The notes under the pieces: model-generated | Seen by the model: only the letters and a program-made list of their open reading frames with translations | The model's database searches: none | Told to the model about the DNA's origin: nothing | Made by a program: the position numbers and the translations under genes | DNA from: Ferrimonas sp. YFM | GTDB lineage: Bacteria > Pseudomonadota > Gammaproteobacteria > Enterobacterales > Shewanellaceae | DNA length: 64,000 nt | Assembly: GCF_030296015.1 (NCBI RefSeq) | Contig: NZ_AP027368.1 | Coordinates: forward strand, 1,612,001 to 1,676,000 | Reading direction: 5' to 3' | Part shown: positions 1 to 64,000 of the stretch, one piece after another | Layout of the letters: every line of letters begins with the position of its first letter | How positions within the stretch are numbered: the first letter of the stretch is position 1

Positions 1-354
1 CCCATGGTCCAGAGCCGCAAAGGTGGTCGTATCGTTACCCTGTCCTCCCTCTCCGGGGTGGCAGGCAATCGCGGTCAGGTCAACTACAGCGCCGCCAAGG
101 CAGGCATCATCGGTGCCACCAAGGCGCTGGCTCTGGAGCTGGCCAAGCGAAAGATCACCGTGAACTGCGTGGCCCCGGGCCTCATCGAAACCGACATGAC
201 CGAGGCTCTGGACGAAAAGATGCTCAAGGATCAGATCCCGGCACGTCGCTTCGGAAAACCGGATGAGGTGGCTGCGGCAGTGGCCTTCCTCATGAGCGAT
301 GATGCCGCCTACATCACCCGCCAGGTGATCTCGGTGAATGGAGGCATGCTGTGA
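1..354 (+). CDS. 3-oxoacyl-ACP reductase, FabG/ApeQ-like (5' truncated by window)
   Basis: This is the C-terminal 117 residues of a classical short-chain dehydrogenase that would reduce 3-oxoacyl-ACP with NADPH in the cytoplasm. The catalytic Y-x-x-x-K is visible as YSAAK, preceded by the active-site serine in TLSSLSG, and the PG motif appears in VNCVAPGLIETDMT. The frame is open to base 1, so the Rossmann N-terminus lies outside the window. Its stop overlaps the next start by 4 bp (GTGA), which implies translational coupling with the ketosynthase. A FabG followed directly by a ketosynthase is the usual tail of aryl polyene (APE) clusters. A housekeeping fatty-acid FabG is less likely because no acpP or fabF order is seen. 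Confidence 0.9.
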   Translation, partial: PMVQSRKGGRIVTLSSLSGVAGNRGQVNYSAAKAGIIGATKALALELAKRKITVNCVAPGLIETDMTEALDEKMLKDQIPARRFGKPDEVAAAVAFLMSDDAAYITRQVISVNGGML

Positions 355-1571
355 AGCGGGTTGTCGTCACCGGCATGGCCGGTATCTCCCCCATAGGCCA
401 GGACTGGCCGAGCATTCAGGCGCGCATGGCCGCAGGTCAGAACGCGGTGGTGCGTATGGACGAGTGGGACTGCGCCGAGCAGATGCATACCCGTCTGGCT
501 TGCCCTGTGACCGATTTTGAGAAGCCCGCCCACTACAAACGCAAAGCGGTTCGCTCCATGGGGCGGGTGTCTCTGATGGCTACGGCGGCCACCGAGCGCG
601 CCCTCGACGATGCCGGCCTGCTGGGAGACCCGGTTATCCAAAGTGGCGCCATGGGGGTCGCTTATGGTTCCTCTACCGGCTCTACGGATCCCATCAAGGC
701 GTTTGGCCGCCTGCTCAATGACGGTGATATGACCGGGGTGACGGCCACCAGCTACATTCAGATGATGGCCCACACCACCGCGGTCAATGTCGGGGTATTC
801 TTCGGTCTGAAAGGGCGGGTTCACACCACCTCCAGCGCCTGTACCTCGGGAAGTCAGGCCATAGGTTACGCCTTTGAGGCGATCCGCAGCGGGCGGCAGA
901 CCATGATGGTGGCCGGCGGCGCCGAGGAGCTGTGTATCTCTGAGGCGGCGGTGTTCGACACCCTGTTCGCCACCAGCACCCGAAACGATCAGCCGCAGCA
1001 GAGCCCGCGCCCCTTCGATAAGGACAGGGATGGCTTGGTGATTGGCGAAGGAGCCTGCACCCTGATTCTGGAGGAGCGGGAGCACGCTTTGGCTCGCGGG
1101 GCCACCATCTACGCTGAAGTGCTGGGTTTTGGCACCAACAGTGATGGCCTGCACGTGACTCAGCCTAACCAGGAAACCATGGCGGTGGCCATGCAGCAGG
1201 CGTTGGATGACGCCAGCCTGGGGGCAGAGGACATAGGTTACGTCTGTGCCCATGGCACCGCCACCGACCGGGGTGATGTGGCCGAGAGCCAGGCCACCGC
1301 GGCTGTACTGGGCCGCAAGCCCATCAGTTCCCTGAAAAGCTACGTCGGTCATACCCTGGGAGCCTGTGGTGCCCTGGAAGCCTGGTGGAGCATCGAGATG
1401 ATGCGACAAGGCTGGTTTGCCCCCACCATCAATCTGGACGAGGTTGACGAGCTGTGTGGTGACCTGGACTACATCACCGGATCGGGCCGTCAGATGGCGG
1501 TAGACAAGGTGATGAGCAATAACTTCGCTTTTGGCGGCATCAATACGTCACTGATTTTTGCTCGCCCGTAA
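351..1571 (+). CDS. Beta-ketoacyl-ACP synthase, aryl-polyene ApeR-like
   Basis: This 406-residue protein is a condensing enzyme that would elongate an acyl or polyene chain on ACP by decarboxylative Claisen condensation. The Cys-His-His triad is complete: Cys164 in SSACTSG, His301 in CAHGTATD and His334 in YVGHTLGACG. The glycine-rich end NNFAFGGINTSLIF is typical of FabF/FabB folds. It starts at GTG 351, overlapping the FabG stop by 4 bp. The sequence resembles the APE-cluster ketosynthase ApeR more than housekeeping FabF. It is the last gene before the hairpin terminator at 1578-1599, so it probably closes the cluster. Confidence 0.88.
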   Translation: MKRVVVTGMAGISPIGQDWPSIQARMAAGQNAVVRMDEWDCAEQMHTRLACPVTDFEKPAHYKRKAVRSMGRVSLMATAATERALDDAGLLGDPVIQSGAMGVAYGSSTGSTDPIKAFGRLLNDGDMTGVTATSYIQMMAHTTAVNVGVFFGLKGRVHTTSSACTSGSQAIGYAFEAIRSGRQTMMVAGGAEELCISEAAVFDTLFATSTRNDQPQQSPRPFDKDRDGLVIGEGACTLILEEREHALARGATIYAEVLGFGTNSDGLHVTQPNQETMAVAMQQALDDASLGAEDIGYVCAHGTATDRGDVAESQATAAVLGRKPISSLKSYVGHTLGACGALEAWWSIEMMRQGWFAPTINLDEVDELCGDLDYITGSGRQMAVDKVMSNNFAFGGINTSLIFARP

Positions 1572-1577
1572 CACCGG

Positions 1578-1613
1578 GTGCCCCGGACTGCCGGGGCACG
1601 CCCACTGCTTTTT
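1578..1613 (+). terminator. Intrinsic terminator closing the FabG-ketosynthase operon
   Basis: A perfect 9-bp stem GTGCCCCGG / CCGGGGCAC (1578-1586 and 1591-1599) with loop ACTG is followed by a five-T run at 1609-1613. It begins 6 bp after the ketosynthase stop. The nine bases between stem and T-run make it somewhat imperfect. Its position argues against starting the next gene at GTG 1578, because those codons would lie inside the hairpin. Confidence 0.7.
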
Positions 1614-1625
1614 AGGGATTATGCT

Positions 1626-2975
1626 GTGCCCCACCTGATCTTGGTATCCGCCAATCGTTTTACTACCCCCTATCCCGTCTACCCTCTGGGATTGAGCTAT
1701 CTGAAGAGCTACCTCAATCGGGAGTGGCCCGATCTCAGAGTGTCTCTGATTGACATGAACATGATGGAAGAGTCGGAGCTTACTCAGAGGATTCAGGCGT
1801 TGGCCCCGGATTATGTCGCCGTCTCTTTGCGCAACATTGATGATGTGGACCAGATTCATAAACGCAGCTTTGTCGAGGGCTACGGCGAGGTGATTCAGGC
1901 CATCCGCAGGGGCTCCCAGGCCCCCATTGTCCTCGGTGGTGCCGGCTATTCTCTGTTTCCCGAGCGGTTGCTGGCTGAGCTCCAGGGGGATTACGGCTTG
2001 GTGGGGGAGGGGGAGCAGTCCCTGATTGATCTCATTCAAGCCCTGGAGGGTCAAGGAGAGCTGAGCCAGGTCGATGGACTGGTACGCCGGGAGGGCGCCG
2101 CTTGCCGGGTGCAGCCCAGATGCAGTTACATCGACAATCCCACCCTGACCTTTGAGCCGGAACTGGTGGCGCATTACTGGCAGCGAAGCGGCATGCTCAA
2201 CATCCAGACCAAGCGTGGCTGTCCCCATAAATGTGTCTATTGCAGCTACCCGCTGATCGATGGCACCCGGGTGCGCAACCTGCCGGTGGAGCAGATTGTT
2301 ACCACCTTGAGGGAGGCCTGGGATAACCATGGTATCGACTACGTGTTCTTTACCGATTCGGTGTTTAACCTCAACCCGGACTTCAATGAGTCGCTGGCCC
2401 GAGCCCTGATCAAGCAGGGGCTGCCCACCAAGTGGGGCGCTTATTTTGCGCCCCACAGGCTCAGTGCCTCTCAGCTTGCGCTCTATCAGCAGGCTGGGCT
2501 GACACACCTGGAGTTTGGTACCGAAGCCCTGTCGGACATCACCCTGGAAAGCTACGGCAAGCCGTTCAGAGTCAAGCATGTACAGAGGACCGCCGAGGTT
2601 GCGGCGGATCTTGGGATTCACCAGGCCCACTTTATGATCATGGGGGGCTGGGGGGAAACGACCCAGAGTATCGAAGAGACCTTGGTGAACGCCGACCGTC
2701 TGCCGGATACGGTACTGTTTCCCTATTTTGGCATGAGGGTTTACCCCAATACCCTGTTGGCCGGCGCCATGACCCAGGCGGGGTTGCTGGCTGCCGATGA
2801 GGATCTGCTGGCGCCGCGTTATTATCAGAGCCCGGCTCTGGATCTCGAGCGTTTCCGAAGCAGATTGAACGGCGTGAAACAGCGCTGGGTGCTGCCCGAT
2901 GAGGATCTCAGTGGCAATATTGAGATGCTCAGAAAACTGGGCAAGAGGGGACCTCTGTGGGAGTACATCCTGTAG
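1626..2975 (+). CDS. B12-binding-domain radical SAM protein
   Basis: This 449-residue enzyme has an N-terminal cobalamin-binding-like Rossmann domain (about residues 1-140, starting PHLILVSANRF, with VLGGAGYSLFPE) and a radical SAM domain. The [4Fe-4S] motif C-P-H-K-C-V-Y-C gives Cys199, Cys203 and Cys206. Such proteins perform radical chemistry such as methylation or ring formation, and the substrate cannot be read here. I chose GTG 1626, preceded by TAGGGA, over GTG 1578, which lies inside the terminator hairpin. Related B12/radical SAM proteins are found beside FabG/ketosynthase lipid clusters, so a lipid role is possible but inferred. Confidence 0.82.
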   Translation: MPHLILVSANRFTTPYPVYPLGLSYLKSYLNREWPDLRVSLIDMNMMEESELTQRIQALAPDYVAVSLRNIDDVDQIHKRSFVEGYGEVIQAIRRGSQAPIVLGGAGYSLFPERLLAELQGDYGLVGEGEQSLIDLIQALEGQGELSQVDGLVRREGAACRVQPRCSYIDNPTLTFEPELVAHYWQRSGMLNIQTKRGCPHKCVYCSYPLIDGTRVRNLPVEQIVTTLREAWDNHGIDYVFFTDSVFNLNPDFNESLARALIKQGLPTKWGAYFAPHRLSASQLALYQQAGLTHLEFGTEALSDITLESYGKPFRVKHVQRTAEVAADLGIHQAHFMIMGGWGETTQSIEETLVNADRLPDTVLFPYFGMRVYPNTLLAGAMTQAGLLAADEDLLAPRYYQSPALDLERFRSRLNGVKQRWVLPDEDLSGNIEMLRKLGKRGPLWEYIL

Positions 2976-3031
2976 AGGGGAGCGCCGAAGCCTTTCGAGC
3001 TGGAAGCTTGACACATACTTAACCGAAATCA

Positions 3032-3060
3032 TTGATTGTAAAACCGTTATCGACTTTAAT
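3032..3060 (+). promoter_or_regulatory. Possible sigma-70 promoter
   Basis: TTGATT (3032-3037) and TTTAAT (3055-3060) are separated by 17 bp, about 70 bp upstream of the start at 3129. The gap 2976-3128 has no other visible feature. This is a consensus match by eye only. Confidence 0.4.
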
Positions 3061-3128
3061 CGGTGATGGGTTCGAATGGGACGGCAAAGGCCGCTCTGTG
3101 TTGGAAATGACAAATAATGGAGAGAGCT

Positions 3129-3872
3129 GTGACGCTTGTGAGAAAGTACCTGAGCATTGCATTGATGCTGTTCTGCAGCAGCAGTTGGGCTGAAGAGTTT
3201 GATCTTAACTATTACCAGAATATTTTTGAGAATGGCTCTCGTGTGGAACAAACCGCCGCGGCCTCCTCTCTGGAGTGGTCCGGGCTGAGTGACGAGGCCC
3301 TGTTCGACGTCGTTGCCGCCAATCTGGCCAAAGCCGCTCCTGAAGCGGACAGCAAGGCGAGCATCGATCACGTTGCCTGGCTGCTGAAGGCCCTGGCGTT
3401 CTCCGGTAATGAGAAATACCGGGCAGAGATCCAAAAGTACACTCAGGGCGACTTCCACAGGAAGGTTCGTAAGTATGCCAAGAAGTCCCTGAGCTACCTG
3501 GATCAGCACAAGGTGTGGAACCCCATCATCAGCGATACCAGTGGCTTTAAAGAGGGCGAATCTCTGAAAGACAATCGCCTGGCCAACATGATTCGCAGTG
3601 ACGTGCTGGAGCTGAACCGCATTGGCGCCAAGCGGGTGCACTATGAGCACAACTACACGCCCTACCTGCTGGAAACCCTGGCAGCGGAGCTCAAAGCCAA
3701 GGCACCCACCATGGCGGACGACAAACTGACCGTCGATGCCTACGCCTGGATGGCCAAAGCCGTAGCAGGCTCAGGTGATGCGAAATATCGCCCCCTGATT
3801 GAGCAACTGTCCAAAGAGGCGGGGGCGTCCAAGATGCGCAAGTACGCCAGGAAGTACCTGAACTACTTCTGA
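3129..3872 (+). CDS. Secreted protein with internal duplication, function unknown
   Basis: I do not recognise the family. The 247-residue product begins with a clear signal peptide (MTLVRKYLSIALMLFCSSSWA, cleavage near residue 21). The mature part is alpha-helical in composition and carries two similar blocks, about residues 57-124 and 179-247. Both contain the pattern A-W-(L/M)-x-K-A-(L/V)-A-x-S-G-(N/D)-(E/A)-K-Y-R and end in R-K-Y-A-(K/R)-K-x-L-x-Y. This resembles HEAT-like helical repeats. I prefer GTG 3129 because GGAGAG at 3119-3124 is a good ribosome site for it; ATG 3117 would add four residues. A strong terminator follows. No neighbour suggests a partner. Confidence 0.75.
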   Translation: MTLVRKYLSIALMLFCSSSWAEEFDLNYYQNIFENGSRVEQTAAASSLEWSGLSDEALFDVVAANLAKAAPEADSKASIDHVAWLLKALAFSGNEKYRAEIQKYTQGDFHRKVRKYAKKSLSYLDQHKVWNPIISDTSGFKEGESLKDNRLANMIRSDVLELNRIGAKRVHYEHNYTPYLLETLAAELKAKAPTMADDKLTVDAYAWMAKAVAGSGDAKYRPLIEQLSKEAGASKMRKYARKYLNYF

Positions 3873-3891
3873 TATGTATGAAAAGAGAAAA

Positions 3892-3915
3892 GGGGCGCTC
3901 GGCGCCCCTTTTTTT
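3892..3915 (+). terminator. Intrinsic terminator, probably bidirectional
   Basis: GGGGCGC (3892-3898), loop TCG, GCGCCCC (3902-3908), then seven T. An A-rich tract to the left lets it also serve the convergent nitroreductase gene. Confidence 0.88.
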
Positions 3916-3927
3916 ATGCTGGCGTGA

Positions 3928-4572
3928 TTACTTCAGTTCGGTGACGAAGCGTTCGCGGGGTATGCGTACCTTGGCCGCTTTATCCAGGGTGTTGAAGTCC
4001 TCGTTGGAGCGCACGCCCACCAGAGCGGTGACCACTGAGGTCAGCCCCTTCTCTTTCAGGCCCATCAGTTTGTCCAGCTCCTCGGGCAGGAAGCCCTCCA
4101 CCGGACAGGCGTCCAGCTCCAGCAGGCCGCAGGAGAGCAGGAACTGACCGAACAGCAGATACACCTGCTTCTTCAGCCACTCCTGGCGATCCGCCGGGTC
4201 CATCCCCTCTACGTAGTTGGTCATCAGGGCGACGCGGTCCTGGTTGATCTCGGTGCCGCGCACCTCGGCCACCAGTTGCTCCAGCTCCATCACCTCATCG
4301 GCACCAAACTCGGTCTTGGCGCAGAACACGAACAGATGGGAGGCGTCGCGGAACTTGGGCTGATTGTAATCCCAGGCGGCCTTGGCCAGCCGGGCCTTTT
4401 CGTCGGGATTGGAGATAACAAACAGGTGCCAGGGCTGACTGTTGATGGAGGAGGGGGCCAGACGCAGGGTGTCGATGAGCGCCTGAATCTTGGTTTCCTC
4501 GGCGCCTTGGGTGGCATCGAACACCTTGGTGGAGTAGCGCTGTTCCAGCACCTGTTGCAGTGTGTTTATCAT
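3928..4572 (-). CDS. NAD(P)H nitroreductase, NfsB-like
   Basis: This 214-residue FMN-dependent nitroreductase begins MINTLQQVLEQRYSTKVFD and contains the family hallmark APSSINSQPWHLFVI. The C-terminal segment GLTSVVTALVGVRSNEDF is the usual flavin-binding end. NfsB-type enzymes act as cytoplasmic homodimers reducing nitroaromatics, quinones or related electrophiles with NAD(P)H; the natural substrate is not known. It is transcribed alone, convergent with the duplicated secreted protein and sharing its terminator. A paralogue of nearly equal length lies at 58240-58896. The length is normal and no residues appear to be missing. Confidence 0.9.
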   Translation of the reverse strand: MINTLQQVLEQRYSTKVFDATQGAEETKIQALIDTLRLAPSSINSQPWHLFVISNPDEKARLAKAAWDYNQPKFRDASHLFVFCAKTEFGADEVMELEQLVAEVRGTEINQDRVALMTNYVEGMDPADRQEWLKKQVYLLFGQFLLSCGLLELDACPVEGFLPEELDKLMGLKEKGLTSVVTALVGVRSNEDFNTLDKAAKVRIPRERFVTELK

Positions 4573-4699
4573 GGTTTTGCTTCCTGTTCAGACCAGTGTC
4601 TCAGTGTGACCAGAGCTTGGGAAAATTCAAGGAGACAGATCATGTTGCGGCACCCTGAGGGCCGGCTGTCGGCCTTACAACGTGTTGAGCTTCAGGCAC

Positions 4700-4724
4700 A
4701 AAAAAGCCGGCCACAGGGGCCGGC
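4700..4724 (-). terminator. Intrinsic terminator of the Dcp-type peptidase gene
   Basis: The plus strand reads six A (4700-4705), GCCGGCC, loop ACAGG, GGCCGGC (4718-4724). On the minus strand this is a 7-bp GC stem followed by six T, just after the peptidase stop. Confidence 0.88.
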
Positions 4725-4747
4725 TGATTCAATCTCTAAAGGGGGAT

Positions 4748-6898
4748 TTAGAGAGAGATACCACGGCGCTCCAGCAGGGCGGTGGTGTCAGGCTTGCTGC
4801 CCTTGAAGTCCATGTAGGTCTTCATCAGGTCCTGGCTGTTGCCGCGGGACAGGATGGTGTCGCGGAAGCGCTGGCCCATCTCGCGGGTCAGGCCGCCGTT
4901 GTCACGCATGTGAGCGAAGGCATCGGCTGCCAGGATTTCAGACCACATGTAAGCGTAGTAACCGGCGGAGTAACCACCTGCGAAGATGTGGGCGAAGTAG
5001 GCGGACTTGTAGCGAGGCGGAATCGCTTCAATGTTTACACCGTGCTTGGCCAGGGCGGCCTTCTCGAAGGCTTCCACGTCGGTGATCTGGGCGGCTTCTT
5101 CAGCGCTCAGGGCGTGCCACTCCATGTCCACCAGGGCGGCGGCCAGGTACTCCAGGGTGTCGAAGCCCTGGTTGAAGTTACTGGCAGCCAGTACCTTGTC
5201 CAGCAGCTCCTTGGGAATCGGGGCGCCGGTCTTGTAGTTCTTGGCGTAGTTGGCGATCACCTCTGGGTTGGCCGCCCAGTCTTCCTGGAAGGTGGAGGGG
5301 AACTCAACGAAGTCGCGAGATACGTTGGTGCCAGCCAGGCTTGGGTAGTACACGTCGGAGAACAGGCCGTGTACGCCGTGACCAAACTCGTGGAACATGG
5401 TGGTGACATCATCCCAGCTCACCAGCTGAGGTTCGCCTTCAGGGGCCTTGGGGATGTTCATCACGTTGATGATGGTGGGCTGGGTGCCCTTCATGTTGGA
5501 CTGGCTGACGAAGGTGTTCATCCAGGCGCCACCACGCTTGCCTTCACGGGCAAAGTAATCGGCGTAGAACAGGCCCATGGAGCTGCCGTCCTTGTCGAAA
5601 ATCTCATACACCTTCACATCCGGGTGGTACACAGGGATGTCGGTGCGAGGCTTCAGGGTGATGCCAAACAGACGGTTCATGGTGTAGAACACACCATCTT
5701 CCAGAACCCGGTTGAACTCGAAGTACTGAGACACTTCCGCAGAGTTGAGGTTGTACTCTTTCTGACGAACCTTCTCGGCGTAGTAGAGCCAGTCCCAGGG
5801 CTTCACTTCGAAGTTGGCCTGATCCTTGGACGCCATGGCCTTAATGGCTTTGGCTTCTTTGGCGGCGTTGGCGGCAACCTTAGGAGCCATGGAGCCCAGC
5901 AGGTCCAGAACCGCTTCCGGGGTCTTGGCCATGCTGGTCTGCAACTGGTACTCGGCCCAGCTGTTGTAACCGAACAGGGCCGCTTTTTCTGCACGTAGCT
6001 TCACCAGCTCCAGCAGCACGGGGCGGTTGTCGTACTCACCGCTGGTGGCGCGGTAAGCAGAGGCGCGCCACAACTTCTCACGCAGCTCGCGGTTGGTCAG
6101 GCTGGAGAGGGCGGATTGGCGGGTGGTGTTGGTCAGGGTCAGCAGGTAGCCCTCTTTGCCCGCTTTCTCGGCGGCCAGCTTGGCGGCATTGATTTCGCCC
6201 TGGGACAGACCATCGAGCTGTTTTACATCGGTCACCAGCAGGGCGCCGTTCTGGCTGGCGGCCAGGATGTTGTCACCGAACTGGGTGGTCAGGGTGGACA
6301 GGCGCTTGTTCAGCTCGCGTACCTTGGTTTTGTCCGCGTCGCTCAGGTTGGCGCCGGCCAGTACGAAGTTCTGGTAGTAGTTCTCCACCAGACGCAGGCC
6401 TTCAGGATCCAGGCCCAGCTCGTTACGCTGGTTGTAGATCGCCTCGACACGCTTGAACAGCTTGTCGTTCAGGTAGATGTTGTCGTTGTGCTCGGAGAAT
6501 CTGGGGCCCATCTCAGCGGCCAGCGCCTGGCGGGCATCGTTGCTGGTGGAGCCAACCAGGTTGTAGAAGACACTGGCGGAGCGGCTCAGCAGCTCACCGG
6601 TCTTCTCCATGGCCACCACGGTGTTGTCGAAGGTGGGGGCATCCGGGTTGTTGGCAATCGCCAGCACTTCGGCCAGTTGAGCGGCCATACCCGCTTCCAT
6701 GGCAGGCTTGAAGTGGCTGTCTTCAATCTTGGTGAAATCCGGGGCACGGTAGAGCAGGGTGCTCTCGTTCTTCAGGGGGTTGCTGTCGGCCAGCTGGGCC
6801 ACCTGGGCAGTGTCGGTCACGGTGTTGGTATCCACTGAAGTACAGGCAGCAAGCGACAGCATCACCGCTGACGCAAGCAGAGTTTTACGAAGCATCAT
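4748..6898 (-). CDS. dcp: Peptidyl-dipeptidase, M3 family (Dcp-like), lipoprotein
   Basis: This 716-residue zinc metallopeptidase would release dipeptides from peptide C-termini. The zinc site H-E-F-G-H is present (His503, Glu504, His507), and the M3 C-terminal region GGYSAGYYAYMWSEI is intact. The N-terminus MMLRKTLLASAVMLSLAAC is a lipoprotein signal with cysteine 19 as the lipidation site, so it should be anchored in the cell envelope. Classical E. coli Dcp is mainly cytoplasmic, so this belongs to the exported Dcp group common in Shewanella-like bacteria. It is monocistronic with its own terminator. Another M3 oligopeptidase name is possible, but length and motifs favour Dcp. Confidence 0.9.
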   Translation of the reverse strand: MMLRKTLLASAVMLSLAACTSVDTNTVTDTAQVAQLADSNPLKNESTLLYRAPDFTKIEDSHFKPAMEAGMAAQLAEVLAIANNPDAPTFDNTVVAMEKTGELLSRSASVFYNLVGSTSNDARQALAAEMGPRFSEHNDNIYLNDKLFKRVEAIYNQRNELGLDPEGLRLVENYYQNFVLAGANLSDADKTKVRELNKRLSTLTTQFGDNILAASQNGALLVTDVKQLDGLSQGEINAAKLAAEKAGKEGYLLTLTNTTRQSALSSLTNRELREKLWRASAYRATSGEYDNRPVLLELVKLRAEKAALFGYNSWAEYQLQTSMAKTPEAVLDLLGSMAPKVAANAAKEAKAIKAMASKDQANFEVKPWDWLYYAEKVRQKEYNLNSAEVSQYFEFNRVLEDGVFYTMNRLFGITLKPRTDIPVYHPDVKVYEIFDKDGSSMGLFYADYFAREGKRGGAWMNTFVSQSNMKGTQPTIINVMNIPKAPEGEPQLVSWDDVTTMFHEFGHGVHGLFSDVYYPSLAGTNVSRDFVEFPSTFQEDWAANPEVIANYAKNYKTGAPIPKELLDKVLAASNFNQGFDTLEYLAAALVDMEWHALSAEEAAQITDVEAFEKAALAKHGVNIEAIPPRYKSAYFAHIFAGGYSAGYYAYMWSEILAADAFAHMRDNGGLTREMGQRFRDTILSRGNSQDLMKTYMDFKGSKPDTTALLERRGISL

Positions 6899-7078
6899 GT
6901 CTTCCTTCTAAAATGGCTTGTCGCATTCGCCCCAAGGACGGGAGCGCCTTTGGCTGCGGGCGTTCTAGTTATGATCCCCAATGTTAGCTACTAGAGGGGG
7001 TGGCGATACCTTATCGTAAAGGGGTGGTGAACGAAAATCCCCAACCGCCGGGATCTGTAATCAAGTGTTACAGTTCGC

Positions 7079-7966
7079 TCAGCTTTTCGGCAAAAGGGTG
7101 GTGGTCAGGTAATCGATCAACACTCGCACCCGCTTGGGGGGCTCATTATCGCGATAGAGCAGATGGATGGGAGCCGGCTTCGGTGAGTCCGTTTTCAGCA
7201 GTTGCACCAGGCTGCCCTGGGCCAAATCCTCCTCGACCAGCAACCTCGGCTGAAACAACACCCCGGCTCCGGCGCGAGCCGCAGCCAGCAGCGCATCCCC
7301 GCTGTTGGCCACCAGTCTAGCCTGCCCCTTATCAAAGGCGGTGGGCGCGCCCCACTGGCTGGCGCGGCGCCGGCCAAAGTCGAAGCCCAGACAGGCGTGG
7401 TCCCCCAGGCTGGCCAGCGAATTCGGGATGCCGTGTCGCGCCAGGTAATCCGGGCTGGCGCAATAGATCAGTTCATAGCTGCCCAGGGGGCGGGCGATCA
7501 GGGAGGAATCGGCCAGTTCGCCGATGCGCACCACCAGATCCGTGGGGTGATGGAAAGGATCCACCAGGCTGTTCTCCAGGGTCAGCTCCACATTGATTTT
7601 GGGGTGGTGCGTCAGAAAATCCGCCAGCAGCGGAGCCAGAACCCGGCTGCCGTAGGTTACGGGGGAGTTGAGCTTCACCGTGCCCATCGGGGTCTGACTG
7701 CGCTGCTGCAGAGTCTGCTCGGCGTTATGCAGCTCGTGCAGCAGGCGCTGGCACTCGGCGTAGTAGAGTTGCCCGGATTCCGTGAGCGACTGGCGGCGGG
7801 TGGTGCGGTTGATCAATCTGACCTGAAGGTGTTGCTCCAGGGCGCGTATGTGCTTGCCCACCATGGTGGGGGTGATGGCGTGGGTACTGGCGGCAGCGGC
7901 GAAGCTGCCCTGTTCGGCGGCGGTGACAAACACCTGCATGCTTTTCAGTCGATCCAATATTGGCAA
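7079..7966 (-). CDS. LysR-family transcriptional regulator
   Basis: This 295-residue protein has an N-terminal winged helix-turn-helix (residues about 5-64, with GSFAAAASTHAITPTMVGKH) and a C-terminal substrate-binding domain of periplasmic-binding-protein type. It is closest in style to the CrgA/AaeR-like LysR subgroup with the segment VTYGSRVLAPLLADFL. It is divergent from the monooxygenase/oxidoreductase pair at 8062-9360 with 95 bp between starts, the usual layout for a LysR regulator and its target. The inducer cannot be read. The stop lies at 7079; no clear terminator follows. ATG 7939 is an alternative start nine codons inside. Confidence 0.88.
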   Translation of the reverse strand: MPILDRLKSMQVFVTAAEQGSFAAAASTHAITPTMVGKHIRALEQHLQVRLINRTTRRQSLTESGQLYYAECQRLLHELHNAEQTLQQRSQTPMGTVKLNSPVTYGSRVLAPLLADFLTHHPKINVELTLENSLVDPFHHPTDLVVRIGELADSSLIARPLGSYELIYCASPDYLARHGIPNSLASLGDHACLGFDFGRRRASQWGAPTAFDKGQARLVANSGDALLAAARAGAGVLFQPRLLVEEDLAQGSLVQLLKTDSPKPAPIHLLYRDNEPPKRVRVLIDYLTTTLLPKS

Positions 7967-8061
7967 CCAATGGTTTTTAATAAAGTGAACAAATGGTGGT
8001 TTATCCTCTGGTGCGAGTCAACTAGAGTGGCGCTTTGCTTTCACTATCCAGGAAAGGTCGT
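7967..8061. promoter_or_regulatory. Divergent control region of the LysR gene and monooxygenase
   Basis: A 95-bp AT-rich spacer between divergent starts. It contains the near-palindrome ACCAATGGT and a second copy-like AAATGGTGGT about 20 bp further on, which could form a LysR-type site. This is suggestive only; no T-N11-A box could be fixed with certainty. Confidence 0.35.
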
Positions 8062-8361
8062 ATGGATCAGGGGCTGTTTATCACCGCCGAACTCAGGGTT
8101 AAACCCGATGTCTCTCTGGAGCTGGCCAAGCTGGCCATCTTCCGTTTTTGCCGGGACATGGAGTCGGAGCCGGGCTGCTCTTTTGCTCTGCCGCTGCAAG
8201 ACAAAGAGGATCCTCGCAAGTTTATTTTGTGGGAGCGTTACGATGATGAAGCGGCCCATCAGGCCCACTTCAACGCAGAGCACACCCAGAGATTCATTCA
8301 GCAGGGCCTGACCGAACTGGTGCAGGCCTTCCAGTCGCAGCTGTTGATTCCGGAGCAGTAA
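8062..8361 (+). CDS. Antibiotic-biosynthesis-monooxygenase-fold (ABM) protein
   Basis: This 99-residue single-domain protein of the ferredoxin-like ABM fold is similar in style to YgiN quinol monooxygenases: an N-terminal ITAELRVKP strand, then PGCSFALPLQDKEDPRKFILWERYDDEAAHQAHFN. Such proteins oxidise quinols or act on small reactive aromatics, often without a cofactor; the specific reaction is unknown here. I chose ATG 8062 because AGGAAAGG sits just upstream; an in-frame earlier start would lack this site. It is three bases from the Gfo/Idh start, so the two genes form an operon, probably controlled by the divergent LysR protein. Confidence 0.82.
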   Translation: MDQGLFITAELRVKPDVSLELAKLAIFRFCRDMESEPGCSFALPLQDKEDPRKFILWERYDDEAAHQAHFNAEHTQRFIQQGLTELVQAFQSQLLIPEQ

Positions 8362-8364
8362 TCG

Positions 8365-9360
8365 ATGAGTACACCACTTCGCTGGGGCATCCTGGGCACC
8401 AGTTTTATCTCCGGGGTGATGGCCGATGCCATCGCCGCCGAGGGGCAGACCCGGATTCAGGCCGTGGCCGGTCGTCATCCTGAGCGGCTGGCTCAGTTCG
8501 CCGACCAGTATGGCATCGAGCAGCGTTACCAGGACTTTGATGCCTTGATCGCCGACCCAGAGGTCGACATCGTCTATATTGCCTTGCCGAACCACCTGCA
8601 CCATGACTATGTGGTCAAAGCCGCCGAGGCGGGGAAAGCGATTCTGTGCGAGAAATCCCTGTCTGTGGATATGGCCGGCACCGAGGCCGCCCTTGGCGCC
8701 GTGGCCGACGCCGGGGTCTTTTTTGCCGAGGGGTTGATGTACCTGAATCACCCGGTGATCGCCAGGGCGGTGGAGCTGGTCAGAGAGGGCGGCCTGGGTG
8801 ACCTCAGGGCGATACACGCCAGCTACAGTGCCGCCATCAGTCAGTTTGTGAACCCAGGCAGCAAGGGCACCCTGTACAACCTGGGGTGTTACCCCGCTTC
8901 CCTGGCCCATCTGATGTTGCAACAGGTCGGGTTGACCAACCCGTTCGACGGTGCCCAGATTCAGGCCCTGGGCCGCCGGGGAGAGGATGGCAATATCTGC
9001 GAGTCCGCCGCCAGCTTGCGTCTGCGCAATGGGGTGGCCATGCAGCTGCACAGCGCCGAAGACTATGGCCTTGATTGGCAGTTCACTCTGGTGGGCAGTG
9101 ACGCCAGTCTGAAGATGGTGACCAACCCCTGGCTGCCGGGGGCAAACAACACTCTGCAGTTGACCCCTCACGAGCAGCCCGCACAAACCATAGAGGTGGC
9201 CGCAGAGGGAGATGCCTTCCTCTACCAGGTGCGGGCCGTGCGCCAGGCTCTGGAGGCGGGTCAGCGGCAGCTGAGCAGACCGGCAGCCATGGTGCAGGAC
9301 TCCAGAGAGATCATGGCACTGCTGACCCGTTGGGAGGCGGCGACGGCCACGGTCCAGTAA
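8365..9360 (+). CDS. Gfo/Idh/MocA-family oxidoreductase
   Basis: This 331-residue NAD(P)-dependent dehydrogenase has a Rossmann N-terminus (WGILGTSFISGVMADAI) and the family E-K-x motif as CEKSLSVD near residue 95. Members oxidise or reduce sugars, inositols or trans-dihydrodiols; the substrate is not evident. The C-terminal half carries the Gfo/Idh beta-sheet domain with GSDASLKMVTNPW. The start follows the monooxygenase stop by three bases, so the pair is co-translated. Co-occurrence with a quinol-type monooxygenase suggests aromatic or sugar-derived small-molecule turnover, which is inference. A terminator follows directly. Confidence 0.85.
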   Translation: MSTPLRWGILGTSFISGVMADAIAAEGQTRIQAVAGRHPERLAQFADQYGIEQRYQDFDALIADPEVDIVYIALPNHLHHDYVVKAAEAGKAILCEKSLSVDMAGTEAALGAVADAGVFFAEGLMYLNHPVIARAVELVREGGLGDLRAIHASYSAAISQFVNPGSKGTLYNLGCYPASLAHLMLQQVGLTNPFDGAQIQALGRRGEDGNICESAASLRLRNGVAMQLHSAEDYGLDWQFTLVGSDASLKMVTNPWLPGANNTLQLTPHEQPAQTIEVAAEGDAFLYQVRAVRQALEAGQRQLSRPAAMVQDSREIMALLTRWEAATATVQ

Positions 9361-9368
9361 CGGAGTCG

Positions 9369-9394
9369 GGCCCCGCAATCGCGGGGCCTTTTTT
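9369..9394 (+). terminator. Intrinsic terminator after the Gfo/Idh gene
   Basis: GGCCCCGC (9369-9376), loop AATC, GCGGGGCC (9381-9388), then six T. Confidence 0.9.
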
Positions 9395-9482
9395 CTAGGC
9401 GCAGGCTGTGGTGGCAGGCAGCTTCAGCCTTGAGGCCACGAATGCTACTGTAAGGGCATTGGGTTCCTACTCTTCAGAGATT

Positions 9483-10652
9483 ATGCTGACCGCCTTCGCC
9501 ATCGAAAACTACCGCTCCATTCGCAGCCTGCGTATTCCCTTAGGGCCTTTGACCCTGATCACCGGAGGCAATGGCTGTGGCAAGTCCAATCTTTATCGTG
9601 CCCTGAGGCTGCTGGCGGAAACGGCCCAGGGAGGCGTGGTTACCGCCCTGGCCCAGGAGGGGGGATTGCTCTCGACCATGTGGGCCGGCCCCGATGAGAT
9701 CACCGCTGGCATGCGCCGGGGAGAAGTGGCGGTTCAGGGGACGGGCCGCAACCGCCATTCGCGGCTGAAGCTTGGGTTTACCGGAGAGCCCTTCAGCTAT
9801 GCCATCAGTCTGGGCATGCCAGAGCCTGTGCCGCGCAGCGTGTTTAACCTGGATCCCGAGGTCAAGCGAGAGTCCATCTGGAGCAGCAGTCGCTGGCGCC
9901 CTGCGGCAGAACTGGTGAGCCGTCAGGGGCCCTTGGTGAAATCCCGGGATGGACGCGGTTTTCGGGTGGTCAGCCAGCATCTGCCTGCCTACGACAGCAT
10001 GTTTGATCAGGTGGCGGACATTCAGGCCACGCCCGAGCTGTTTGCCATCAGAGAGGCGATTCGCCGCTGGCGTTTCTACGATCACTTTCGTACCGACCCG
10101 GGGGCGCCGGCGCGCCAGGCTCACATTGGCAGCCGCACCCCGGTGCTGCACCACGATGGCCGGGATCTGGCGGCGGCCCTGCAGACCATCCGTGAAGTGG
10201 GCGATGCCCAGGGATTGGATGACGCCATTCACCGGGCCTTTCCCGGCTCACGGCTGAACATCGAGATCAGCACAGACAACCGATTTACTCTGAGCCTGTT
10301 GCAGCCGGGGATGCTGCGCCCGCTGACCGCCGCCGAGTTGTCCGACGGCACCTTGCGTTATCTGCTGCTGACGGCTGCCCTGTTGACCCCCAGGCCACCG
10401 AACCTGATGGTGCTGAACGAGCCGGAAACCAGCCTGCACCCGGATCTGCTGCCTGCCCTGGGGCAACTGATCATCAATGCCTCGGCTCACAGTCAGGTGT
10501 GGGTGATCTCCCATGCTCCCAGGTTGATTGCTGCCCTGGAGAAGAGCTCGGACTGCCACTCCATTCAGTTGCATAAGCCCCACGGTGAGACCGAAGTCCT
10601 GGGCCAGTCGATGCTGGATGAACCGCCCTGGAGCTGGCCGGCGGGTTTGTAA
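9483..10652 (+). CDS. AAA-family ATPase (RecF/SMC-like, AAA_21 type)
   Basis: This 389-residue protein has Walker A GGNGCGKSN near residue 30 and a combined signature and Walker B region in ELSDGTLRYLLLTAALL and LMVLNEPETSLHPDLL, followed by the switch histidine ISHAPRL. It is an ABC-type ATPase related to RecF/SMC heads and to predicted ATPases of the AAA_21 group. The long insertion (about residues 60-230) replaces a coiled coil. ATG 9483 opens the conserved MLTAFAIENYRS; earlier in-frame starts would add an unrelated tail. Relatives occur in defence systems with nuclease partners, but no partner gene is present here, so the role is unknown. Confidence 0.82.
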   Translation: MLTAFAIENYRSIRSLRIPLGPLTLITGGNGCGKSNLYRALRLLAETAQGGVVTALAQEGGLLSTMWAGPDEITAGMRRGEVAVQGTGRNRHSRLKLGFTGEPFSYAISLGMPEPVPRSVFNLDPEVKRESIWSSSRWRPAAELVSRQGPLVKSRDGRGFRVVSQHLPAYDSMFDQVADIQATPELFAIREAIRRWRFYDHFRTDPGAPARQAHIGSRTPVLHHDGRDLAAALQTIREVGDAQGLDDAIHRAFPGSRLNIEISTDNRFTLSLLQPGMLRPLTAAELSDGTLRYLLLTAALLTPRPPNLMVLNEPETSLHPDLLPALGQLIINASAHSQVWVISHAPRLIAALEKSSDCHSIQLHKPHGETEVLGQSMLDEPPWSWPAGL

Positions 10653-10744
10653 CCCTCAATGGCCTCTCAGCCACGTTCAGGCCAGGGAGCAGTCGTGTTT
10701 ACACCAGGTTCAGCCGCCGTGGGCCAATCGAGGCCAGTTGCGCA

Positions 10745-11101
10745 TCAGTCCACGATCAAGGTGCCCCGGTACATCTGCATTTGGCAGTGGAAGTTGTACT
10801 CTCCTTTTTGCAGTGGAGGCAGACGGACGTTATAGCTGTTATCCACGGGCAGGCTGATGCTCATTCCAAGGTCCGGAAATTGCACGACCTCGGCACATGG
10901 TGATGGGTCTTTTCGAAGAAAGCTCAGGGTAATGGTCTGCCCCGGAGAAATATGTATTCGAGCCGGTTCATAGACCCCATTTTTCACCAGGATCGGGATG
11001 GGGTGCTCTCCATCGGCTTCATTCTGCGCGGGTGTGAACAGCCAGAACCACCAGACGATAAAGACAATCATCAGCAGGCCTGCCAGGTTGATCCACAACA
11101 T
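10745..11101 (-). CDS. Membrane-anchored cupredoxin-domain protein
   Basis: This 118-residue protein has one N-terminal membrane helix (LAGLLMIVFIVWWFWLF) and a periplasmic cupredoxin fold. Copper ligands are likely in the end loop F-H-C-Q-M-Q-M-Y, with a further cysteine in DPSPCAEVV. It lies 18 bp downstream of copA on the same strand and is thus in the copper operon. It could bind Cu(I) delivered to the periplasm by CopA, or pass it on; this is inferred from position. Small cupredoxins of this kind are regular neighbours of copA in related bacteria. Confidence 0.82.
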   Translation of the reverse strand: MLWINLAGLLMIVFIVWWFWLFTPAQNEADGEHPIPILVKNGVYEPARIHISPGQTITLSFLRKDPSPCAEVVQFPDLGMSISLPVDNSYNVRLPPLQKGEYNFHCQMQMYRGTLIVD

Positions 11102-11119
11102 ATCGTGAATTCTCCCTAT

Positions 11120-13408
11120 CTAAGGTTTTTCTGGAGTAAACCAGCGCAACCTGTTGGCGTTGGTGACCACTGTGACAGAAGAGAGCGCCATGGCTGCGCC
11201 AGCGACCACAGGGTTGAGCAACCAGCCAGTTAAGGGGTACAGAACCCCGGCGGCGATGGGCACTCCGGCTGCGTTATAGACAAAGGCACCGAACAGGTTT
11301 TGTTTGATGTTCTTCAAAGTGGCTTTACTCACTTCTATGGCGTCCGATAAGCCGTGAAGGGAGCCGCGCATCAGCGTTATGTCAGCACTTTCCATTGCCA
11401 CATCAGTACCCGTGCCTATGGCAAAGCCGACATCGGCCTGGGCAAGTGCGGGCGCATCATTGATGCCATCTCCCACCATACCCACAATGTGACCGTCGGC
11501 TTGCAGCGCCTTCACCTTGAGTGCTTTATCTTCTGGAAGGACTTCGGCAAAGAGGTCATCTATGCCTACGCGCCTTGCCACCGCCATGGCGGTTTCGCGA
11601 TTGTCACCGCTGAGCATCACAACCTTTATCCCCCTCTCTTTCAGACGGCGTATGGCGCCGGTGGCATCCGGTTTGATGGGGTCGGCTATGGCAATGATTG
11701 CGGCCAGTTGGTTTTCAACGGCAAGGTAGATTGGGGTCTTGGCTTCCTTAGCCAATGATTGGGCCTGGTTTTGGTGTTTTTTAACCGCGATACCGCGCTC
11801 TGCCATCAATTTCTCATTGCCAAGAAGGATGTTCCTTCCTTCGACTCTCGCTTCGACGCCGTGCCCGGCAATGGCGTTGAATGTCTCCAATGTTCCTGGC
11901 TCAATGCCTCGCTTCCTAGCGGATTCCAAGATGGCCATGGCCAGAGGGTGTTCGGACCCGGATTCCAGTGTGGCGGCGAATCTCATCACCTCCGATTCGC
12001 TGTTGCGCCCGGTTAAAATTAGATCGGTGATGCTGGGGGAGCCTTGGGTGATGGTGCCGGTTTTGTCCAGTACCATGACCTCTATCTTGGATGCGGTTTG
12101 CAGTGCCTCACCATTTCGAATCAGTACCCCGACCTCGGCGGCCTTGCCTATTCCAACGATGATTGAAATCGGGGTAGCCAAGCCAAGAGCACAGGGGCAG
12201 GCGATGATCAGTACCGTTGTGGCGGATACCATGGCAAAGGCGATCGCCGGATCCGGACCAAAGTTCATCCAAGCCAGGGCACTGACAACGGCGATGATCA
12301 TGATGGTGGGTACAAAGTAGGCGGAGATGATATCCGCCAATCTGCCAATAGGAGGTTTGGAGTTTTGTGCCTGCTTCACCATAGAGATGATCTGGGACAG
12401 GGCGGTATCTGCACCCACTCTCTCTGCAATAAACAGCAGGCTACCGGTACGATTCAAGGTGCCTGCCGAAATCTGGTCGCCCACCGTTTTCTCAACAGGC
12501 ATAGGCTCTCCAGTGAGCATGGATTCGTCTACAGAAGAGTGACCCTGGGTTACTGTGCCGTCTACAGGAACCTTCTCGCCAGGCCGAATGCGCAAGCTGT
12601 CACCTACCATTACCTGATCAATGGGGAGATCCACCTCCTGACTTTGTCGAACAACCTTCGCCGTTTTCGGTTGCAAGCCAATTAGGCGCTGAATTGCTTC
12701 CGAGGTTCGCCCTCGGGCCCTGACCTCAAGTGCCAGCCCCAGATTAACCAGGCCGATGATCATTGCGGTGGCTTCGAAATAGAGGTGCCTGGCCACCAAG
12801 GGGAGGATATCCGGCAGCAGTACAACCACCATGGAGTAGAGCCAGGCCGTGCCAGTGCCCAAGGCGATAAGGGTGTCCATGGTGGCGCCGTGGTTCTTGA
12901 ACGAATGCCAGGCACCTATATAGAAATGTTTGCCGGAGAAGACCATGGCAGAAAGGGTCAGAAGGCCAATCAGTAGCCAGACCAAGCGTTGGCTGTTGGT
13001 GGCCACGGTCATCTCCCCCCCCAGTAAGCCATAGAGCATCAATGGAACCCCTAAGCCGAGTGCAATGGCCACTTTTCTCATCAGGCTTTTGTAATGGACC
13101 AGATCCGCTTGTTCCCGCTCCTTCATCATCTTACTTTCTGCATCGAATAAGATGGGGCGAGCACTGTAACCAGCATTCTCGATGGCATGAATAAGTGCAT
13201 CCACAGGAGCAGACCCCTGAATGGTCGCAGTTCGAAGCGCGAAATTCATGGTCACCTGAACCACCCCTGGTACCTGGGTAAGCGTCGTTTCAATCTTTTC
13301 CACGCAGCTGGCACAGCTGATGCCATCGACCATTAATTCGGTGACAGTGGCCTGGCTGTCACTGGTGGGCTGGTTTCGGGAGGAAACTGGTTGAGGTTTC
13401 GGCGTCAT
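11120..13408 (-). CDS. copA: Copper-exporting P-type ATPase
   Basis: This 762-residue inner-membrane pump would export Cu(I) using ATP. Visible elements in order are one heavy-metal-associated domain with G-I-S-C-A-S-C (Cys32, Cys35); eight predicted membrane helices; the transmembrane ion motif C404-P405-C406; the phosphorylated Asp448 in DKTGT; and the hinge [12 protein letters not shown]-terminal residues in the last helices ([28 protein letters not shown]) fit the Cu(I) class rather than Zn/Cd pumps. It has one metal domain, unlike E. coli CopA with two. A CueR-type promoter lies about 130 bp upstream. No cueR gene is in the window. Confidence 0.93.
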
Positions 13409-13535
13409 AGTTGAATTCCGTTGTTAGCTGCTTTCTTGGCGGCCGGGAATAAATACCGGTTAAGTCTGGAATGTCAGAACCCTGTCACTAAGCGGAAGCT
13501 CATAGCGTAGAGCTTGTTGACTTGACCTATTGGCC

Positions 13536-13566
13536 ACTATAGACCTTCCTGTGGCTGGAGGGTCAA
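13536..13566 (-). promoter_or_regulatory. CueR/MerR-type copper-responsive promoter of copA
   Basis: On the minus strand a -35 TTGACC (complement of 13561-13566) and a -10 TATAGT (complement of 13536-13541) are 19 bp apart, the over-long spacer typical of MerR-family promoters. The spacer carries the imperfect dyad ACCCTCC-N7-GGAAGGT, close to known CueR operators. It points at copA and would leave a leader of roughly 120 nt. Confidence 0.8.
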
Positions 13567-13788
13567 ACCTCCCCTGTGTCACCTCGACGAGTGAGCCTGA
13601 ACTAAGGCCGGTGGTTATCAACTGGGTGCTAGCCATCCTAAATGCCATCTCATTGGATTAGCTCACTGGTACGAGGTGTTGAGGTGAAACGGTGTTCGTG
13701 TCCGCCGTCACAAATTGGGTTGAATTTGGGTGGTAGCGTGCCTTATATGGTTTTCAGGATGTAACTCGTACCCAGGGAGAGTGTGGTC
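13567..13788. other. Gap between the copper promoter and the next gene
   Basis: No gene is seen. A weak plus-strand promoter candidate for the small gene at 13789 is TTGAAT at about 13720 with TATATG about 18 bp later. The adjoining stretch 13409-13535 is the copA leader, in which I see no convincing structure. Confidence 0.4.
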
Positions 13789-14025
13789 ATGCAACTCAGG
13801 GATTTAAACGAAGAAACCATCGTCTTTTTCGCCGCCATGAGTGGCGATGTCACCCTGGGCTTCAGTACCCGGGATTTTCTGGAGCGGTGCCGCGAAGAGT
13901 TGGGGTACAGGCCCTCCATTGAGGAAGCCAACCGGGTACTGAGCCGCTACTTCGATACTCCCAGCAGAGGTCCGGACAGCGAAAACCACGGCTGGTGGGT
14001 CAATCCTGGCACCGCTTATTTCTGA
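13789..14025 (+). CDS. Small hypothetical protein, 78 residues
   Basis: I do not recognise the family. The product is acidic and soluble (MQLRDLNEETIVFFAAMSGD...), with no signal peptide or membrane helix. The start ATG 13789 has AGGGAGA eight bases upstream; GTG 13783 is an in-frame alternative. It ends with the aromatic segment HGWWVNPGTAYF. It is convergent with the broken DUF6607 gene, 20 bp apart. Codon use is like its neighbours, and the good ribosome site supports expression. Confidence 0.6.
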   Translation: MQLRDLNEETIVFFAAMSGDVTLGFSTRDFLERCREELGYRPSIEEANRVLSRYFDTPSRGPDSENHGWWVNPGTAYF

Positions 14026-14045
14026 GGCCGACAGACCAGCCTGTA

Positions 14046-15230
14046 TCAATACTCCCCTTGCTCGGGAGATTGAGCTGACGCCGCTTCGACGAAACTCAAA
14101 ATCACACCCTCAGCCAGCTGTCGCCCGGCATCCGGATCATATTCCTCCGATGCTTCAATCTCTGCGGCGTGGCTAAAGTGGTGCTCAAACAGCTTTCTGT
14201 CCTCGAACGTCGCCTTGAGCTGGAAGGTGTCGTAGTCCCGATAGACCTCTCTCCAGGTGTCTCTCACCGCTTGCCAGTACCCCTGAGTCTTGTGCCAGTA
14301 GGCCTGGGCCGCATCCAGTCTGGGTTCGGTGATGCGCTCATAGCGGTTGACCCCCACCTCCTGAGCCAGGTAATCCTTGGTGGTGCCGAAGGGGGAGGGT
14401 TTCATCACTTTGCGATTGAACTGTTCGTGAAGCCAGCCATTGGGTGTCAGGGTGATGCGGTGTTCCCCCTCCAGCAGGTTGTAGTCATCCCTTACCGAGA
14501 ACTCGCGCCGGGGCAGGGGACGGTGACTGGTTTGGCTCTGCCAGGCAGAGTAGCCCTCGCCATGCTGCCACTTCCCCACCACCTCGTAACGGGGTGAGTC
14601 GTCCACCTGATAGACTGCCTGGGTCCATTGGCCGGCCACCTCGGCGGCATCCCGTCGCTCCCGGCTCCAGGTTCGATTGCCCAGGAACACATGAAGCTCG
14701 GTATCTTCAAAGGTCCAGTCCTGACGCCAGTGTTTCATCACCATGGGCCCATGAACCTCGCCGGCGTCGGTTTCGAAGAACATCACCAGGGTGTGCTGAA
14801 GGCTGATGAAATCCTCCTGTTCAGCCAACACGTGCACGTGCTCGGTGCCCCAGGAGAAGTAGGGGGCGGTGGGCAGGTAGTCGGCCACAAAGCCGGCGGT
14901 TTCCACGAACTGAAAGCTGACCCGGAAGTCGCCCGCCATCGCCAGAATGGCTCGGCGGTCTCGCTCTTTCACCGTCAGCCCTGATTCGGACAGGGCGCTC
15001 TACAGCGGAGATTCCCCGGCAGCCAGAGTCACTTGGGAGCCTTGACTGCTGCCTCCGCGCGCCAACATGGACTCAGGGGTTTCAAACGGCCAGGCAAAGG
15101 GCAGCACCGATTGCTTTGTGGGCTCGGCATCGGGCTCGGGAGCTGTGCTCTGGTGCTGACACCCTCCCACCAAAGTCAGTGAAAACAGTGCGAATAAGGG
15201 CGTCAGGCGACAACCGGGGACAGTGTGCAT
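14046..15230 (-). pseudogene. DUF6607-family lipoprotein gene interrupted by an in-frame TAG
   Basis: Read through, this is one 394-residue protein: a lipoprotein signal (MHTVPGCRLTPLFALFSLTLVGGC, lipid Cys24), a linker with ARGGSSQGSQVTLA, and the conserved body KERDRRAILAMAGDFRVSF through YDPDAGRQLAEG. Codon 77 is TAG (complement of 15000-15002), and the frame is the same on both sides. The residues after the TAG (ALSESGLTVKERDRR) still look like family sequence, so the stop is probably a recent nonsense change or a read error. Translation from GTG 14972 would give a 308-residue product without export signal. The family's function is unknown to me. Confidence 0.8.
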
Positions 15231-15455
15231 AGTCAAACTCCGCGTCCGAGTCGGGGCCAGGATTGCGACGTCGCAATCCGACCCAACATGGACAAACTGT
15301 AGGCGAAAATCGCCGGTGTTGAGCGTCGCAGTGGCGCGGACCACCTAGCTCAGCGGACCGGGCGCTGCACCAAGATGGCATGCCAGGCTCCTGCATTAAT
15401 CCCGAATTCCCCAATCTCACTGGGTTAGCAACGGATGCCCCAGCTTAGTGATGGC

Positions 15456-15501
15456 GCACCCCTTTGGCGCACTGGCGAGGGATTTTGCACTGGCTTTGTG
15501 C
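15456..15501 (+). promoter_or_regulatory. Two NtrC-like enhancer sites
   Basis: GCAC-N7-GCGC (15456-15470) and GCAC-N7-GTGC (15487-15501) match the NtrC consensus GCAC-N7-GTGC with one and zero mismatches in the core. Their centres are 31 bp apart, about three helical turns. They lie roughly 130 and 98 bp before the predicted start of transcription, much like the E. coli glnA enhancer. Confidence 0.75.
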
Positions 15502-15565
15502 GCTGCGGTGAGCCTTTTGGGGGCGCCATCGAGTTAAGTTCTTGAAACATATAGACCAAGACTCT

Positions 15566-15581
15566 TGGCGCCAATTTTGCA
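15566..15581 (+). promoter_or_regulatory. Sigma-54 promoter of glnK-amtB
   Basis: TGGCGCCAATTTTGCA matches TGGCACG-N4-TTGCW with the invariant GG and GC dinucleotides correctly spaced. Transcription would begin near 15592, giving a leader of about 77 nt before GTG 15669. Confidence 0.82.
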
Positions 15582-15668
15582 CATTCTGAATTCGTCCCTG
15601 CCCGAAAGGAGTCCTGCGAACTTTACCGGGCAGGTGAGTCGTCATGAATCAACGCTAAGGGGGGAGTT

Positions 15669-16007
15669 GTGAAGCTTGTAACCGCCATCGTTAAGCCATT
15701 TAAGGCCGACGAAATTCGACAGGCATTGTCGGATGTCGGGGTACAAGGAATGACCGTGACCGAAGTCGTCGGCTTTGGTCGTCAGAAGGGACACACAGAG
15801 CTTTATCGGGGTGCAGAGTACGTCGTGGACTTCCTGCCCAAGGTGAAGCTGGATATTGCCATACCCGCCGAGTTAGAAGACTTGGTTATCGACACCATCA
15901 TCTCTGTTGCCAGAACCGGAAAAATTGGGGACGGAAAGATCTTCGTTCGACACCTCGAGCGAGTGGTACGCATACGCACCTCGGAAGAGGGCCATGAGGC
16001 AATATAG
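15669..16007 (+). CDS. glnK: Nitrogen regulatory protein P-II
   Basis: This 112-residue PII signalling trimer subunit senses ATP/ADP and 2-oxoglutarate and controls AmtB. The T-loop with uridylylation site Tyr51 is intact (GHTELYRGAEYVVDFLPK), as are the B- and C-loop motifs (ARTGKIGDGKIFV and RIRTSEEG). The start is GTG 15669 with GGGGAG upstream. The stop abuts the amtB start, and pairing with amtB identifies it as GlnK rather than GlnB. The sigma-54 promoter and NtrC-like sites predict induction in nitrogen limitation. Confidence 0.95.
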   Translation: MKLVTAIVKPFKADEIRQALSDVGVQGMTVTEVVGFGRQKGHTELYRGAEYVVDFLPKVKLDIAIPAELEDLVIDTIISVARTGKIGDGKIFVRHLERVVRIRTSEEGHEAI

Positions 16008-17294
16008 ATGAACAAGATACTGACTTTATCAGCACTGATATTGTGCTCCTTTGGTGCGTCTGCTCAAGAGATGAGTGGTGCCAACACCGCCTGGATCCTG
16101 ACCTCTTCCGCCCTGGTGCTGCTGATGACCCTGCCGGGTCTGGCGCTGTTCTATGGCGGGCTGGTTCGCAGCAAGAACGTCCTCTCCATCTTGATGCAGT
16201 GTTTCTCCATCGCGGCCATCGCTTCGGTGCTGTGGCTGGTGGTGGGCTACTCCATCGCCTTCGATGAGGGTAACGGCTTCATGGGCGGCCTGGGCAAGGT
16301 GATGCTGGCCGGTGTCAGCAAGGCGTCGTTGTCCGGTGACATCCCTGAAGTGCTGTTTATGCTGTTTCAGATGACTTTCGCCGTGATTACCCCGGCGTTG
16401 ATCATCGGTGGATTCGCCGAGCGGATGAAGTTCTCTGCGGTGCTGATCTTCAGCGCTCTGTGGTTGCTGGTCGTGTATGCGCCCATCACCCACTGGGTCT
16501 GGGGCGGCGGCTGGCTCGCCGAGATGGGGCTGTATGACTTTGCCGGCGGCACCGTGGTGCACATTACCGCCGGGGTGGCGGCCCTGGTGGCAGCGCTGGT
16601 GTTAGGCCCTCGAAAGGGCTACCTGCAAACCGCCATCCTACCGCACAACATGACCATGACGGTGACCGGAGCAGGCCTGCTCTGGGTAGGCTGGTTCGGG
16701 TTCAATGGCGGCAGCGCCCTGGGGGCCAATGGCGATGCCGCCATGGCTATTCTGGTGACTCACATCTCCGCCTCCATGGGAGCCATGACCTGGGCCGCCA
16801 TCGAGTGGAAGAAGTTTGGCAAGCCCAGTGCCCTCGGGGTGGTAACCGGCATGGTGGCGGGCCTTGGCTCCATTACTCCTGCCTCGGGCTTTGTCGGCCC
16901 GGGTGGCGCCCTGGTCATCGGTCTGGCCGGGGGCTTTATCTGCTTCTATGCCACGGTTTACATCAAGCAGAAGCTGAAGATCGATGACTCCCTGGACGTG
17001 TTTCCTGTGCACGGTGTGGGCGGCATCCTGGGGACCTTGCTGGCCGGAGTGTTCAGTTCGACGGAACTTGGGGTGTTCAGTGGTTATGGCTTTGCCGAGG
17101 GCATCACCACCATGTCCGGTCAGTTGTGGGTGCAGTTTGTCGGTGTGGTCGCCACCTTTGGCTATACCGCCGTGGTCAGCTATGTTCTGCTGAAGCTGGT
17201 GGCCTTCCTGGTCAACGGGCTCAGGGTCGGCGAAGAGCAGGAGGTGTCCGGCCTGGATATCCATGAGCATGAGGAGACGGGCTACAACCTGTAA
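16008..17294 (+). CDS. amtB: Ammonium transporter
   Basis: This 428-residue inner-membrane channel of the Amt/Rh family moves ammonium into the cell. A cleavable signal peptide (MNKILTLSALILCSFGASA) precedes about eleven membrane helices. The pore twin-histidine segments are visible in APITHWVWGGGW and FPVHGVGGILGTLLAGVF, and the signature region DFAGGTVVHITAGVAALVAAL is present. The cytoplasmic tail carries the GlnK contact region. Its start immediately follows the glnK stop, so the two are one operon under nitrogen control. Confidence 0.95.
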   Translation: MNKILTLSALILCSFGASAQEMSGANTAWILTSSALVLLMTLPGLALFYGGLVRSKNVLSILMQCFSIAAIASVLWLVVGYSIAFDEGNGFMGGLGKVMLAGVSKASLSGDIPEVLFMLFQMTFAVITPALIIGGFAERMKFSAVLIFSALWLLVVYAPITHWVWGGGWLAEMGLYDFAGGTVVHITAGVAALVAALVLGPRKGYLQTAILPHNMTMTVTGAGLLWVGWFGFNGGSALGANGDAAMAILVTHISASMGAMTWAAIEWKKFGKPSALGVVTGMVAGLGSITPASGFVGPGGALVIGLAGGFICFYATVYIKQKLKIDDSLDVFPVHGVGGILGTLLAGVFSSTELGVFSGYGFAEGITTMSGQLWVQFVGVVATFGYTAVVSYVLLKLVAFLVNGLRVGEEQEVSGLDIHEHEETGYNL

Positions 17295-17322
17295 CCCTCT
17301 CTGGAGAGTGCCCCAGACATAA

Positions 17323-17348
17323 AAAAACCAGCCGCGAGGCTGGTTTTT
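17323..17348. terminator. Bidirectional terminator between amtB and asnS
   Basis: AAAAACCAGCC (17323-17333), loop GCGA, GGCTGGTTTTT (17338-17348). T-runs result on both strands, so it serves both convergent genes. Confidence 0.9.
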
Positions 17349-17366
17349 GTCGTTCCAGGGCAGGCC

Positions 17367-18767
17367 TTAGAAGTTGGCGCTGCGCGGGGCACGAGGGAAG
17401 GGGATCACGTCACGGATGTTGGACACACCGGTCACGTAGCTCACCAGTCGCTCGAAGCCCAGGCCGAAGCCGGAGTGAGGTACGGTGCCGTAGCGACGCA
17501 GGTCGCGGTACCAGTACATCTCGTCCTTGGGCAGGCCCATCTCGTCCATGCGCTTGTCCAGCATCTCCAGACGCTCTTCACGCTGGGAGCCACCGATGAT
17601 CTCACCGATGCCCGGGGCCAGAACGTCCATGGCGGCAACGGTCTTGCCGTCTTCGTTCATGCGCATGTAGAAGGCCTTGATGTCCTTCGGGTAGTTCTTC
17701 ACAACCACAGGGGCCTTGAAATGCTCTTCCGCCAGGAAGCGCTCGTGTTCGGAGGCCAGGTCGATGCCCCACTCAACGGGGAACTCGAAGGTCTTGCCGC
17801 AGTTCTTCAGGATCTCCACCGCGTCGGTGTAATCCACCTGGGCGAAGTCCGCTTTAACGAAGTCCTGCAGGCGAGTGATCACCTCTTTGTTGACCCGCTG
17901 CTCGAAGAACTTCAGGTCGTCCATGCGCTCGGCCAGTACCGCGTCGAAGCAGTACTTGAGCATGTCTTCCGCCAGGGAAGCCACGTCGTCCAGCTCGGCG
18001 AAGGCCACTTCAGGCTCGACCATCCAGAACTCGGCCAGGTGACGGCTGGTGTTGGAGTTTTCGGCACGGAAAGTCGGGCCGAAGGTGTACACCTTGGACA
18101 TGGCACAGGCGTAGGTCTCGGCGTTGAGCTGACCGGATACGGTCAGGAAGGTCTCTTTGCCGAAGAAGTCCTGGTCGTAGTCCACGTCGCCCTTGTCGGT
18201 GCGAGGCAGGTTGTTCATGTCCAGGGTGGAGACGCGGAACATCTCACCGGCGCCTTCACAGTCGGAGGCGGTCAGGACTGGAGTCGCGGCCCAGATAAAG
18301 CCACGCTCGTGGTAGAAGCGATGAATCGCCTGGGACAGACAGTTGCGCACACGCATGACCGCGCCAATCAGGTTGGTGCGGGGACGCAGGTGAGCCACTT
18401 CGCGCAGGTACTCGATGGAGTGGCGCTTGGCCGCCATGGGGTAGGTGTCTGGGTCTTCCACCAGGCCCACCACCTCAACGGCGGTCACCGCCATCTCGAA
18501 CTGCTGGCCCTTTCCGGGGGATTCCACCACTTCACCGGTCATCTTCACGGAGCAACCGGCGGTCAGGCGCAGCACATCTTCCTGGTAATTATTCAGATTA
18601 CTGGGTACTACGCCCTGAATAGGATCAAAACAGGAGCCGTCGTACACGGCCAGGAAGGAAATACCGGCTTTGGAGTCACGGCGGGTACGAACCCAACCCT
18701 GTACCGTCACTTCGCTGCCTACTGCGTAAACGCCCTTCAGGACGTCAGCGATAGTTGCCACACTCAT
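17367..18767 (-). CDS. asnS: Asparagine-tRNA ligase
   Basis: This 466-residue class IIb aminoacyl-tRNA synthetase charges tRNA-Asn. The OB-fold anticodon domain contains [16 protein letters not shown]; the class II catalytic domain contains motif 2 ([17 protein letters not shown]) and motif 3 ([15 protein letters not shown]). It aligns over its full length with E. coli AsnS as I remember it. I chose ATG 18767 ([12 protein letters not shown]), which matches the family start, rather than an upstream in-frame codon. A promoter candidate is listed separately. Nothing is odd about it. Confidence 0.97.
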
Positions 18768-18876
18768 TCTCGGTTGTCTCTCCAGCGAGATTAAAATCAA
18801 TACGTTGTCAGTCGACCACTGATTGTGGCCTGACTAGGGCAGCTAACCACACTCTGTGGACAGCTGCAAACCGTTA

Positions 18877-18904
18877 ATCTTACCTTGCTGACCCTGATTC
18901 TCAA
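18877..18904 (-). promoter_or_regulatory. Possible sigma-70 promoter of asnS
   Basis: On the minus strand TTGAGA (complement of 18899-18904) and TAAGAT (complement of 18877-18882) lie 16 bp apart, about 110 bp before the asnS start. Consensus match by eye. Confidence 0.42.
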
Positions 18905-19001
18905 GACAATTTGGGGCAATTCGGTGGGGAGAGTGGGGCGAGGCGATTATTCGTGGCCTCGTTTGCGCAATTCTTCGCCTGAATCGGCTTGGTCAGTGGT
19001 G

Positions 19002-19598
19002 CTACAACGGTGCCCGGGGGAAGCCCAGGTGGCGCACCAGCTGTTCGATCACCGCGGCGGTGGCACCCCAGATCTGATGATGCTGCCAGAACATGAAGTA
19101 GACCCTGTGATCGGCGCCACGGCGTTTCAAGTCCACGGCTCTGCGATTGGCGGGTTCACACAGGTGGGCCAGGGGCACAAAGAAGCACTCACTGACCTCG
19201 TCCTGACTCAGAACCGGGGCGAAGTCGCCATCGAAGAAGGCCAGTTGCGGCATCATCCGAAAGCGGGAGATGGTGTGAAACTCAGGCAGCTCGCCGACCC
19301 GGGTCAGACGCTCCGGCTCCAGACCCACCTCTTCCCAGGCTTCGCGGGTGGCAGCATGCCAGGCAGAGTTGTCGGTGTCGTCCACCTTGCCTCCGGGAAA
19401 GCTCACCTGGTTGGCGTGGTGGCGCAGATGGCTGGCGCGCCGGGTCAGCAGCAGTTGCAGTTCGCCCTGGCGCTCGGTCAGGGCAAGCAGTACCGACGCC
19501 GGCTTGAACTTGGGGGCCAGGGGGTGCGCCGCAATGGGGTCCTCCACCCCGGAGATGGGGCTTAGGGCAAACTGGGCGAGAAACTGCTGACGATTCAA
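19002..19598 (-). CDS. Nudix hydrolase, CoA-pyrophosphatase-like (NudL/YeaB type)
   Basis: This product of about 198 residues would hydrolyse CoA or related nucleotide pyrophosphates. The Nudix box reads G-G-K-V-D-D-T-D...A-A-T-R-E-A-W-E-E-V-G-L, and the preceding LLLTRRASHLRHHANQVSFPG is the UPF0035 extension typical of CoA-specific members. No ATG is available; TTG 19598 has GGAGG nine bases upstream, while TTG 19631 would add 11 residues. It lies 72 bp after pabB on the same strand, an arrangement also seen in E. coli (pabB-nudL). Confidence 0.85.
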   Translation of the reverse strand: MNRQQFLAQFALSPISGVEDPIAAHPLAPKFKPASVLLALTERQGELQLLLTRRASHLRHHANQVSFPGGKVDDTDNSAWHAATREAWEEVGLEPERLTRVGELPEFHTISRFRMMPQLAFFDGDFAPVLSQDEVSECFFVPLAHLCEPANRRAVDLKRRGADHRVYFMFWQHHQIWGATAAVIEQLVRHLGFPRAPL

Positions 19599-19670
19599 CT
19601 TGAGACCATCCTCCGTAGTCGATAGTCCCAAGATAACAGAGGCGGCCTCGGGGGGGAATCCGCCTTTTGG

Positions 19671-21053
<1,383 letters not shown>

Positions 21054-21109
21054 AAGGTTCTTCGGTTATTGTCCTTTGCGGCGATCATACCAGCTCCATC
21101 GAGCCTCGC

Positions 21110-22024
21110 CTATGGTGGGCCAGTGAGCCGCTGTACCCAGAATGGCAGCCCCTGGGCCTTGAGAAAATGCTCTGCCTGCGCTCCCTGCAACATAGCCAGG
21201 GTGGCGATCAGGCCGGCATCGGTGCAGCGTTCGGCCTGAACGGTGACGCTGGAGGGGGCGTCAGTCACCGGGTGACCGGTTTTGGGATTGAGGATATGGC
21301 TGATTCGCTTGCCGTCCCTCATCAGAAAACGCTCGGCATCGCCACTGGTGGCGATGGCGCCCCGGCTCAGTGTCAGGGTGACCGGAGCCGCGTTACTGTT
21401 CACCGGGCTGATGCCAATGCGCCAGGGCAACTGGGTGGGGGAGGCGGCGATGTCGCCGCCAAAGTTCACCAGCAGCTCCAACTGGGGCCAGTGATGCCGA
21501 ATCAGGGCAAGTACCCTATCGACGGCGTACTCCTTGCCCAGGCCACCGAAGTCCAGTGCTGTGCCTGGGGCCAGGGTGACATTTTGTTGCTTCAAAACCA
21601 CCTTGTCCCAGCCGATCAGCGGCAGCAGGGCGGCGACCTGTTCAGGGCAGGGCAGTCGGTCGCTACCATCGAAGCGCCATACCCTGCCCAGCACGCCGCT
21701 GGTGATGTCAAACAGGCCATCGGAGAGGCGCCAGGCGGTCTCGGCCAGGGACAGCAGCTGATGGGTTTCCCGGTCTATGGAAGCCGGCCTACCCTGACTG
21801 TGGTTGAGACGATGGCAGACGCCGTCAGTGCGATAGCGGCTGAACTTGTGCTCGATGCGCAGGGTCTCTTGGGCAGCCAGCCCCAGCGCTTGCTGGGCCA
21901 GGGCGTGATCGCCGGTTCGAATCAGCAGTTCACAGCGGCAGGCCATGGCCTGGAAGTGGCCCCGATAGACACCAGGTTCAAGCTGAGTCAGGGTCAGGGC
22001 GGTTTTTTCGGCCAGGGTGGTCAT
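21110..22024 (-). CDS. apbE: FAD:protein FMN transferase (ApbE family), no signal peptide
   Basis: This 304-residue enzyme would move FMN from FAD to a Thr or Ser of a target protein. Typical blocks are visible: HKFSRYRTDGVCHRLN, FDITSGVLGRVWRF, ALDFGGLGKEYAVDR, NFGGDIAAS, AIATSGDAERF and HILNPKTGHPVTDAPSSVTV, then the metal-site region CTDAGLIATLAM. It starts at ATG 22024, sharing one base with the DUF3570 stop. Unlike most ApbE proteins it shows no signal peptide or lipobox, and no upstream extension supplies one. Its likely target is the DUF3570 barrel encoded next to it (motif DVLTGAS). A second ApbE is at 54162. Confidence 0.88.
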   Translation of the reverse strand: MTTLAEKTALTLTQLEPGVYRGHFQAMACRCELLIRTGDHALAQQALGLAAQETLRIEHKFSRYRTDGVCHRLNHSQGRPASIDRETHQLLSLAETAWRLSDGLFDITSGVLGRVWRFDGSDRLPCPEQVAALLPLIGWDKVVLKQQNVTLAPGTALDFGGLGKEYAVDRVLALIRHHWPQLELLVNFGGDIAASPTQLPWRIGISPVNSNAAPVTLTLSRGAIATSGDAERFLMRDGKRISHILNPKTGHPVTDAPSSVTVQAERCTDAGLIATLAMLQGAQAEHFLKAQGLPFWVQRLTGPP

Positions 22025-23298
22025 CAGAAGTGGTAGCTGGTTTGCAGCATTAGGGTGTTGAGGCTGGGGTAGAGATCCAGGTCTTTTAGCTGACCTGGCT
22101 CGGCCTTGCCGATGGATTGCGGCGCCTGATGGTACCACTGAAGGCGGATGGCCATGCGGTGGCCAGTGGTCATACGGTAGCCATATTTCAGTCCGAGGGT
22201 GTAGGTGTCCAGCTCTCCCAAACGGTAATCGGCACTGGCGTATTTGGGGGATTCTCCCTCCAGCAGGAAAGGCTGGTAGAACTCGGTGGCGCTCTGGGTG
22301 TAGTAACGCAGGTTGGGCTCCAGGCTGTGGGGGCCGAACTCAAACAGCAGCCGGGCATTGAGGGTGTGGGAGTCCACCTCCCAGTCGTCGCTCATGAAGC
22401 GGTAGCTGAGGTCGAGGATGGGACCAAAATGGTATTTGGCCTGACCGAAGAATCCCCATTTGTTGCGGCGATCCGGTCTGGACTCATAGAGGTAGTGCTG
22501 AGCTTCTCCCAGGTCGTTGACCACAGACAGCACCTTGATGAAGTCGTTCTGATACCCCTCCACCTGGGCATAGGTCAGGGTGCCCTGAACTATCAGTTGC
22601 CGGTTAATCACCTGGCTGAGGCTGGCGCGCAGATCCCAGGTGGTCTTGGTGTCGTCGCTGTCGCCGCGGGTGGCGTCAAACGCCTGCTGGAACGCCTCTT
22701 CGCTGGGGAAATCCTTGCGGATGGCCATGGTGCTCAGGGGAACCGGCACCCGTCCTTCAGGCTCAACGGTGTCATAGAAGAGCGAGCCTCCCAGGGCAAG
22801 CTGGGTGTTCTTCTGATTGAAGTCCCGGGTGAGACCGCCATTGATCCCCAGAGACAGATAGTCGTACTCCTTGGAGAGGTGCAGCCCAGTGGTGTAGCCC
22901 ATGGCCTGGTTCAGGGGGCTGGTCCACTGCAGGTTGACCTGGGCGCGGGTGTCTTTGAAGGTGTCGTCCAGGGGCGTCTCTCCCGGGGCGACCTGATACT
23001 CCCCTTTGCCTGAGGGCCGGGTAAAGGTCTGGGGGGTGAGTTGCGGCGCCGCGCCGTTGGGCGAGGCGCCGGTCAGCACATCCAAGGTGCCGGTGAGCAC
23101 CAGAATCTGGTCATCGGCGTTGGTGCGGGTCGCCTGCAGCACCCCTTCATAGGCATCGACTCGGTCGTCTCCTTCGCTGTAGTAGAGGAAGGCGGCGTCA
23201 AAGTTCCACTCCGGCTCAAACAGGGGCTCCTGAGCCTGCACCTGGCTCAGAGGCAGAGTGGCGGCGGCCAGGGCGGCGGTGATGTTGCCTAGTTGCAC
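22024..23298 (-). CDS. DUF3570 outer-membrane beta-barrel protein with ApbE-type motif
   Basis: This 424-residue protein has an N-terminal signal peptide (cleavage after AQA, near residue 22), many amphipathic strands rich in alternating aromatic residues, and a C-terminal phenylalanine (QTSYHF), all typical of an outer-membrane barrel. It matches DUF3570. The loop after the second strand has D73-V-L-T-G-A-S79 followed by PNG, which fits the flavin-attachment pattern D-x-x-(S/T)-G-A-(S/T), with Ser79 the expected acceptor. It overlaps the DUF4266 stop by 10 bp and touches apbE by one base. Covalent FMN here is a prediction. Confidence 0.85.
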   Translation of the reverse strand: MQLGNITAALAAATLPLSQVQAQEPLFEPEWNFDAAFLYYSEGDDRVDAYEGVLQATRTNADDQILVLTGTLDVLTGASPNGAAPQLTPQTFTRPSGKGEYQVAPGETPLDDTFKDTRAQVNLQWTSPLNQAMGYTTGLHLSKEYDYLSLGINGGLTRDFNQKNTQLALGGSLFYDTVEPEGRVPVPLSTMAIRKDFPSEEAFQQAFDATRGDSDDTKTTWDLRASLSQVINRQLIVQGTLTYAQVEGYQNDFIKVLSVVNDLGEAQHYLYESRPDRRNKWGFFGQAKYHFGPILDLSYRFMSDDWEVDSHTLNARLLFEFGPHSLEPNLRYYTQSATEFYQPFLLEGESPKYASADYRLGELDTYTLGLKYGYRMTTGHRMAIRLQWYHQAPQSIGKAEPGQLKDLDLYPSLNTLMLQTSYHF

Positions 23299-23501
23299 CC
23301 GCAGCCTCCACCCGCACTGCCACTGCCGCCATTGGTGGCTTCCTTACTGAAATAGACATGGTCGTCGAAGGACTTGTCCAGGGCATCGGCTTCAAGGGCC
23401 ATGGCCGGATGAGCCAGCAGGTCGCGCTCCCAGGGTTTGACACCCATGGAGCTGCATCCGGTGAGGGCGAGCAGCAGCATCAGGGTTAAGGCCTGTCTCA
23501 C
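23289..23501 (-). CDS. DUF4266 small lipoprotein with Cys/Gly-rich end
   Basis: This 70-residue protein begins with a lipoprotein signal (MRQALTLMLLLALTGC, lipid Cys16). The mature part contains the DUF4266 signature VKPWERDLLAHPAM followed by acidic residues and HVYFSKEATNGGSG. It ends in GGGCGCN, a C-x-C pair after a glycine stretch that could bind a metal or form a disulfide. The GTG start overlaps the tlpA-like stop by 4 bp, and its end overlaps the DUF3570 start. Its function is unknown; the tight overlaps show it belongs to this operon. Confidence 0.88.
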   Translation of the reverse strand: MRQALTLMLLLALTGCSSMGVKPWERDLLAHPAMALEADALDKSFDDHVYFSKEATNGGSGSAGGGCGCN

Positions 23502-23986
23502 TGGGCTTCTCCACTGCCTTGGTTGATCAGATTGTCCAGGGTGGCTCTGGTGGCGTCGGCATCCTTGGGGCGAAAGCCCACATGGGTCTGGATGATGATG
23601 CCGTCCTGGATCAGGTAGCTGCTGGGCATGCCTCCGACCCCATAGGCGTCCGCCAGGGCAAACTCAGGGTCATAGACGATGGGGAAATCGGCGGGGAACT
23701 GTTGCAGAAATTTGGCGGCGTCCGCTTTGTCCACGTCCAGGTTGATTGCCACCACGGTCACGCCTTTGGGGCCAAAATCCTTGAGGAGCTGATTCATAAA
23801 GGGAAAGGAACGGCGACAGGGGCCACACCAGGATGCCCAGAAGTCCACGTAGACTGGCCCCTCCTTGCTCAGCTCCACCATGGAGCGGCTCTGACCGGCC
23901 ACCTCTATCTGAAAATCCGGTGCCGGGCGGGCAGCGAGCTGCGCGCAGGGCAACAGCAGCAATAGGGTGAGAAAAATAGTGCGCAT
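23498..23986 (-). CDS. TlpA/ResA-like periplasmic thioredoxin
   Basis: This 162-residue exported thiol-disulfide protein has a signal peptide (MRTIFLTLLLLLPCAQLAA) and active site W-C-G-P-C in VDFWASWCGPCRRSFPFM. The cis-proline loop reads GVGGMPSSYLI. It would keep cysteines of an envelope protein reduced or paired; the C-x-C of the neighbouring DUF4266 lipoprotein is an obvious candidate, by inference. I chose ATG 23986, preceded by AAGGA, which places the signal peptide correctly. It is the first gene of the tlpA-like / DUF4266 / DUF3570 / apbE operon. Confidence 0.9.
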   Translation of the reverse strand: MRTIFLTLLLLLPCAQLAARPAPDFQIEVAGQSRSMVELSKEGPVYVDFWASWCGPCRRSFPFMNQLLKDFGPKGVTVVAINLDVDKADAAKFLQQFPADFPIVYDPEFALADAYGVGGMPSSYLIQDGIIIQTHVGFRPKDADATRATLDNLINQGSGEAQ

Positions 23987-24146
23987 CGTCAGTCCTTGGT
24001 ATTCGCAGTCTGATTCCATCATGGCACATCTGCACTGGGGGTAAAGGGGAAAACGTGGCTTGGGCTAGAGTGAAGCAAGGGGAAGTGTCTATACTGAAAC
24101 AGCAAGATAAACAGTCACCTTGACAAAAATCGCAGGGAGCGAGTCT

Positions 24147-25007
24147 ATGGTCTGGTATCGATTTTCTCACCGGCTGCTGGTCAGCCTGATGCTGGTATGG
24201 GTTACTTGTTCAGTGGAAGCGGCCACCGCACTGGATCCTCAGACCCTGTCACTCTGGCAGCGCCAGGGAATCCCGGTTCAACTGCTCGATGCCCGGCCTC
24301 ACCAGGCCTACCTGCAGGGACATCGTCAGGGGGCCATCAGTTTCGACGTTGAGGAAACCTACCGACAGGATCAGGGCGTGTGGCTGGCCAAGTCCATCTC
24401 TGCCATGACTCAGGAGATCCGCCAGCGCGGACTGGCTCTGGGTCAAACCATAGTGGTGTATGACGACGGCTTGCTGATGGATGCGGCTCGGCTGGCCTGG
24501 GTGCTGGAGCTTTACGGTTTAACCCAGGTCCACATTTTGGTGGACTCTCTGGAGAGCGCCAAACTCAACAAGGAGCCGGTGACCCCAAGGCCGTCGAGTT
24601 ATGTGCCTGCCCTGAACCCGGATGTGCTGATCAACGCCAGAATGACTTTGCTGGCGGGACATAACCCCAGTTTTGGCATTGTCGATATACGGGGCGAGGA
24701 TCACTATTTGGGAAAGGCCTCGGAAACCAAAAAATTTGGCCACATCCCCGGCGCCATCAACATCCCCATGGACAACTTCTTTTATCGTGATGACAACAAC
24801 ACGCCGCAGCTGCGCAGTTGGGGAGAGCTGATGTCGCTGTTTCAGGGGCTGGACCCCGGCAAGCGCTACATCACCTATTGCTACAAGGGAAAGGCGTCCA
24901 CTTTGGGTTATTTCCTGATGCAACAGGCCGGACTTCAGGTGACCCACTATGACGGTTCCTGGCTGGACTGGTCACAGCGGGATATGCCGGTGGAGAGGCC
25001 GGAATGA
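24147..25007 (+). CDS. Exported two-domain rhodanese-type sulfurtransferase
   Basis: This 286-residue protein has an N-terminal signal peptide or anchor (LLVSLMLVWVTCSVEA) and two rhodanese domains. The first (about residues 30-130) has no catalytic cysteine (VVYDDGLLMDA). The second carries Cys245 in TYCYKGKAST, the persulfide-forming loop. It would act in the periplasm on thiosulfate or another sulfur donor. ATG 24147 follows AGGGAG. The next gene, a hybrid kinase, starts inside the last codons (ATGA), so the two are coupled; a sensing link is inferred. Confidence 0.85.
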   Translation: MVWYRFSHRLLVSLMLVWVTCSVEAATALDPQTLSLWQRQGIPVQLLDARPHQAYLQGHRQGAISFDVEETYRQDQGVWLAKSISAMTQEIRQRGLALGQTIVVYDDGLLMDAARLAWVLELYGLTQVHILVDSLESAKLNKEPVTPRPSSYVPALNPDVLINARMTLLAGHNPSFGIVDIRGEDHYLGKASETKKFGHIPGAINIPMDNFFYRDDNNTPQLRSWGELMSLFQGLDPGKRYITYCYKGKASTLGYFLMQQAGLQVTHYDGSWLDWSQRDMPVERPE

Positions 25008-26860
25008 TTCGCCAGTCCCTGACCCAGAGACTCAACCTGGCCATCTTTGCGGTGATGGTTCTGTTGGCGTTTGTCATCAGTGCCTGGAGCTACAAGGTGG
25101 ATCTGCAGACCATGCGGGCACATTACTCAGGAGTGGCAGGCAGTCTGGCACCTACCATGATTGAGCTGGTGGTGCTGGATCAGCCGGAGACGGTGACCGA
25201 ATTCAATCGTCAGCTGCGTAACTTTCCCCAGCTTAGGGGCCTGACCCTGATGACTCTGGAGGGGGAGGTGCGTTACGAGTATCGCCGTCAGGATACTGCC
25301 TCGGCTTGCCCTCAGGAGATAAGCTGGCTGGCGCCCTTGATGGACGGTTGCATGGTGATTCGCCAGCAGCTGGAGTTTGAGTCGGCCCAGTGGCTGGATT
25401 ACGCCATGGAAGTGGACACCCGTGAGTTGCAAGCACAGATCTTCCAGCAGGCCCTGATGGTGGTGATGGGCACCCTGTTCTGTTTTGGGCTTATCTATCG
25501 CAGCATTCGTCGCTGGGTGAAAAAGCCGGTGGACGAATTGGTGGCCGGCTTGCCGCTGATGGGCACAGGCCAGGTCGATTTCCCCTATGCCGGCGTGCAT
25601 CGCAGTGAGCTGGCCATGCTGGCGCGCACCCTGGAGCAGAGTGACCGGCAACTTTTCGAACGTCAGCAGCAGGCCACCGAGCTCAATAGCCGGCTTGAAG
25701 CCTCTCTCCAGGCCAAGAGCGACTTCCTGGCCAATGCCAGCCATGAAATTCGCACGCCGCTGAATGCGGTCACCGGTTTTATCGAGTGCCTGGAGGCCCA
25801 GCGTACCCGCCTGACCCCAGAAGGGCAGGAGCAACTGCAGCTGTTGCAGGGGGCCTCGCAGAGTTTGCTGCACATCGTTAACGATGTGCTGGACTTTTCC
25901 CGCCTGGAGGCGGGAGAACTGAAACTGGATCCTCAGCCGGGCTGTCCCTCCGACTTTCTGCAGCGGGTCCATGCCCACTATCAGGGGATGGCGCGATTGC
26001 ATAAGGTGGCGTTTGGTCTCTGTCTGGCCCCCGAATTGCCCCCCAGGTTGGTGATGGACGAAGGTCGACTGGAGCAGATCCTCGGCAACCTGCTCACCAA
26101 TGCCATCAAGTTCTCCCCGGGCGGCCAGGTTGAGCTTAAGGCCAGGGTCCAGTCCCGGGATGAATGCAGTTGTAAGCTGGCGATCTCCGTCGAGGATACC
26201 GGCATCGGCATCGAGCCTCACAAGCTGGCGGGGATCTTCGACGCCTATACCCAGGCGGACGGCTCTGTGACCCGCCGCTTCGGTGGCACCGGCCTGGGGT
26301 TGGCCATCTGCAAACGCCTGTCGCTGCTGATGCAGGCGAACCTTGAAGTGGAGTCTGAGCCCGGGCAGGGCAGCCGATTCACCCTGACTCTGTCTTTGCC
26401 GCTGAGCGAAACAGGCACCAGAAGTCAGGCAGATGACGCCATCGGGCGGGATGAGCGTCCCCTGCAGGGGGCCAGGGTGCTGTTGGCAGAAGACAACATC
26501 AGCAACCAGAAGCTGATGCAGATTATGCTCAAGCGGCTGGGCTGTGATGCTCTCACTGTGGCCTCCAATGGCCAGCAGGCGGTGGATGCCTGCCAGAGGG
26601 AGAGTTTTGATCTGGTGCTGATGGATTGCCAGATGCCGGTAATGGATGGCTATCGGGCCACCCGGCAAATTCGCCTGGGGCCCTCGGCTGACACCCTGAT
26701 TCTGGCGCTGACCGCCAATGCCACCGAGGATGACAGGCAGAAGTGTCTGGACAGTGGCATGGACGATTTTCTGGCCAAGCCCGTGACCCTGACAACATTG
26801 GGAGAGGGGATTGCTGCCGCCCGGCTGCGCCATGGCCGTTCAGCGGCGCGCATCTCCTAA
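25004..26860 (+). CDS. Hybrid sensor histidine kinase with receiver domain
   Basis: This 618-residue membrane kinase has a first helix (about 9-28), a periplasmic sensor of some 115 residues, a second helix (about 147-163), a linker with a short coiled coil, a HisKA domain with His247 in NASHEIRTPLNA, and an ATPase domain with NAIKFS, DTGIGI and GTGLGL boxes. The C-terminal receiver has Asp541 in LMDCQMPVMDG and Lys in FLAKP. It lacks an Hpt domain and an output domain, so it must pass phosphate to another protein not encoded here. The start overlaps the rhodanese stop by 4 bp. Confidence 0.92.
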   Translation: MIRQSLTQRLNLAIFAVMVLLAFVISAWSYKVDLQTMRAHYSGVAGSLAPTMIELVVLDQPETVTEFNRQLRNFPQLRGLTLMTLEGEVRYEYRRQDTASACPQEISWLAPLMDGCMVIRQQLEFESAQWLDYAMEVDTRELQAQIFQQALMVVMGTLFCFGLIYRSIRRWVKKPVDELVAGLPLMGTGQVDFPYAGVHRSELAMLARTLEQSDRQLFERQQQATELNSRLEASLQAKSDFLANASHEIRTPLNAVTGFIECLEAQRTRLTPEGQEQLQLLQGASQSLLHIVNDVLDFSRLEAGELKLDPQPGCPSDFLQRVHAHYQGMARLHKVAFGLCLAPELPPRLVMDEGRLEQILGNLLTNAIKFSPGGQVELKARVQSRDECSCKLAISVEDTGIGIEPHKLAGIFDAYTQADGSVTRRFGGTGLGLAICKRLSLLMQANLEVESEPGQGSRFTLTLSLPLSETGTRSQADDAIGRDERPLQGARVLLAEDNISNQKLMQIMLKRLGCDALTVASNGQQAVDACQRESFDLVLMDCQMPVMDGYRATRQIRLGPSADTLILALTANATEDDRQKCLDSGMDDFLAKPVTLTTLGEGIAAARLRHGRSAARIS

Positions 26861-27028
26861 CCTGTTCAGCAGGAATAACCTCTTGTCCTGAGCTCAATTA
26901 TTATGCCAGCCGCCCCTAGACCTTCCGCCACTGGTCAGGTGGGGCTGGCTCAGGGTATTATGGGTCGGATTCACAACCACACAGGCATAGTGAGAAGAGG
27001 CTGGAAGCCTCCGTGGAGTAAAAATAAA

Positions 27029-28555
27029 ATGGCCGTGATCAGTAAAGAGGACTTCATCAGCTCAGTGGCTGATGCCCTACAGTACATCTCTTATTACCAC
27101 CCCAAAGATTTCGTCGACGCAATGAACGCTGCCTATGAGCGGGAAGCCAACCCGGCAGCCAAGGACGCCATTGCCCAGATTCTGATCAACTCCCGCATGT
27201 CCGCCGAGGGGCACCGCCCCCTGTGTCAGGACACCGGGATCGTCACCTGCTTCGTGAAGATCGGCATGCAGGTGCAGTGGGACTCTGACCAGACGGTTCA
27301 GCAGATGGTGGATGAGGGCGTACGCCGCGCCTACAACGATGAAAGCAACCCGCTGCGGGCCTCCATTGTGGCCGACCCCGCCGGTGCCCGAAAGAACACC
27401 AGAGACAACGCCCCCGCCGTGGTGCACATCGATATGGTGGCCGGTGATCAGGTCGAGGTGTTCTTGGCCGCCAAGGGCGGTGGCTCTGAAAACAAATCCA
27501 AGATGGTGATGCTTAACCCCTCCGACGATATTGCCGCCTGGGTCGAGAAGACCCTGCCCACCATGGGCGCGGGCTGGTGTCCTCCTGGGGTGCTGGGCAT
27601 CGGCATTGGCGGCACCGCCGAGAAGGCGGCGGTGATGGCCAAAGAGTCTCTGATGGAGCACATCGACATCCACGAGCTCAAGGCGCGCGGCGCCGAGACC
27701 ACCGAAGAGAAATTGCGCCTGGAGATCTTCGAGCGCGCCAACAAACTGGGTATTGGTGCCCAGGGTCTGGGCGGCCTCACCACGGTGCTGGACGTCAAGA
27801 TCAAGAGCGCGCCGACCCACGCGGCCTCCAAGCCTGTGGTGATGATCCCCAACTGTGCGGCCACCCGCCATGTACACTTCACCCTGGATGGCTCCGGCGC
27901 TGCCCAGTTGCCAACCCCCAAGCTGGAGGATTGGCCGGAGGTGACCTGGGAGGTGGGAGACAACGTCAAGCGAGTGGATCTCAACACCATCACCAAGGAG
28001 GAGACCACCAGCTGGAAAGCGGGGGATACCCTGCTGCTCAATGGTAAAATTCTCACCGGTCGTGATGCGGCCCACAAGCGCATCAAGGATCTGCTGGATT
28101 CCGGCGAAGGCCTGCCTGAAGGCGTGGACTTCAGTGGCCGCTTTATCTACTACGTCGGCCCCGTGGATGCCGTGGGCGATGAAGTGGTGGGTCCTGCCGG
28201 TCCGACAACCGCTACCCGCATGGACAAGTTCACCGACATGATGCTGGAGAAGACTGGCCTGATGGGGATGATCGGCAAAGCCGAGCGTGGCCCTGCTACC
28301 GTCGACAGCATCGCCAACCACAAGGCCACCTATCTGATGGCCGTGGGCGGTGCCGCTTACCTGGTGGCCAAGGCCATTAAACAGGCGCGTGTGGTGGCCT
28401 TCGAAGAGCTGGGCATGGAAGCGATCTACGAGTTCGAAGTGCAAGACATGCCGGTGACCGTTGCGGTGGACTCCACCGGCAGCAACGTGCACCAGACTGG
28501 CCCTGCTATCTGGCAGGCCAAGATTGAGGAGCTCGATGCCGAGCTCAGCAAATAA
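27029..28555 (+). CDS. fumA: Fumarate hydratase, class I (iron-sulfur type)
   Basis: This 508-residue cytoplasmic enzyme interconverts fumarate and malate using a [4Fe-4S] cluster. Candidate cluster cysteines are in PLCQDTGIVT, GAGWCPPGVLG and MIPNCAATRH. The C-terminal beta domain contains GRFIYYVGPVDAVGDEVVGPAGPTTATRMD, as in FumA/FumB. I chose ATG 27029 (MAVISKEDF) with GGAG upstream rather than an earlier in-frame start. Transcription is probably monocistronic; a weak hairpin follows. The interval 26861-27028 should hold its promoter, but I could not fix one. Confidence 0.95.
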   Translation: MAVISKEDFISSVADALQYISYYHPKDFVDAMNAAYEREANPAAKDAIAQILINSRMSAEGHRPLCQDTGIVTCFVKIGMQVQWDSDQTVQQMVDEGVRRAYNDESNPLRASIVADPAGARKNTRDNAPAVVHIDMVAGDQVEVFLAAKGGGSENKSKMVMLNPSDDIAAWVEKTLPTMGAGWCPPGVLGIGIGGTAEKAAVMAKESLMEHIDIHELKARGAETTEEKLRLEIFERANKLGIGAQGLGGLTTVLDVKIKSAPTHAASKPVVMIPNCAATRHVHFTLDGSGAAQLPTPKLEDWPEVTWEVGDNVKRVDLNTITKEETTSWKAGDTLLLNGKILTGRDAAHKRIKDLLDSGEGLPEGVDFSGRFIYYVGPVDAVGDEVVGPAGPTTATRMDKFTDMMLEKTGLMGMIGKAERGPATVDSIANHKATYLMAVGGAAYLVAKAIKQARVVAFEELGMEAIYEFEVQDMPVTVAVDSTGSNVHQTGPAIWQAKIEELDAELSK

Positions 28556-28592
28556 CAACACAGGTGCCCCTGGAGGGCACCAAAATGATCTT

Positions 28593-28612
28593 GGCGGCCT
28601 GTGGCCGCCTTT
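28593..28612 (+). terminator. Weak terminator-like hairpin after the fumarase gene
   Basis: GGCGGCC (28593-28599), loop TGT, GGCCGCC (28603-28609), then only three T. A second hairpin GGTGCCC / GGGCACC lies at 28563-28581 without a T-run. Termination may be partial. Confidence 0.5.
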
Positions 28613-28634
28613 CGCATTCAAGGGAATAGCAACG

Positions 28635-30731
28635 ATGAAAAACAGCCTACTGCTGGGCGCCGCCCTGACGCTTTGTGCGTCGGCCATCGCCAAGCCGGTG
28701 ACTGCACCTTTCGATGTGAACCAGCTCAACACCCTGAGCAAGCTGCACTCTACCGTGGTTTTGCCCGGTGGTGACGCGGTGGTTTATGGCGTGAAGAAAA
28801 AGACCGACAAGGGTTACCGCTCCGATCTCTACCTGCAGAAACTGGGCGGCGAAGCCCGTCAGCTGACCAACCACAAGGGCACCGAGCATAACCTGGTGGC
28901 TTCCAAAGATGGCAAGACCCTCTACTTCCTTAGTGGTCGTAGCGGCTCCAGCCAGATCTGGGCCTTGCCTTTAGATGGCGGTGAAGCGGTTCAGGTTTCT
29001 GATCTGCCTCTGGGCATCGATGGCTTCAAACTGTCCAATGACAACGGCCAGGTGGTGATGCAGCTGCGGGTCAACGTCGACTGTGACAACCTGAAATGCA
29101 GCGCCGACAAGCAGAAAGCCAAGAAAGAGAACAAGCAGAAGGGTCGTCACTACGACCAACTGATGGTGCGTCACTGGGACACCTGGAATGACGGCCTGCG
29201 CAACCACCTGTTTGTGGCCAAGCTCGAGGGCAACACCCTGTCCGAGCCTGTGGACGTGACCGCGGGTCTGGACACCGAGGTGCCCTCCCTGCCGTTTTCC
29301 GGCATGGAGGAGGTTTCCTTTACGCCGGATGGCAAGCATGTGGTTTACAGTGCCAAGGCTCCCAGCCGCGACCAGGCCTGGCAGACCAACTACGACCTGT
29401 GGCAGGTACCGGTCACCGGCGGCGAGGCCGTTAACCTGACCGCCGACAACCTGGCCTGGGACAGCCACCCGGTCTTCTCCGACGATGGCCGTTACATGGC
29501 CTACGCCGCGATGAAGCGTCCCGGTTTCGAGGCGGATCGTTTCGCCGTGATGCTCAAGGATCTGCAGACCGGCGAAACCCGCGAAGTGGCCCCCTTGTGG
29601 GACCGCAGTGCCCGCGGCATCGCCTTTGCGGAAGAGAGCCATACCCTGTACGTGAGCGCCCAGGATCTGGGTCAGGTGGCCATCTACGCCATGGACGTCC
29701 GCTTCGGTGACAAGCGCACCCTGGTGGCCGAGGGCAGCAACGCCATGGTGAAAGTGACCAACGGCAAGCTGTTCTACACCCACAACGACCTGTCCGGTCC
29801 CAACGACCTCTATGTGATGGGCCTGGACGGCAGTGGCAAGCAGCGCCTGACCGACCTCAACAAGGATCTGCTCAACAAGCAGGGCCTGGGCGAGTTCCAG
29901 CAGTTCTCCTTCAAGGGCTGGAACAACGAGACCGTATACGGTTACTGGATCAAGCCAGCAGGCTTTGAGCAGGGCAAGAAGTACCCTGTGGCCTTCCTGG
30001 TGCACGGTGGTCCTCAGGGCAGCTTCGGCAACCGCTGGCATGGCCGCTGGAACGCCCAGCTGTGGGCGGCTGCCGGCTTTGGTGTGGTGATGATCGACTT
30101 CCACGGCTCCACCGGCTATGGCCAGGCGTTCACCGACTCCATCTCCCTGGACTGGGGTGGCAAGCCACTGGTTGACCTGCAGAAGGGCCTGGCCGCAGTG
30201 GGCCAGCAGCAGCCCTGGCTGGACACCAAGAACGCCTGTGCCGCAGGTGGCTCTTACGGTGGCTACATGATGAACTGGATTGCCGGCAACTGGAACGATG
30301 GCTTCAAGTGCCTGGTGAACCACGCCGGTCTGTTCGACATGCGCAGCTTCTACAACGTCACCGAGGAGCTGTGGTTCCCTGAGCACGAGTTTGGTGGCAG
30401 CTACTGGGAAGCCACCGAGACCTACGAGAAATTCAATCCGGTAAACCACATCGACAAGTGGCAGACCCCCATGCTGGTGGTTCACGGTGCCAAGGACTAT
30501 CGTGTACCCCTGGAGCAGGGCCTGGCAGCCTTTACCGTACTGCAGCGCAAGGGGATCGATTCCGAGTTGCTGGTGTTCGATGAGGAAAACCATTGGATCA
30601 TCAATCCGGACAACCTGGTGCAGTGGTACGACGTAGTGCTGGGCTGGATGAAGCGCCACACCGGCCAGGAGCAGGCGTTGGACGCCAATGAAGCCCTGCG
30701 TCAGGAGATGCTGAGCACTCAGGCGGAGTAA
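28635..30731 (+). CDS. S9-family prolyl-oligopeptidase-type peptidase
   Basis: This 698-residue serine peptidase has a signal peptide (MKNSLLLGAALTLCASAIA), an N-terminal beta-propeller (about residues 30-420) and a C-terminal alpha/beta-hydrolase domain. The catalytic triad is Ser540 in GGSYGGYMM, Asp621 in GAKDYRVP and His653 in EENHWI. It probably acts in the periplasm as a dipeptidyl or acylaminoacyl peptidase (S9C group); exact specificity is not readable. The start is ATG 28635, which gives the signal peptide. A strong terminator follows. Confidence 0.92.
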   Translation: MKNSLLLGAALTLCASAIAKPVTAPFDVNQLNTLSKLHSTVVLPGGDAVVYGVKKKTDKGYRSDLYLQKLGGEARQLTNHKGTEHNLVASKDGKTLYFLSGRSGSSQIWALPLDGGEAVQVSDLPLGIDGFKLSNDNGQVVMQLRVNVDCDNLKCSADKQKAKKENKQKGRHYDQLMVRHWDTWNDGLRNHLFVAKLEGNTLSEPVDVTAGLDTEVPSLPFSGMEEVSFTPDGKHVVYSAKAPSRDQAWQTNYDLWQVPVTGGEAVNLTADNLAWDSHPVFSDDGRYMAYAAMKRPGFEADRFAVMLKDLQTGETREVAPLWDRSARGIAFAEESHTLYVSAQDLGQVAIYAMDVRFGDKRTLVAEGSNAMVKVTNGKLFYTHNDLSGPNDLYVMGLDGSGKQRLTDLNKDLLNKQGLGEFQQFSFKGWNNETVYGYWIKPAGFEQGKKYPVAFLVHGGPQGSFGNRWHGRWNAQLWAAAGFGVVMIDFHGSTGYGQAFTDSISLDWGGKPLVDLQKGLAAVGQQQPWLDTKNACAAGGSYGGYMMNWIAGNWNDGFKCLVNHAGLFDMRSFYNVTEELWFPEHEFGGSYWEATETYEKFNPVNHIDKWQTPMLVVHGAKDYRVPLEQGLAAFTVLQRKGIDSELLVFDEENHWIINPDNLVQWYDVVLGWMKRHTGQEQALDANEALRQEMLSTQAE

Positions 30732-30750
30732 TCTGACTCAATTCTGATGA

Positions 30751-30774
30751 GGCCACCTAAGGGTGGCCTTTTTT
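30751..30774 (+). terminator. Intrinsic terminator after the S9 peptidase
   Basis: GGCCACC (30751-30757), loop TAAG, GGTGGCC (30762-30768), then six T. Confidence 0.9.
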
Positions 30775-30847
30775 GATCCTTTCAGTGCTATGGGCACAGT
30801 CGCCAGGGGATTCTCTTTCTGTAAATTTATGCTTAAAAACAACGCTT

Positions 30848-30875
30848 TAATTGCGAGCTCAATTTTGATCGATAA
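30848..30875 (+). promoter_or_regulatory. Possible sigma-28-type flagellin promoter
   Basis: TAATTGCG (30848-30855) and ATCGATAA (30868-30875) resemble the flagellar TAAAGTTT / GCCGATAA boxes, with a 12-bp rather than 11-bp spacer. The -10 box matches 6 of 8. It sits about 78 bp upstream of the flagellin start in an AT-rich stretch. Confidence 0.4.
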
Positions 30876-30952
30876 ATTTCTTTAAGTTTTTCAAAGGATG
30901 GGGCGCCTATCTCTCTGTGACAGTACACAACGCATCTCACGGAGATAAACCA

Positions 30953-31768
30953 ATGCTTTCAGTACACACTAACTTCACTTCCATGGTTGCCCAGAACTCT
31001 GTTGGCAACAGCAACAACTCCCTGAACAGCGCCATGGAGCGTCTGTCCACTGGTCTGCGCATCAACTCCGCTGCTGACGATGCTGCTGGTCTGCAGATTG
31101 CCAACCGTCTGAACGCCAACGTTACCGGCATGAACACCGCACAGCGTAACATCGGCGATGCCACTTCCATGCTGCAGACCGCTGACGGCGCTCTGGACGA
31201 GGTGAACAACATTGCCATGCGCATGAAAGAGCTGGCGACTCAGGCCTCCAATGGCGTGAACTCTGCCGATGATCTGTCTGCTCTGAACGCAGAATTCGGC
31301 GAGCTGAAGAAAGAGATTACCCGTATTCAGGACAGCACCGAGTACGCTGGCAACAAGCTGTTTACCACTCTGAACACTGGCGTTAAGTTCCAGATTGGTG
31401 CCTCCGCTTCCGAAGAGCTGGAAGTGAAACTGGATACCGGTACCACCAAAGTTAAAGATGCGGTTACCAAAGACCTGGATACTCAGGCCAATGCCAAGCT
31501 GGCTATGGCTGAAATTGATACTCTGGTTAAGAACGTGGGTACTCTGCGATCCAACCTGGGTGCCAACATCAACCGTCTGGAGCACACCAACAACAACCTG
31601 GCTAACGTGTCTCAGAACACCCAAGCTGCGGCTGGCCGCATCATGGATGCAGACTTCGCTACAGAGAGTGCCAACATGACTAAGAACCAATTGCTGGTTC
31701 AGTCTGGCACCAACATCCTGGCTCGTGCCAACCAGAACACCAACCTGGTTATGGGCTTGCTGGGCTAA
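30953..31768 (+). CDS. Flagellin, short form
   Basis: This 271-residue filament protein has conserved helical ends: N-terminal SVHTNFTSMVAQNSVGNSNNSLNSA... and C-terminal NQLLVQSGTNILARANQNTNLVMGLLG. The central part is short, so it has the D0/D1 core with little outer domain. Lysines cluster in the middle (VKLDTGTTKVKDAVTKDLD), the likely surface. ATG 30953 follows GGAG. No other flagellar gene is near, but the next gene encodes FliB, which methylates flagellin lysines. It may be a secondary or lateral flagellin; this cannot be decided from the window. Confidence 0.93.
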   Translation: MLSVHTNFTSMVAQNSVGNSNNSLNSAMERLSTGLRINSAADDAAGLQIANRLNANVTGMNTAQRNIGDATSMLQTADGALDEVNNIAMRMKELATQASNGVNSADDLSALNAEFGELKKEITRIQDSTEYAGNKLFTTLNTGVKFQIGASASEELEVKLDTGTTKVKDAVTKDLDTQANAKLAMAEIDTLVKNVGTLRSNLGANINRLEHTNNNLANVSQNTQAAAGRIMDADFATESANMTKNQLLVQSGTNILARANQNTNLVMGLLG

Positions 31769-31786
31769 CTGCCATTCCTTAGTTCG

Positions 31787-31812
31787 AAGCCGGGCAAGAG
31801 CCCGGCTTTTTT
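31787..31812 (+). terminator. Intrinsic terminator after flagellin
   Basis: AAGCCGGGC (31787-31795), loop AAGA, GCCCGGCTT (31800-31808), T-run to 31812. It separates strong flagellin transcription from fliB. Confidence 0.88.
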
Positions 31813-31880
31813 ATGCTTAGAACTTTGTGGCAAGTAATTTGCTTCAGATAGGGAAACCACTGTCATTGAATGAGTTGACA

Positions 31881-33194
31881 ATGTCTGCAGAAAACGCCTC
31901 CCAGATTTTTGAACCCCTTTTTGTACGTAACTTCCGTTGTATTGGCGATCAATGCCCCTCCAACTGTTGCCACTCCTGGACCATTACCCTTGATAAAAAG
32001 AAATACAAGGAAGCAAGAAAGTCCCCGGATAATGTCATCAAGGTTTTGGCGAAGGAACACTTTAAGCGCTTGCCGTCTGAGAGCCTCTCCGACAGCTCTT
32101 ATGGCTATATCCGCCTGGATAACCGTGGTCTGTGCCCCATGCTGGATGATAAAGGATGGTGCGAGGTCCATAAGCGACTGGGCGAAAAGGCGTTGTCTCT
32201 GACCTGTCAGCAATACCCTAGAATGCCCCAGTATTTTGGGGAGCGACTGGAGCTCAGTCTGACGCTCTCCTGCCCGGCAGTTGCCGACGCGGTGCTTTTT
32301 GATCCTGATGCAATGGTGATGAACCAGGTAGAAACCAGTGATTCTCTGAAGAGTCATTTTAAACGAGGAGGCAGTCCATCATCCGCTCTCCCTCTTTGGG
32401 CTGGTATCCTCAGGGATTTCAGTTTTCATGTTTTGTTGAATCAGAATCTGACGTTACCCGAGCGCCTGTTTGTTCTGGGACTGACTTATCATCAAGTTGA
32501 TCCTCATTTGGAAAATCCATTAAAGGTTGAAGCTATTCTGCATCAGAACCTGAGGCTTACTGAAGATGGATCGTTGAGGAACGCCTTTGCCTCATTACCG
32601 GAACTGAAAGGGCATAAGTGGAATATCTTTTCCCACCAGGTAGGACATATCACCGACGGCATTCGACGAGAGAAAGAGGCTTATTCTGGTCTGACGCCTT
32701 CAGAGCGGCGCTTCATGAGATTGCAGATGCCCCTGGTCAGGCAGATGGCCAAGTTGATGGGTGAAGACATTGAAGGGATGACTGAGTTGAGTGATGCCTG
32801 GAAGAGCGGTCAGCATGCACCGGAATCGACTCAGGCGTTTGAGCAGTTGCTTCAGGATGCCAGGCCGATACTGGCACCATTTTTCGCTCAGAATCCGCAG
32901 CTTCTGCTCAATTTTTTGCTGTACCAAATCTACCATCACCAGTTTCTGCTGTACATTAAGCGCAAACCGATTCAGTTCTTTCAGGTGCTAATGGTGGATC
33001 TGCTGCTTATCGAGGGCTATATGGCAGGCATTGCTGTGGAGTGTGGCGAGATAAACAAGGATATTGCCGTCGCCCTGTTCTCTGCCTACTCCAAGAAACG
33101 ACAGCATAACGCAGCGTTTGTCGACAGGCTGGATAAATGCCTCGAAGAGTCTGCTTCCGACAAGCTTGCCGCGGTCTTCGCGTTGCTGAAGTAA
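31881..33194 (+). CDS. fliB: Flagellin lysine N-methylase
   Basis: This 437-residue protein is of the FliB family, which methylates surface lysines of flagellin. The cysteine-rich N-terminal signature is clear: F-R-C-x4-C-P-x2-C-C-H-S-W, then GLCPMLDDKGWCEVHKRLGEKALSLTCQQYPR, suggesting an iron-sulfur cluster. I chose ATG 31881 because family members start shortly before this motif; upstream in-frame codons (GTG 31827, TTG 31866) have no better ribosome site. It follows flagellin with a terminator between, so expression may come from read-through or its own promoter. Confidence 0.87.
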   Translation: MSAENASQIFEPLFVRNFRCIGDQCPSNCCHSWTITLDKKKYKEARKSPDNVIKVLAKEHFKRLPSESLSDSSYGYIRLDNRGLCPMLDDKGWCEVHKRLGEKALSLTCQQYPRMPQYFGERLELSLTLSCPAVADAVLFDPDAMVMNQVETSDSLKSHFKRGGSPSSALPLWAGILRDFSFHVLLNQNLTLPERLFVLGLTYHQVDPHLENPLKVEAILHQNLRLTEDGSLRNAFASLPELKGHKWNIFSHQVGHITDGIRREKEAYSGLTPSERRFMRLQMPLVRQMAKLMGEDIEGMTELSDAWKSGQHAPESTQAFEQLLQDARPILAPFFAQNPQLLLNFLLYQIYHHQFLLYIKRKPIQFFQVLMVDLLLIEGYMAGIAVECGEINKDIAVALFSAYSKKRQHNAAFVDRLDKCLEESASDKLAAVFALLK

Positions 33195-33259
33195 CGAGAC
33201 ATTATCACCTGCCCAGTTCTGCTGTGATAGTCTAAAACCTCCAGTCTAAGGAGGGAAAG

Positions 33260-34282
33260 ATGGCTCAGGGAGTGAGTGAACGTCTCCAGTCTGCGGCGAT
33301 CATCGACGCCACGCTGGTGATGGCGGCTCTGGAAGGCGCCGTGGCCAAAGGGGTGGAGGTGGACACCTTGCTGACGGTGGTGGGCAGCAGCCAGCGGCGA
33401 CTGCTGATGGGGGAGGGGCTCTCCCCCGAGCGTTTCAGTGTTCTGCTGCGCAGCTTGTGGGACCATCTGGATGATGAGTCCTCAGGTTTTGCCTCCCGCC
33501 CCTTGAGAGATGGCTGCTTCAGGATGATGTGCCACGCCACCATAGGGTGCCTGAACCTGCGCCGTGCCCTGATTCGGGTCGGGGACTTCTTTCGCCTGCT
33601 GTCCGATGAGTACCAGTGGACCCTGGAGGAGGAGGGCGAGCAGGCCTGCTTCGTTTTGGGGGGGGAGCAGGGGAGTGACCGGGCCTTCCTGCTGCTGAGC
33701 CTGTGCGTCATCCTGCACCGCTGGAGCGCCTGGATGATTGACGCGCCTATTCCTCTGCTCCGGGTTGATCTGCCTTTTGCCGATGATCGATTCGACTTGT
33801 CTCTGGCGCCCTTGCTTCAGGCACCCATCGAGTTTGAAGCGCCCGTTACCCGGTTGGTGTTTCCCAGAGCACTGTTGCAAAAGCCCATCAAGCAGTCCAG
33901 CGACACCCTGAGTGCCTTCCTGGCCAACTCCCCCGAACGTTTGCTCACACTGTTTCGCCCAGATGATTCACTGGCCCTTCAGGTAAAGCGCTATTTGGAG
34001 GAGTCTTCGCAGTTGGAAAGCCTGTCTCAGGAGCAGGTGGCGGCGCAGTTCAATATCAGTGTGGCCACGCTCGGCAGACGCCTTAAGGGGGAGGGGCATC
34101 AGTTTCATAAGCTCAAAGACAGGGTGCGCCGGGCCCGGGCGGTCAAATTGCTGCTGGGCAGTGAGCTGTCCATCTCGGAAGTGGCGCTGACGCTGGGATA
34201 CTCCGAACCCTCGGTGTTTTACCGAAGCTTCCGGCGCTGGGTCGGAGTGACTCCGGCCGAGTTCAGGGAGCGCCATCTCTAA
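33260..34282 (+). CDS. AraC-family regulator with arabinose-binding-like N-terminal domain (first copy)
   Basis: This 340-residue protein has an N-terminal domain of the Arabinose_bd type (OruR/ArgR-like subgroup) and a C-terminal AraC DNA-binding domain with two helix-turn-helices (VAAQFNISVATLGRRLKGEG and ISEVALTLGYSEPSVFYRSFRRWVG). ATG 33260 follows AAGGAGG closely. It is followed by a second regulator of the same architecture at 34475. Targets are not evident; neither divergent nor enzyme genes are adjacent. Confidence 0.87.
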   Translation: MAQGVSERLQSAAIIDATLVMAALEGAVAKGVEVDTLLTVVGSSQRRLLMGEGLSPERFSVLLRSLWDHLDDESSGFASRPLRDGCFRMMCHATIGCLNLRRALIRVGDFFRLLSDEYQWTLEEEGEQACFVLGGEQGSDRAFLLLSLCVILHRWSAWMIDAPIPLLRVDLPFADDRFDLSLAPLLQAPIEFEAPVTRLVFPRALLQKPIKQSSDTLSAFLANSPERLLTLFRPDDSLALQVKRYLEESSQLESLSQEQVAAQFNISVATLGRRLKGEGHQFHKLKDRVRRARAVKLLLGSELSISEVALTLGYSEPSVFYRSFRRWVGVTPAEFRERHL

Positions 34283-34474
34283 AGTGGTATGACCTCTGAC
34301 AACGATTCACGAAATCATAAGATATAACATGCAGTTATAAAATTAGGTTGTCGGTGAAATTCTGTAAGCCTTTACTCGGTCTCTTGCACCAGAGAAATGA
34401 ACTCGGCAAGTTAACAGCAAACCGGCGACGGGAACTGCTGGCTGCGGCGCTGGGCGCCATATCAAGGATGAGAG

Positions 34475-35500
34475 ATGAGAACACAAGGAACACTGCTGGC
34501 CGCATGGATTCGGCCTCTGCTTAACTACCTGCACTCCGCCGGCCATGACCCGGATCCTATTCTCAAGAAAGTGGGTATAGTGGCTGAGCCTTTGGGGCTC
34601 CCCGGAGCCCGCCTGTGTGTCGATCAGGTGAGGGCACTGTGGGTCGAGGCCTCCAAGCTGACCGGTAACCCCTATATGGGGCTGATGCTGTCCCGCTGGG
34701 GCGACCAGCTCAGGGGCGACACCATGTTGACGGCGATGATCACCAGCCGGGATATGGAGGAAGCGTGCCGGCGTATGTGTCGCATCAGCCATCTGGTGTG
34801 CGATGCGGTGGACCTGACCCTGGAGGAGGACAGCCGGGATCTTCGTCTGGTTTATGAGCTGACCGAGGAGGAGGGGATGGGGTTCTCCGATGCCGGGCTG
34901 AATCTGGCGCTGCTGCCGGTGCTGACCATGATGGAGCAGGGGGTGGTAGACAGGAAGAGCATTCGCCGCATCGAGCTCAACCGTGCCCATCCGGGGCAGG
35001 AGGGGGCCCAGTACCTGGCCTCTTTGTTGCCCTGTAACATCATTTATGGCTGTGCCCGGGACAGTGTGGTGTTTGACCGGCTGGCCACCAAGCAGCAGAA
35101 CCCCTTCTGGAACCCTGCACTGGCCCAGGCCAGTGAGTCACTGGCTCTGGATGAGCTGGCGCAACTGGGCAAGCAGAGCATCGTCAATCGAGTCACCGGG
35201 CTTATCACCAAACACCTGTCCGGGGGCGAGCCTCATCAGCAGTTGGTGGCCCAAGAACTCGCCATTACCCCCAGGCACCTCCAGCGGCGCCTGAAGCAGC
35301 AGGGTTACAGCTTCAGCCAGCTACTGGAGCAGGTACGCCGTGAGCTGGCGTGTCACCATCTGTGCCGTCATGACCTGTCTCTGGCTGAGATCGCCCGCCA
35401 ACTGGGTTTTCAGGATCAGAGTAATTTCTGTAAGGCCTTCAAGCGCTGGCAAGGGGAGACTCCCAGCCAGTATCGCCGCCGTCAGACCCCTCTGCATTAG
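34475..35500 (+). CDS. AraC-family regulator with arabinose-binding-like N-terminal domain (second copy)
   Basis: This 341-residue regulator has the same layout as its neighbour: an N-terminal ligand domain (HSAGHDPDPILKKVGI..., NPYMGLMLSRWGD) and a C-terminal AraC domain (ELAITPRHLQRRLKQQGYSF; LAEIARQLGFQDQSNFCKAFKRWQGETPSQYRR). The two copies are clearly different in sequence, so the pairing is an old duplication or coincidence. The 192-bp gap before it includes an AT-rich stretch (34300-34345) that may hold its promoter. ATG 34475 has a modest ribosome site. Confidence 0.86.
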   Translation: MRTQGTLLAAWIRPLLNYLHSAGHDPDPILKKVGIVAEPLGLPGARLCVDQVRALWVEASKLTGNPYMGLMLSRWGDQLRGDTMLTAMITSRDMEEACRRMCRISHLVCDAVDLTLEEDSRDLRLVYELTEEEGMGFSDAGLNLALLPVLTMMEQGVVDRKSIRRIELNRAHPGQEGAQYLASLLPCNIIYGCARDSVVFDRLATKQQNPFWNPALAQASESLALDELAQLGKQSIVNRVTGLITKHLSGGEPHQQLVAQELAITPRHLQRRLKQQGYSFSQLLEQVRRELACHHLCRHDLSLAEIARQLGFQDQSNFCKAFKRWQGETPSQYRRRQTPLH

Positions 35501-35623
35501 ATTTGTGGACTATTGAGTGTCAGTCACTTTTCGTTTGTTTGGATAAAACTAGGGGAAATTTGCTAGACCACACTTGGCTTTGTAGAATCGCTAATATTAG
35601 TAGTTTCTTTATGGGCTGGGTGC

Positions 35624-36160
35624 GTGAAGAGAAAGCTGGGTCAGACGTTGTTGGGGGCATCCGTGATTGCCTTGGGGATGATTGGCGTCTATCAGACCTT
35701 TGACTCAACTCAGGGTGAGGTCAGTCAGAGTGCTCAGGTGATGGAGACGCTCATCCTGGGTGATGAGGCCACACCCCAGCTGAGTCTTAACCTGGAGATC
35801 TACAGCGGTGAGTGCCGCTGGATCTATGGCATGTATCACAGCGCCCTGGGCCATAAGGGCAGTCAGCGTCAAATGGCCCTGATTGAGGTGGTTGAGGCGG
35901 CCCTGGAGGCCGATGATTTCAATATGGCGCTGCTGGCGGCGCAGCAGATTGAGTCTGAGCGGATGCGCAGCCAACTGCTCAGACAGGTGGTGGAGCGGGC
36001 AATTGAGGTGGCCAGGCACATGGAGTACGCTGCCCTGGCGGTCACCATGATACCCACGCCTTCGCTTCAGGAAGCTGCGATGACCCGCTTGGTGGACGCC
36101 TATGTAGAGGTGCTATACCGAAGCGGTGGCAAGCGCCCAGGTGAGAAGGTTGAGCTGTAG
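35624..36160 (+). CDS. Hypothetical membrane-anchored protein
   Basis: I do not recognise the family. The 178-residue product has one N-terminal hydrophobic helix (LGQTLLGASVIALGMIGVYQTF) and then a soluble, helix-rich periplasmic part with pairs of helices (QMALIEVVEAALEADDFNMALLAAQQI, LLRQVVERAIEVARHM). The start is GTG 35624 (MKRKL), with a poor ribosome site. It stands alone between the AraC gene and the small membrane protein gene. Confidence 0.65.
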   Translation: MKRKLGQTLLGASVIALGMIGVYQTFDSTQGEVSQSAQVMETLILGDEATPQLSLNLEIYSGECRWIYGMYHSALGHKGSQRQMALIEVVEAALEADDFNMALLAAQQIESERMRSQLLRQVVERAIEVARHMEYAALAVTMIPTPSLQEAAMTRLVDAYVEVLYRSGGKRPGEKVEL

Positions 36161-36293
36161 TTCACTCTGCATGAACTCACACAACTTATTAAATTTTATT
36201 AAATATTTTGAAATAACTATTGCCTTGACGCAGGCTCGCGCCTATCTTCGTTGAATGAATATGCACAACTGACAGACATGACAAGGAGGTTCT

Positions 36294-36707
36294 ATGTCAG
36301 TCCGTGAGCAGGAATCAATGGACGATTTGCTGCCCTTCCCTCAGCGCAATGATATGGCACGCCTTGATGCCCAGATCTGCTATCTGTTGATGTGCGCTGC
36401 CCTGGTGATCTCCCTGGTCGGGGTTCTGCACAGCTGGTTTTTCTTCTTCTCTCTCATTCTGTGGCTTTGTGGCGGCGGCTGGGGGGTGCTGAAGAAGCGG
36501 GAAGCGTCGCAAACCTTGTGGGAAGACCACTTCGACAACATCATCTTTGTGCTGATGCTCAGTGCCTTTGCGGTGCCTGCCGGTGCCGGCCTGGTGTGGT
36601 ATTTCGAGTCCTGGTGGCCCATGGCCATGCTGTGGCTGTGGGGAGCACTGAGAATGACCTTGGCGTTTTACCGTCTGGTGGATCACCGCCAGTTCCATGA
36701 GCGTTAA
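36294..36707 (+). CDS. Small integral membrane protein, function unknown
   Basis: This 137-residue product has about four membrane helices (around residues 27-45, 48-65, 84-104 and 108-126). I do not recognise the family; the helix pattern is loosely like DUF4870/Tic20-type proteins. ATG 36294 has an excellent ribosome site, AAGGAGG. It is 21 bp upstream of the MAPEG gene, and the two are probably co-transcribed. Confidence 0.72.
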   Translation: MSVREQESMDDLLPFPQRNDMARLDAQICYLLMCAALVISLVGVLHSWFFFFSLILWLCGGGWGVLKKREASQTLWEDHFDNIIFVLMLSAFAVPAGAGLVWYFESWWPMAMLWLWGALRMTLAFYRLVDHRQFHER

Positions 36708-36728
36708 CCCGATTCTCCGGAGGACGTC

Positions 36729-37121
36729 ATGTCTGTAGAGATCACTGCCCTGTACTTGTCTTTGACTGCTGTATTGGCTCTGGTGTTGGCCTTTCGGGTG
36801 GTGCGGCTGCGGCGCAGCAGAAAGATTGGCGTGGGCACAGGGCAGGATAAAGAGCTGACAATCTGCGTGCGCTGTCACGGCAACATGCTGGAGTATGCTC
36901 CCCTGGTGCTGCTGATGCTGGCCACAGCAGAGCTCAACGGCGCGAATTCAACCCTGCTGCACCTGTGCGGTGTGTCCTGGATCATTGCCAGAGTGCTCCA
37001 CCCCTGGGGGCTGACCCAGGGGGGCGGCGGCTATCATAAAGGGCGTTTCCTCGGCACCCTGATCACCTGGCTGGCCACCCTGACCCTGGCCGGCCTCAAC
37101 CTGTGGCTGGTATTAACCTAG
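36729..37121 (+). CDS. MAPEG-family membrane protein
   Basis: This 130-residue four-helix membrane protein belongs to the MAPEG family (membrane proteins in eicosanoid and glutathione metabolism). The hallmark is the segment RCHGNMLEYAPLVLLMLATAELNG followed by ARVLHPWGL. Bacterial members may have glutathione transferase or peroxidase activity; no function is shown here. GGAGG precedes ATG 36729. Its last 9 bp overlap the end of the convergent Nudix-HAD gene. Confidence 0.85.
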   Translation: MSVEITALYLSLTAVLALVLAFRVVRLRRSRKIGVGTGQDKELTICVRCHGNMLEYAPLVLLMLATAELNGANSTLLHLCGVSWIIARVLHPWGLTQGGGGYHKGRFLGTLITWLATLTLAGLNLWLVLT

Positions 37122-38174
37122 TGCGTGCCATCCGCTGAGCACCTGATGGTGCATCTGCGCCAGTTTGCTGGCGCACTGGTGACCATCGCCTATCAGCAGC
37201 AGCTCTATGCCCAGAGCGTCCGCCACCTCCAGATCATGATCCGTATCGCCCACCAGTATGGTGTTCTTGGCCAGAATGCCTGTGGCCGCCAGCAGCTCCC
37301 GTCCCCGGTCGATTTTACACCTTGCCTGGTTGTCCGGCAGGCCGTAGATGTGGTCGAACAGAGAGGCGATGCCATGGTGGTTGAGGCACTGCTCCAATAC
37401 CGTTTGAGAGCTGGCGGAGAGCAGAGACTGGGTCGATTGACCGGCTAGGCCTCCCAGCAGAAACCGGCTGCCCGGGTGCAGCTGCAGGCGCTCTCTGGCG
37501 GCGCTGTAGTGTCGGCCAAATTCGTTGCACAGCTGGTCGAAGGGCAGGCGCTCAAAGTCAAAGCCCAGGTTGCGGTAGTAATCGATGACCGGGTGACAAA
37601 AGTCCCGACGGTAGCTGGCCAGATCCGTGCTCCCCAAACTCTGGGTGGTCATCAACTGGTTGACGATCTCCACCGCCAACGGCGCGTCATTAACCAGGGT
37701 GCCATTCCAGTCCCAGACCACATGCTGGTAGCCTCCGAGTTTGCTCAGCAGTGACAGGCGGCCGGTGACATGGCGAAACAGCACCGGCTGAATCTCGGCC
37801 CAGGTCAGATCCTCAGGCAGGGTGTCCATGGGGGCCACTTCGGCGATCTCCGACAGGGGGGAGAGTGGCTCGAGAGTGTCCACTTCGGCAAAGCAGAGCA
37901 GGCCCTCACCGCTGAGCCCGGGTTGCGTCACCCGATAGCCCTCTACGGCGTGCAATCGGTATTTCTGTGCGCCGGTTTCCTCCCTGAGCTCTCGGTGGGC
38001 GGCCTCCAGAGGGCTTTCTCCCGGCTCAATCTTGCCCCCTGGCAACTCCCAGCTGCTGCGTTGATGGTGGCGGACCAGCAACCAGCGGCCCTGATGACGG
38101 GTAACGATCACCACGTAGGCCATGGCGTGAGGGGTACTGGGGGTCCAGTTGAAAAAACTGATGTCAGTGGACAT
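37113..38174 (-). CDS. Fused Nudix hydrolase and HAD-like phosphatase
   Basis: This 353-residue protein joins two enzymes. Residues about 15-140 form a Nudix domain with a perfect box (GGKIEPGESPLEAAHRE-LREETGA, Gly47 to Ala69). Residues 150-353 form a HAD hydrolase with motif I W-D155-W-N-G-T and motif IV VGDTDHDLEVADALG, like phosphoglycolate-phosphatase relatives. The combination suggests stepwise removal of pyrophosphate and then phosphate from one metabolite. ATG 38174 is preferred; an upstream in-frame start would add 20 unrelated residues. The GNAT gene ends 20 bp upstream on the same strand. Confidence 0.85.
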   Translation of the reverse strand: MSTDISFFNWTPSTPHAMAYVVIVTRHQGRWLLVRHHQRSSWELPGGKIEPGESPLEAAHRELREETGAQKYRLHAVEGYRVTQPGLSGEGLLCFAEVDTLEPLSPLSEIAEVAPMDTLPEDLTWAEIQPVLFRHVTGRLSLLSKLGGYQHVVWDWNGTLVNDAPLAVEIVNQLMTTQSLGSTDLASYRRDFCHPVIDYYRNLGFDFERLPFDQLCNEFGRHYSAARERLQLHPGSRFLLGGLAGQSTQSLLSASSQTVLEQCLNHHGIASLFDHIYGLPDNQARCKIDRGRELLAATGILAKNTILVGDTDHDLEVADALGIELLLIGDGHQCASKLAQMHHQVLSGWHALG

Positions 38175-38194
38175 GGAAACTCGGACTGCAAAAA

Positions 38195-38665
38195 TCAGGA
38201 GGGAGAGAGTAAAAGTTTCTCCATGGGGATGCAATCCAGGGTGAAGCCTCTTGGGCTCTGATAGTGAGCGATCCGCTCGCCCTGGTACCCCTGACTGCGG
38301 TAGAAGGGGGCGGCATTGAGGGTGGACTCCAGGGTCAGCCTGGTCAGGCCCTGTTGCCTGGCCACCGCCTCTAAATGTTTCAGCATCCGCTTACCCAGTC
38401 CACAACCGGCGTGTTGGGGAGAGACAAACAGCCCCTCTACCTGGCCGTCTATGATGGCACCGCAGACCAGGGGGCGGCCATGGTGTTCCAACAGGTAGAA
38501 GGCGTTACTGACCTGGTCGGCGAACGCCTGGGTGCACTGGCCCTCGGTCCACCTGTCCATGGCGTCATCGCTGTAATGGCCCCGGCACTGGCCATTGATG
38601 GCGTCGATGCGCAGTTGCCACAGCCCCTTTGCGTCGTCCGCATTTGCCTTTCGTATCCCGGTCAT
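38195..38665 (-). CDS. GNAT-family N-acetyltransferase
   Basis: This 156-residue acetyltransferase has the acetyl-CoA-binding motif A as VSPQHAGCGLGKRMLKHLEAVA and motif B near LTLESTLNAAPFYRSQGY. The substrate is unknown. ATG 38665 follows AGGAAGAGGAT, a good ribosome site. It is 20 bp upstream of the Nudix-HAD gene on the same strand, so the two form an operon. Confidence 0.86.
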   Translation of the reverse strand: MTGIRKANADDAKGLWQLRIDAINGQCRGHYSDDAMDRWTEGQCTQAFADQVSNAFYLLEHHGRPLVCGAIIDGQVEGLFVSPQHAGCGLGKRMLKHLEAVARQQGLTRLTLESTLNAAPFYRSQGYQGERIAHYQSPRGFTLDCIPMEKLLLSPS

Positions 38666-38845
38666 ATCCTCTTCCTGGCATCGCCTCATTGAGTTGTTAT
38701 AACACGTATCCCTTCTGGTTTAGCCCTTGTTCAGGAAGCGGTCGTTCAGTTAAGAGCGGGTTCAGAAACAAAATGTAACATGTGTTTCCGAAATCGGATT
38801 CGTCCTCTAGCCGGGCGGCAACAGATCAGTGAGGTGAGTAAAAAA

Positions 38846-39160
38846 ATGAGTTTAATCAGTACCCCCTTTGTCGGCACCGGCGCAGACACCGCGCTGCATG
38901 TGGTGGCGGCCGTGGTGATGGTCGGAACGGTGGCCGCGGCCCTGTATGGGTTTTGGAAGCTGCATGAACTGCCCATCAGCCAGGCCCACAATCGCAAGCA
39001 TCATCAGTTGGGGCTGATTACCGTCCTCACCTGGATAGGCTTCGTCTGGCACTGGGTCTGGGTGTTGGCGGTGATCCTCGCCTTTGTGGACGGGGAGGCG
39101 GCACTGAGGCGCATCCGTGATATCTGGCGTGAACCCGCCCAGGGAGGTGATCATGCTTGA
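38846..39160 (+). CDS. yiaW: DUF3302 inner-membrane protein, YiaW-like
   Basis: This 104-residue protein has two membrane helices (about 15-36 and 60-82) and the charged tail DGEAALRRIRDIWREP. It corresponds to the DUF3302 family, E. coli YiaW. The start ATG 38846 follows GAGGTGAG. Its stop overlaps the start of the HlyD-like gene by 8 bp, the same order as yiaW-yiaV in E. coli. Function is unknown; the pairing suggests a membrane partner of the periplasmic adaptor. Confidence 0.82.
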   Translation: MSLISTPFVGTGADTALHVVAAVVMVGTVAAALYGFWKLHELPISQAHNRKHHQLGLITVLTWIGFVWHWVWVLAVILAFVDGEAALRRIRDIWREPAQGGDHA

Positions 39161-40376
39161 GGGATTGGCGGTATGGGCCCTGTTTATCTACCTGCTCAGG
39201 CTGGTGGGCATGCCCTGGAACACTTACACCAAGGGCTTCTCTTATCTGGGCGGGGCCGGTTGGTTGCTGTTTGTCTGGGTGGGGCTGCTGAACTACACCC
39301 CCATGGATCTGTCCGGTGGCTCTTTGGTGCAATCGCCCCACGTTCAGCTTCGTCCCGGCAATACCCAGATCAAGGGCAAGGTAAAGGCGCTGCACGTGGA
39401 GCCCAACCAGTACGTTACCGAGGGGCAGCTGATCTATGAGCTGGACGATGAGCCCTATCGCATCGCCCTGGCCAGCTCAGAGGCCAGCCTCAAGGCCAAG
39501 CAGGCGTCTCTGGCCGTGGCCAAAGAGGGCGTCGCCATTGCCGAAGCGGAGTTCCGTGAGGCTCAGAAGGACATTGAGATCAGCCAGAACGATCTGGTGG
39601 CCGCCGAAGAGGATCTCAGCTGGAAGCGCTCGCAATTGACCCGCTTTAACGAGCAGAACCGGGTGGTGCCCCAGTCGGTGACCGAGAGCTTGCTGGATGA
39701 GCAGAAGAACAAGGTAGAGAGTGCCAGGGCCAAGGTGGTGGCCCTGGAGGCGGCCATCGAGCGTAACCAGGCCAGCGCCGACAAGAAGCGTCTGAGCGTC
39801 GACAAGCAGCGTCTGTCGGTGCAATCCACCGCTGCCGAGGTGGAGGTGGCTCGCCAGAAGGTGTCCCAGGACAGCTGGAACCTGGAGTCCACCAAGGTGT
39901 ATGCCCCGGCGGACGGCTTCATGACCAACTTCATCCTGCGCCCCGGGCAATACATCGGCGCGGTGGCCAGAATCAACATGTTCACCAGCGAGAAGTACGT
40001 GCTGATGCGGGTTAATCATCAGGCGATGCGTAATCTCAAGGTGGGTCAGAGCGCCGAGTTTGCGTCCGCCATCTACCCGGGCACCATCTTTCGCGCCGAG
40101 GTGACCGGCATCGTCAAGGCCACCGGGGAATCCCAGGGGAACCTGATTGGCCGGGAGGAGTCAGTGAGGCAGACCACGGGCGCCAATGTGCAGAACAAGC
40201 ACCACTTTGTCAGGTTGAAGATTCACGAGCCGGAAGGGACCAACATCCCGGTGGGGTCTGTGGGACTGGCTTGGGTCAGCGGTGAAAAGCCCATCGCTTT
40301 CCTCAACTTCCTGGATGTAATCCGCGGGATCATCATCCGCATGAAGTCGCAGATCTACTATTTCTACTCCATGTAA
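39153..40376 (+). CDS. yiaV: HlyD-family membrane fusion protein, YiaV-like
   Basis: This 407-residue periplasmic adaptor has two N-terminal membrane helices, a biotinyl-lipoyl-like domain (IKGKVKALHVEPNQYVTEGQLIYELDD), a long coiled-coil hairpin (about residues 105-245) and a beta-barrel domain (APADGFMTNFILRPGQYIGAV). It would link an inner-membrane pump to an outer-membrane channel. No pump or TolC-like gene is nearby, so a partner must be encoded elsewhere or be the DUF3302 protein. AGGGAGGTG precedes ATG 39153. Confidence 0.87.
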   Translation: MLEGLAVWALFIYLLRLVGMPWNTYTKGFSYLGGAGWLLFVWVGLLNYTPMDLSGGSLVQSPHVQLRPGNTQIKGKVKALHVEPNQYVTEGQLIYELDDEPYRIALASSEASLKAKQASLAVAKEGVAIAEAEFREAQKDIEISQNDLVAAEEDLSWKRSQLTRFNEQNRVVPQSVTESLLDEQKNKVESARAKVVALEAAIERNQASADKKRLSVDKQRLSVQSTAAEVEVARQKVSQDSWNLESTKVYAPADGFMTNFILRPGQYIGAVARINMFTSEKYVLMRVNHQAMRNLKVGQSAEFASAIYPGTIFRAEVTGIVKATGESQGNLIGREESVRQTTGANVQNKHHFVRLKIHEPEGTNIPVGSVGLAWVSGEKPIAFLNFLDVIRGIIIRMKSQIYYFYSM

Positions 40377-40378
40377 CC

Positions 40379-40402
40379 AAACGGCTCCCTCGGGAGCCGT
40401 TT
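40379..40402. terminator. Terminator between the HlyD-like gene and fbpC
   Basis: AAACGGCTCC (40379-40388), loop CTCG, GGAGCCGTTT (40393-40402). It lies between convergent genes and can serve both. Confidence 0.85.
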
Positions 40403-40417
40403 TCGTATGAGTTGCCC

Positions 40418-41527
40418 CTAGTCGGCCACAGCTTCAAACAGGGCCGCGTCCTTCATCTGCAGCGTCAGCCCCACGAACTGGCCCACCTGATGTTCCATGG
40501 AAGCACTGGTGCACAGTACCCGCTCGCCACTGGCCAGCTCCACCTCATACAGAGACCCGGCGCCGCGAAACTGCCTGGCGGTGATCCTGGCCTTGAGTTC
40601 GCCCTCGTCGTCGATGCGCAGGTCCGTTGGGCGAATCAGCATCTCCAGCGGGGTGTGTGGCGCGAAATTGTGCTGCTGATTCCAGGGGGCGGAACTCAGC
40701 GCCGTCTGCACTCTGTGGTTGGCCAGGGCCTGGGCTTTTATCAGTCTCCCCTGACCGACAAAACTGGCCACAAAGCGGGTGGCGGGTTTGTGGTAGATGG
40801 CGTAAGGGGTGTCCCACTGTTCGATATGACCCTGATGCACCACTGCCACCCGGTCGGCGATGGAGAATGCTTCCTGCTGGTCGTGGGTGACCAGCAGGGC
40901 GGTGATCCCCTCCTGACTCAGGATGCGCCGAACTTCGGGCACCAGCTCCTCCTTGAGGTGAGCGTCGAGCCCGGAGAAGGGCTCATCCAACAGCAGCAGA
41001 TCCGGCTTGGGGGCCAGGGCCCTTGCCAGGGCCACCCGCTGTTGCTGTCCGCCGGAGAGCTCGTGGGGGTAGCGATCGCCGTGCCCCTCCAGGCGAATCA
41101 GGCTGAGCAGTTCGTCGATCCTCGGCCGTTGTTCTGCCTTGGGCTGGCGATGGAGCCCATAGGCGATGTTCTGGGCCACGGTCAGATGGGGGAACAGGGC
41201 GATGTCCTGAAACACCATGCCGATGTTGCGCTGCTCCGGTGGCAGTTGTTCCCGGGTGGAGGAGAGCAGCCGCTGCTCCATCCATAGTTCCCCGGCCATT
41301 AGGGGCTGGAAGCCGGCGATCGCTTTGAGCAGAGTGGATTTGCCACAACCACTGGGACCCAGCAGGCAGGCGATCTCTCCCTTGAACAGCTCCAGATTGA
41401 CCTGATGAATCACCGGGGTGCCGCTGTAGCCGGCGCTGACCCCTGTGGCCCTGAGCTGAACCACTTTGGGGGGCGAGGAGGGCGCCTGGAGGCCGGTCAG
41501 GGCGGTACGTTTGGTGTGAGCCAGCAT
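40418..41527 (-). CDS. fbpC: Iron(III) ABC transporter, ATP-binding protein
   Basis: This 369-residue ATPase powers ferric iron import. Walker A is GPSGCGKST, the signature is LSGGQQQR, Walker B LLLLDEPFSGLD, and the switch histidine is in VTHDQQEA. A C-terminal TOBE-type regulatory domain begins near residue 270. The family match is FbpC/AfuC rather than a sugar or spermidine importer, because the two upstream genes encode the iron permease and binding protein. It starts one base after the fbpB stop. About 30 N-terminal residues precede the ATPase core. Confidence 0.9.
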   Translation of the reverse strand: MLAHTKRTALTGLQAPSSPPKVVQLRATGVSAGYSGTPVIHQVNLELFKGEIACLLGPSGCGKSTLLKAIAGFQPLMAGELWMEQRLLSSTREQLPPEQRNIGMVFQDIALFPHLTVAQNIAYGLHRQPKAEQRPRIDELLSLIRLEGHGDRYPHELSGGQQQRVALARALAPKPDLLLLDEPFSGLDAHLKEELVPEVRRILSQEGITALLVTHDQQEAFSIADRVAVVHQGHIEQWDTPYAIYHKPATRFVASFVGQGRLIKAQALANHRVQTALSSAPWNQQHNFAPHTPLEMLIRPTDLRIDDEGELKARITARQFRGAGSLYEVELASGERVLCTSASMEHQVGQFVGLTLQMKDAALFEAVAD

Positions 41528-41528
41528 A

Positions 41529-43169
41529 TCAGTGGGCCTCCGTAATGGATTTGTTCAGTAGGATCACCGGGATGATCCCCACGGCGACGATCATCAGTGA
41601 CGCGGGCGCCGCATCGATGAGGCGCTCGTCAGAGGCAAGCTCGAAGGCTCGCACCGCCAGGGTGTTGAAGTTGAAGGGCCTGAGCATCAAAGTCGCAGGC
41701 AGCTCCTTGAGCACATCCACAAACACTATCAACAGGGCGGTCAGGGCACTGCGTCGCAGCAGCGGCAGATGAATTTTCCACAGGACCTGCCCCGGGCTGC
41801 TGCCCAAAGATCTGGCGCTGTGGTCCAGGCTGGGCTGTATGCTCTGCAGGCCGCTGTGTACCGCGCCAATGGAGACTGCCATAAAACGCACCGCATAGGC
41901 GAACAGCAGTGCGGCCAGTGATCCGGAGAACAGCAGTCCCAGATCCACCGTCCATCCCATGCGGGCCAGGGCGGTTTCCACTCCGGCCACCAGATGATGA
42001 TCCACCCAGGTCAGGGCGCTGAGCACGCCGATGGCGACTATGGTGCCGGGAAGGGCGTAACCCAAAGACGCCAGCCTGACAGAGAGCCGGGTTAACCTGC
42101 GGTGTTGGGCTCTCAGGGCATAGGCCAGGATCAGCGCCAGAGTCAGAGAGAGCAGGGCGGCCATGGCGGCCAGGGAGAAGGAGTTCCAGGCCAGTGTCCA
42201 AAACTGGCTGGTGGCGGCCTCATCGCTGACAAGGCTCCAGCGCAGCAGCAGGGCTGCGGGTAACAGGAAGCCAAGGGACGGTGGCACCAGACACACCAGA
42301 GCGGCCAGCCAGCCAGGGTAACCGGAGATCGTCTTGCGGCGAACCTGGCCCTGGGGATCGCCATTGGCAAAGTACTTCACCCTTCGGCGGGAGTGGGTTT
42401 CCAGAGTCAGTAATATCAGCACAAACCCCAGCAGCAGCAGCGACAACTGGGCGGCGGCGTTGCCATCGCCAAAGCCGTAGTAGGTGCGGAATATGCCGGT
42501 GGTGAAGGTAGGGACACCGAAATACTCCACGGTGCCGTAATCCGCCAGGGTTTCCATCAGCGCCAGAGCCACACCCACCACGATGGCGGGACGGGCCAGG
42601 GGCAGAATCACCCGGCGCATCTCTCCCAGGGAGGAGACCCCAAGGCTGCGGCTGGTGTCTATCATCCGATCGGACAGGGAGAGAAAGGCGGCCCGGCTCA
42701 TCAGATAGACATAGGGGTAGAGCACCAGTGACAGCATGGCGATGGCGCCGCCCAGGGAACGGATCTCAAAAAACCAGTACTGGCCATAGCCCAGGCCGGT
42801 GAGGTCGCGGATCCACTGCTGCACCGGTCCGGCATAATCCAGCAATCCCGTGTAGGTGTAGGCGATGATGTAGGCGGGCATCGCCATCGGCATCAGCAGC
42901 AGCAGGCTCAGGAGGCGGCGGCCGGGGAAGTTGCAGCGGGCGGTAAGCCAGGCAGTAGGCACTCCGATAAGGGTGACCAGCAGGGCCACACCGATCGCCA
43001 ACAGTGCAGAGTTGACCGTGTACTCTCCCAGCACCGTCTGCCACAGGTGCCGCCACACCTCAAGAGAGCCCGCCAGGCTCTGGCCGGTGACGGTCATCAG
43101 GGGCACCATCAGCACCAGTGCGATGGTGATGGCGCCCACAAGCAGCGGATTGACGCGGGAGAGGGTCAT
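41529..43169 (-). CDS. fbpB: Iron(III) ABC transporter, permease
   Basis: This 546-residue protein is a fused permease with two six-helix halves, each carrying an EAA loop (SLGVSSLGEMRRVILPLARPAI in the first, SLGSSPGQVLWKIHLPLLRRSA in the second). This doubled architecture is typical of FbpB/SfuB ferric iron permeases. It lies 8 bp after fbpA and one base before fbpC, so fbpABC is one operon. Confidence 0.92.
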   Translation of the reverse strand: MTLSRVNPLLVGAITIALVLMVPLMTVTGQSLAGSLEVWRHLWQTVLGEYTVNSALLAIGVALLVTLIGVPTAWLTARCNFPGRRLLSLLLLMPMAMPAYIIAYTYTGLLDYAGPVQQWIRDLTGLGYGQYWFFEIRSLGGAIAMLSLVLYPYVYLMSRAAFLSLSDRMIDTSRSLGVSSLGEMRRVILPLARPAIVVGVALALMETLADYGTVEYFGVPTFTTGIFRTYYGFGDGNAAAQLSLLLLGFVLILLTLETHSRRRVKYFANGDPQGQVRRKTISGYPGWLAALVCLVPPSLGFLLPAALLLRWSLVSDEAATSQFWTLAWNSFSLAAMAALLSLTLALILAYALRAQHRRLTRLSVRLASLGYALPGTIVAIGVLSALTWVDHHLVAGVETALARMGWTVDLGLLFSGSLAALLFAYAVRFMAVSIGAVHSGLQSIQPSLDHSARSLGSSPGQVLWKIHLPLLRRSALTALLIVFVDVLKELPATLMLRPFNFNTLAVRAFELASDERLIDAAPASLMIVAVGIIPVILLNKSITEAH

Positions 43170-43177
43170 GGACGGAC

Positions 43178-44194
43178 CTACTTCCAGCCTGCCCGGTCCA
43201 TGATCTCAACCGCCTGACGATTGAGGGTGCCCAGACGATTCAGGCTGATGTCGTCGGCCTTGAACTCGCCCCAGCTGGCCAGCACTTTCGACGCTGACAC
43301 ACCGGGCAGGACCGGGTATTCGTTGTTGACCTGGGCGTACCAGTTTTGCGCCTCCTCGGTGAGCATAAAATCGATGAGTTTGGCGGCGGCTTCCTGGTTT
43401 TTGGCGGAGCGGGTGATGCCAATGCCACTGACGTTCACATGGGTGCCGCGATCGGCCTGGTTCGGCCAGAATAGCCCCAGTTGTTGCACCACTTTCTGGT
43501 TGCTGGCGTCGTCGCTGTTGGCCAGGCGGCCGTAGTAGTAGGTGTTGGCGATGGCGATGTCGCACACACCGGCCGCGGCGGCGCGCAGCTGGTCGGTGTC
43601 GCCCCCGGCCGGCGGCCTTGCCATATTCGTCACCAGTCCGGTGGCGAAGGCCTGGGCCTTGTCGGCACCGTCCGCATCAATCAGGGACGCCATCAACGAT
43701 TGGTTGTAGATGTTGCTCGAGGATCGGATGCAGATTCTGCCCTGCCATTTTGCGTCGGTCAGCGCCTCATAGGTGGAGAGTTCGTCAGGGGAGACCTTGC
43801 CTTTGACGTAGAAGATGGGACGGGCACGCATGGTCAGCCCCACCCATTGATTGTCCTGGTCTTTGAGGTTAGCGGGGACTTGCTTCAGGGCATCGCTGTT
43901 GGTCATAGGCTGCAACAGCTCACCGGCTTTGGCACGATGCAGGCGTCCGGCATCGGCGGTGATCAGTATGTCTGCAGGAGAGCGGTTGCCCTCTCTTTTC
44001 AGTCGGGTGATAAGGGCGTCATCTTTGCCGGTCACCAGGTTGACCTTGATGCCACTCTGCTCGGAAAACTTGTCCAGCAGAGGTTTGATCAGCGCTTCCT
44101 TGCGTGAGGAGTAGATGTTCAGTTCCTCCGCCTGCAGCAGCGACGGCGTCAGAGCCAGGGGCATCAGCAGGGAGAGGGCCAGGAGCTTTTGCAT
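43178..44194 (-). CDS. fbpA: Iron(III) ABC transporter, periplasmic binding protein
   Basis: This 338-residue FbpA/FutA-like protein has a signal peptide (MQKLLALSLLMPLALTPSLLQA) and the starting strand ELNIYSSRKEALIKPLLDKF. The ferric-iron tyrosine pair is in IANTYYYGRL. ATG 44194 gives the signal peptide and has AAGGA upstream; an earlier in-frame start would add a second hydrophobic stretch. A promoter and Fur-like box precede it, consistent with iron-repressed expression of fbpABC. Confidence 0.92.
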   Translation of the reverse strand: MQKLLALSLLMPLALTPSLLQAEELNIYSSRKEALIKPLLDKFSEQSGIKVNLVTGKDDALITRLKREGNRSPADILITADAGRLHRAKAGELLQPMTNSDALKQVPANLKDQDNQWVGLTMRARPIFYVKGKVSPDELSTYEALTDAKWQGRICIRSSSNIYNQSLMASLIDADGADKAQAFATGLVTNMARPPAGGDTDQLRAAAAGVCDIAIANTYYYGRLANSDDASNQKVVQQLGLFWPNQADRGTHVNVSGIGITRSAKNQEAAAKLIDFMLTEEAQNWYAQVNNEYPVLPGVSASKVLASWGEFKADDISLNRLGTLNRQAVEIMDRAGWK

Positions 44195-44239
44195 GTCGTT
44201 GTTTCCTTCAGGGCGAATAGATTGACTGGCAATGACAAG

Positions 44240-44258
44240 GGTAATGAGAGTGATTGCC
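44240..44258. promoter_or_regulatory. Fur-like box
   Basis: GGTAATGAGAGTGATTGCC matches 13 of 19 positions of GATAATGATAATCATTATC. It covers the predicted transcription start of fbpA, where a bound repressor would block it. Confidence 0.62.
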
Positions 44259-44265
44259 ATTAACG

Positions 44266-44294
44266 AGAATAGGTTAGCACTTACCAACTCTCAA
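44266..44294 (-). promoter_or_regulatory. Sigma-70 promoter of fbpABC
   Basis: On the minus strand TTGAGA (complement of 44289-44294) and TATTCT (complement of 44266-44271) are 17 bp apart. Transcription would start near 44259, at the Fur-like box. Confidence 0.6.
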
Positions 44295-44344
44295 GGGTAT
44301 GGCTTACCCAAAATGTGGAGATGGACTGCGATGGACTTTGGCAG

Positions 44345-44770
44345 TCAGGTCATCTGGTTAACTTTGACTCTGGGGTGGCGGGATCGGTAGAAGGCAAACA
44401 GGAACACCAGCATAAACAGGGCGTCATTGGCACCGTAGATGGTAAAGAACACCCCGGTCAGCCAGTCCTGTTCGAAGATGGATGATAACTGCTGACCGTG
44501 TTTCGACATCCACAGAGTCCAGGCACCGACATAAAGCGCCTTTTCTGCGGCAAAGATCAGTGACAGCCAGGGCAGTTGCAGGTGACGCTGACTGGCGGCG
44601 ATGTAGGCGCCGCCCCAGAGCATAATCAGCACCAGGCCAAAGGGGGTAAAGAGTACAGGATCCCAGTGCCACAGCAGCTCATTGGTGAAGCCCTTGGAAA
44701 ACAGCAGTACCCCGGCAATGTTGACGATGCCGGAGGCAATAAAAGCCCTGCTTATCCATACGTTGCTCAT
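44345..44770 (-). CDS. Hypothetical four-helix membrane protein
   Basis: I do not recognise the family. The 141-residue product has four predicted membrane helices (about residues 8-25, 40-58, 69-86 and 110-130), with a conserved-looking WHWDPVLFTPFGLVLIMLWGGAY. The start is ATG 44770. It is a separate unit from fbpABC, transcribed towards the iron promoter and ending about 50 bp from it; this could mean a shared response, but nothing proves it. Confidence 0.68.
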   Translation of the reverse strand: MSNVWISRAFIASGIVNIAGVLLFSKGFTNELLWHWDPVLFTPFGLVLIMLWGGAYIAASQRHLQLPWLSLIFAAEKALYVGAWTLWMSKHGQQLSSIFEQDWLTGVFFTIYGANDALFMLVFLFAFYRSRHPRVKVNQMT

Positions 44771-44893
44771 GATCCCTTCCTTTGGAACTGTTTTGTCTTA
44801 ACTTGCCTGATTGGGCGCCAGCCTACAAGTCGCTGCAGCTTTGGCCATTCGCTTGCTCTTCCCTTGGAGAATCCTGGTCGTGACGGTTAGGAT

Positions 44894-44910
44894 TAGGGGA
44901 TAGTCCCCTA
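44894..44910 (+). promoter_or_regulatory. Hairpin covering the ribosome site of the DUF294 gene
   Basis: TAGGGGA (44894-44900), loop TAG, TCCCCTA (44904-44910) form a perfect 7-bp stem. The left arm is the only purine-rich ribosome site, and the right arm ends on the A of the start codon, so the structure should hide the start. Confidence 0.5.
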
Positions 44911-46796
44911 TGAGCATGCCTATGAACGCTGAACTGTTGGAGATTCAGGGATTTCTGTCCCAGTATCCCCCCTTTGATGACCTGCCTGAGGAGATCCTCA
45001 GCGAGGTGGTCACCCAGGTCGAGATCGCCTATGTGCGCGAGTCTCAGGCGATCCTGGCGGTGGGGCAGGAGATTCACGATCTCTATGTGGTGCGCAGCGG
45101 CGCCGTGGAGCTGTATCGTCGCAATGGCGACCTCTACAACCGCCTGGATGAGGGCGGGGTGTTTGGTCAATTGGGTCTGCTGACCCACAACAAGGTGCGC
45201 TTTCCCGCCACCGCCATCGAAGACACTCTGCTCTACTGCATCCCCGAGGAGGTGTTTCATCGTCTCAACGACGAGTACGATTCCTTCGCGGACTTTGTGG
45301 AGGTGGAGAACTCGGTACGGCTCAGGCAAGCGGTCTCCAGTGGCTTCGATACCAATGACATGACCACCTCCAAGGTGGTGACCCTGCTCAGCGGCGATCC
45401 GGTGTGGGTGGAGAGCAAATGCAGTATTCACGCGGCGGCGGCCAAGATGGCGGAAGAGAACCTGTCGTCGCTGCTGGTGTGGAACGACAGTGTTGAGGAT
45501 GAGGGGGAGCAGCTTCAGGGGATCATTACCGAGAAGGATCTCTGCAGCAAGGTGGTGGCCCACGGGCTGGACATCACCCTGCCCATCTCAGAGGTGATGA
45601 GCACCGAGGTGATTACCCTGGACAACAACGCCTATGTGTATGAAGCGATGCTCTACATGCTCAGGCACAACGTCCATCACCTGCCTGTGGTTAAGGGCAG
45701 CAAGCCTCTGGGGATCATCTCCCTGACCGACATCGTTCGCTACGAGTCTCAGAACAGCCTGCTGCTGGTGAGTTCCATCTTTAAGCAGCAGAGCCTGGAG
45801 GAGCTGGAGCAGCTTTCCCATCAGGTGAAAGACTGCTTTGTGCGCCTGGTCAACGAGGATGCCAATGCCCATATGGTGGGCAGTGCCATGGCGGTGATTG
45901 GCCGCAGCTTTAAGCAGCGCATCCTGGAGCTGGCCGAGGAGCTGATGGGCCCTCCGCCTGTGCCTTACTGTTTCCTGGCGCTGGGCTCCATGGCCCGGGA
46001 CGAGCAGCTGATCGTCACCGATCAGGACAACGCCATCATACTGGACGACGAGTATCGCCAGGAGCTGCACGGTGATTATTTCACCTCGCTGTCCGAGTGG
46101 GTGTGTGATGCCCTGGACAGGTGTGGCTACCCCAGGTGTACCGGCGGCATCATGGCCACCAACCCAATGTGGCGCATGACCCGCCAGGAGTGGGAGAGCT
46201 GCTTCGCCGACTGGATTGACGACCCCAACCCCAAGGCGCTGCTCAACTCCTCCATCTTCTTCGATCTGGAGGGGGTGCATGGCCGGGTGAAGTGGGCCGA
46301 GCAGCTCAATGGCTTTATCGTGCGCCGGGCTCGTAAGAACAACCGCTTCCTCGCCTGCCTGGCACGCAACGCCCTGAACCGCACGCCGCCTCTGGGCTTC
46401 TTCAAGGAGTTTGTGATGGAGAAGGATGGTCGCCACAACAACTCCATCAACCTCAAACGCCGGGGCACGGCGCCGTTGGCGGATCTGATTCGGGTCCATG
46501 CCCTGGCGGTGGGCTCCCGGGCGCAAAACTCCTTCGAGCGCCTGGATGACATCATCGACGCGGGTATCCTGCCCAAGGGCAAAGCTGAGGACATCCGTGA
46601 CGCCATGGAGTTTATCTCCATGGTGCGCATCCGCCACCAGGCACGGGATGTGGAACTGGGCCAGGAGCCGGACAACAACATCGAGCCGGAAAACATGTCG
46701 GACTTTGAGCGGCGTAACCTCAAGGACGCCTTCCAGGTGCTGAGCAATGCTCAGAACTTTCTAAAATACCGCTACCAGGCCAGCAGTTTCGCTTAA
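44910..46796 (+). CDS. cNMP-binding / CBS / DUF294 nucleotidyltransferase-like signalling protein
   Basis: This 628-residue cytoplasmic protein has a cyclic-nucleotide-binding fold (about residues 20-130), a CBS pair (about 150-275), a DUF294 nucleotidyltransferase-like domain (GSMARDEQLIVTDQDNAII, about 345-365, keeping the G-S and D-x-D pattern) and a C-terminal helical DUF294_C domain. This layout resembles GlnD-type sensor enzymes. In related bacteria it often sits with the DnaQ-like exonuclease found 9 bp downstream, commonly near acetate permease genes, which are absent here. The ligand and reaction are unknown. ATG 44916 and 44922 are alternative starts. Confidence 0.87.
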   Translation: MSMPMNAELLEIQGFLSQYPPFDDLPEEILSEVVTQVEIAYVRESQAILAVGQEIHDLYVVRSGAVELYRRNGDLYNRLDEGGVFGQLGLLTHNKVRFPATAIEDTLLYCIPEEVFHRLNDEYDSFADFVEVENSVRLRQAVSSGFDTNDMTTSKVVTLLSGDPVWVESKCSIHAAAAKMAEENLSSLLVWNDSVEDEGEQLQGIITEKDLCSKVVAHGLDITLPISEVMSTEVITLDNNAYVYEAMLYMLRHNVHHLPVVKGSKPLGIISLTDIVRYESQNSLLLVSSIFKQQSLEELEQLSHQVKDCFVRLVNEDANAHMVGSAMAVIGRSFKQRILELAEELMGPPPVPYCFLALGSMARDEQLIVTDQDNAIILDDEYRQELHGDYFTSLSEWVCDALDRCGYPRCTGGIMATNPMWRMTRQEWESCFADWIDDPNPKALLNSSIFFDLEGVHGRVKWAEQLNGFIVRRARKNNRFLACLARNALNRTPPLGFFKEFVMEKDGRHNNSINLKRRGTAPLADLIRVHALAVGSRAQNSFERLDDIIDAGILPKGKAEDIRDAMEFISMVRIRHQARDVELGQEPDNNIEPENMSDFERRNLKDAFQVLSNAQNFLKYRYQASSFA

Positions 46797-46805
46797 GGAG
46801 CACCA

Positions 46806-47528
46806 ATGTTTGATTGGTGGAAACGCCGAAAACGCCACAACGACTGGGTGGCTCTGTTTGACCAGGCCAGCGGCCAGGCCCGGGATCCCAGGCTGAAGCG
46901 CTTCTATGACAAGGGGTTGGTGGCGCCGGAGACGCCCCTGTCACAGGTGCCCTTTGTGGCTCTGGACTTTGAGACCACGGGGCTGAATCCCGAGCGTGAC
47001 GCCATCGTTTCTGCGGGGTGGGTGCCCTTTGATCTGAACCGGGTCTACTGCCGCCAGGCGGGCCAGTTCCTGGTGCAGCCGGAGCGCCCCCTTAACGACG
47101 AGTCGGTGGTGATCCACGGCATCACTCACAGCGACGTGGATGAGGCCCCGGACTTTACCAAGATGATAGCCCCTCTGCTGGAGGCCCTGGGAGGCGCCAT
47201 TCCCGTGGTGCACTTCAAGCAGATTGAGCGTCCTTTTCTCGATCAGGCACTGAAAACCCGATTGGGGGAGGGGGTGCAGTTTCCTCTGGTGGACACCATG
47301 GAGCTGGAGCAGACCATATTGCAGCATCAGATGGGCAGTCGCTGGAATCGCCTGGTGGGCAAGAAGGCACCTTCGGTGCGCCTCGGTGCCTGCCGCCAGC
47401 GCTATGGCCTGCCGGTGTACCAGCCTCACCACGCGCTCACCGATGCTATCGCCACTGCTGAGCTGTTTCAGGCCCAGGTGGCTTATCATCTCTCTCCCCA
47501 GACGCCCATCTCAGAGATCTGGGATTGA
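46806..47528 (+). CDS. DnaQ-like 3'-5' exonuclease
   Basis: This 240-residue DEDDh exonuclease has ExoI motif DFETTGLNPE, a middle region VVIHGITHSDV and VVHFKQIERPFLD in place of the usual N-x3-D box, and ExoIII motif HHALTDAIATAELF. The replaced second motif is common in this subgroup, but catalytic strength is uncertain. The start is 9 bp after the DUF294 gene, so they are co-transcribed. The epsilon subunit of DNA polymerase III is an unlikely identity because the C-terminal polymerase-binding part is missing. Confidence 0.85.
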   Translation: MFDWWKRRKRHNDWVALFDQASGQARDPRLKRFYDKGLVAPETPLSQVPFVALDFETTGLNPERDAIVSAGWVPFDLNRVYCRQAGQFLVQPERPLNDESVVIHGITHSDVDEAPDFTKMIAPLLEALGGAIPVVHFKQIERPFLDQALKTRLGEGVQFPLVDTMELEQTILQHQMGSRWNRLVGKKAPSVRLGACRQRYGLPVYQPHHALTDAIATAELFQAQVAYHLSPQTPISEIWD

Positions 47529-47547
47529 TGCCGATGGCGGAAATGAA

Positions 47548-47570
47548 AAGAGGCGCATGATGCGCCTCTT
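47548..47570. terminator. Terminator between the exonuclease and BCCT genes
   Basis: AAGAGGCGCA (47548-47557), loop TGA, TGCGCCTCTT (47561-47570). A long stem with a short T-run; it can act in both directions. Confidence 0.75.
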
Positions 47571-47593
47571 GTGTTTCTGCTTGTCGTCAGGTG

Positions 47594-49171
47594 TTAGCGG
47601 AAGCGCGATTCGGTGCGCATCCCCATCACCAAGCTGACGCACATCATCAGCAGGATCACCGTGAAGGGCAGGGCGGTGGAGATGGCGCCCGCCTGCAGTG
47701 CCTGGATGGACTCGGTGCCGCCAATCCACAGCAGGGCTGCGGCGATGGCCCCTTCGATGAAGGCCCAGAAGATGCGCTGAACCACAGGGGCATCCACCTT
47801 GCCGCCGGCGGTGATGCTGTCGATCACCAGGGAGCCGGAATCGGAGGAGGTGATGAAGAACACCATTACCAGGATGATCGCCACCACGGAGAGCAGGTCG
47901 CTCATTGGCAGGCTCTCAAACATCTCGAACATCGCCAGGGGCACTTCACGCAGGCCGTTGGTACCCAGGACGCCGACCTGATTGACCACCTGATCCAGGG
48001 CCAGGCCGCCAAACACAGACATCCAGATCAGAGTCACCAGAGTCGGCACGATCAGCACCGCTACGATGAACTCGCGCACGGTACGGCCTTTGGAGACCCG
48101 GGCGATAAACATGCCGACGAAAGGCGACCAGGAGATCCACCAGGCCCAGTAGAACACGGTCCAGCCGTGCATCCAGGCTTCGTCGGGGCGGCCATGGGGG
48201 TTACTCAGGGGCACCAGGTTTTCCAGGTAAGCCATCAGGGTGGTGGGAATGGCACCCAGCACTACGCCGAAGCCCAGCAGGGCGACGACCACCACCAGCA
48301 GCAGGGCCAGCAGCATGTTGATGTTGGACAGCAGCTTAACGCCGCCTTCGATGCCCCGGTAGACGGACACCACCGCCAACATGGTGACTACGGCGATCAC
48401 CAGGATCTGCAGTCCCATGCCGCCGTCGATGCCGAAGACATGGTTGATGCCGCTGGCGGCCTGTTGGGCGCCCAGGCCCAGGGAGGTGGCCAGACCGAAC
48501 AGGGTGGCCACCACCGCCAGGATGTCGACGATGTGACCGGGCCAGCCCCAGGTGCGGTCCCCCAGCAGTGGGTAGAAGATGGCCCGCATGGAGAGGGGCA
48601 GTCCCTTGTTGTAGGTGAAGAACGCCAGAGACAGGGCGACCACGCCATAGATGGCCCAGGGGTGCAGACCCCAGTGGAACATGGTGGCACCCAGGGCCAG
48701 TCTGGCCGCTTCCGGGGTGTTGGGTTCTACACCCAGTGGGGTTTCATACCAGCCGGTGAAGTAGGCCACCGGCTCTGCCACGCTCCAGAACATCAGGCCG
48801 ATGCCCATCCCGGCGGCGAAGAGCATGGCCAGCCAGGAGAGGAAAGAGAAGTCCGCTTCCGCATTGTCACCGCCCAGGCGAATCTTGCCGAAGGGGGAGA
48901 CAACCAGAGCCAAACAGAAGATCACGAAGATGTTACCGGACCAGATAAAGAGTCCGTCGAAGTTGTTGATGATCTTCCATTTGATTCCGTCGAGTGCGGC
49001 TTTTGCGGTGGCGGCGTCGGTAACGAGAGTACCGATGAGAAAGAGGATGATCAGGCCGGCGCTGATGCCGAAAACCGGATTGTGGACGTCGATGCCCCAC
49101 TTTTGAACGTTATCCTGACCTATTGTGTAGTCAGTGCTGTCGATGCTGTATTTATCTATGCCTTTGGTCAA
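47594..49171 (-). CDS. BCCT-family betaine/choline/carnitine transporter
   Basis: This 525-residue inner-membrane transporter has twelve helices and the BCCT signature GWTVFYWAWWISWSPFVGMFIARVSKGR. The substrate-site aromatic segment is visible in AGMGIGLMFWSVAEPVAYF. The family takes up quaternary amines with sodium or protons for osmoprotection or catabolism; the exact substrate is not readable. The start is ATG 49171. The 202-bp gap to the Kef genes holds both divergent promoters, which I could not place. Confidence 0.93.
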   Translation of the reverse strand: MTKGIDKYSIDSTDYTIGQDNVQKWGIDVHNPVFGISAGLIILFLIGTLVTDAATAKAALDGIKWKIINNFDGLFIWSGNIFVIFCLALVVSPFGKIRLGGDNAEADFSFLSWLAMLFAAGMGIGLMFWSVAEPVAYFTGWYETPLGVEPNTPEAARLALGATMFHWGLHPWAIYGVVALSLAFFTYNKGLPLSMRAIFYPLLGDRTWGWPGHIVDILAVVATLFGLATSLGLGAQQAASGINHVFGIDGGMGLQILVIAVVTMLAVVSVYRGIEGGVKLLSNINMLLALLLVVVVALLGFGVVLGAIPTTLMAYLENLVPLSNPHGRPDEAWMHGWTVFYWAWWISWSPFVGMFIARVSKGRTVREFIVAVLIVPTLVTLIWMSVFGGLALDQVVNQVGVLGTNGLREVPLAMFEMFESLPMSDLLSVVAIILVMVFFITSSDSGSLVIDSITAGGKVDAPVVQRIFWAFIEGAIAAALLWIGGTESIQALQAGAISTALPFTVILLMMCVSLVMGMRTESRFR

Positions 49172-49373
49172 ACCTTCCTCCCTAGTTGGGTTGCGATCTC
49201 TCCTGAGGTTACTTTTGGAAAATCGCTAACGGCGGTTAAAACGCGACAGTGTAACAGTAGGAGCCGTCCTCTTACACCGCCAGGATCACAAAACTATTTC
49301 AGTCATTTCTGGCTGGGATTATGGTGCGATCTGTGGGAAGTTATCTGAAAAAACACAAGGAGCTATAGGCGTT

Positions 49374-49982
49374 ATGAGTGATAAGCCTTCTGTGTTGGTG
49401 CTGTTTGCCCACCCCTCTGTACACCGTTCTGAGATCAACGCAAAGATGCTGCGGGCGACCCGTCAGGTGGAAGGGGTGACCACGGTAGACCTCTATCATG
49501 AGTACCCGGACATGAGAATCGATGTGGACCGAGAGCAAAAGCGGCTGCTGGATCATGACGTGTTGGTGTTCATGTTTCCGGTGTATTGGTACTCCACCCC
49601 GTCGATCCTCAAGGAGTGGCAGGACCTGGTGCTCGAGCACGGCTTTGCCTATGGTGAAGGCGGCACCGCCCTGCAGGGTAAGGGCTTTGTCTGTGCCGCC
49701 AGTGCCGGCGGCCCGCAGCATGCCTACCGGGAGCAGGGCTACAACCATTTCACTATCCGCGAGTTGTTTCGTCCTCTGGAGCAAACGGCGCTGCTGACCG
49801 GCATGCGCTATCTGCCGCCCTTCATGTTGTTCGGTGCCCGCACTGCCGTGGATGAAGATCGCCTGCCGAGTCACCTGGAGGGGTGGCAGCAGATGCTCAG
49901 GCAACTGGTGGCCAAAGAGATCGATTGGGATCACGATGAGGCCACCCACACCAGTAACCACCTGGTGGAGGCGGCGTCATGA
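49374..49982 (+). CDS. KefF/KefG-like flavoprotein partner of a K+/H+ antiporter
   Basis: This 202-residue flavodoxin-fold quinone reductase has FAHPSVHRSEINAKML and FPVYWYSTPSILKEWQDLVLEHGFAYGEGGTAL, closer to E. coli KefF than KefG as I recall them. These proteins bind FMN and are required for full activity of the Kef efflux channel. AAGGAG lies upstream of ATG 49374. The stop overlaps the antiporter start by 4 bp, which fixes the partnership. Confidence 0.88.
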   Translation: MSDKPSVLVLFAHPSVHRSEINAKMLRATRQVEGVTTVDLYHEYPDMRIDVDREQKRLLDHDVLVFMFPVYWYSTPSILKEWQDLVLEHGFAYGEGGTALQGKGFVCAASAGGPQHAYREQGYNHFTIRELFRPLEQTALLTGMRYLPPFMLFGARTAVDEDRLPSHLEGWQQMLRQLVAKEIDWDHDEATHTSNHLVEAAS

Positions 49983-51886
49983 CTCTCTATTTCCTGCAAG
50001 CCTTTATCTATCTGCTGGCGGCGGTGATCGCCGTTCCTCTGGCCAAGCGCCTGGGTCTGGGCTCAGTGCTGGGTTATCTGATCGCCGGTGTGGTGATTGG
50101 TCCCATCACCGGTTTGGTGGGTGAAGAGACCATGACCATTCAGCACTTCGCCGAGTTCGGGGTGGTGATGATGCTGTTCCTGGTGGGGTTGGAGTTGCAA
50201 CCCAAGATGTTGTGGGAGATGCGCAACCGGCTGATCGGCCTGGGGGGACTTCAGGTGGTGCTGAGTACTGCCCTGGGCTGGGGTCTGGCTCAGTATGCCG
50301 GCCTGCCCTGGCAGAGCGCCCTGACCATAGGGATGATCTTCTCCCTCTCCTCCACCGCCATTGTGCTGCAGACCTTCAGCGAAAAGCACCTGGGCAATAC
50401 CGATGGCGGCCGCAGTGCCTTCTCGGTGCTGCTGCTGCAGGACATCGCGGTGATCCCCATGTTGGCCTTTATTCCCCTGTTGGCGCTGCCTGAGCTGATC
50501 TCCGGCGCGAGTCAGGGGGATCATGGTCATGACATCAGCCTGGTGGCCGGGTTGCCTGGCTGGGGTTATGCCCTGGTGGTGATCACCACCATCGGCCTGC
50601 TGATTGCTGCCGGTCACTTCTTCAGTCGGCCCCTGTTCCGTTATGTGGCCTCTTCGGGCTTACGGGAGATCTTTACTGCCACGGCGCTGCTGTTGGTGAT
50701 CGGCATCGCCGCCTTGATGGGGCTGGTGGGGCTCTCTCCCGCTCTGGGCACCTTCCTGGCCGGCGTGGTGCTGGCCAACTCCGAATTCCGTCATGAGCTG
50801 GAGTCCAACATTGAGCCGTTTAAGGGATTGCTGCTTGGACTGTTCTTCATCACCGTGGGCGCCGGCGTTAATTTCGGCGTGCTCTGGGAACAGTTGGGGC
50901 TGGTTTTGGCGCTGACCGCGGCAGTGATGCTGGGCAAACTGGTGATCCTCTATCTGCTGGGTTGGGTCTTCAAGGTGCGGGGCAGCGACCGCTGGCTGTT
51001 TGCCCTCAGTCTGGCCCAGGCCGGTGAGTTTGGTTTCGTGCTGTTGGGCTACTCTCAGCAGAACCAGGTGCTGTCCCAGGATCTGGTGCAGATGCTGTCC
51101 CTGGTGGTGGCCCTGTCCATGTTCCTGACACCGGCACTGTTTATCCTGTTTGAACGGGTGATCCTGCCCCGTTATGAGCAGCGCAGCAATGAGCGGGAAG
51201 CGGACACCATAGATGAGAAGGGCACGGTGATCATCGCCGGGGTAGGGCGTTTCGGTCAGATCATCAACCGCATGTTGACGGTCAATGGCATTCCTACCGT
51301 GGTGCTGGACCATGAGGCGGACCAGGTGGAGAACCTGAGAAGCATCAGGGTGAAGAGCTATTTTGGTGACGCCACCCGTCCGGACATGTTGCACACTGCC
51401 GGCATCGAGCAGGCCAAGGCCCTGGTAGTCGCCATCGACGAGCGGGAAGCGGCGGTGGAGCTGGTTCACTACGTGAAACAGACCTACCCCAAGGTGAAGG
51501 TACTGGCACGGGCCTACGACCGAGGGCACCTCTATGCCTTGCGCAGTGCCGGGGCGGACGTGGTGATCAAAGAGACCCTGCACTCGGCCCTGGCCCTGGG
51601 CAGCGAAACCTTGGTGGCCCTGGGCAATCACCCTTTCAGAGCCAGGCAGCGCAGGCTGGCGTTTGAAGAGGTGGAGCGCGAACACGACAAACTGCTGTAT
51701 GACAGCTGGCTTCAGGGAGACGAAGGCGACAGATTCGGCACCCACTACCGGGATCTCTTCATGCAGCTTGAAGAGCTTCTCGGGGAAGCGATGCGGGGTC
51801 AGGACTCCGAGCGCCATTCCAGGGCGGAGCGCAGCTGGACCCCGCCGCCGAAGAACTACCTGGATCACTGGAAGAAACAGGGCTAG
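49979..51886 (+). CDS. CPA2 monovalent cation:proton antiporter, KefB/KefC type
   Basis: This 635-residue protein has about twelve N-terminal membrane helices (residues 1-385) and a cytoplasmic RCK/TrkA-N domain (about 400-520) with the nucleotide-binding start TVIIAGVGRFGQIINRML. It belongs to the glutathione-gated potassium efflux group that acidifies the cytoplasm during electrophile stress. Membrane-helix motif SSTAIVLQTFSEK and the HALxxxxET-like end (LHSALALGSETLVALG) fit. It follows its ancillary flavoprotein with ATGA overlap and converges on a LysR gene 10 bp away. Confidence 0.9.
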   Translation: MTLYFLQAFIYLLAAVIAVPLAKRLGLGSVLGYLIAGVVIGPITGLVGEETMTIQHFAEFGVVMMLFLVGLELQPKMLWEMRNRLIGLGGLQVVLSTALGWGLAQYAGLPWQSALTIGMIFSLSSTAIVLQTFSEKHLGNTDGGRSAFSVLLLQDIAVIPMLAFIPLLALPELISGASQGDHGHDISLVAGLPGWGYALVVITTIGLLIAAGHFFSRPLFRYVASSGLREIFTATALLLVIGIAALMGLVGLSPALGTFLAGVVLANSEFRHELESNIEPFKGLLLGLFFITVGAGVNFGVLWEQLGLVLALTAAVMLGKLVILYLLGWVFKVRGSDRWLFALSLAQAGEFGFVLLGYSQQNQVLSQDLVQMLSLVVALSMFLTPALFILFERVILPRYEQRSNEREADTIDEKGTVIIAGVGRFGQIINRMLTVNGIPTVVLDHEADQVENLRSIRVKSYFGDATRPDMLHTAGIEQAKALVVAIDEREAAVELVHYVKQTYPKVKVLARAYDRGHLYALRSAGADVVIKETLHSALALGSETLVALGNHPFRARQRRLAFEEVEREHDKLLYDSWLQGDEGDRFGTHYRDLFMQLEELLGEAMRGQDSERHSRAERSWTPPPKNYLDHWKKQG

Positions 51887-51895
51887 CCCTCTTGC

Positions 51896-52843
51896 TCAGT
51901 GGTTGAGTCTGGCGATGCGATTTCTCAGGTGTGTCACCAGGGTTTCAGTGAACGCCGGTGAACCGCCGTGGCCCGCCTGCAGGTAGAGCTGGTAGGTGGG
52001 GCGGTTCTGGTTGGGTTTGACGTGGCTGCCGAAGAAGGTGGAGATGTCCAGCGCCTGCAGGGTCTTTCTGGCGGCGATGGGCTGCTGAATCAGCACCGAG
52101 GCCAGATACCCCACGCTGTCGCTGGCCTCAAGATGGTCCAGCAGCAGGCTCAGGTTGGTGGTCTTCATGGAGACCTTCAGTGGTGCCCCAATCTTTTCGG
52201 CAAACGCCTCCATTCTGTGGGTTCTGATGCCGCTCATGGAGTAGTTGAGCAGGGCCACAGGGTGGTCGAAGGCCCGGTCCAGGGTCAGATCCTGCTGGAA
52301 GATGGGGTGATCGCGCCGGGCCACCAGGTAGAACTGCTTGATCTCGCCGATGGGGTGCAGGGTCACCCGGTTGCTGGGACTGGGGTTGATGGAGATGCAG
52401 TAATCCAGCTGTGACTGGTTCAGCTGTTTCTGTACCTCGGTGGACCAGGGATGAAGATTGAAAGTGAGCTTCAGGTCCAGCTCCTCCCGGCTCAGATGCA
52501 GACACTCCAGCAGCAGAGGGCACATGTGCTCCTGAGCCGCCACATTCAGCTCTTCCAGGCGGCTTCGATGGCGAGCCAGAGTGTCGGACAGGGGCTGGTA
52601 ACTGTCGATGACGGCCTTGGCCATGGGGTAGAGGGTCTCAGCCAGACCATTGGGCTCCATACCGTACTGTTGCCGGATAAACAGTTCATCATCGAACACC
52701 TCCCGCAGTGTGGTCAGCGCCCGGCTGACCTTGGGTTGGGTGCTCTGCAGTCGGGCGGCGGTGACTGTGGCACTGCGCTGCTCATACAGCTCGACCAATA
52801 CGCTTAGGGTGAAAAAATCCAGTTTGTTGAGTTCTTTTGGCAT
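51896..52843 (-). CDS. LysR-family transcriptional regulator
   Basis: This 315-residue protein begins MPKELNKLDFFTLSVLVELYEQRSATVTAARLQSTQPKVSRAL, a LysR winged helix, followed by a substrate-binding domain (LTFNLHPWSTEVQKQLNQSQLDYCISINPS). It is convergent with the Kef gene and lies downstream of the terminator of the diheme lipoprotein gene, so no target is obvious. The promoter should be in 52844-52927. Confidence 0.86.
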   Translation of the reverse strand: MPKELNKLDFFTLSVLVELYEQRSATVTAARLQSTQPKVSRALTTLREVFDDELFIRQQYGMEPNGLAETLYPMAKAVIDSYQPLSDTLARHRSRLEELNVAAQEHMCPLLLECLHLSREELDLKLTFNLHPWSTEVQKQLNQSQLDYCISINPSPSNRVTLHPIGEIKQFYLVARRDHPIFQQDLTLDRAFDHPVALLNYSMSGIRTHRMEAFAEKIGAPLKVSMKTTNLSLLLDHLEASDSVGYLASVLIQQPIAARKTLQALDISTFFGSHVKPNQNRPTYQLYLQAGHGGSPAFTETLVTHLRNRIARLNH

Positions 52844-52927
52844 AGAGAGTCTGGGTCTGGAGGGGTAGGGTCAGTCTAGGTGTTCTGGTCGGATCTGTCC
52901 CGGCACCAGGTCACATAAGCCGGAGTC

Positions 52928-52950
52928 AAAAAAGGGGCCCGAAGGCCCCT
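52928..52950 (-). terminator. Intrinsic terminator of the diheme lipoprotein operon
   Basis: On the plus strand a run of A ending at 52933, GGGGCC (52934-52939), loop CGAA, GGCCCC (52944-52949). On the minus strand this is a GC stem followed by T residues. Confidence 0.85.
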
Positions 52951-52965
52951 GTTGCTTATTGGGTA

Positions 52966-54147
52966 TCAGCCCAGAGGGATGATGCTTTCCACCTTCAGGG
53001 TCAGGTTACAGGCACCCACCTGGCTCCAGTCGAGATCTTCCGGTTTGAATTCTTCGCCAATGCCGGCGCCGGGAACCGGAGTGGCCCAGTCAGGACCGAA
53101 CAGGCCGGTGCGGGTGTAGTCTGTGGTTACCAGGATACGGGCACCGCGGTTGCGGCTGTCCTCTTCCAGTCCGGTCTTGGTGAACTGGGCGGGGTCGTAC
53201 TCATAGTAGGAGAGGCGGGCTTCACCGTTCATGATCATGTTGTAGCAGGTGTTGTTCTTGCCGATAAACATGCTGGCGTAGTAATCGCCCTCAATCTCTT
53301 TGAGGCCAAAGCCGAAGGTGGCGATGTTGGGGGTTTCCACATCGACCCCCTCCTCCTGGAAGCGGTTGACCGTGGCCACCAGCTTGGCGCCGATGGCGTT
53401 GTCTTTCTGTTCGATGACGTAGGCTTTGCCGTCATCGGGGAACATCTCGGTCATGTGCTGGCGGTTGTCCATGGCACAGGCGGCCGCCAGGGCAGTGGCT
53501 CCGGTTTCCCCTTCAGCCGCTTCCTTCCAGCGGAAGTTGTGCACCTGGGCATCCAGCTGCGCCTGCAGCCATTGGGCGTTCAGGTAGGAGCCGCTGCCAT
53601 AGTAAGAGCTGCCGGAGGCGCCGGTCTTGCCATCTACCGCACCGAAGGCAAAGGCTGGTTGCTCGAAGGTGGGATCCGTCGGCTCGCCACTTGGGCCGCC
53701 AGGCTCAGTACCGCCGTCGTGGCCTTCGTGACAGGTGGCGCAGTCGCCGTAATCGCCATGAGGCGGCGTGACACCGGTGTCACCACTGCCATCGTAGGTG
53801 TGGCAGGAGAGGCAGTCGTCGTTGGCGGCGGCTGCGTGAGAGACCGTGGTTTTCACTTCGGCGTCGCCGCCGTTGGGGTCCACATAGTCGAAGTGGACAC
53901 CGGCCGCGGCGCACTGGGTCACGAAGTCATAAGGCTTGATGGGAGGGTTGTCCTTAAGGTCGTTCAGTTCCTGCTCCAGCGCCTGATTGGCGTCGGTCAG
54001 CTGGCTGTTCTCCTTTTCCAGGGCGGCAAGCTGAGCCTGGGTTTCCGGGTCGGGTTTGTAGATCACCTTGTCATCGTCATCACAGCCAGTGAGAGCCACT
54101 ACGGAGGCGCAGATAAGGGACAGCGCAAATTTACGTTTCATCATCAT
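52966..54147 (-). CDS. Diheme c-type lipoprotein with ApbE-type flavinylation motifs
   Basis: I do not recognise a named family. The 393-residue product has a lipoprotein signal (lipid Cys22 after VVALTG), a short coiled coil (about residues 34-67), two heme sites C112-L-S-C-H and C136-A-T-C-H, then a glycine-rich linker. Next come D172-G-K-T-G-A-S178, which matches the ApbE target pattern, and a weaker E-G-E-T-G-A-T at 212-218. The C-terminal 200 residues loosely suggest a flavin-binding split barrel (SMFIGKNNTCYNMIMNGEARLSYYEYD in part), but that is a guess. The apbE gene lies 14 bp upstream on the same strand, a strong hint of a modified redox protein. Confidence 0.82.
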   Translation of the reverse strand: MMMKRKFALSLICASVVALTGCDDDDKVIYKPDPETQAQLAALEKENSQLTDANQALEQELNDLKDNPPIKPYDFVTQCAAAGVHFDYVDPNGGDAEVKTTVSHAAAANDDCLSCHTYDGSGDTGVTPPHGDYGDCATCHEGHDGGTEPGGPSGEPTDPTFEQPAFAFGAVDGKTGASGSSYYGSGSYLNAQWLQAQLDAQVHNFRWKEAAEGETGATALAAACAMDNRQHMTEMFPDDGKAYVIEQKDNAIGAKLVATVNRFQEEGVDVETPNIATFGFGLKEIEGDYYASMFIGKNNTCYNMIMNGEARLSYYEYDPAQFTKTGLEEDSRNRGARILVTTDYTRTGLFGPDWATPVPGAGIGEEFKPEDLDWSQVGACNLTLKVESIIPLG

Positions 54148-54161
54148 TATTTCCCTGCGGG

Positions 54162-55223
54162 TTATAGCTCGGGCACTGAGGCCCGGTTGGTCTCGGCCTC
54201 GGGCCGAAGAAGTTGATTAAAGGCCTGGCTGCGGTGAACCCGGATCTGGCCAAAGTGATCTTCGATGAGCATCACCGCCAGTTGCTGCCGCTCCGCCAGG
54301 GCCAGGGTGTCCTTGACGCCCATTACCATGGCCGCAGTAGCCAGGCCATCAGCCGTGGTGCAGCTGGGGGCAATGACGGTGGCGGACACCACCTGGGTTT
54401 GCACCGCCCTGCCGGTTTTGGGATCGATAATGTGGGAGAAGCGGGTGCCCTGGCTTTCGAAATAGCGCCGATAGTCTCCAGAGGTGGCCACAGCCTGGTT
54501 ATTCAGGGCGATGCGGGTGGTATCGCTATAGCTGGCAGGCCTGGGGTTATCCACGCCCACAGTCCAGGGCCGCCCATCTGCCCTTGTGCCCCTGGCCATC
54601 ACTTCGCCGCCTATCTCCACCAGAAAGTGGTGGATGCCGCTCTCCTGAAGCAACTGACCCATGGCATCAACCCCATAGCCCTTGGCGATGGCCGACAGAT
54701 CCAGCCTGGTGCGCTCCCGGGTTTTGGTGAGTTCGTCTTGGTCGAGGGTGATGCTGTCGAGGCCGGTGTGAGCTCGCACTTCGGCGATCTCTTCATGGGT
54801 GGGCACTCGTCCGGGAAGCCCATAGGGGCCAAACCCCCACAGGTCGATAAGCGGGGCTATGGTGATGTCCAGGGCGCCGCCGGTAAGGCGCCCCAGGCGC
54901 ATCGCTTCGCGGATGACCTGATGCAGCTCAGCGGAGAGCTTCAAGGGGTGGCGGGCTGAAGCTTCATTGACCGCATTGATTTCGGAGTCGCTGCGCCAGG
55001 TCGACATGCTGGCATTGATCTTCTCCAGCCTGGCTTCCACCTTCAGGTGCAGTTGGTAGACCTCTTTGGCGCTAGTGGGGGCTGCCGACCAGGAGATGGC
55101 GTACTTGTTGCCCATGGTTTGCCCATAGAGGTGATAAACCTTGTGTTGCTGTTCCGCCACAGACCCATAAGAGGTCATTAGGAAGCTAATAAACATCAGA
55201 GATAAATAAAGCTGTCGGCGCAT
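54162..55223 (-). CDS. apbE: FAD:protein FMN transferase (ApbE family), exported
   Basis: This 353-residue flavin transferase has an N-terminal signal peptide (LYLSLMFISFLMTSYGSVA) and standard blocks: STWRSDSEINAVNEA, GGALDITIAPLIDLWGFGP, LDLSAIAKGYGVDAM, VEIGGEVMARG, AVATSGDYRRYF and HIIDPKTGRAVQTQVVSATVIA, then CTTADGLATAAMVMG. It should attach FMN to a periplasmic or surface protein. The diheme lipoprotein encoded 14 bp downstream, with a DGKTGAS motif, is the likely target. It differs clearly from the ApbE at 21110, which lacks a signal peptide. Confidence 0.92.
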   Translation of the reverse strand: MRRQLYLSLMFISFLMTSYGSVAEQQHKVYHLYGQTMGNKYAISWSAAPTSAKEVYQLHLKVEARLEKINASMSTWRSDSEINAVNEASARHPLKLSAELHQVIREAMRLGRLTGGALDITIAPLIDLWGFGPYGLPGRVPTHEEIAEVRAHTGLDSITLDQDELTKTRERTRLDLSAIAKGYGVDAMGQLLQESGIHHFLVEIGGEVMARGTRADGRPWTVGVDNPRPASYSDTTRIALNNQAVATSGDYRRYFESQGTRFSHIIDPKTGRAVQTQVVSATVIAPSCTTADGLATAAMVMGVKDTLALAERQQLAVMLIEDHFGQIRVHRSQAFNQLLRPEAETNRASVPEL

Positions 55224-55567
55224 TTTTTCTTTTGGCTTAAATAACCGTGTTTAAAAAGTTAACGCCGAGAAACTTTGTATGAAACTGGCGTTTTTACATT
55301 GTGTGACATTGCACCTTACCCCTGATGTTTAACTCATTGTTGGGTAAACATATACGTAAGATTGATAATGGATATGCCAATTCCGCCTATCTGACCCAGT
55401 GCACTTTTTGGGGCCGATTTGAGGCCTGAGCAGAGGGCAAGCTGTTTGCTGTGGCCTAACGGACACTGTGGCATTGGTCATCTATTAGCGAACGAAATCG
55501 ACGGATATAGTAGGACAGCGTTGAAAGACCCGGCCGAAATTCAAACCCAATTTTCAGGAGAAACAGG
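55224..55567. other. AT-rich intergenic region between divergent genes
   Basis: 344 bp with no gene. It must carry the apbE promoter (minus) and that of the NTF2-like gene (plus). A possible plus-strand promoter is TTGGGT followed 18 bp later by GATAAT near 55360. I see no clear regulator site. Confidence 0.4.
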
Positions 55568-56141
55568 ATGAAGCGATTGACCTCCAAAACCATTCTGCTG
55601 CCACTGCTGTCCGCATTGATGGCCACCCCGGCGGTGGCCGGCGCCGAGCTCATCAATCCGGATGCCAGCGCCGACGCCAGGGAGATCAACCGGCCGGCCT
55701 TATGGCCGAAACCTACCAATCCAGTGGCGCCAGGATCTGAAAACAGCGAGGCACTTCAGGTGGTTCAGGGGTTTTTTCTCTGCCTACGGCAGGGGCGATA
55801 TGGAAGCGCTTAAGCACTACGTGGCCGAGGATGTGGAGTGGCACATTCCGGGACGACATCCGCTGGCGGGCACCAAGCGAGGCATTGAAGCGTTTATGCA
55901 GTTCTTCCATGAACTGGGTAAGGCCGGCTTTGCCGCCGAAGTGATGATACTGGCGGCCAACGATACCTATGTGATTGATGCCCACCGAGGCTGGAGCAGT
56001 CAAGCGCAAGAGAACATCGATATTAACTGGGTACTGTTATATCAGATTGAAGACGGCAAGATCCGCCGGGTGCAGAACTTTTCTGGGGACCTATATTCCT
56101 CCGATCAGTTTTTTAATCGCTTCGTTCAGTCGGAGAAGTAA
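55568..56141 (+). pseudogene. Exported NTF2/SnoaL-like protein gene, frameshifted
   Basis: The first frame gives a signal peptide (MKRLTSKTILLPLLSALMATPAVAG) and runs to VVQGFF; the family-like continuation SAYGRGDMEALKHYVAEDVEWHIPGRHPLAGT lies in the next frame and continues to 56141. The join falls at GGGG followed by six T (55772-55777); removing one base restores a 190-residue protein. The N-terminal frame otherwise stops at 55813. AGGAG before ATG 55568 is a good ribosome site. The fold is the ketosteroid-isomerase/SnoaL type. A read error, real mutation or transcript slippage are all possible. Confidence 0.8.
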
Positions 56142-56232
56142 TCGAGTTGAATTCACCTGATACTTTCATCTATGGGGGAGTATTAATGATTTCTCGGATT
56201 TGTTATCGAATAAAATAATCTTGGTAAAAAGT

Positions 56233-56925
56233 ATGCGACGCGAAAAACAGAAGGTTGCCCTGGTCACCGGGGGCAACCGGGGCATAGGTTTGGCCACAGT
56301 CCATGGATTGGCTCAGCGGGGAATCAAGGTGTTGTTGGGGTGTCGTGACCTGGCGTCTGGCGCACAAGCGGCAGAGGGCCTGGAAGGGGACGTGAATGTG
56401 GTGGCCCTTAACCTCTCAGATTCGGCAGAGCTGCAGCGACAGGTGGCGACCATCGAGGCCGAGTATCCACAGATAGACATACTGGTGAATAACGCCGCGG
56501 TGTTGGAGGAGGGCGATTTTGCGTCGGTGGAGTTCCAACACCTGATGAGCTCCATGCAGGTGAATGCTATGGCGGCGATGCAATTGACTCAGCACTTTGG
56601 CAATGCCATGGCCCGGCGAGGCTATGGGCGTATCGTCAATCTGTCTTCGGGCTGGGGGGCGTTTTCCGATGGTTTGACCGGACCCGCCGCCTACTCCATC
56701 AGTAAGGCTGCCCTGAACGCCGTCACCAAGGTGGCAGCCAACAGCTATCCCACTAACGTCAAAGTCAACGCGCTCTGCCCAGGCTGGGTTCGCACTCGTA
56801 TGGGCGGAGAGATGGCGACCCGTTCCGCAGAGCAGGGGGCGCAGACGGCCATCTGGTTGGCGCTGCTGGACGATGATGGGCCCTCCGGCCAGTTCTTTCG
56901 GGATAAAGAGGTTATCGACTGGTAG
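56233..56925 (+). CDS. Short-chain dehydrogenase/reductase, carbonyl-reductase-like
   Basis: This 230-residue SDR has the cofactor motif TGGNRGIG, the NNAA motif in DILVNNAAV, the catalytic serine in NLSSGWG and Y-S-I-S-K. It resembles NADPH carbonyl reductases that act on aldehydes, quinones or ketones. The start is uncertain: ATG 56233 has a poor ribosome site, and a 10-codon frame with a strong site lies just upstream. It sits between the NTF2-like gene and an iron alcohol dehydrogenase, which suggests carbonyl detoxification. Confidence 0.85.
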   Translation: MRREKQKVALVTGGNRGIGLATVHGLAQRGIKVLLGCRDLASGAQAAEGLEGDVNVVALNLSDSAELQRQVATIEAEYPQIDILVNNAAVLEEGDFASVEFQHLMSSMQVNAMAAMQLTQHFGNAMARRGYGRIVNLSSGWGAFSDGLTGPAAYSISKAALNAVTKVAANSYPTNVKVNALCPGWVRTRMGGEMATRSAEQGAQTAIWLALLDDDGPSGQFFRDKEVIDW

Positions 56926-57014
56926 GGACTTCGCTCAGGCGGCACATGACCACATCAAGAGATTCAGTGCCCAGTCGTTTGGTGATGAATGGGCGGGAAC
57001 ACTAAGAGGTATCT

Positions 57015-58196
57015 ATGGACAACTTTATCTATTCCATCCCCACCCGGGCTTACTTTGGCCGGGGGCAGGTGGCTAATCTGGGCAGTGCCGTTAGAGAGTT
57101 CGGCGGCAGCAAGGTGTTGCTGGCCTACGGCGGCGGTTCCATCAAGCGCAATGGCATCTTAGACGAAGTGCTGGCCGAGTTTGACAAGGAGGGGATCGCC
57201 CATGTCGAGCTGTCTGGCATCAAGCCCAATCCCAGAATCGAGAGTGTCGAGGAGGGCATCTCTCTGTATCGTCAGCATGGCTGTGACTTCATCCTGGCCG
57301 TGGGGGGCGGCTCGACTCTGGATGCTGCCAAGGCGATCGCCGCGGGGGTCAGTTACTCGGGGCCGGTTCTGGATCTGTTGACCGGAGTCGCTGCGATCAA
57401 CAGCCCTGCGCCTCTGGGCACCATACTCACCATGGCGGGTACCGGTTCGGAGATGGACGCCGGAGGCGTCATCACTGCCGGAGAGGACAACAAGAAGCTG
57501 GTGATCATGCACCCTGAGCTCAACCCCAGGTTCTCCATTCTGGACCCCGCATACACCTTCACCGTGCCGGCGCTTCACTCCATGGCCGGTTGCGCCGACA
57601 TCCTCTGCCATTTGATGGAGCAGTATTTCACCCCAGAGTCCGGCGCCGATGTGCAGGACAGGATGAATGAGGGACTGATGAAGGTGGTGCTGGAGCACGG
57701 GCCCCGTATTCTGGCCAATCCGGAAGATTATGACGCCAGGGCCAACATCATGTGGGCCAGTTCCATGGCGCTGTCCGGTTTTCAGCTGCTGCTGGGTAAG
57801 CCGGGATTCAAGTTTCCCATTCACTATCTGGGCCATGAGCTGTCCAGCCTCTACGACATGACCCATGGGGTAACCCTGGCGTTGCTGACACCGGCCTGGA
57901 TGCGTCATACGGTTGAGGCCAATCCCGATGCCCTGGCGGTGTTTGCCCGTTTTGCCCGTAACGTGTTCGATGTTAAGCAAAAGGATGAGCGGGCGGCGTT
58001 CGAGGCCGGCATCGATGCCTTGATTCAGTACTACCGGACCATTGGCATGCCGGTCAGCCTGGAGGCGGCCGGTGTCGAGGAGGAGAGATTGGAATATCTG
58101 GCGGAGAAGGCCACGGAAAATGGTGAGCTGGGGATTCTCTCCAGCATAGGTAAAGCCCAGGCGTTGGCGATCTATCAGACTGCCTATCGCCAGTAG
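57015..58196 (+). CDS. Iron-containing alcohol dehydrogenase, YqhD/BdhA-like
   Basis: This 393-residue group III dehydrogenase reduces aldehydes to alcohols with NAD(P)H. Metal ligands Asp195, His199, His270 and His284 are present (DILCHLMEQ and HYLGHELSSLYDMTHG). The nucleotide site reads GGGSIKRNG and AVGGGSTLDAAKAI. It is like butanol dehydrogenase and E. coli YqhD, which protects against reactive aldehydes. AGAGGT precedes ATG 57015. It lies 89 bp after the SDR gene, in the same direction. Confidence 0.92.
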   Translation: MDNFIYSIPTRAYFGRGQVANLGSAVREFGGSKVLLAYGGGSIKRNGILDEVLAEFDKEGIAHVELSGIKPNPRIESVEEGISLYRQHGCDFILAVGGGSTLDAAKAIAAGVSYSGPVLDLLTGVAAINSPAPLGTILTMAGTGSEMDAGGVITAGEDNKKLVIMHPELNPRFSILDPAYTFTVPALHSMAGCADILCHLMEQYFTPESGADVQDRMNEGLMKVVLEHGPRILANPEDYDARANIMWASSMALSGFQLLLGKPGFKFPIHYLGHELSSLYDMTHGVTLALLTPAWMRHTVEANPDALAVFARFARNVFDVKQKDERAAFEAGIDALIQYYRTIGMPVSLEAAGVEEERLEYLAEKATENGELGILSSIGKAQALAIYQTAYRQ

Positions 58197-58206
58197 TGGA
58201 CATAAA

Positions 58207-58224
58207 GGGGGCCATCAGGCCCCC
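58207..58224. terminator. Terminator between the alcohol dehydrogenase and nitroreductase
   Basis: GGGGGCC (58207-58213), loop ATCA, GGCCCCC (58218-58224), with a weak T-run on the plus strand. It lies between convergent genes. Confidence 0.65.
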
Positions 58225-58239
58225 TTCGCATCTCTTGCT

Positions 58240-58896
58240 TCAGCTTAGCTGAGTAAAGATCTCGGTCTCCGGCAGGCGGGACTTGGGCAGGGCGGCGTTA
58301 AAGTCGCCCTCTTTGCGGTAACCCAGGGCCACCATGGCGACGGCGGTGTAGCCCTTCTCCAGCAGACCAAACTCCTCGTTCAGCACCTTGGTATCCAGAC
58401 CTTCAATAGGCAGGGCATCGATGCCCAGCGCTGCGGCGCCCAACAATACGGTGCCCATATTCAGATAGAGCTGCTTCTCCATCCAGTGCTGGGCATCTTT
58501 CAGATCGAAGCGGTGAATGTTCACGAAGGCGGAGCGGCCCATGTGCACCATCTCTTTATGCTCTGGTTCGGCAAAACGGCCATCGCGCTCTTCGGTGTTC
58601 AGCAGGTGCTGGGTGTAGTCATCGTCGATTCCGGTTTTGGCACAGAACACGATGACGTGGGAGGCGTTCAGTACCTTGGCCTCGTTGAAGGCGAAGAAGC
58701 CCTGGGTGCCCTTGGCGATGCGGTGACGACCCTCTTCGGAGTCGGCAATCACAAAGTGCCAGGGTTGGGAGTTGACGCTGGATGGGCTGAAGCGCAGCAG
58801 CGCCTTTACCTGGTCAAACAGCTCGGCGGGGATGGTTTGACTGCCATCAAACTCCTTGGTGGAGTAGCGGGACTGGACAATCTCTTTCAGATTCAT
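58240..58896 (-). CDS. NAD(P)H nitroreductase, NfsB-like (second copy)
   Basis: This 218-residue FMN enzyme has RYSTKEFDGSQ and FSPSSVNSQPWHFVIA, the same hallmark as the copy at 3928, and a C-terminal KGYTAVAMVALGYRKEGDF. It should reduce quinones or nitro compounds. It is divergent from an HxlR regulator with 99 bp between starts, the usual layout of an HxlR-controlled reductase. The shared terminator with the alcohol dehydrogenase lies at its 3' end. Confidence 0.92.
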   Translation of the reverse strand: MNLKEIVQSRYSTKEFDGSQTIPAELFDQVKALLRFSPSSVNSQPWHFVIADSEEGRHRIAKGTQGFFAFNEAKVLNASHVIVFCAKTGIDDDYTQHLLNTEERDGRFAEPEHKEMVHMGRSAFVNIHRFDLKDAQHWMEKQLYLNMGTVLLGAAALGIDALPIEGLDTKVLNEEFGLLEKGYTAVAMVALGYRKEGDFNAALPKSRLPETEIFTQLS

Positions 58897-58995
58897 GGAA
58901 AGCTCCTAACAGCATCATAGGTTGGCGTATGCTGTGTATAATAGGGATACATTCCTTTTAAACAAGTACGCACAGAAATGTGCTATAGGCACAAA
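58897..58995. promoter_or_regulatory. Divergent control region of nitroreductase and HxlR genes
   Basis: 99 bp. On the minus strand TTGTTT and TATTAT lie about 16 bp apart ahead of the nitroreductase. The near-palindrome GCACAGAAATGTGC (close to 58972-58985) could be an HxlR operator, though it is not proven. Confidence 0.4.
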
Positions 58996-59376
58996 ATGGA
59001 TACTGTAAAACGCACAAGATACTCCTCCTATCAGGGCAAGGGTTGTCCGGTGGAAGCGACTCTGGAGCTGTTCAGTGGCAAGGGGAAAGGGATGATCCTT
59101 TATCATCTGCTGGATGGGACCTTGAGGTTCAATGAGCTCAAACGCCGGGTGGGGTGCATTACCCAGAGAATGCTGACCAAGCAGCTGCGTGAGCTGGAAT
59201 CCTACGGCCTGGTGCATCGTAAGGTTTACCCTGAAGTGCCCCCCAAGGTGGAATACAGCCTCACTGAAACCGGTCGCAGCCTGGAGCCGATTCTGCTCTC
59301 TCTGAAACATTGGGGAGAGCAGCACGCCATGCCTATTCTGCTAGAGCGTCAGCAGCAGGAGGCGCTCGCCGACTAA
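58996..59376 (+). CDS. HxlR-family transcriptional regulator
   Basis: This 126-residue winged-helix protein has the HxlR hallmark near the N-terminus, [20 protein letters not shown], then [29 protein letters not shown]. The N-terminal cysteine is the position that senses electrophiles, quinones or aldehydes in YodB/HypR/QorR-type members. ATG 58996 is preferred; an upstream in-frame start would add six residues. It is divergent from the nitroreductase gene and next to carbonyl-reducing enzymes, so it is probably their regulator. Confidence 0.9.
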
Positions 59377-59393
59377 TGGTTGGATGGCAATAA

Positions 59394-59417
59394 AAAAGCG
59401 CCCGCAAGGGCGCTTTT
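59394..59417. terminator. Bidirectional terminator between HxlR and decaheme cytochrome genes
   Basis: AAAAGCGCCC (59394-59403), loop GCAA, GGGCGCTTTT (59408-59417). Runs of A and T on the two sides suit both convergent genes. Confidence 0.9.
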
Positions 59418-59433
59418 GGGGTTGGGGCGGAAG

Positions 59434-61761
59434 TCAGTGATGAGCTTGCAGAACATCCCGGGTGCCATGAACCGCCTTGATGTCCTGAGCCTTACCGTCG
59501 CCATGACAGACGGCGCAGGATTCGGCGCCACTGAGCGGCGCGGTGTTGAGATCGCCGGTGATGACTGCGCCATTGGACTGGAAGTGCGCCAGGGCGGCCT
59601 CGGTGTTGTGGGTGTGACAACCGCGACAGGATTCCGCCACCGGCGAGATGTGGTAGTGGTTTCCCGAGAAAGCAGGATACTCGATCTCCATGGACTCCTT
59701 GCCCGAGGTCAGCTGGCCATTGGGCTGGAAGAAACCGCTCTCCGCCTTGTGACAGGCGCTGCAGCGCTGCTGAGACTCGGGGTATCCCTGGAGTTTGCCC
59801 TCCTTGAGGAACAGCCCTTCTCCATCCATCGAGGAGCCGGCGCCTGAGTGGACACGGTGGACCACGGTCACCAGATCGCGGTTGTGGTATTGAGCCGGGG
59901 TTTCCACCGCCTTGAGAGAGCCATCGGCCTGAGTGACATAATCCATCACTGAACCGTGGTAAGAACCGGCGGCGCTGGCATTGTGACACTGAGAACACTG
60001 GGCCAGATCGGTCAGGCCATAGGGCATCTTCGGCAGTGACAGCTCATCATGACAGGCGTTGCACTTGGCGGTGTCCACCGTCATCTGTTCGGCGTTGGCG
60101 CTCTGCAGTGTGTTGGCCTGCTGGCCCGGCGCACCGCCAATCAGTACTACGTCCACCGCCATTTGCATGGGGGAGATGGTGGCGCCGTCTGGGCAGATGG
60201 GGGTGTAGTACCCCCTGGCGTTGGCCAGTTTGTCCATGTCGTGCTTCACCAGCTTGTCACCGTCGGTGCACAGGGCGAAGTGAGGGGCGATGAGGGCGGT
60301 TTTGCCTCGCCAGTCGCCGGCGTTGGCCACAGTCAGCACCAGCTTTTGCTCGGCATTGACCAGAACGCCGTCGGTAGCCACACCAAGATGACTGTGCAGA
60401 TCGGCCAGTCCATCGCTTTTCACTTCGGTCAGAGTCAGTTCGGCGCCGTGGTGGGCGCCCAGTTTCTTCACCGCATAGTAGTCGCCAAGGTCCAGGCCGG
60501 GGAACAGTCCCTGGGTCTGATAGGTGAGGGTCAGGGTGTTTACATCGTCCAGCACAACGCTGTCCAGGGTCAGGGCAACCGCCTGTTTACCGGCATCAAT
60601 GTCGCCTACCTTGTGGACTGACTTGATGGCGCCGTCGTTATGGCATTGGTCGCACATCAGGTCATCGTTGAGGCCACTGTGGTCGAAACTCAGGGCAGTG
60701 TCCTGCTTGAAGCCAGGGTGACAGGCTTCGCAGGCGGAGACCGTTGGGGTCAGCCAGCTGTCGCCATTGTCATGACAGGTTTGGCACTCTGCCACTTTCT
60801 GGGGATAGCCGATGCGGCCGAAGTTTTGCGCCGCTTCACCGGTCAGGTTCTGCGCCCAGTGCAGCCTGTGCACCATGGCGGGCCAGTCCGGGTTCCAGCC
60901 TTTCACCTTGCCATCCTTGTCCCCTTTGAGGTTGATGGCATCGGTCTGGGCGATGCTGAAGTTGTGGCAGAGCACGCAGTTCTCGACGTTCTGGTAATTC
61001 TCATGGGCCTTGAGGCCATTGATGATGCCATCGTCCTCACCGTGACACTGCTGGCAGGCGGCACTGGAGACGCTGTCCTTGAGGGAGTGGGCGGCATCAC
61101 CGCTGGCGGGTACAAAGTCGAAGGTCTGGGAGAGAACCTTGTCGGTCAGGGGTTCGCCTTGGGCATTGACCACATTGAAGGCGCGCAGCAGCACCCGCTG
61201 CAGGGCATTCGGGTCCCACTGGTCGCTGATGATGGGGGCCGTGCCCTGGTGTTCCCAGGTCCCCAGGTAGCTGCCGGGCTGATCGTCATCTTCGGTCAGG
61301 GTGCAGGCATCGAACTCCCGCCCCATATAGTGGAATGTGCCGGTTTCAGAGCACATCAGATAGTAACCTTTACCTTCGGCGATCATCGGGTTTCGCCAGA
61401 GCAGGTCGGGCCCAATGTCGTCGGGGTTGTCTATCTGGCTGGCGGTGTAGACCGCCAGGCTGTCCAGCCCGGAGAAGGGCACGTTGTCTCCCTTGAGGTT
61501 TTTCCCGGTGACCCTGAATTTCAGGGAGAATGGCGCTCCGGGTTTCATCTGCAGATCGGCGGCTTCCAGCTGAAACTGGATGTGGTTATGGGCCTCGGCT
61601 GTGGTGGTGTAGCTGTTGGCATCCAAGCCAGGTTTTCCATTGTTGCCGTCTTTGCCATCCTGGCCATTTTGGCCATCATCGCCGTCGCTGCAGCCCCCCA
61701 GTGCCATCGCCATCATCAGGGCCACGGTCAGGGTTGTTCTACTGTATTGGTTCATCATCAT
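59434..61761 (-). CDS. OmcA/MtrC-family decaheme c-type cytochrome, lipoprotein
   Basis: This 775-residue surface cytochrome has ten C-x-x-C-H heme sites (CQQCH, CVLCH, CQTCH, CEACH, CDQCH, CNACH, CSQCH, CSACH, CRGCH, CAVCH). The lipoprotein signal ends at Cys24 (LGGC). A short collagen-like tract of G-x-y triplets (about residues 30-47) tethers the body. The order of two five-heme blocks separated by beta domains fits the family that passes electrons to metals or other acceptors outside the cell. No MtrA/MtrB partner is in the window. AGGA precedes the first of three ATGs. Confidence 0.95.
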   Translation of the reverse strand: MMMNQYSRTTLTVALMMAMALGGCSDGDDGQNGQDGKDGNNGKPGLDANSYTTTAEAHNHIQFQLEAADLQMKPGAPFSLKFRVTGKNLKGDNVPFSGLDSLAVYTASQIDNPDDIGPDLLWRNPMIAEGKGYYLMCSETGTFHYMGREFDACTLTEDDDQPGSYLGTWEHQGTAPIISDQWDPNALQRVLLRAFNVVNAQGEPLTDKVLSQTFDFVPASGDAAHSLKDSVSSAACQQCHGEDDGIINGLKAHENYQNVENCVLCHNFSIAQTDAINLKGDKDGKVKGWNPDWPAMVHRLHWAQNLTGEAAQNFGRIGYPQKVAECQTCHDNGDSWLTPTVSACEACHPGFKQDTALSFDHSGLNDDLMCDQCHNDGAIKSVHKVGDIDAGKQAVALTLDSVVLDDVNTLTLTYQTQGLFPGLDLGDYYAVKKLGAHHGAELTLTEVKSDGLADLHSHLGVATDGVLVNAEQKLVLTVANAGDWRGKTALIAPHFALCTDGDKLVKHDMDKLANARGYYTPICPDGATISPMQMAVDVVLIGGAPGQQANTLQSANAEQMTVDTAKCNACHDELSLPKMPYGLTDLAQCSQCHNASAAGSYHGSVMDYVTQADGSLKAVETPAQYHNRDLVTVVHRVHSGAGSSMDGEGLFLKEGKLQGYPESQQRCSACHKAESGFFQPNGQLTSGKESMEIEYPAFSGNHYHISPVAESCRGCHTHNTEAALAHFQSNGAVITGDLNTAPLSGAESCAVCHGDGKAQDIKAVHGTRDVLQAHH

Positions 61762-61794
61762 TTGTCCTGAATATTATTGATCTTGTTTTTGGTG

Positions 61795-62409
61795 TTATTT
61801 CAGATTTTTGAATTTATCCTCCAAATTATTTAGCCACTTAAGCCGTTTACTCTCTTTGGAGAATTTCACCATGGCGAGATTCATCCAGTGTCTGTTTTTG
61901 ATGCCTATCTTCCAAAACGTGCCCATCAATAGCGCTTTTTTTATGGCGTTACCAAAAAGAAGGCGATAAGCGATGGAGGGGGTGTTCATGGTGGTGATCA
62001 TGGTGACCCCTTTCAAACCGGGTAAACGAGACACCATGCCATTTCCCGATGAAATATAGTCATAGGCAATGCCGGGAAATATCACCTTGTCGATGAACCC
62101 CTTGGTGAGTGCCGGCATTAACTCCCACCAGATGGGGAAGATAAATACCAGATGCTCGGCCTGTTCCAGCCGGGACTTATAATCCAGTACCTGTTCGTCC
62201 AGCAGCGAGTAAGCGGCGTTGAGATCTTTTGATGCGGTGATAAAGGCTTTGAGATCCTTCTCCCTAAGGACGGGATCGAAGCCGTCTTTATCCAGGTTGA
62301 TCAGGTCAACCTGATGGCCGCCGCGGGTGAGCCCCTGGGTGACCGATGAGAGAATGGCGTGACAGAAACTGCCTTGGTATGGGTGGTTGTAGACGACCAG
62401 AACACGCAT
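61795..62409 (-). CDS. NAD(P)H:quinone reductase-like flavodoxin-fold protein
   Basis: This 204-residue protein has VYNHPYQGSFCHAIL near its start and FIFPIWWELMPALTKGFIDKV in the middle, the FMN-binding pattern of the KefF/MdaB/NQO family. It would reduce quinones with NAD(P)H in the cytoplasm. It ends 33 bp before the decaheme gene on the same strand and lies 64 bp after the Crp-like gene, so the three could be one unit. Codon use is more AT-rich near its C-terminus (KNRHWMNLAMVKFSKESKRL). Confidence 0.86.
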   Translation of the reverse strand: MRVLVVYNHPYQGSFCHAILSSVTQGLTRGGHQVDLINLDKDGFDPVLREKDLKAFITASKDLNAAYSLLDEQVLDYKSRLEQAEHLVFIFPIWWELMPALTKGFIDKVIFPGIAYDYISSGNGMVSRLPGLKGVTMITTMNTPSIAYRLLFGNAIKKALLMGTFWKIGIKNRHWMNLAMVKFSKESKRLKWLNNLEDKFKNLK

Positions 62410-62473
62410 GGCCCACTCCGTTTTGACTGGAATGGCGCCATGTTAGGTCATGAGTCTTTGAGGCGACGATAAC

Positions 62474-63019
62474 CTATGTTAATTGCGACTGTTGCCGGGA
62501 TCGAATTCTGCTAAGAGAGACGGGTGTGATGCCCAGATAGGAGGCCAGATGCTTCTGTGGCACCAGTTTCAGCAGTTCCGGGGCGTCCGATATCAGCGCC
62601 AGATAGCGCTGCTCCGGGGTGTCTTTGATGCGGGAGAGAAACAGGTGTTGATAGTGCCTGAGCCGGTCGCAGGTGAGCTTGAACATCGCCTCTTTGAGTT
62701 CGGGCCTGGATGCCATCATAGCATGAAGGTCTTGCTTGCTGACCCTGTGCACCGTGGCGCTGGTGACGCTCTCCAGGGTATAGGGACTGGGACTGTCATA
62801 GATAAGGCTTTCGAATGAGGAGACAAACTGATTGGGCAGGAAGAATTGAAAAGAGACATCTTTGCCGTTGTGATTAAACCAGGATCTCAGGCAGCCTTTC
62901 TCAATGAAGTAGAGGTATTTTGCCTGCTCGCCCTCTTTTATTAATGGAGTCGATTTTTCCAAGTCGAGATGGATGGACTTGGGCTTAAGGGCGTTCCAAA
63001 TAACCTGGACTGAGTCCAT
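62474..63019 (-). CDS. Crp/Fnr-family transcriptional regulator
   Basis: This 181-residue regulator has a cyclic-nucleotide-binding-type N-terminal domain (STPLIKEGEQAKYLYFIEKGCLRSWF...) and a short C-terminal helix-turn-helix (LVPQKHLASYLGITPVSLSRIRSR). There is no Fnr-type cysteine cluster. This short form is common near flavodoxin-fold reductases. It probably controls the reductase gene directly downstream; the effector is unknown. The upstream gap 63020-63216 shows no clear operator. Confidence 0.87.
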   Translation of the reverse strand: MDSVQVIWNALKPKSIHLDLEKSTPLIKEGEQAKYLYFIEKGCLRSWFNHNGKDVSFQFFLPNQFVSSFESLIYDSPSPYTLESVTSATVHRVSKQDLHAMMASRPELKEAMFKLTCDRLRHYQHLFLSRIKDTPEQRYLALISDAPELLKLVPQKHLASYLGITPVSLSRIRSRQQSQLT

Positions 63020-63216
63020 ATGAGGATTCCGGAGCTGTAGGCGAATATTTTCGAATCCTAGAGTCGTCGTAGGATTAAGTCAAGCTGACCTGCCTAAGAC
63101 TAAGGGTGGCAGATTTTATAAGGGTTTTAAAGACGAGGGTAATAGGTTTAGTGGGGCGCGGTATATAAAGTGAGGGTGCGGGTTTGGTGAGGGAGGTAGA
63201 CTGAAAGGGAAGAATG

Positions 63217-63243
63217 GGCGCAGATGAGATACTCACCTGCGCC
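63217..63243 (-). terminator. Terminator-like hairpin after the cold-shock gene
   Basis: GGCGCAGATGAG (63217-63228), loop ATA, CTCACCTGCGCC (63232-63243): a 12-bp stem with one G-T pair. The T-run on the minus strand is weak. Confidence 0.55.
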
Positions 63244-63253
63244 ACAATCGATA

Positions 63254-63466
63254 TTAGAGCACTACTACGTTAGCAGCTTGAGGGCCCTTTTGGCCTTGCT
63301 CTACATCGAAGGAAACCTTCTGGCCTTCGGACAGGCTCTTGAAGCCGTCGGAAGCGATGGAGCGGAAGTGTACAAACACGTCGGAGCCACCGTTGTCAGG
63401 AGCGATGAAGCCAAAGCCTTTCTCGTCGTTGAACCACTTTACCTGACCAGTTGTTTTGTTAGACAT
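63254..63466 (-). CDS. Cold-shock protein, CspA family
   Basis: This 70-residue single OB-fold RNA chaperone has RNP1 as KGFGFI and RNP2 as VFVHF, with the usual start [26 protein letters not shown] precedes ATG 63466. It stands alone. As in other cspA-like genes a long leader is likely, because the gap upstream is almost 400 bp. Whether it is cold-induced cannot be told. Confidence 0.95.
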
Positions 63467-63862
63467 AATGTGTCCCTCTTAAATTGGATAAAAACTTTAC
63501 AATTTCAATTCACTGACTTGAATTACTAAAGATGACTATGAAGTTAAGGGAAACACTTAGGACCAAAACAACAATGAAGGTGTTCTGAAGGCTTGTCTTT
63601 TACTCGAGCTGTCATTAATAACTCTGATAGTCAGAGAGGCGCAAAGTATGAGGTCTAATACCCGGGAAGTAAAGCTTTTTCGAAGGCGGCACTCCTCAAT
63701 AGCTTAACCTTATGAAAAGTAATACTAAAACGACGTTCGTTTGTGACTTGAGCTGGTTGCAGGGCGGGGCCGAATCCGCAGCCCCTGATCCTGTGGAAGG
63801 GGGTGTCATGCTTTAGCTAATTCTTTGAAAATAAAGCAATAAGTTGTTTGGCATCAGGCCGG
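63467..63862. other. Upstream region of the cold-shock gene
   Basis: 396 bp with no gene. The part next to the gene is AT-rich and probably forms the leader of the cold-shock mRNA. I could not find a convincing cold box, promoter or small RNA. Confidence 0.4.
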
Positions 63863-64000
63863 TTATTTCCCATCAAATCTCTGGGAGCAGTCGGTGTACC
63901 ACAGTTGCACCAGCTGACAGACCTGCTGCCTGAGCCAGAGCAGCTTGGGGTTATGGTTGTTTCTCTTATGCCAGATCAGGGTCAGAGGAACGCTCAACTC
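63863..64000 (-). CDS. C-terminal end of a LysR-type regulator (cut by window)
   Basis: Reading inward from base 64000 on the minus strand gives 45 residues before TAA at 63863-63865. They include [22 protein letters not shown], the typical end of a LysR substrate-binding domain, followed by a short tail [12 protein letters not shown]. The rest of the gene lies beyond the window. The family call rests on this short segment alone. Confidence 0.68.

Follow-up and report, generated by a model that had tools for sequence, protein, structure and literature searches.

The DUF3570 gene at 22024..23298 (minus strand) of the window, by which we mean the whole stretch of 64,000 nucleotides of Ferrimonas sp. 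YFM that was analysed (contig NZ_AP027368.1, positions 1,612,001 to 1,676,000), encodes a barrel that very probably bears a covalent flavin, a modification that has already been shown in a relative. Flavinylation of DUF3570 is in print (Meheust et al., eLife 2021, PMC8238504) and the window gene adds a further case to it; what looks to be new is that the dedicated flavin transferase, ApbE, is seemingly intracellular, whereas the predicted position of the flavin site is the mouth of the barrel on the cell surface.

Results

Gene cluster and linked genes

Four genes follow one another on the minus strand in the order TlpA-like thioredoxin, DUF4266, DUF3570 and apbE, with successive overlaps of 4, 10 and 1 bases. 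The thioredoxin (23498..23986) has a signal-like N-terminus and a WCGPC motif, and matches the models PF08534, PF00578, PF00085 and PF13905. DUF4266 (23289..23501; PF14086, E 3.9e-23) is a lipoprotein of 70 residues with an LTGC lipobox, recognised by eye, and a tail that ends in GGGCGCN; neither it nor the thioredoxin figured in the finding of the preliminary description. DUF3570 itself has 424 residues and a GTG start, and matches PF12094.14 over profile positions 3-427 of 427 (E 1.9e-144; 482.1 bits against a cut-off of 25). The apbE gene (21110..22024; PF02424, E 5e-59) encodes an FAD:protein FMN transferase of 304 residues, and its ATG at 22024 confirms the earlier statement that it comes next and has one base in common with the DUF3570 stop, since the A of that ATG is the final base of the TGA. 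On the plus strand, and given as context only, lie the divergent neighbours, a rhodanese-domain protein (24120..25007; PF00581) and a hybrid histidine kinase (25004..26860); a similar kinase adjoins the DUF3570 cluster in two related loci (L050, L051). The window belongs to a single-contig genome of 4.66 Mb, and the best named matches of its DUF3570 are in Ferrimonas species, at identities of up to 91% (F. futtsuensis).

According to PMC8238504, DUF3570 clusters with a thioredoxin-like protein (PF13899) and DUF4266, and the joint presence of DUF3570, ApbE, DUF4266 and a thioredoxin-like gene places the window among the clusters defined there. It falls outside their DsbD-linked subset because dsbD is not in the cluster; the single DsbD_TM match of the genome is unlinked, about 2.4 Mb away on the contig. 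DsbD is a possible source of electrons for the cluster, but a distant one.

The same partners recur in 80 related loci, which were found by peptide patterns that include the flavin motif, so that all motif counts given below are restricted to genes found by profile. DUF4266 is present in 80 of the 80, a TlpA-like protein within 4 kb in 68 and ApbE in 73. A C-terminal CxC closes DUF4266 in 128 of 128 loci, and the full GGGCGCN in 125 (some genes being counted twice), a constancy that may come in part from the overlap of this tail with the start of DUF3570. The predicted structure of DUF4266 has a pLDDT of 58.9, with residues 41-55 below 50, and we accordingly claim no fold for it. Within 6 kb, 22 of the 80 loci also hold a cupredoxin (Pfam-tested in L056), a membrane protein of about 265 residues and a protein of about 250 residues, the last of which looks by eye like an outer-membrane protein. 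The membrane protein beside the cupredoxin was considered as an FTR1-type iron permease and rejected, there being no Pfam FTR1 match in L056 or L122. A fusion in L032 was likewise set aside as a hint to function, its extra part having no useful Pfam match. In L143 and L144 a gene that by eye resembles NUDIX lies between TlpA and DUF4266.

The flavin motif and its association with apbE

D73-V-L-T-G-A-S79 (codons 23062..23082, minus strand) is the only D-x-x-[ST]-G-A-[ST] in the window DUF3570, and this is the pattern by which ApbE substrates are defined in PMC12052999. The strict motif arose in 356 of 100,000 shuffles of the protein, which puts a chance occurrence at about 0.4% before conservation is counted; chance is ruled out by the shuffles together with the co-occurrence of the motif and ApbE.

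For that co-occurrence, DUF3570 genes were found by family profile and not by motif; of 40 relatives 22 had one, as did 29 of 398 genomes taken from across the phylum, a sample without Chlorobiota and Bacteroidota. Forty-nine genes, each counted once (47 from profile-found loci and two from wider loci), were classified by strict motif and by a near ApbE, meaning one within flanks of about 1.5 kb around the DUF3570 match. Both are present in 30 genes and neither in 12; five have the motif only and two ApbE only, the latter pair reading DTLTGSS and ETMGGAS. The motif is thus conserved beside apbE, yet apbE is not always adjacent. The preliminary description had proposed looking for both, and the counts bear out the first (a strict motif in 30 of the 32 genes with apbE adjacent) and contradict the second (ApbE is near in only 32 of 49). 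Where no ApbE is near (17 genes), the strict motif is missing from 12 and present in five. Of these five, L005 comes from a genome that carries a DUF3570-type ApbE on a different contig (G011, L168), L038 has only 402 bases left before its locus ends, and L046, L141 and L142 are of the sister type described below. An ApbE with an E-value of at most 1.1e-74 occurs elsewhere in the genome for six of seven loci without an adjacent one, and the seventh (G429) has a weak partial match only.

In PMC8238504 the DUF3570 of C. luteolum is reported, from UV-visible evidence, to be flavinylated when coexpressed with its cognate ApbE; it has two motifs, and flavinylation was lost only when the serines of both were replaced. 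The preliminary description knew of no direct demonstration for the family, which this report supplies, and its reading of a covalent flavin gains support from the flavinylated relative and from the joint occurrence of motif and ApbE. As a strict motif unique in the protein and set in a conserved block, D73-V-L-T-G-A-S79 is the predicted ApbE site, and Ser79 can be expected with high confidence to carry FMN. That the D-x-x-T-G-A-S block is instead mainly structural at the barrel mouth, with no flavin in the Ferrimonas-group organism, might be argued from the sister type, which keeps a similar block without an adjacent apbE; this is very improbable in view of the direct flavin evidence for the relative (PMC8238504), of motif and near ApbE going together, and of an ApbE being retained in the genome even when unlinked.

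The window protein appears to have one flavin site and not two. Behind the motif it reads SPNGAA, in which the GA has no Ser or Thr at either end, so that N81-G-A-A84 (23047..23058, minus strand) is a degenerate second position of the [ST]GA[ST] kind and offers no hydroxyl as acceptor; with a single [ST]GA[ST] the protein departs from the two-motif arrangement of the PMC8238504 cluster. In most of the 80 related loci the residue after xGA at the second position is V, A or I, and in a few it is T; two [ST]GA[ST] motifs occur, among 48 loci, in L034, L035, L039 and L042. Since the second position lacks Ser or Thr, the DUF3570 of the Ferrimonas group should carry one FMN. Our guess is that N81-G-A-A84 occupies the same place as the second C. 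luteolum motif.

A sister type of DUF3570

Fifteen DUF3570 genes (L016-L023, L040, L044, L046-L048, L141, L142) constitute a sister type that has no ApbE in the 1.5-kb flanks and reads D-x-[VI]-[ST]-[SGN]-A-S at the place of the motif. Nine of these 15 genomes have an ApbE at a distance of 6-23 kb, and in three of the other six the contig that holds DUF3570 is no longer than 20 kb. Seven ApbEs linked to the sister type form a clade of their own (support 100/99). Five of them (L164, L167, L170, L172 and L175) have export-like N-termini; the other two, L137 and L139, have no clear export segment and count against secretion of all sister-type ApbEs. In 14 sister loci of 15-19 kb, some of which end before the ApbE, DUF3570 is the sole ORF of at least 120 residues with a motif-like site, bar a DCSSNAT protein in L129. 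Our prediction is that the sister type is probably flavinylated too. By Pfam, the L131 sister locus holds outer-membrane proteins, TPR proteins, an ExbB-type protein and a protein with a hydrazine-synthase-alpha-like domain; L135 and L140 resemble it by eye.

The cognate ApbE and the place of attachment

The window ApbE begins MTTLAEKTALTLTQLEPG, its highest 12-residue hydropathy is 0.56 and it has no lipobox, so that by our own hydropathy rule it shows neither of the marks of a secreted ApbE, an export signal or a lipobox. Applied to the loci with a DUF3570-type ApbE, the rule finds an export-like N-terminus in 2 of 104 at a threshold of 1.8, with or without a limit on upstream starts, and in 2, or 3 without that limit, at 1.4, the set being taken without L032, whose ApbE is cut by the locus end, and the 104 loci amounting to 95 distinct N-termini. 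The two that score (L077, L097) both do so from starts inside the end of DUF3570. This rule is a home-made threshold, not a trained signal-peptide predictor, and is insensitive to weak signals, for the N-termini of DUF3570, which are necessarily export signals, pass 1.8 in 23 of 80 cases and 1.4 in 58 of 80. Among the matches listed, 42 of 44 other ApbEs from DUF3570-holding genomes have an export-like N-terminus (L165 and L177 fail), a control set that includes five sister-type-linked ApbEs, leaves out the unlinked but DUF3570-type L168 and the linked L162, L173, L176, L201 and L202, and has a different domain-start anchor from the linked set. In a midpoint-rooted tree of 73 ApbEs, taken without L034 and L177 and with its bootstrap not settled (correlation 0.961), all 41 of the 41 DUF3570-linked ApbEs fall in one clade (100/100). 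The only other row in that clade is the ApbE L215, and a second DUF3570 fragment (E 2e-46), bearing SGAS, lies one gene away from it.

DUF3570-linked ApbEs lack an export-like N-terminus and are united in a single clade, so that FMN is probably attached before export unless the work is done by a secreted ApbE. On this basis we lean towards attachment in the cytosol, before export, as the simplest reading. The converse order, in which DUF3570 is flavinylated after export, whether by a secreted ApbE or by the cognate ApbE after it has entered the periplasm along a route not apparent from its N-terminus, could call upon the four other ApbEs of the genome, which all have export-like N-termini (L158-L161), and upon the five sister-type-linked ApbEs with such N-termini. 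It also accords with PMC12052999, in which specificity in Klebsiella is decided by place, the ApbE that lacks a signal peptide acting on a soluble fumarate reductase of the cytosol; the cytosolic ApbEs described there are this one and eukaryotic ones. Against it stand the cognate ApbEs themselves, which are a separate clade tied to DUF3570 whether adjacent or elsewhere in the genome and which in 102 of 104 loci have no export-like segment, and the one-base overlap of DUF3570 and apbE, which suggests coupled synthesis. We regard attachment after export as unlikely. The DUF3570 test in PMC8238504 followed 'a similar cloning strategy' to one lacking both signal peptides, and with the signal peptides removed the published test is silent on the place of attachment; the strategy could also be taken to imply that a signal peptide is present in the C. 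luteolum ApbE.

Structure of the barrel

AlphaFold2, run with 49 sequences, models the window DUF3570 as a beta-barrel of 16 strands (pLDDT 94.9, pTM 0.87), an even number, as is the rule for outer-membrane barrels, and the model matches such barrels end to end. Its best matches are FadL, TonB-dependent receptors and OmpG with Foldseek, and BamA, polysaccharide-export barrels, CymA and OmpG with VIA-align; the BamA match (model entry 9a2o) aligns 285 residues, model 5-402 with chain 420-810, at Z 21.8 and rmsd 3.7. By eye, the N-terminus is a weak Sec-type signal peptide of about residues 1-22. From the model and its matches, an outer-membrane location for the barrel is almost certain. The full-length PF12094 match, the motif and the model confirm the preliminary description of an outer-membrane barrel carrying D73-V-L-T-G-A-S79, and correct it on one point, since the motif was placed in a loop after the second strand and in the model ends strand 3 and opens the loop that follows, 39 residues long and beginning with G-A-S.

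Turns after even strands are of 2-5 residues, and the long loops (39, 37, 28, 26 and 18 residues) all follow odd strands. Known outer-membrane barrels have both termini in the periplasm, and by this general rule the 39-residue loop would be extracellular. The outer loops of barrels are usually the variable side. Here, in 33 profile-found sequences of the motif-bearing or ApbE-linked type, conservation is above the strand mean in seven of eight predicted outer loops and below it in six of seven predicted periplasmic turns. Seventeen positions reach 4.0 bits in these sequences (mature numbering: Y18, E20, D51, G55, D94, R96, S120, E122, D124, G226, R252, P253, D282, Q313, F318, D335 and R337), and all of them lie at the ends of odd strands, at the starts of even strands or in the loops between, which is the predicted outer rim. 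We consider it likely that the flavin site is at the extracellular mouth, the choice of side resting on the general rule for barrel termini. The word 'barrel' is absent from the main texts of PMC8238504, PMC11334425 and PMC12052999.

Discussion

In proposing a function we start from the cluster, the motif, the barrel fold, an ApbE without an export signal and the CGC tail of DUF4266, all of which are supported by sequence or model, and need to account for when and where the flavin would be attached, on which side of the membrane it would lie, by what path and in which direction electrons would flow, and what would accept them. Our best explanation, which we hold to have about an even chance of being right, is that the four genes encode a small redox unit located in the cell envelope. 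The cytosolic ApbE would use cytosolic FAD to place FMN on Ser79 while the DUF3570 precursor is still unfolded. Export and folding of the FMN-bearing chain by the Sec and BAM machineries would follow, bringing the flavin to the barrel's extracellular mouth, close to the ring that its conserved polar residues form. In the periplasm, the TlpA-like thioredoxin would reduce the Cys-Gly-Cys at the C-terminus of DUF4266, a lipoprotein with a flexible, glycine-rich tail. Electrons would go from this tail to the flavin, which would in turn reduce an acceptor outside the cell; a metal such as Fe(III) is the most plausible one. The relay from TlpA through the CGC tail and FMN to an outside acceptor is put forward tentatively, and it is somewhat doubtful that both halves hold together, that is, cytosolic attachment of FMN before Sec and a surface flavin reduced through the barrel by a thioredoxin-driven CGC tail.

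The shuttle of yeast Erv2 is likewise a Cys-Gly-Cys on a flexible tail. This likeness, and the CxC tail of DUF4266 in every one of the 128 loci, would also suit a flavin acting as a thiol oxidase, in which FMN would take electrons from the CGC of DUF4266 and pass them to oxygen or another outside acceptor, and the cluster would serve to make disulfides. TlpA-like proteins are usually reductants, which argues against such a role. DUF3570 is, moreover, present in 227 of the DsbD clusters of PMC8238504, a link that favours outward reduction, even if DsbD is missing from 316 similar clusters; an oxidase is distinctly unlikely, and we retain the reading of a unit that passes electrons outwards.

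Where the DUF3570 flavin is attached, and where it ends up, is not discussed in the consulted text of PMC8238504, and the literature that was searched has preprints and most subscription journals outside it. A cytosolic cognate ApbE would mean that FMN has to cross the Sec channel while the chain is unfolded, and that the DUF3570 substrate does not depend on FAD export. A flavin at the outer mouth of the barrel would give bacteria a simple, haem-free route for reducing extracellular metals, and, if the scheme is true as a whole, a haem-free path for electrons across the outer membrane.

In porin-cytochrome conduits of the MtrB type, a barrel with a decahaem cytochrome carries electrons across the outer membrane. 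Should our reading be right, DUF3570 would be their functional analogue, and we make no claim of membership; it would use a flavin and not haem, it has 16 strands, and its partner is a CGC lipoprotein instead of a decahaem cytochrome.

The clusters of PMC8238504 are the closest known counterparts, sharing DUF3570, ApbE, DUF4266 with its C-terminal CxC, a thioredoxin-fold protein and the type of motif. The differences are that the window protein has one strict motif where C. luteolum DUF3570 has two [ST]GA[ST]; that its thioredoxin matches Redoxin, AhpC-TSA and Thioredoxin models, PF13899 not being listed; that DsbD is unlinked, in contrast to the DsbD-linked clusters; and that its ApbE has no export-like N-terminus, a point which the consulted text does not discuss for DUF3570. 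With ApbE substrates of the NqrC and RnfG type, DUF3570 shares the predicted FMN phosphoester on Ser or Thr of D-x-x-[ST]-G-A-[ST] (PMC12052999), but it is an outer-membrane beta-barrel where theirs is an inner-membrane domain, and the window ApbE is predicted to be cytosolic. In this last respect it is like the ApbE of Klebsiella pneumoniae, which is also without a signal peptide (PMC12052999), except that the Klebsiella substrate stays in the cytosol, while DUF3570 goes on to the outer membrane.

A putative haem lipoprotein beside apbE

Elsewhere in the window, a lipoprotein of 393 residues (52966-54147, minus strand) is marked by its sequence motifs as carrying two CxxCH haem sites together with a strict ApbE motif, the predicted flavinylation site, and its gene adjoins an apbE (54162-55223, minus strand) whose product has an export-like N-terminus. 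The strict motif of this lipoprotein reads D-G-K-T-G-A-S. Searched against Pfam, the protein gave weak matches alone, all under the cut-off. It is present in 7 of the 30 genomes searched, a count that includes the window's own genome; a script-based check of eight copies found the strict motif and two CxxCH in six and the haem motifs without the strict motif in one, while the remaining copy went unrecognised by the script. Judged from sequence, the lipoprotein may be an electron carrier that joins haem and covalent flavin.

Variation among DUF3570 loci

A second DUF3570 gene in the genome that supplied locus L110 is incomplete at the end of its own locus (L215:2895-3834, minus strand; E 2e-46); it contains SGAS, and its own ApbE, one gene off, belongs to the same DUF3570-linked ApbE clade. 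At another locus, a 912-residue protein (L032:1390-4125, plus strand) has DUF3570 at residues 38-550, running on into some 360 further Met- and His-rich residues to which Pfam gave no name.

At L056 (12212-16009, plus strand), the DUF3570 cluster is adjoined by genes for a response regulator, a histidine kinase, a cupredoxin, a membrane protein of about 265 residues and a possible outer-membrane protein, the last three of which recur together in 22 of the 80 related loci.

The sister DUF3570 type, with the variant site D-x-[VI]-[ST]-[SGN]-A-S, lies in a larger locus (L129-L142) that also contains ExbB-type, TPR, SH3/outer-membrane and hydrazine-synthase-alpha-like genes. Nine of the 15 genomes with this type have, at a distance of 6-23 kb from it, an ApbE from a clade particular to the type.
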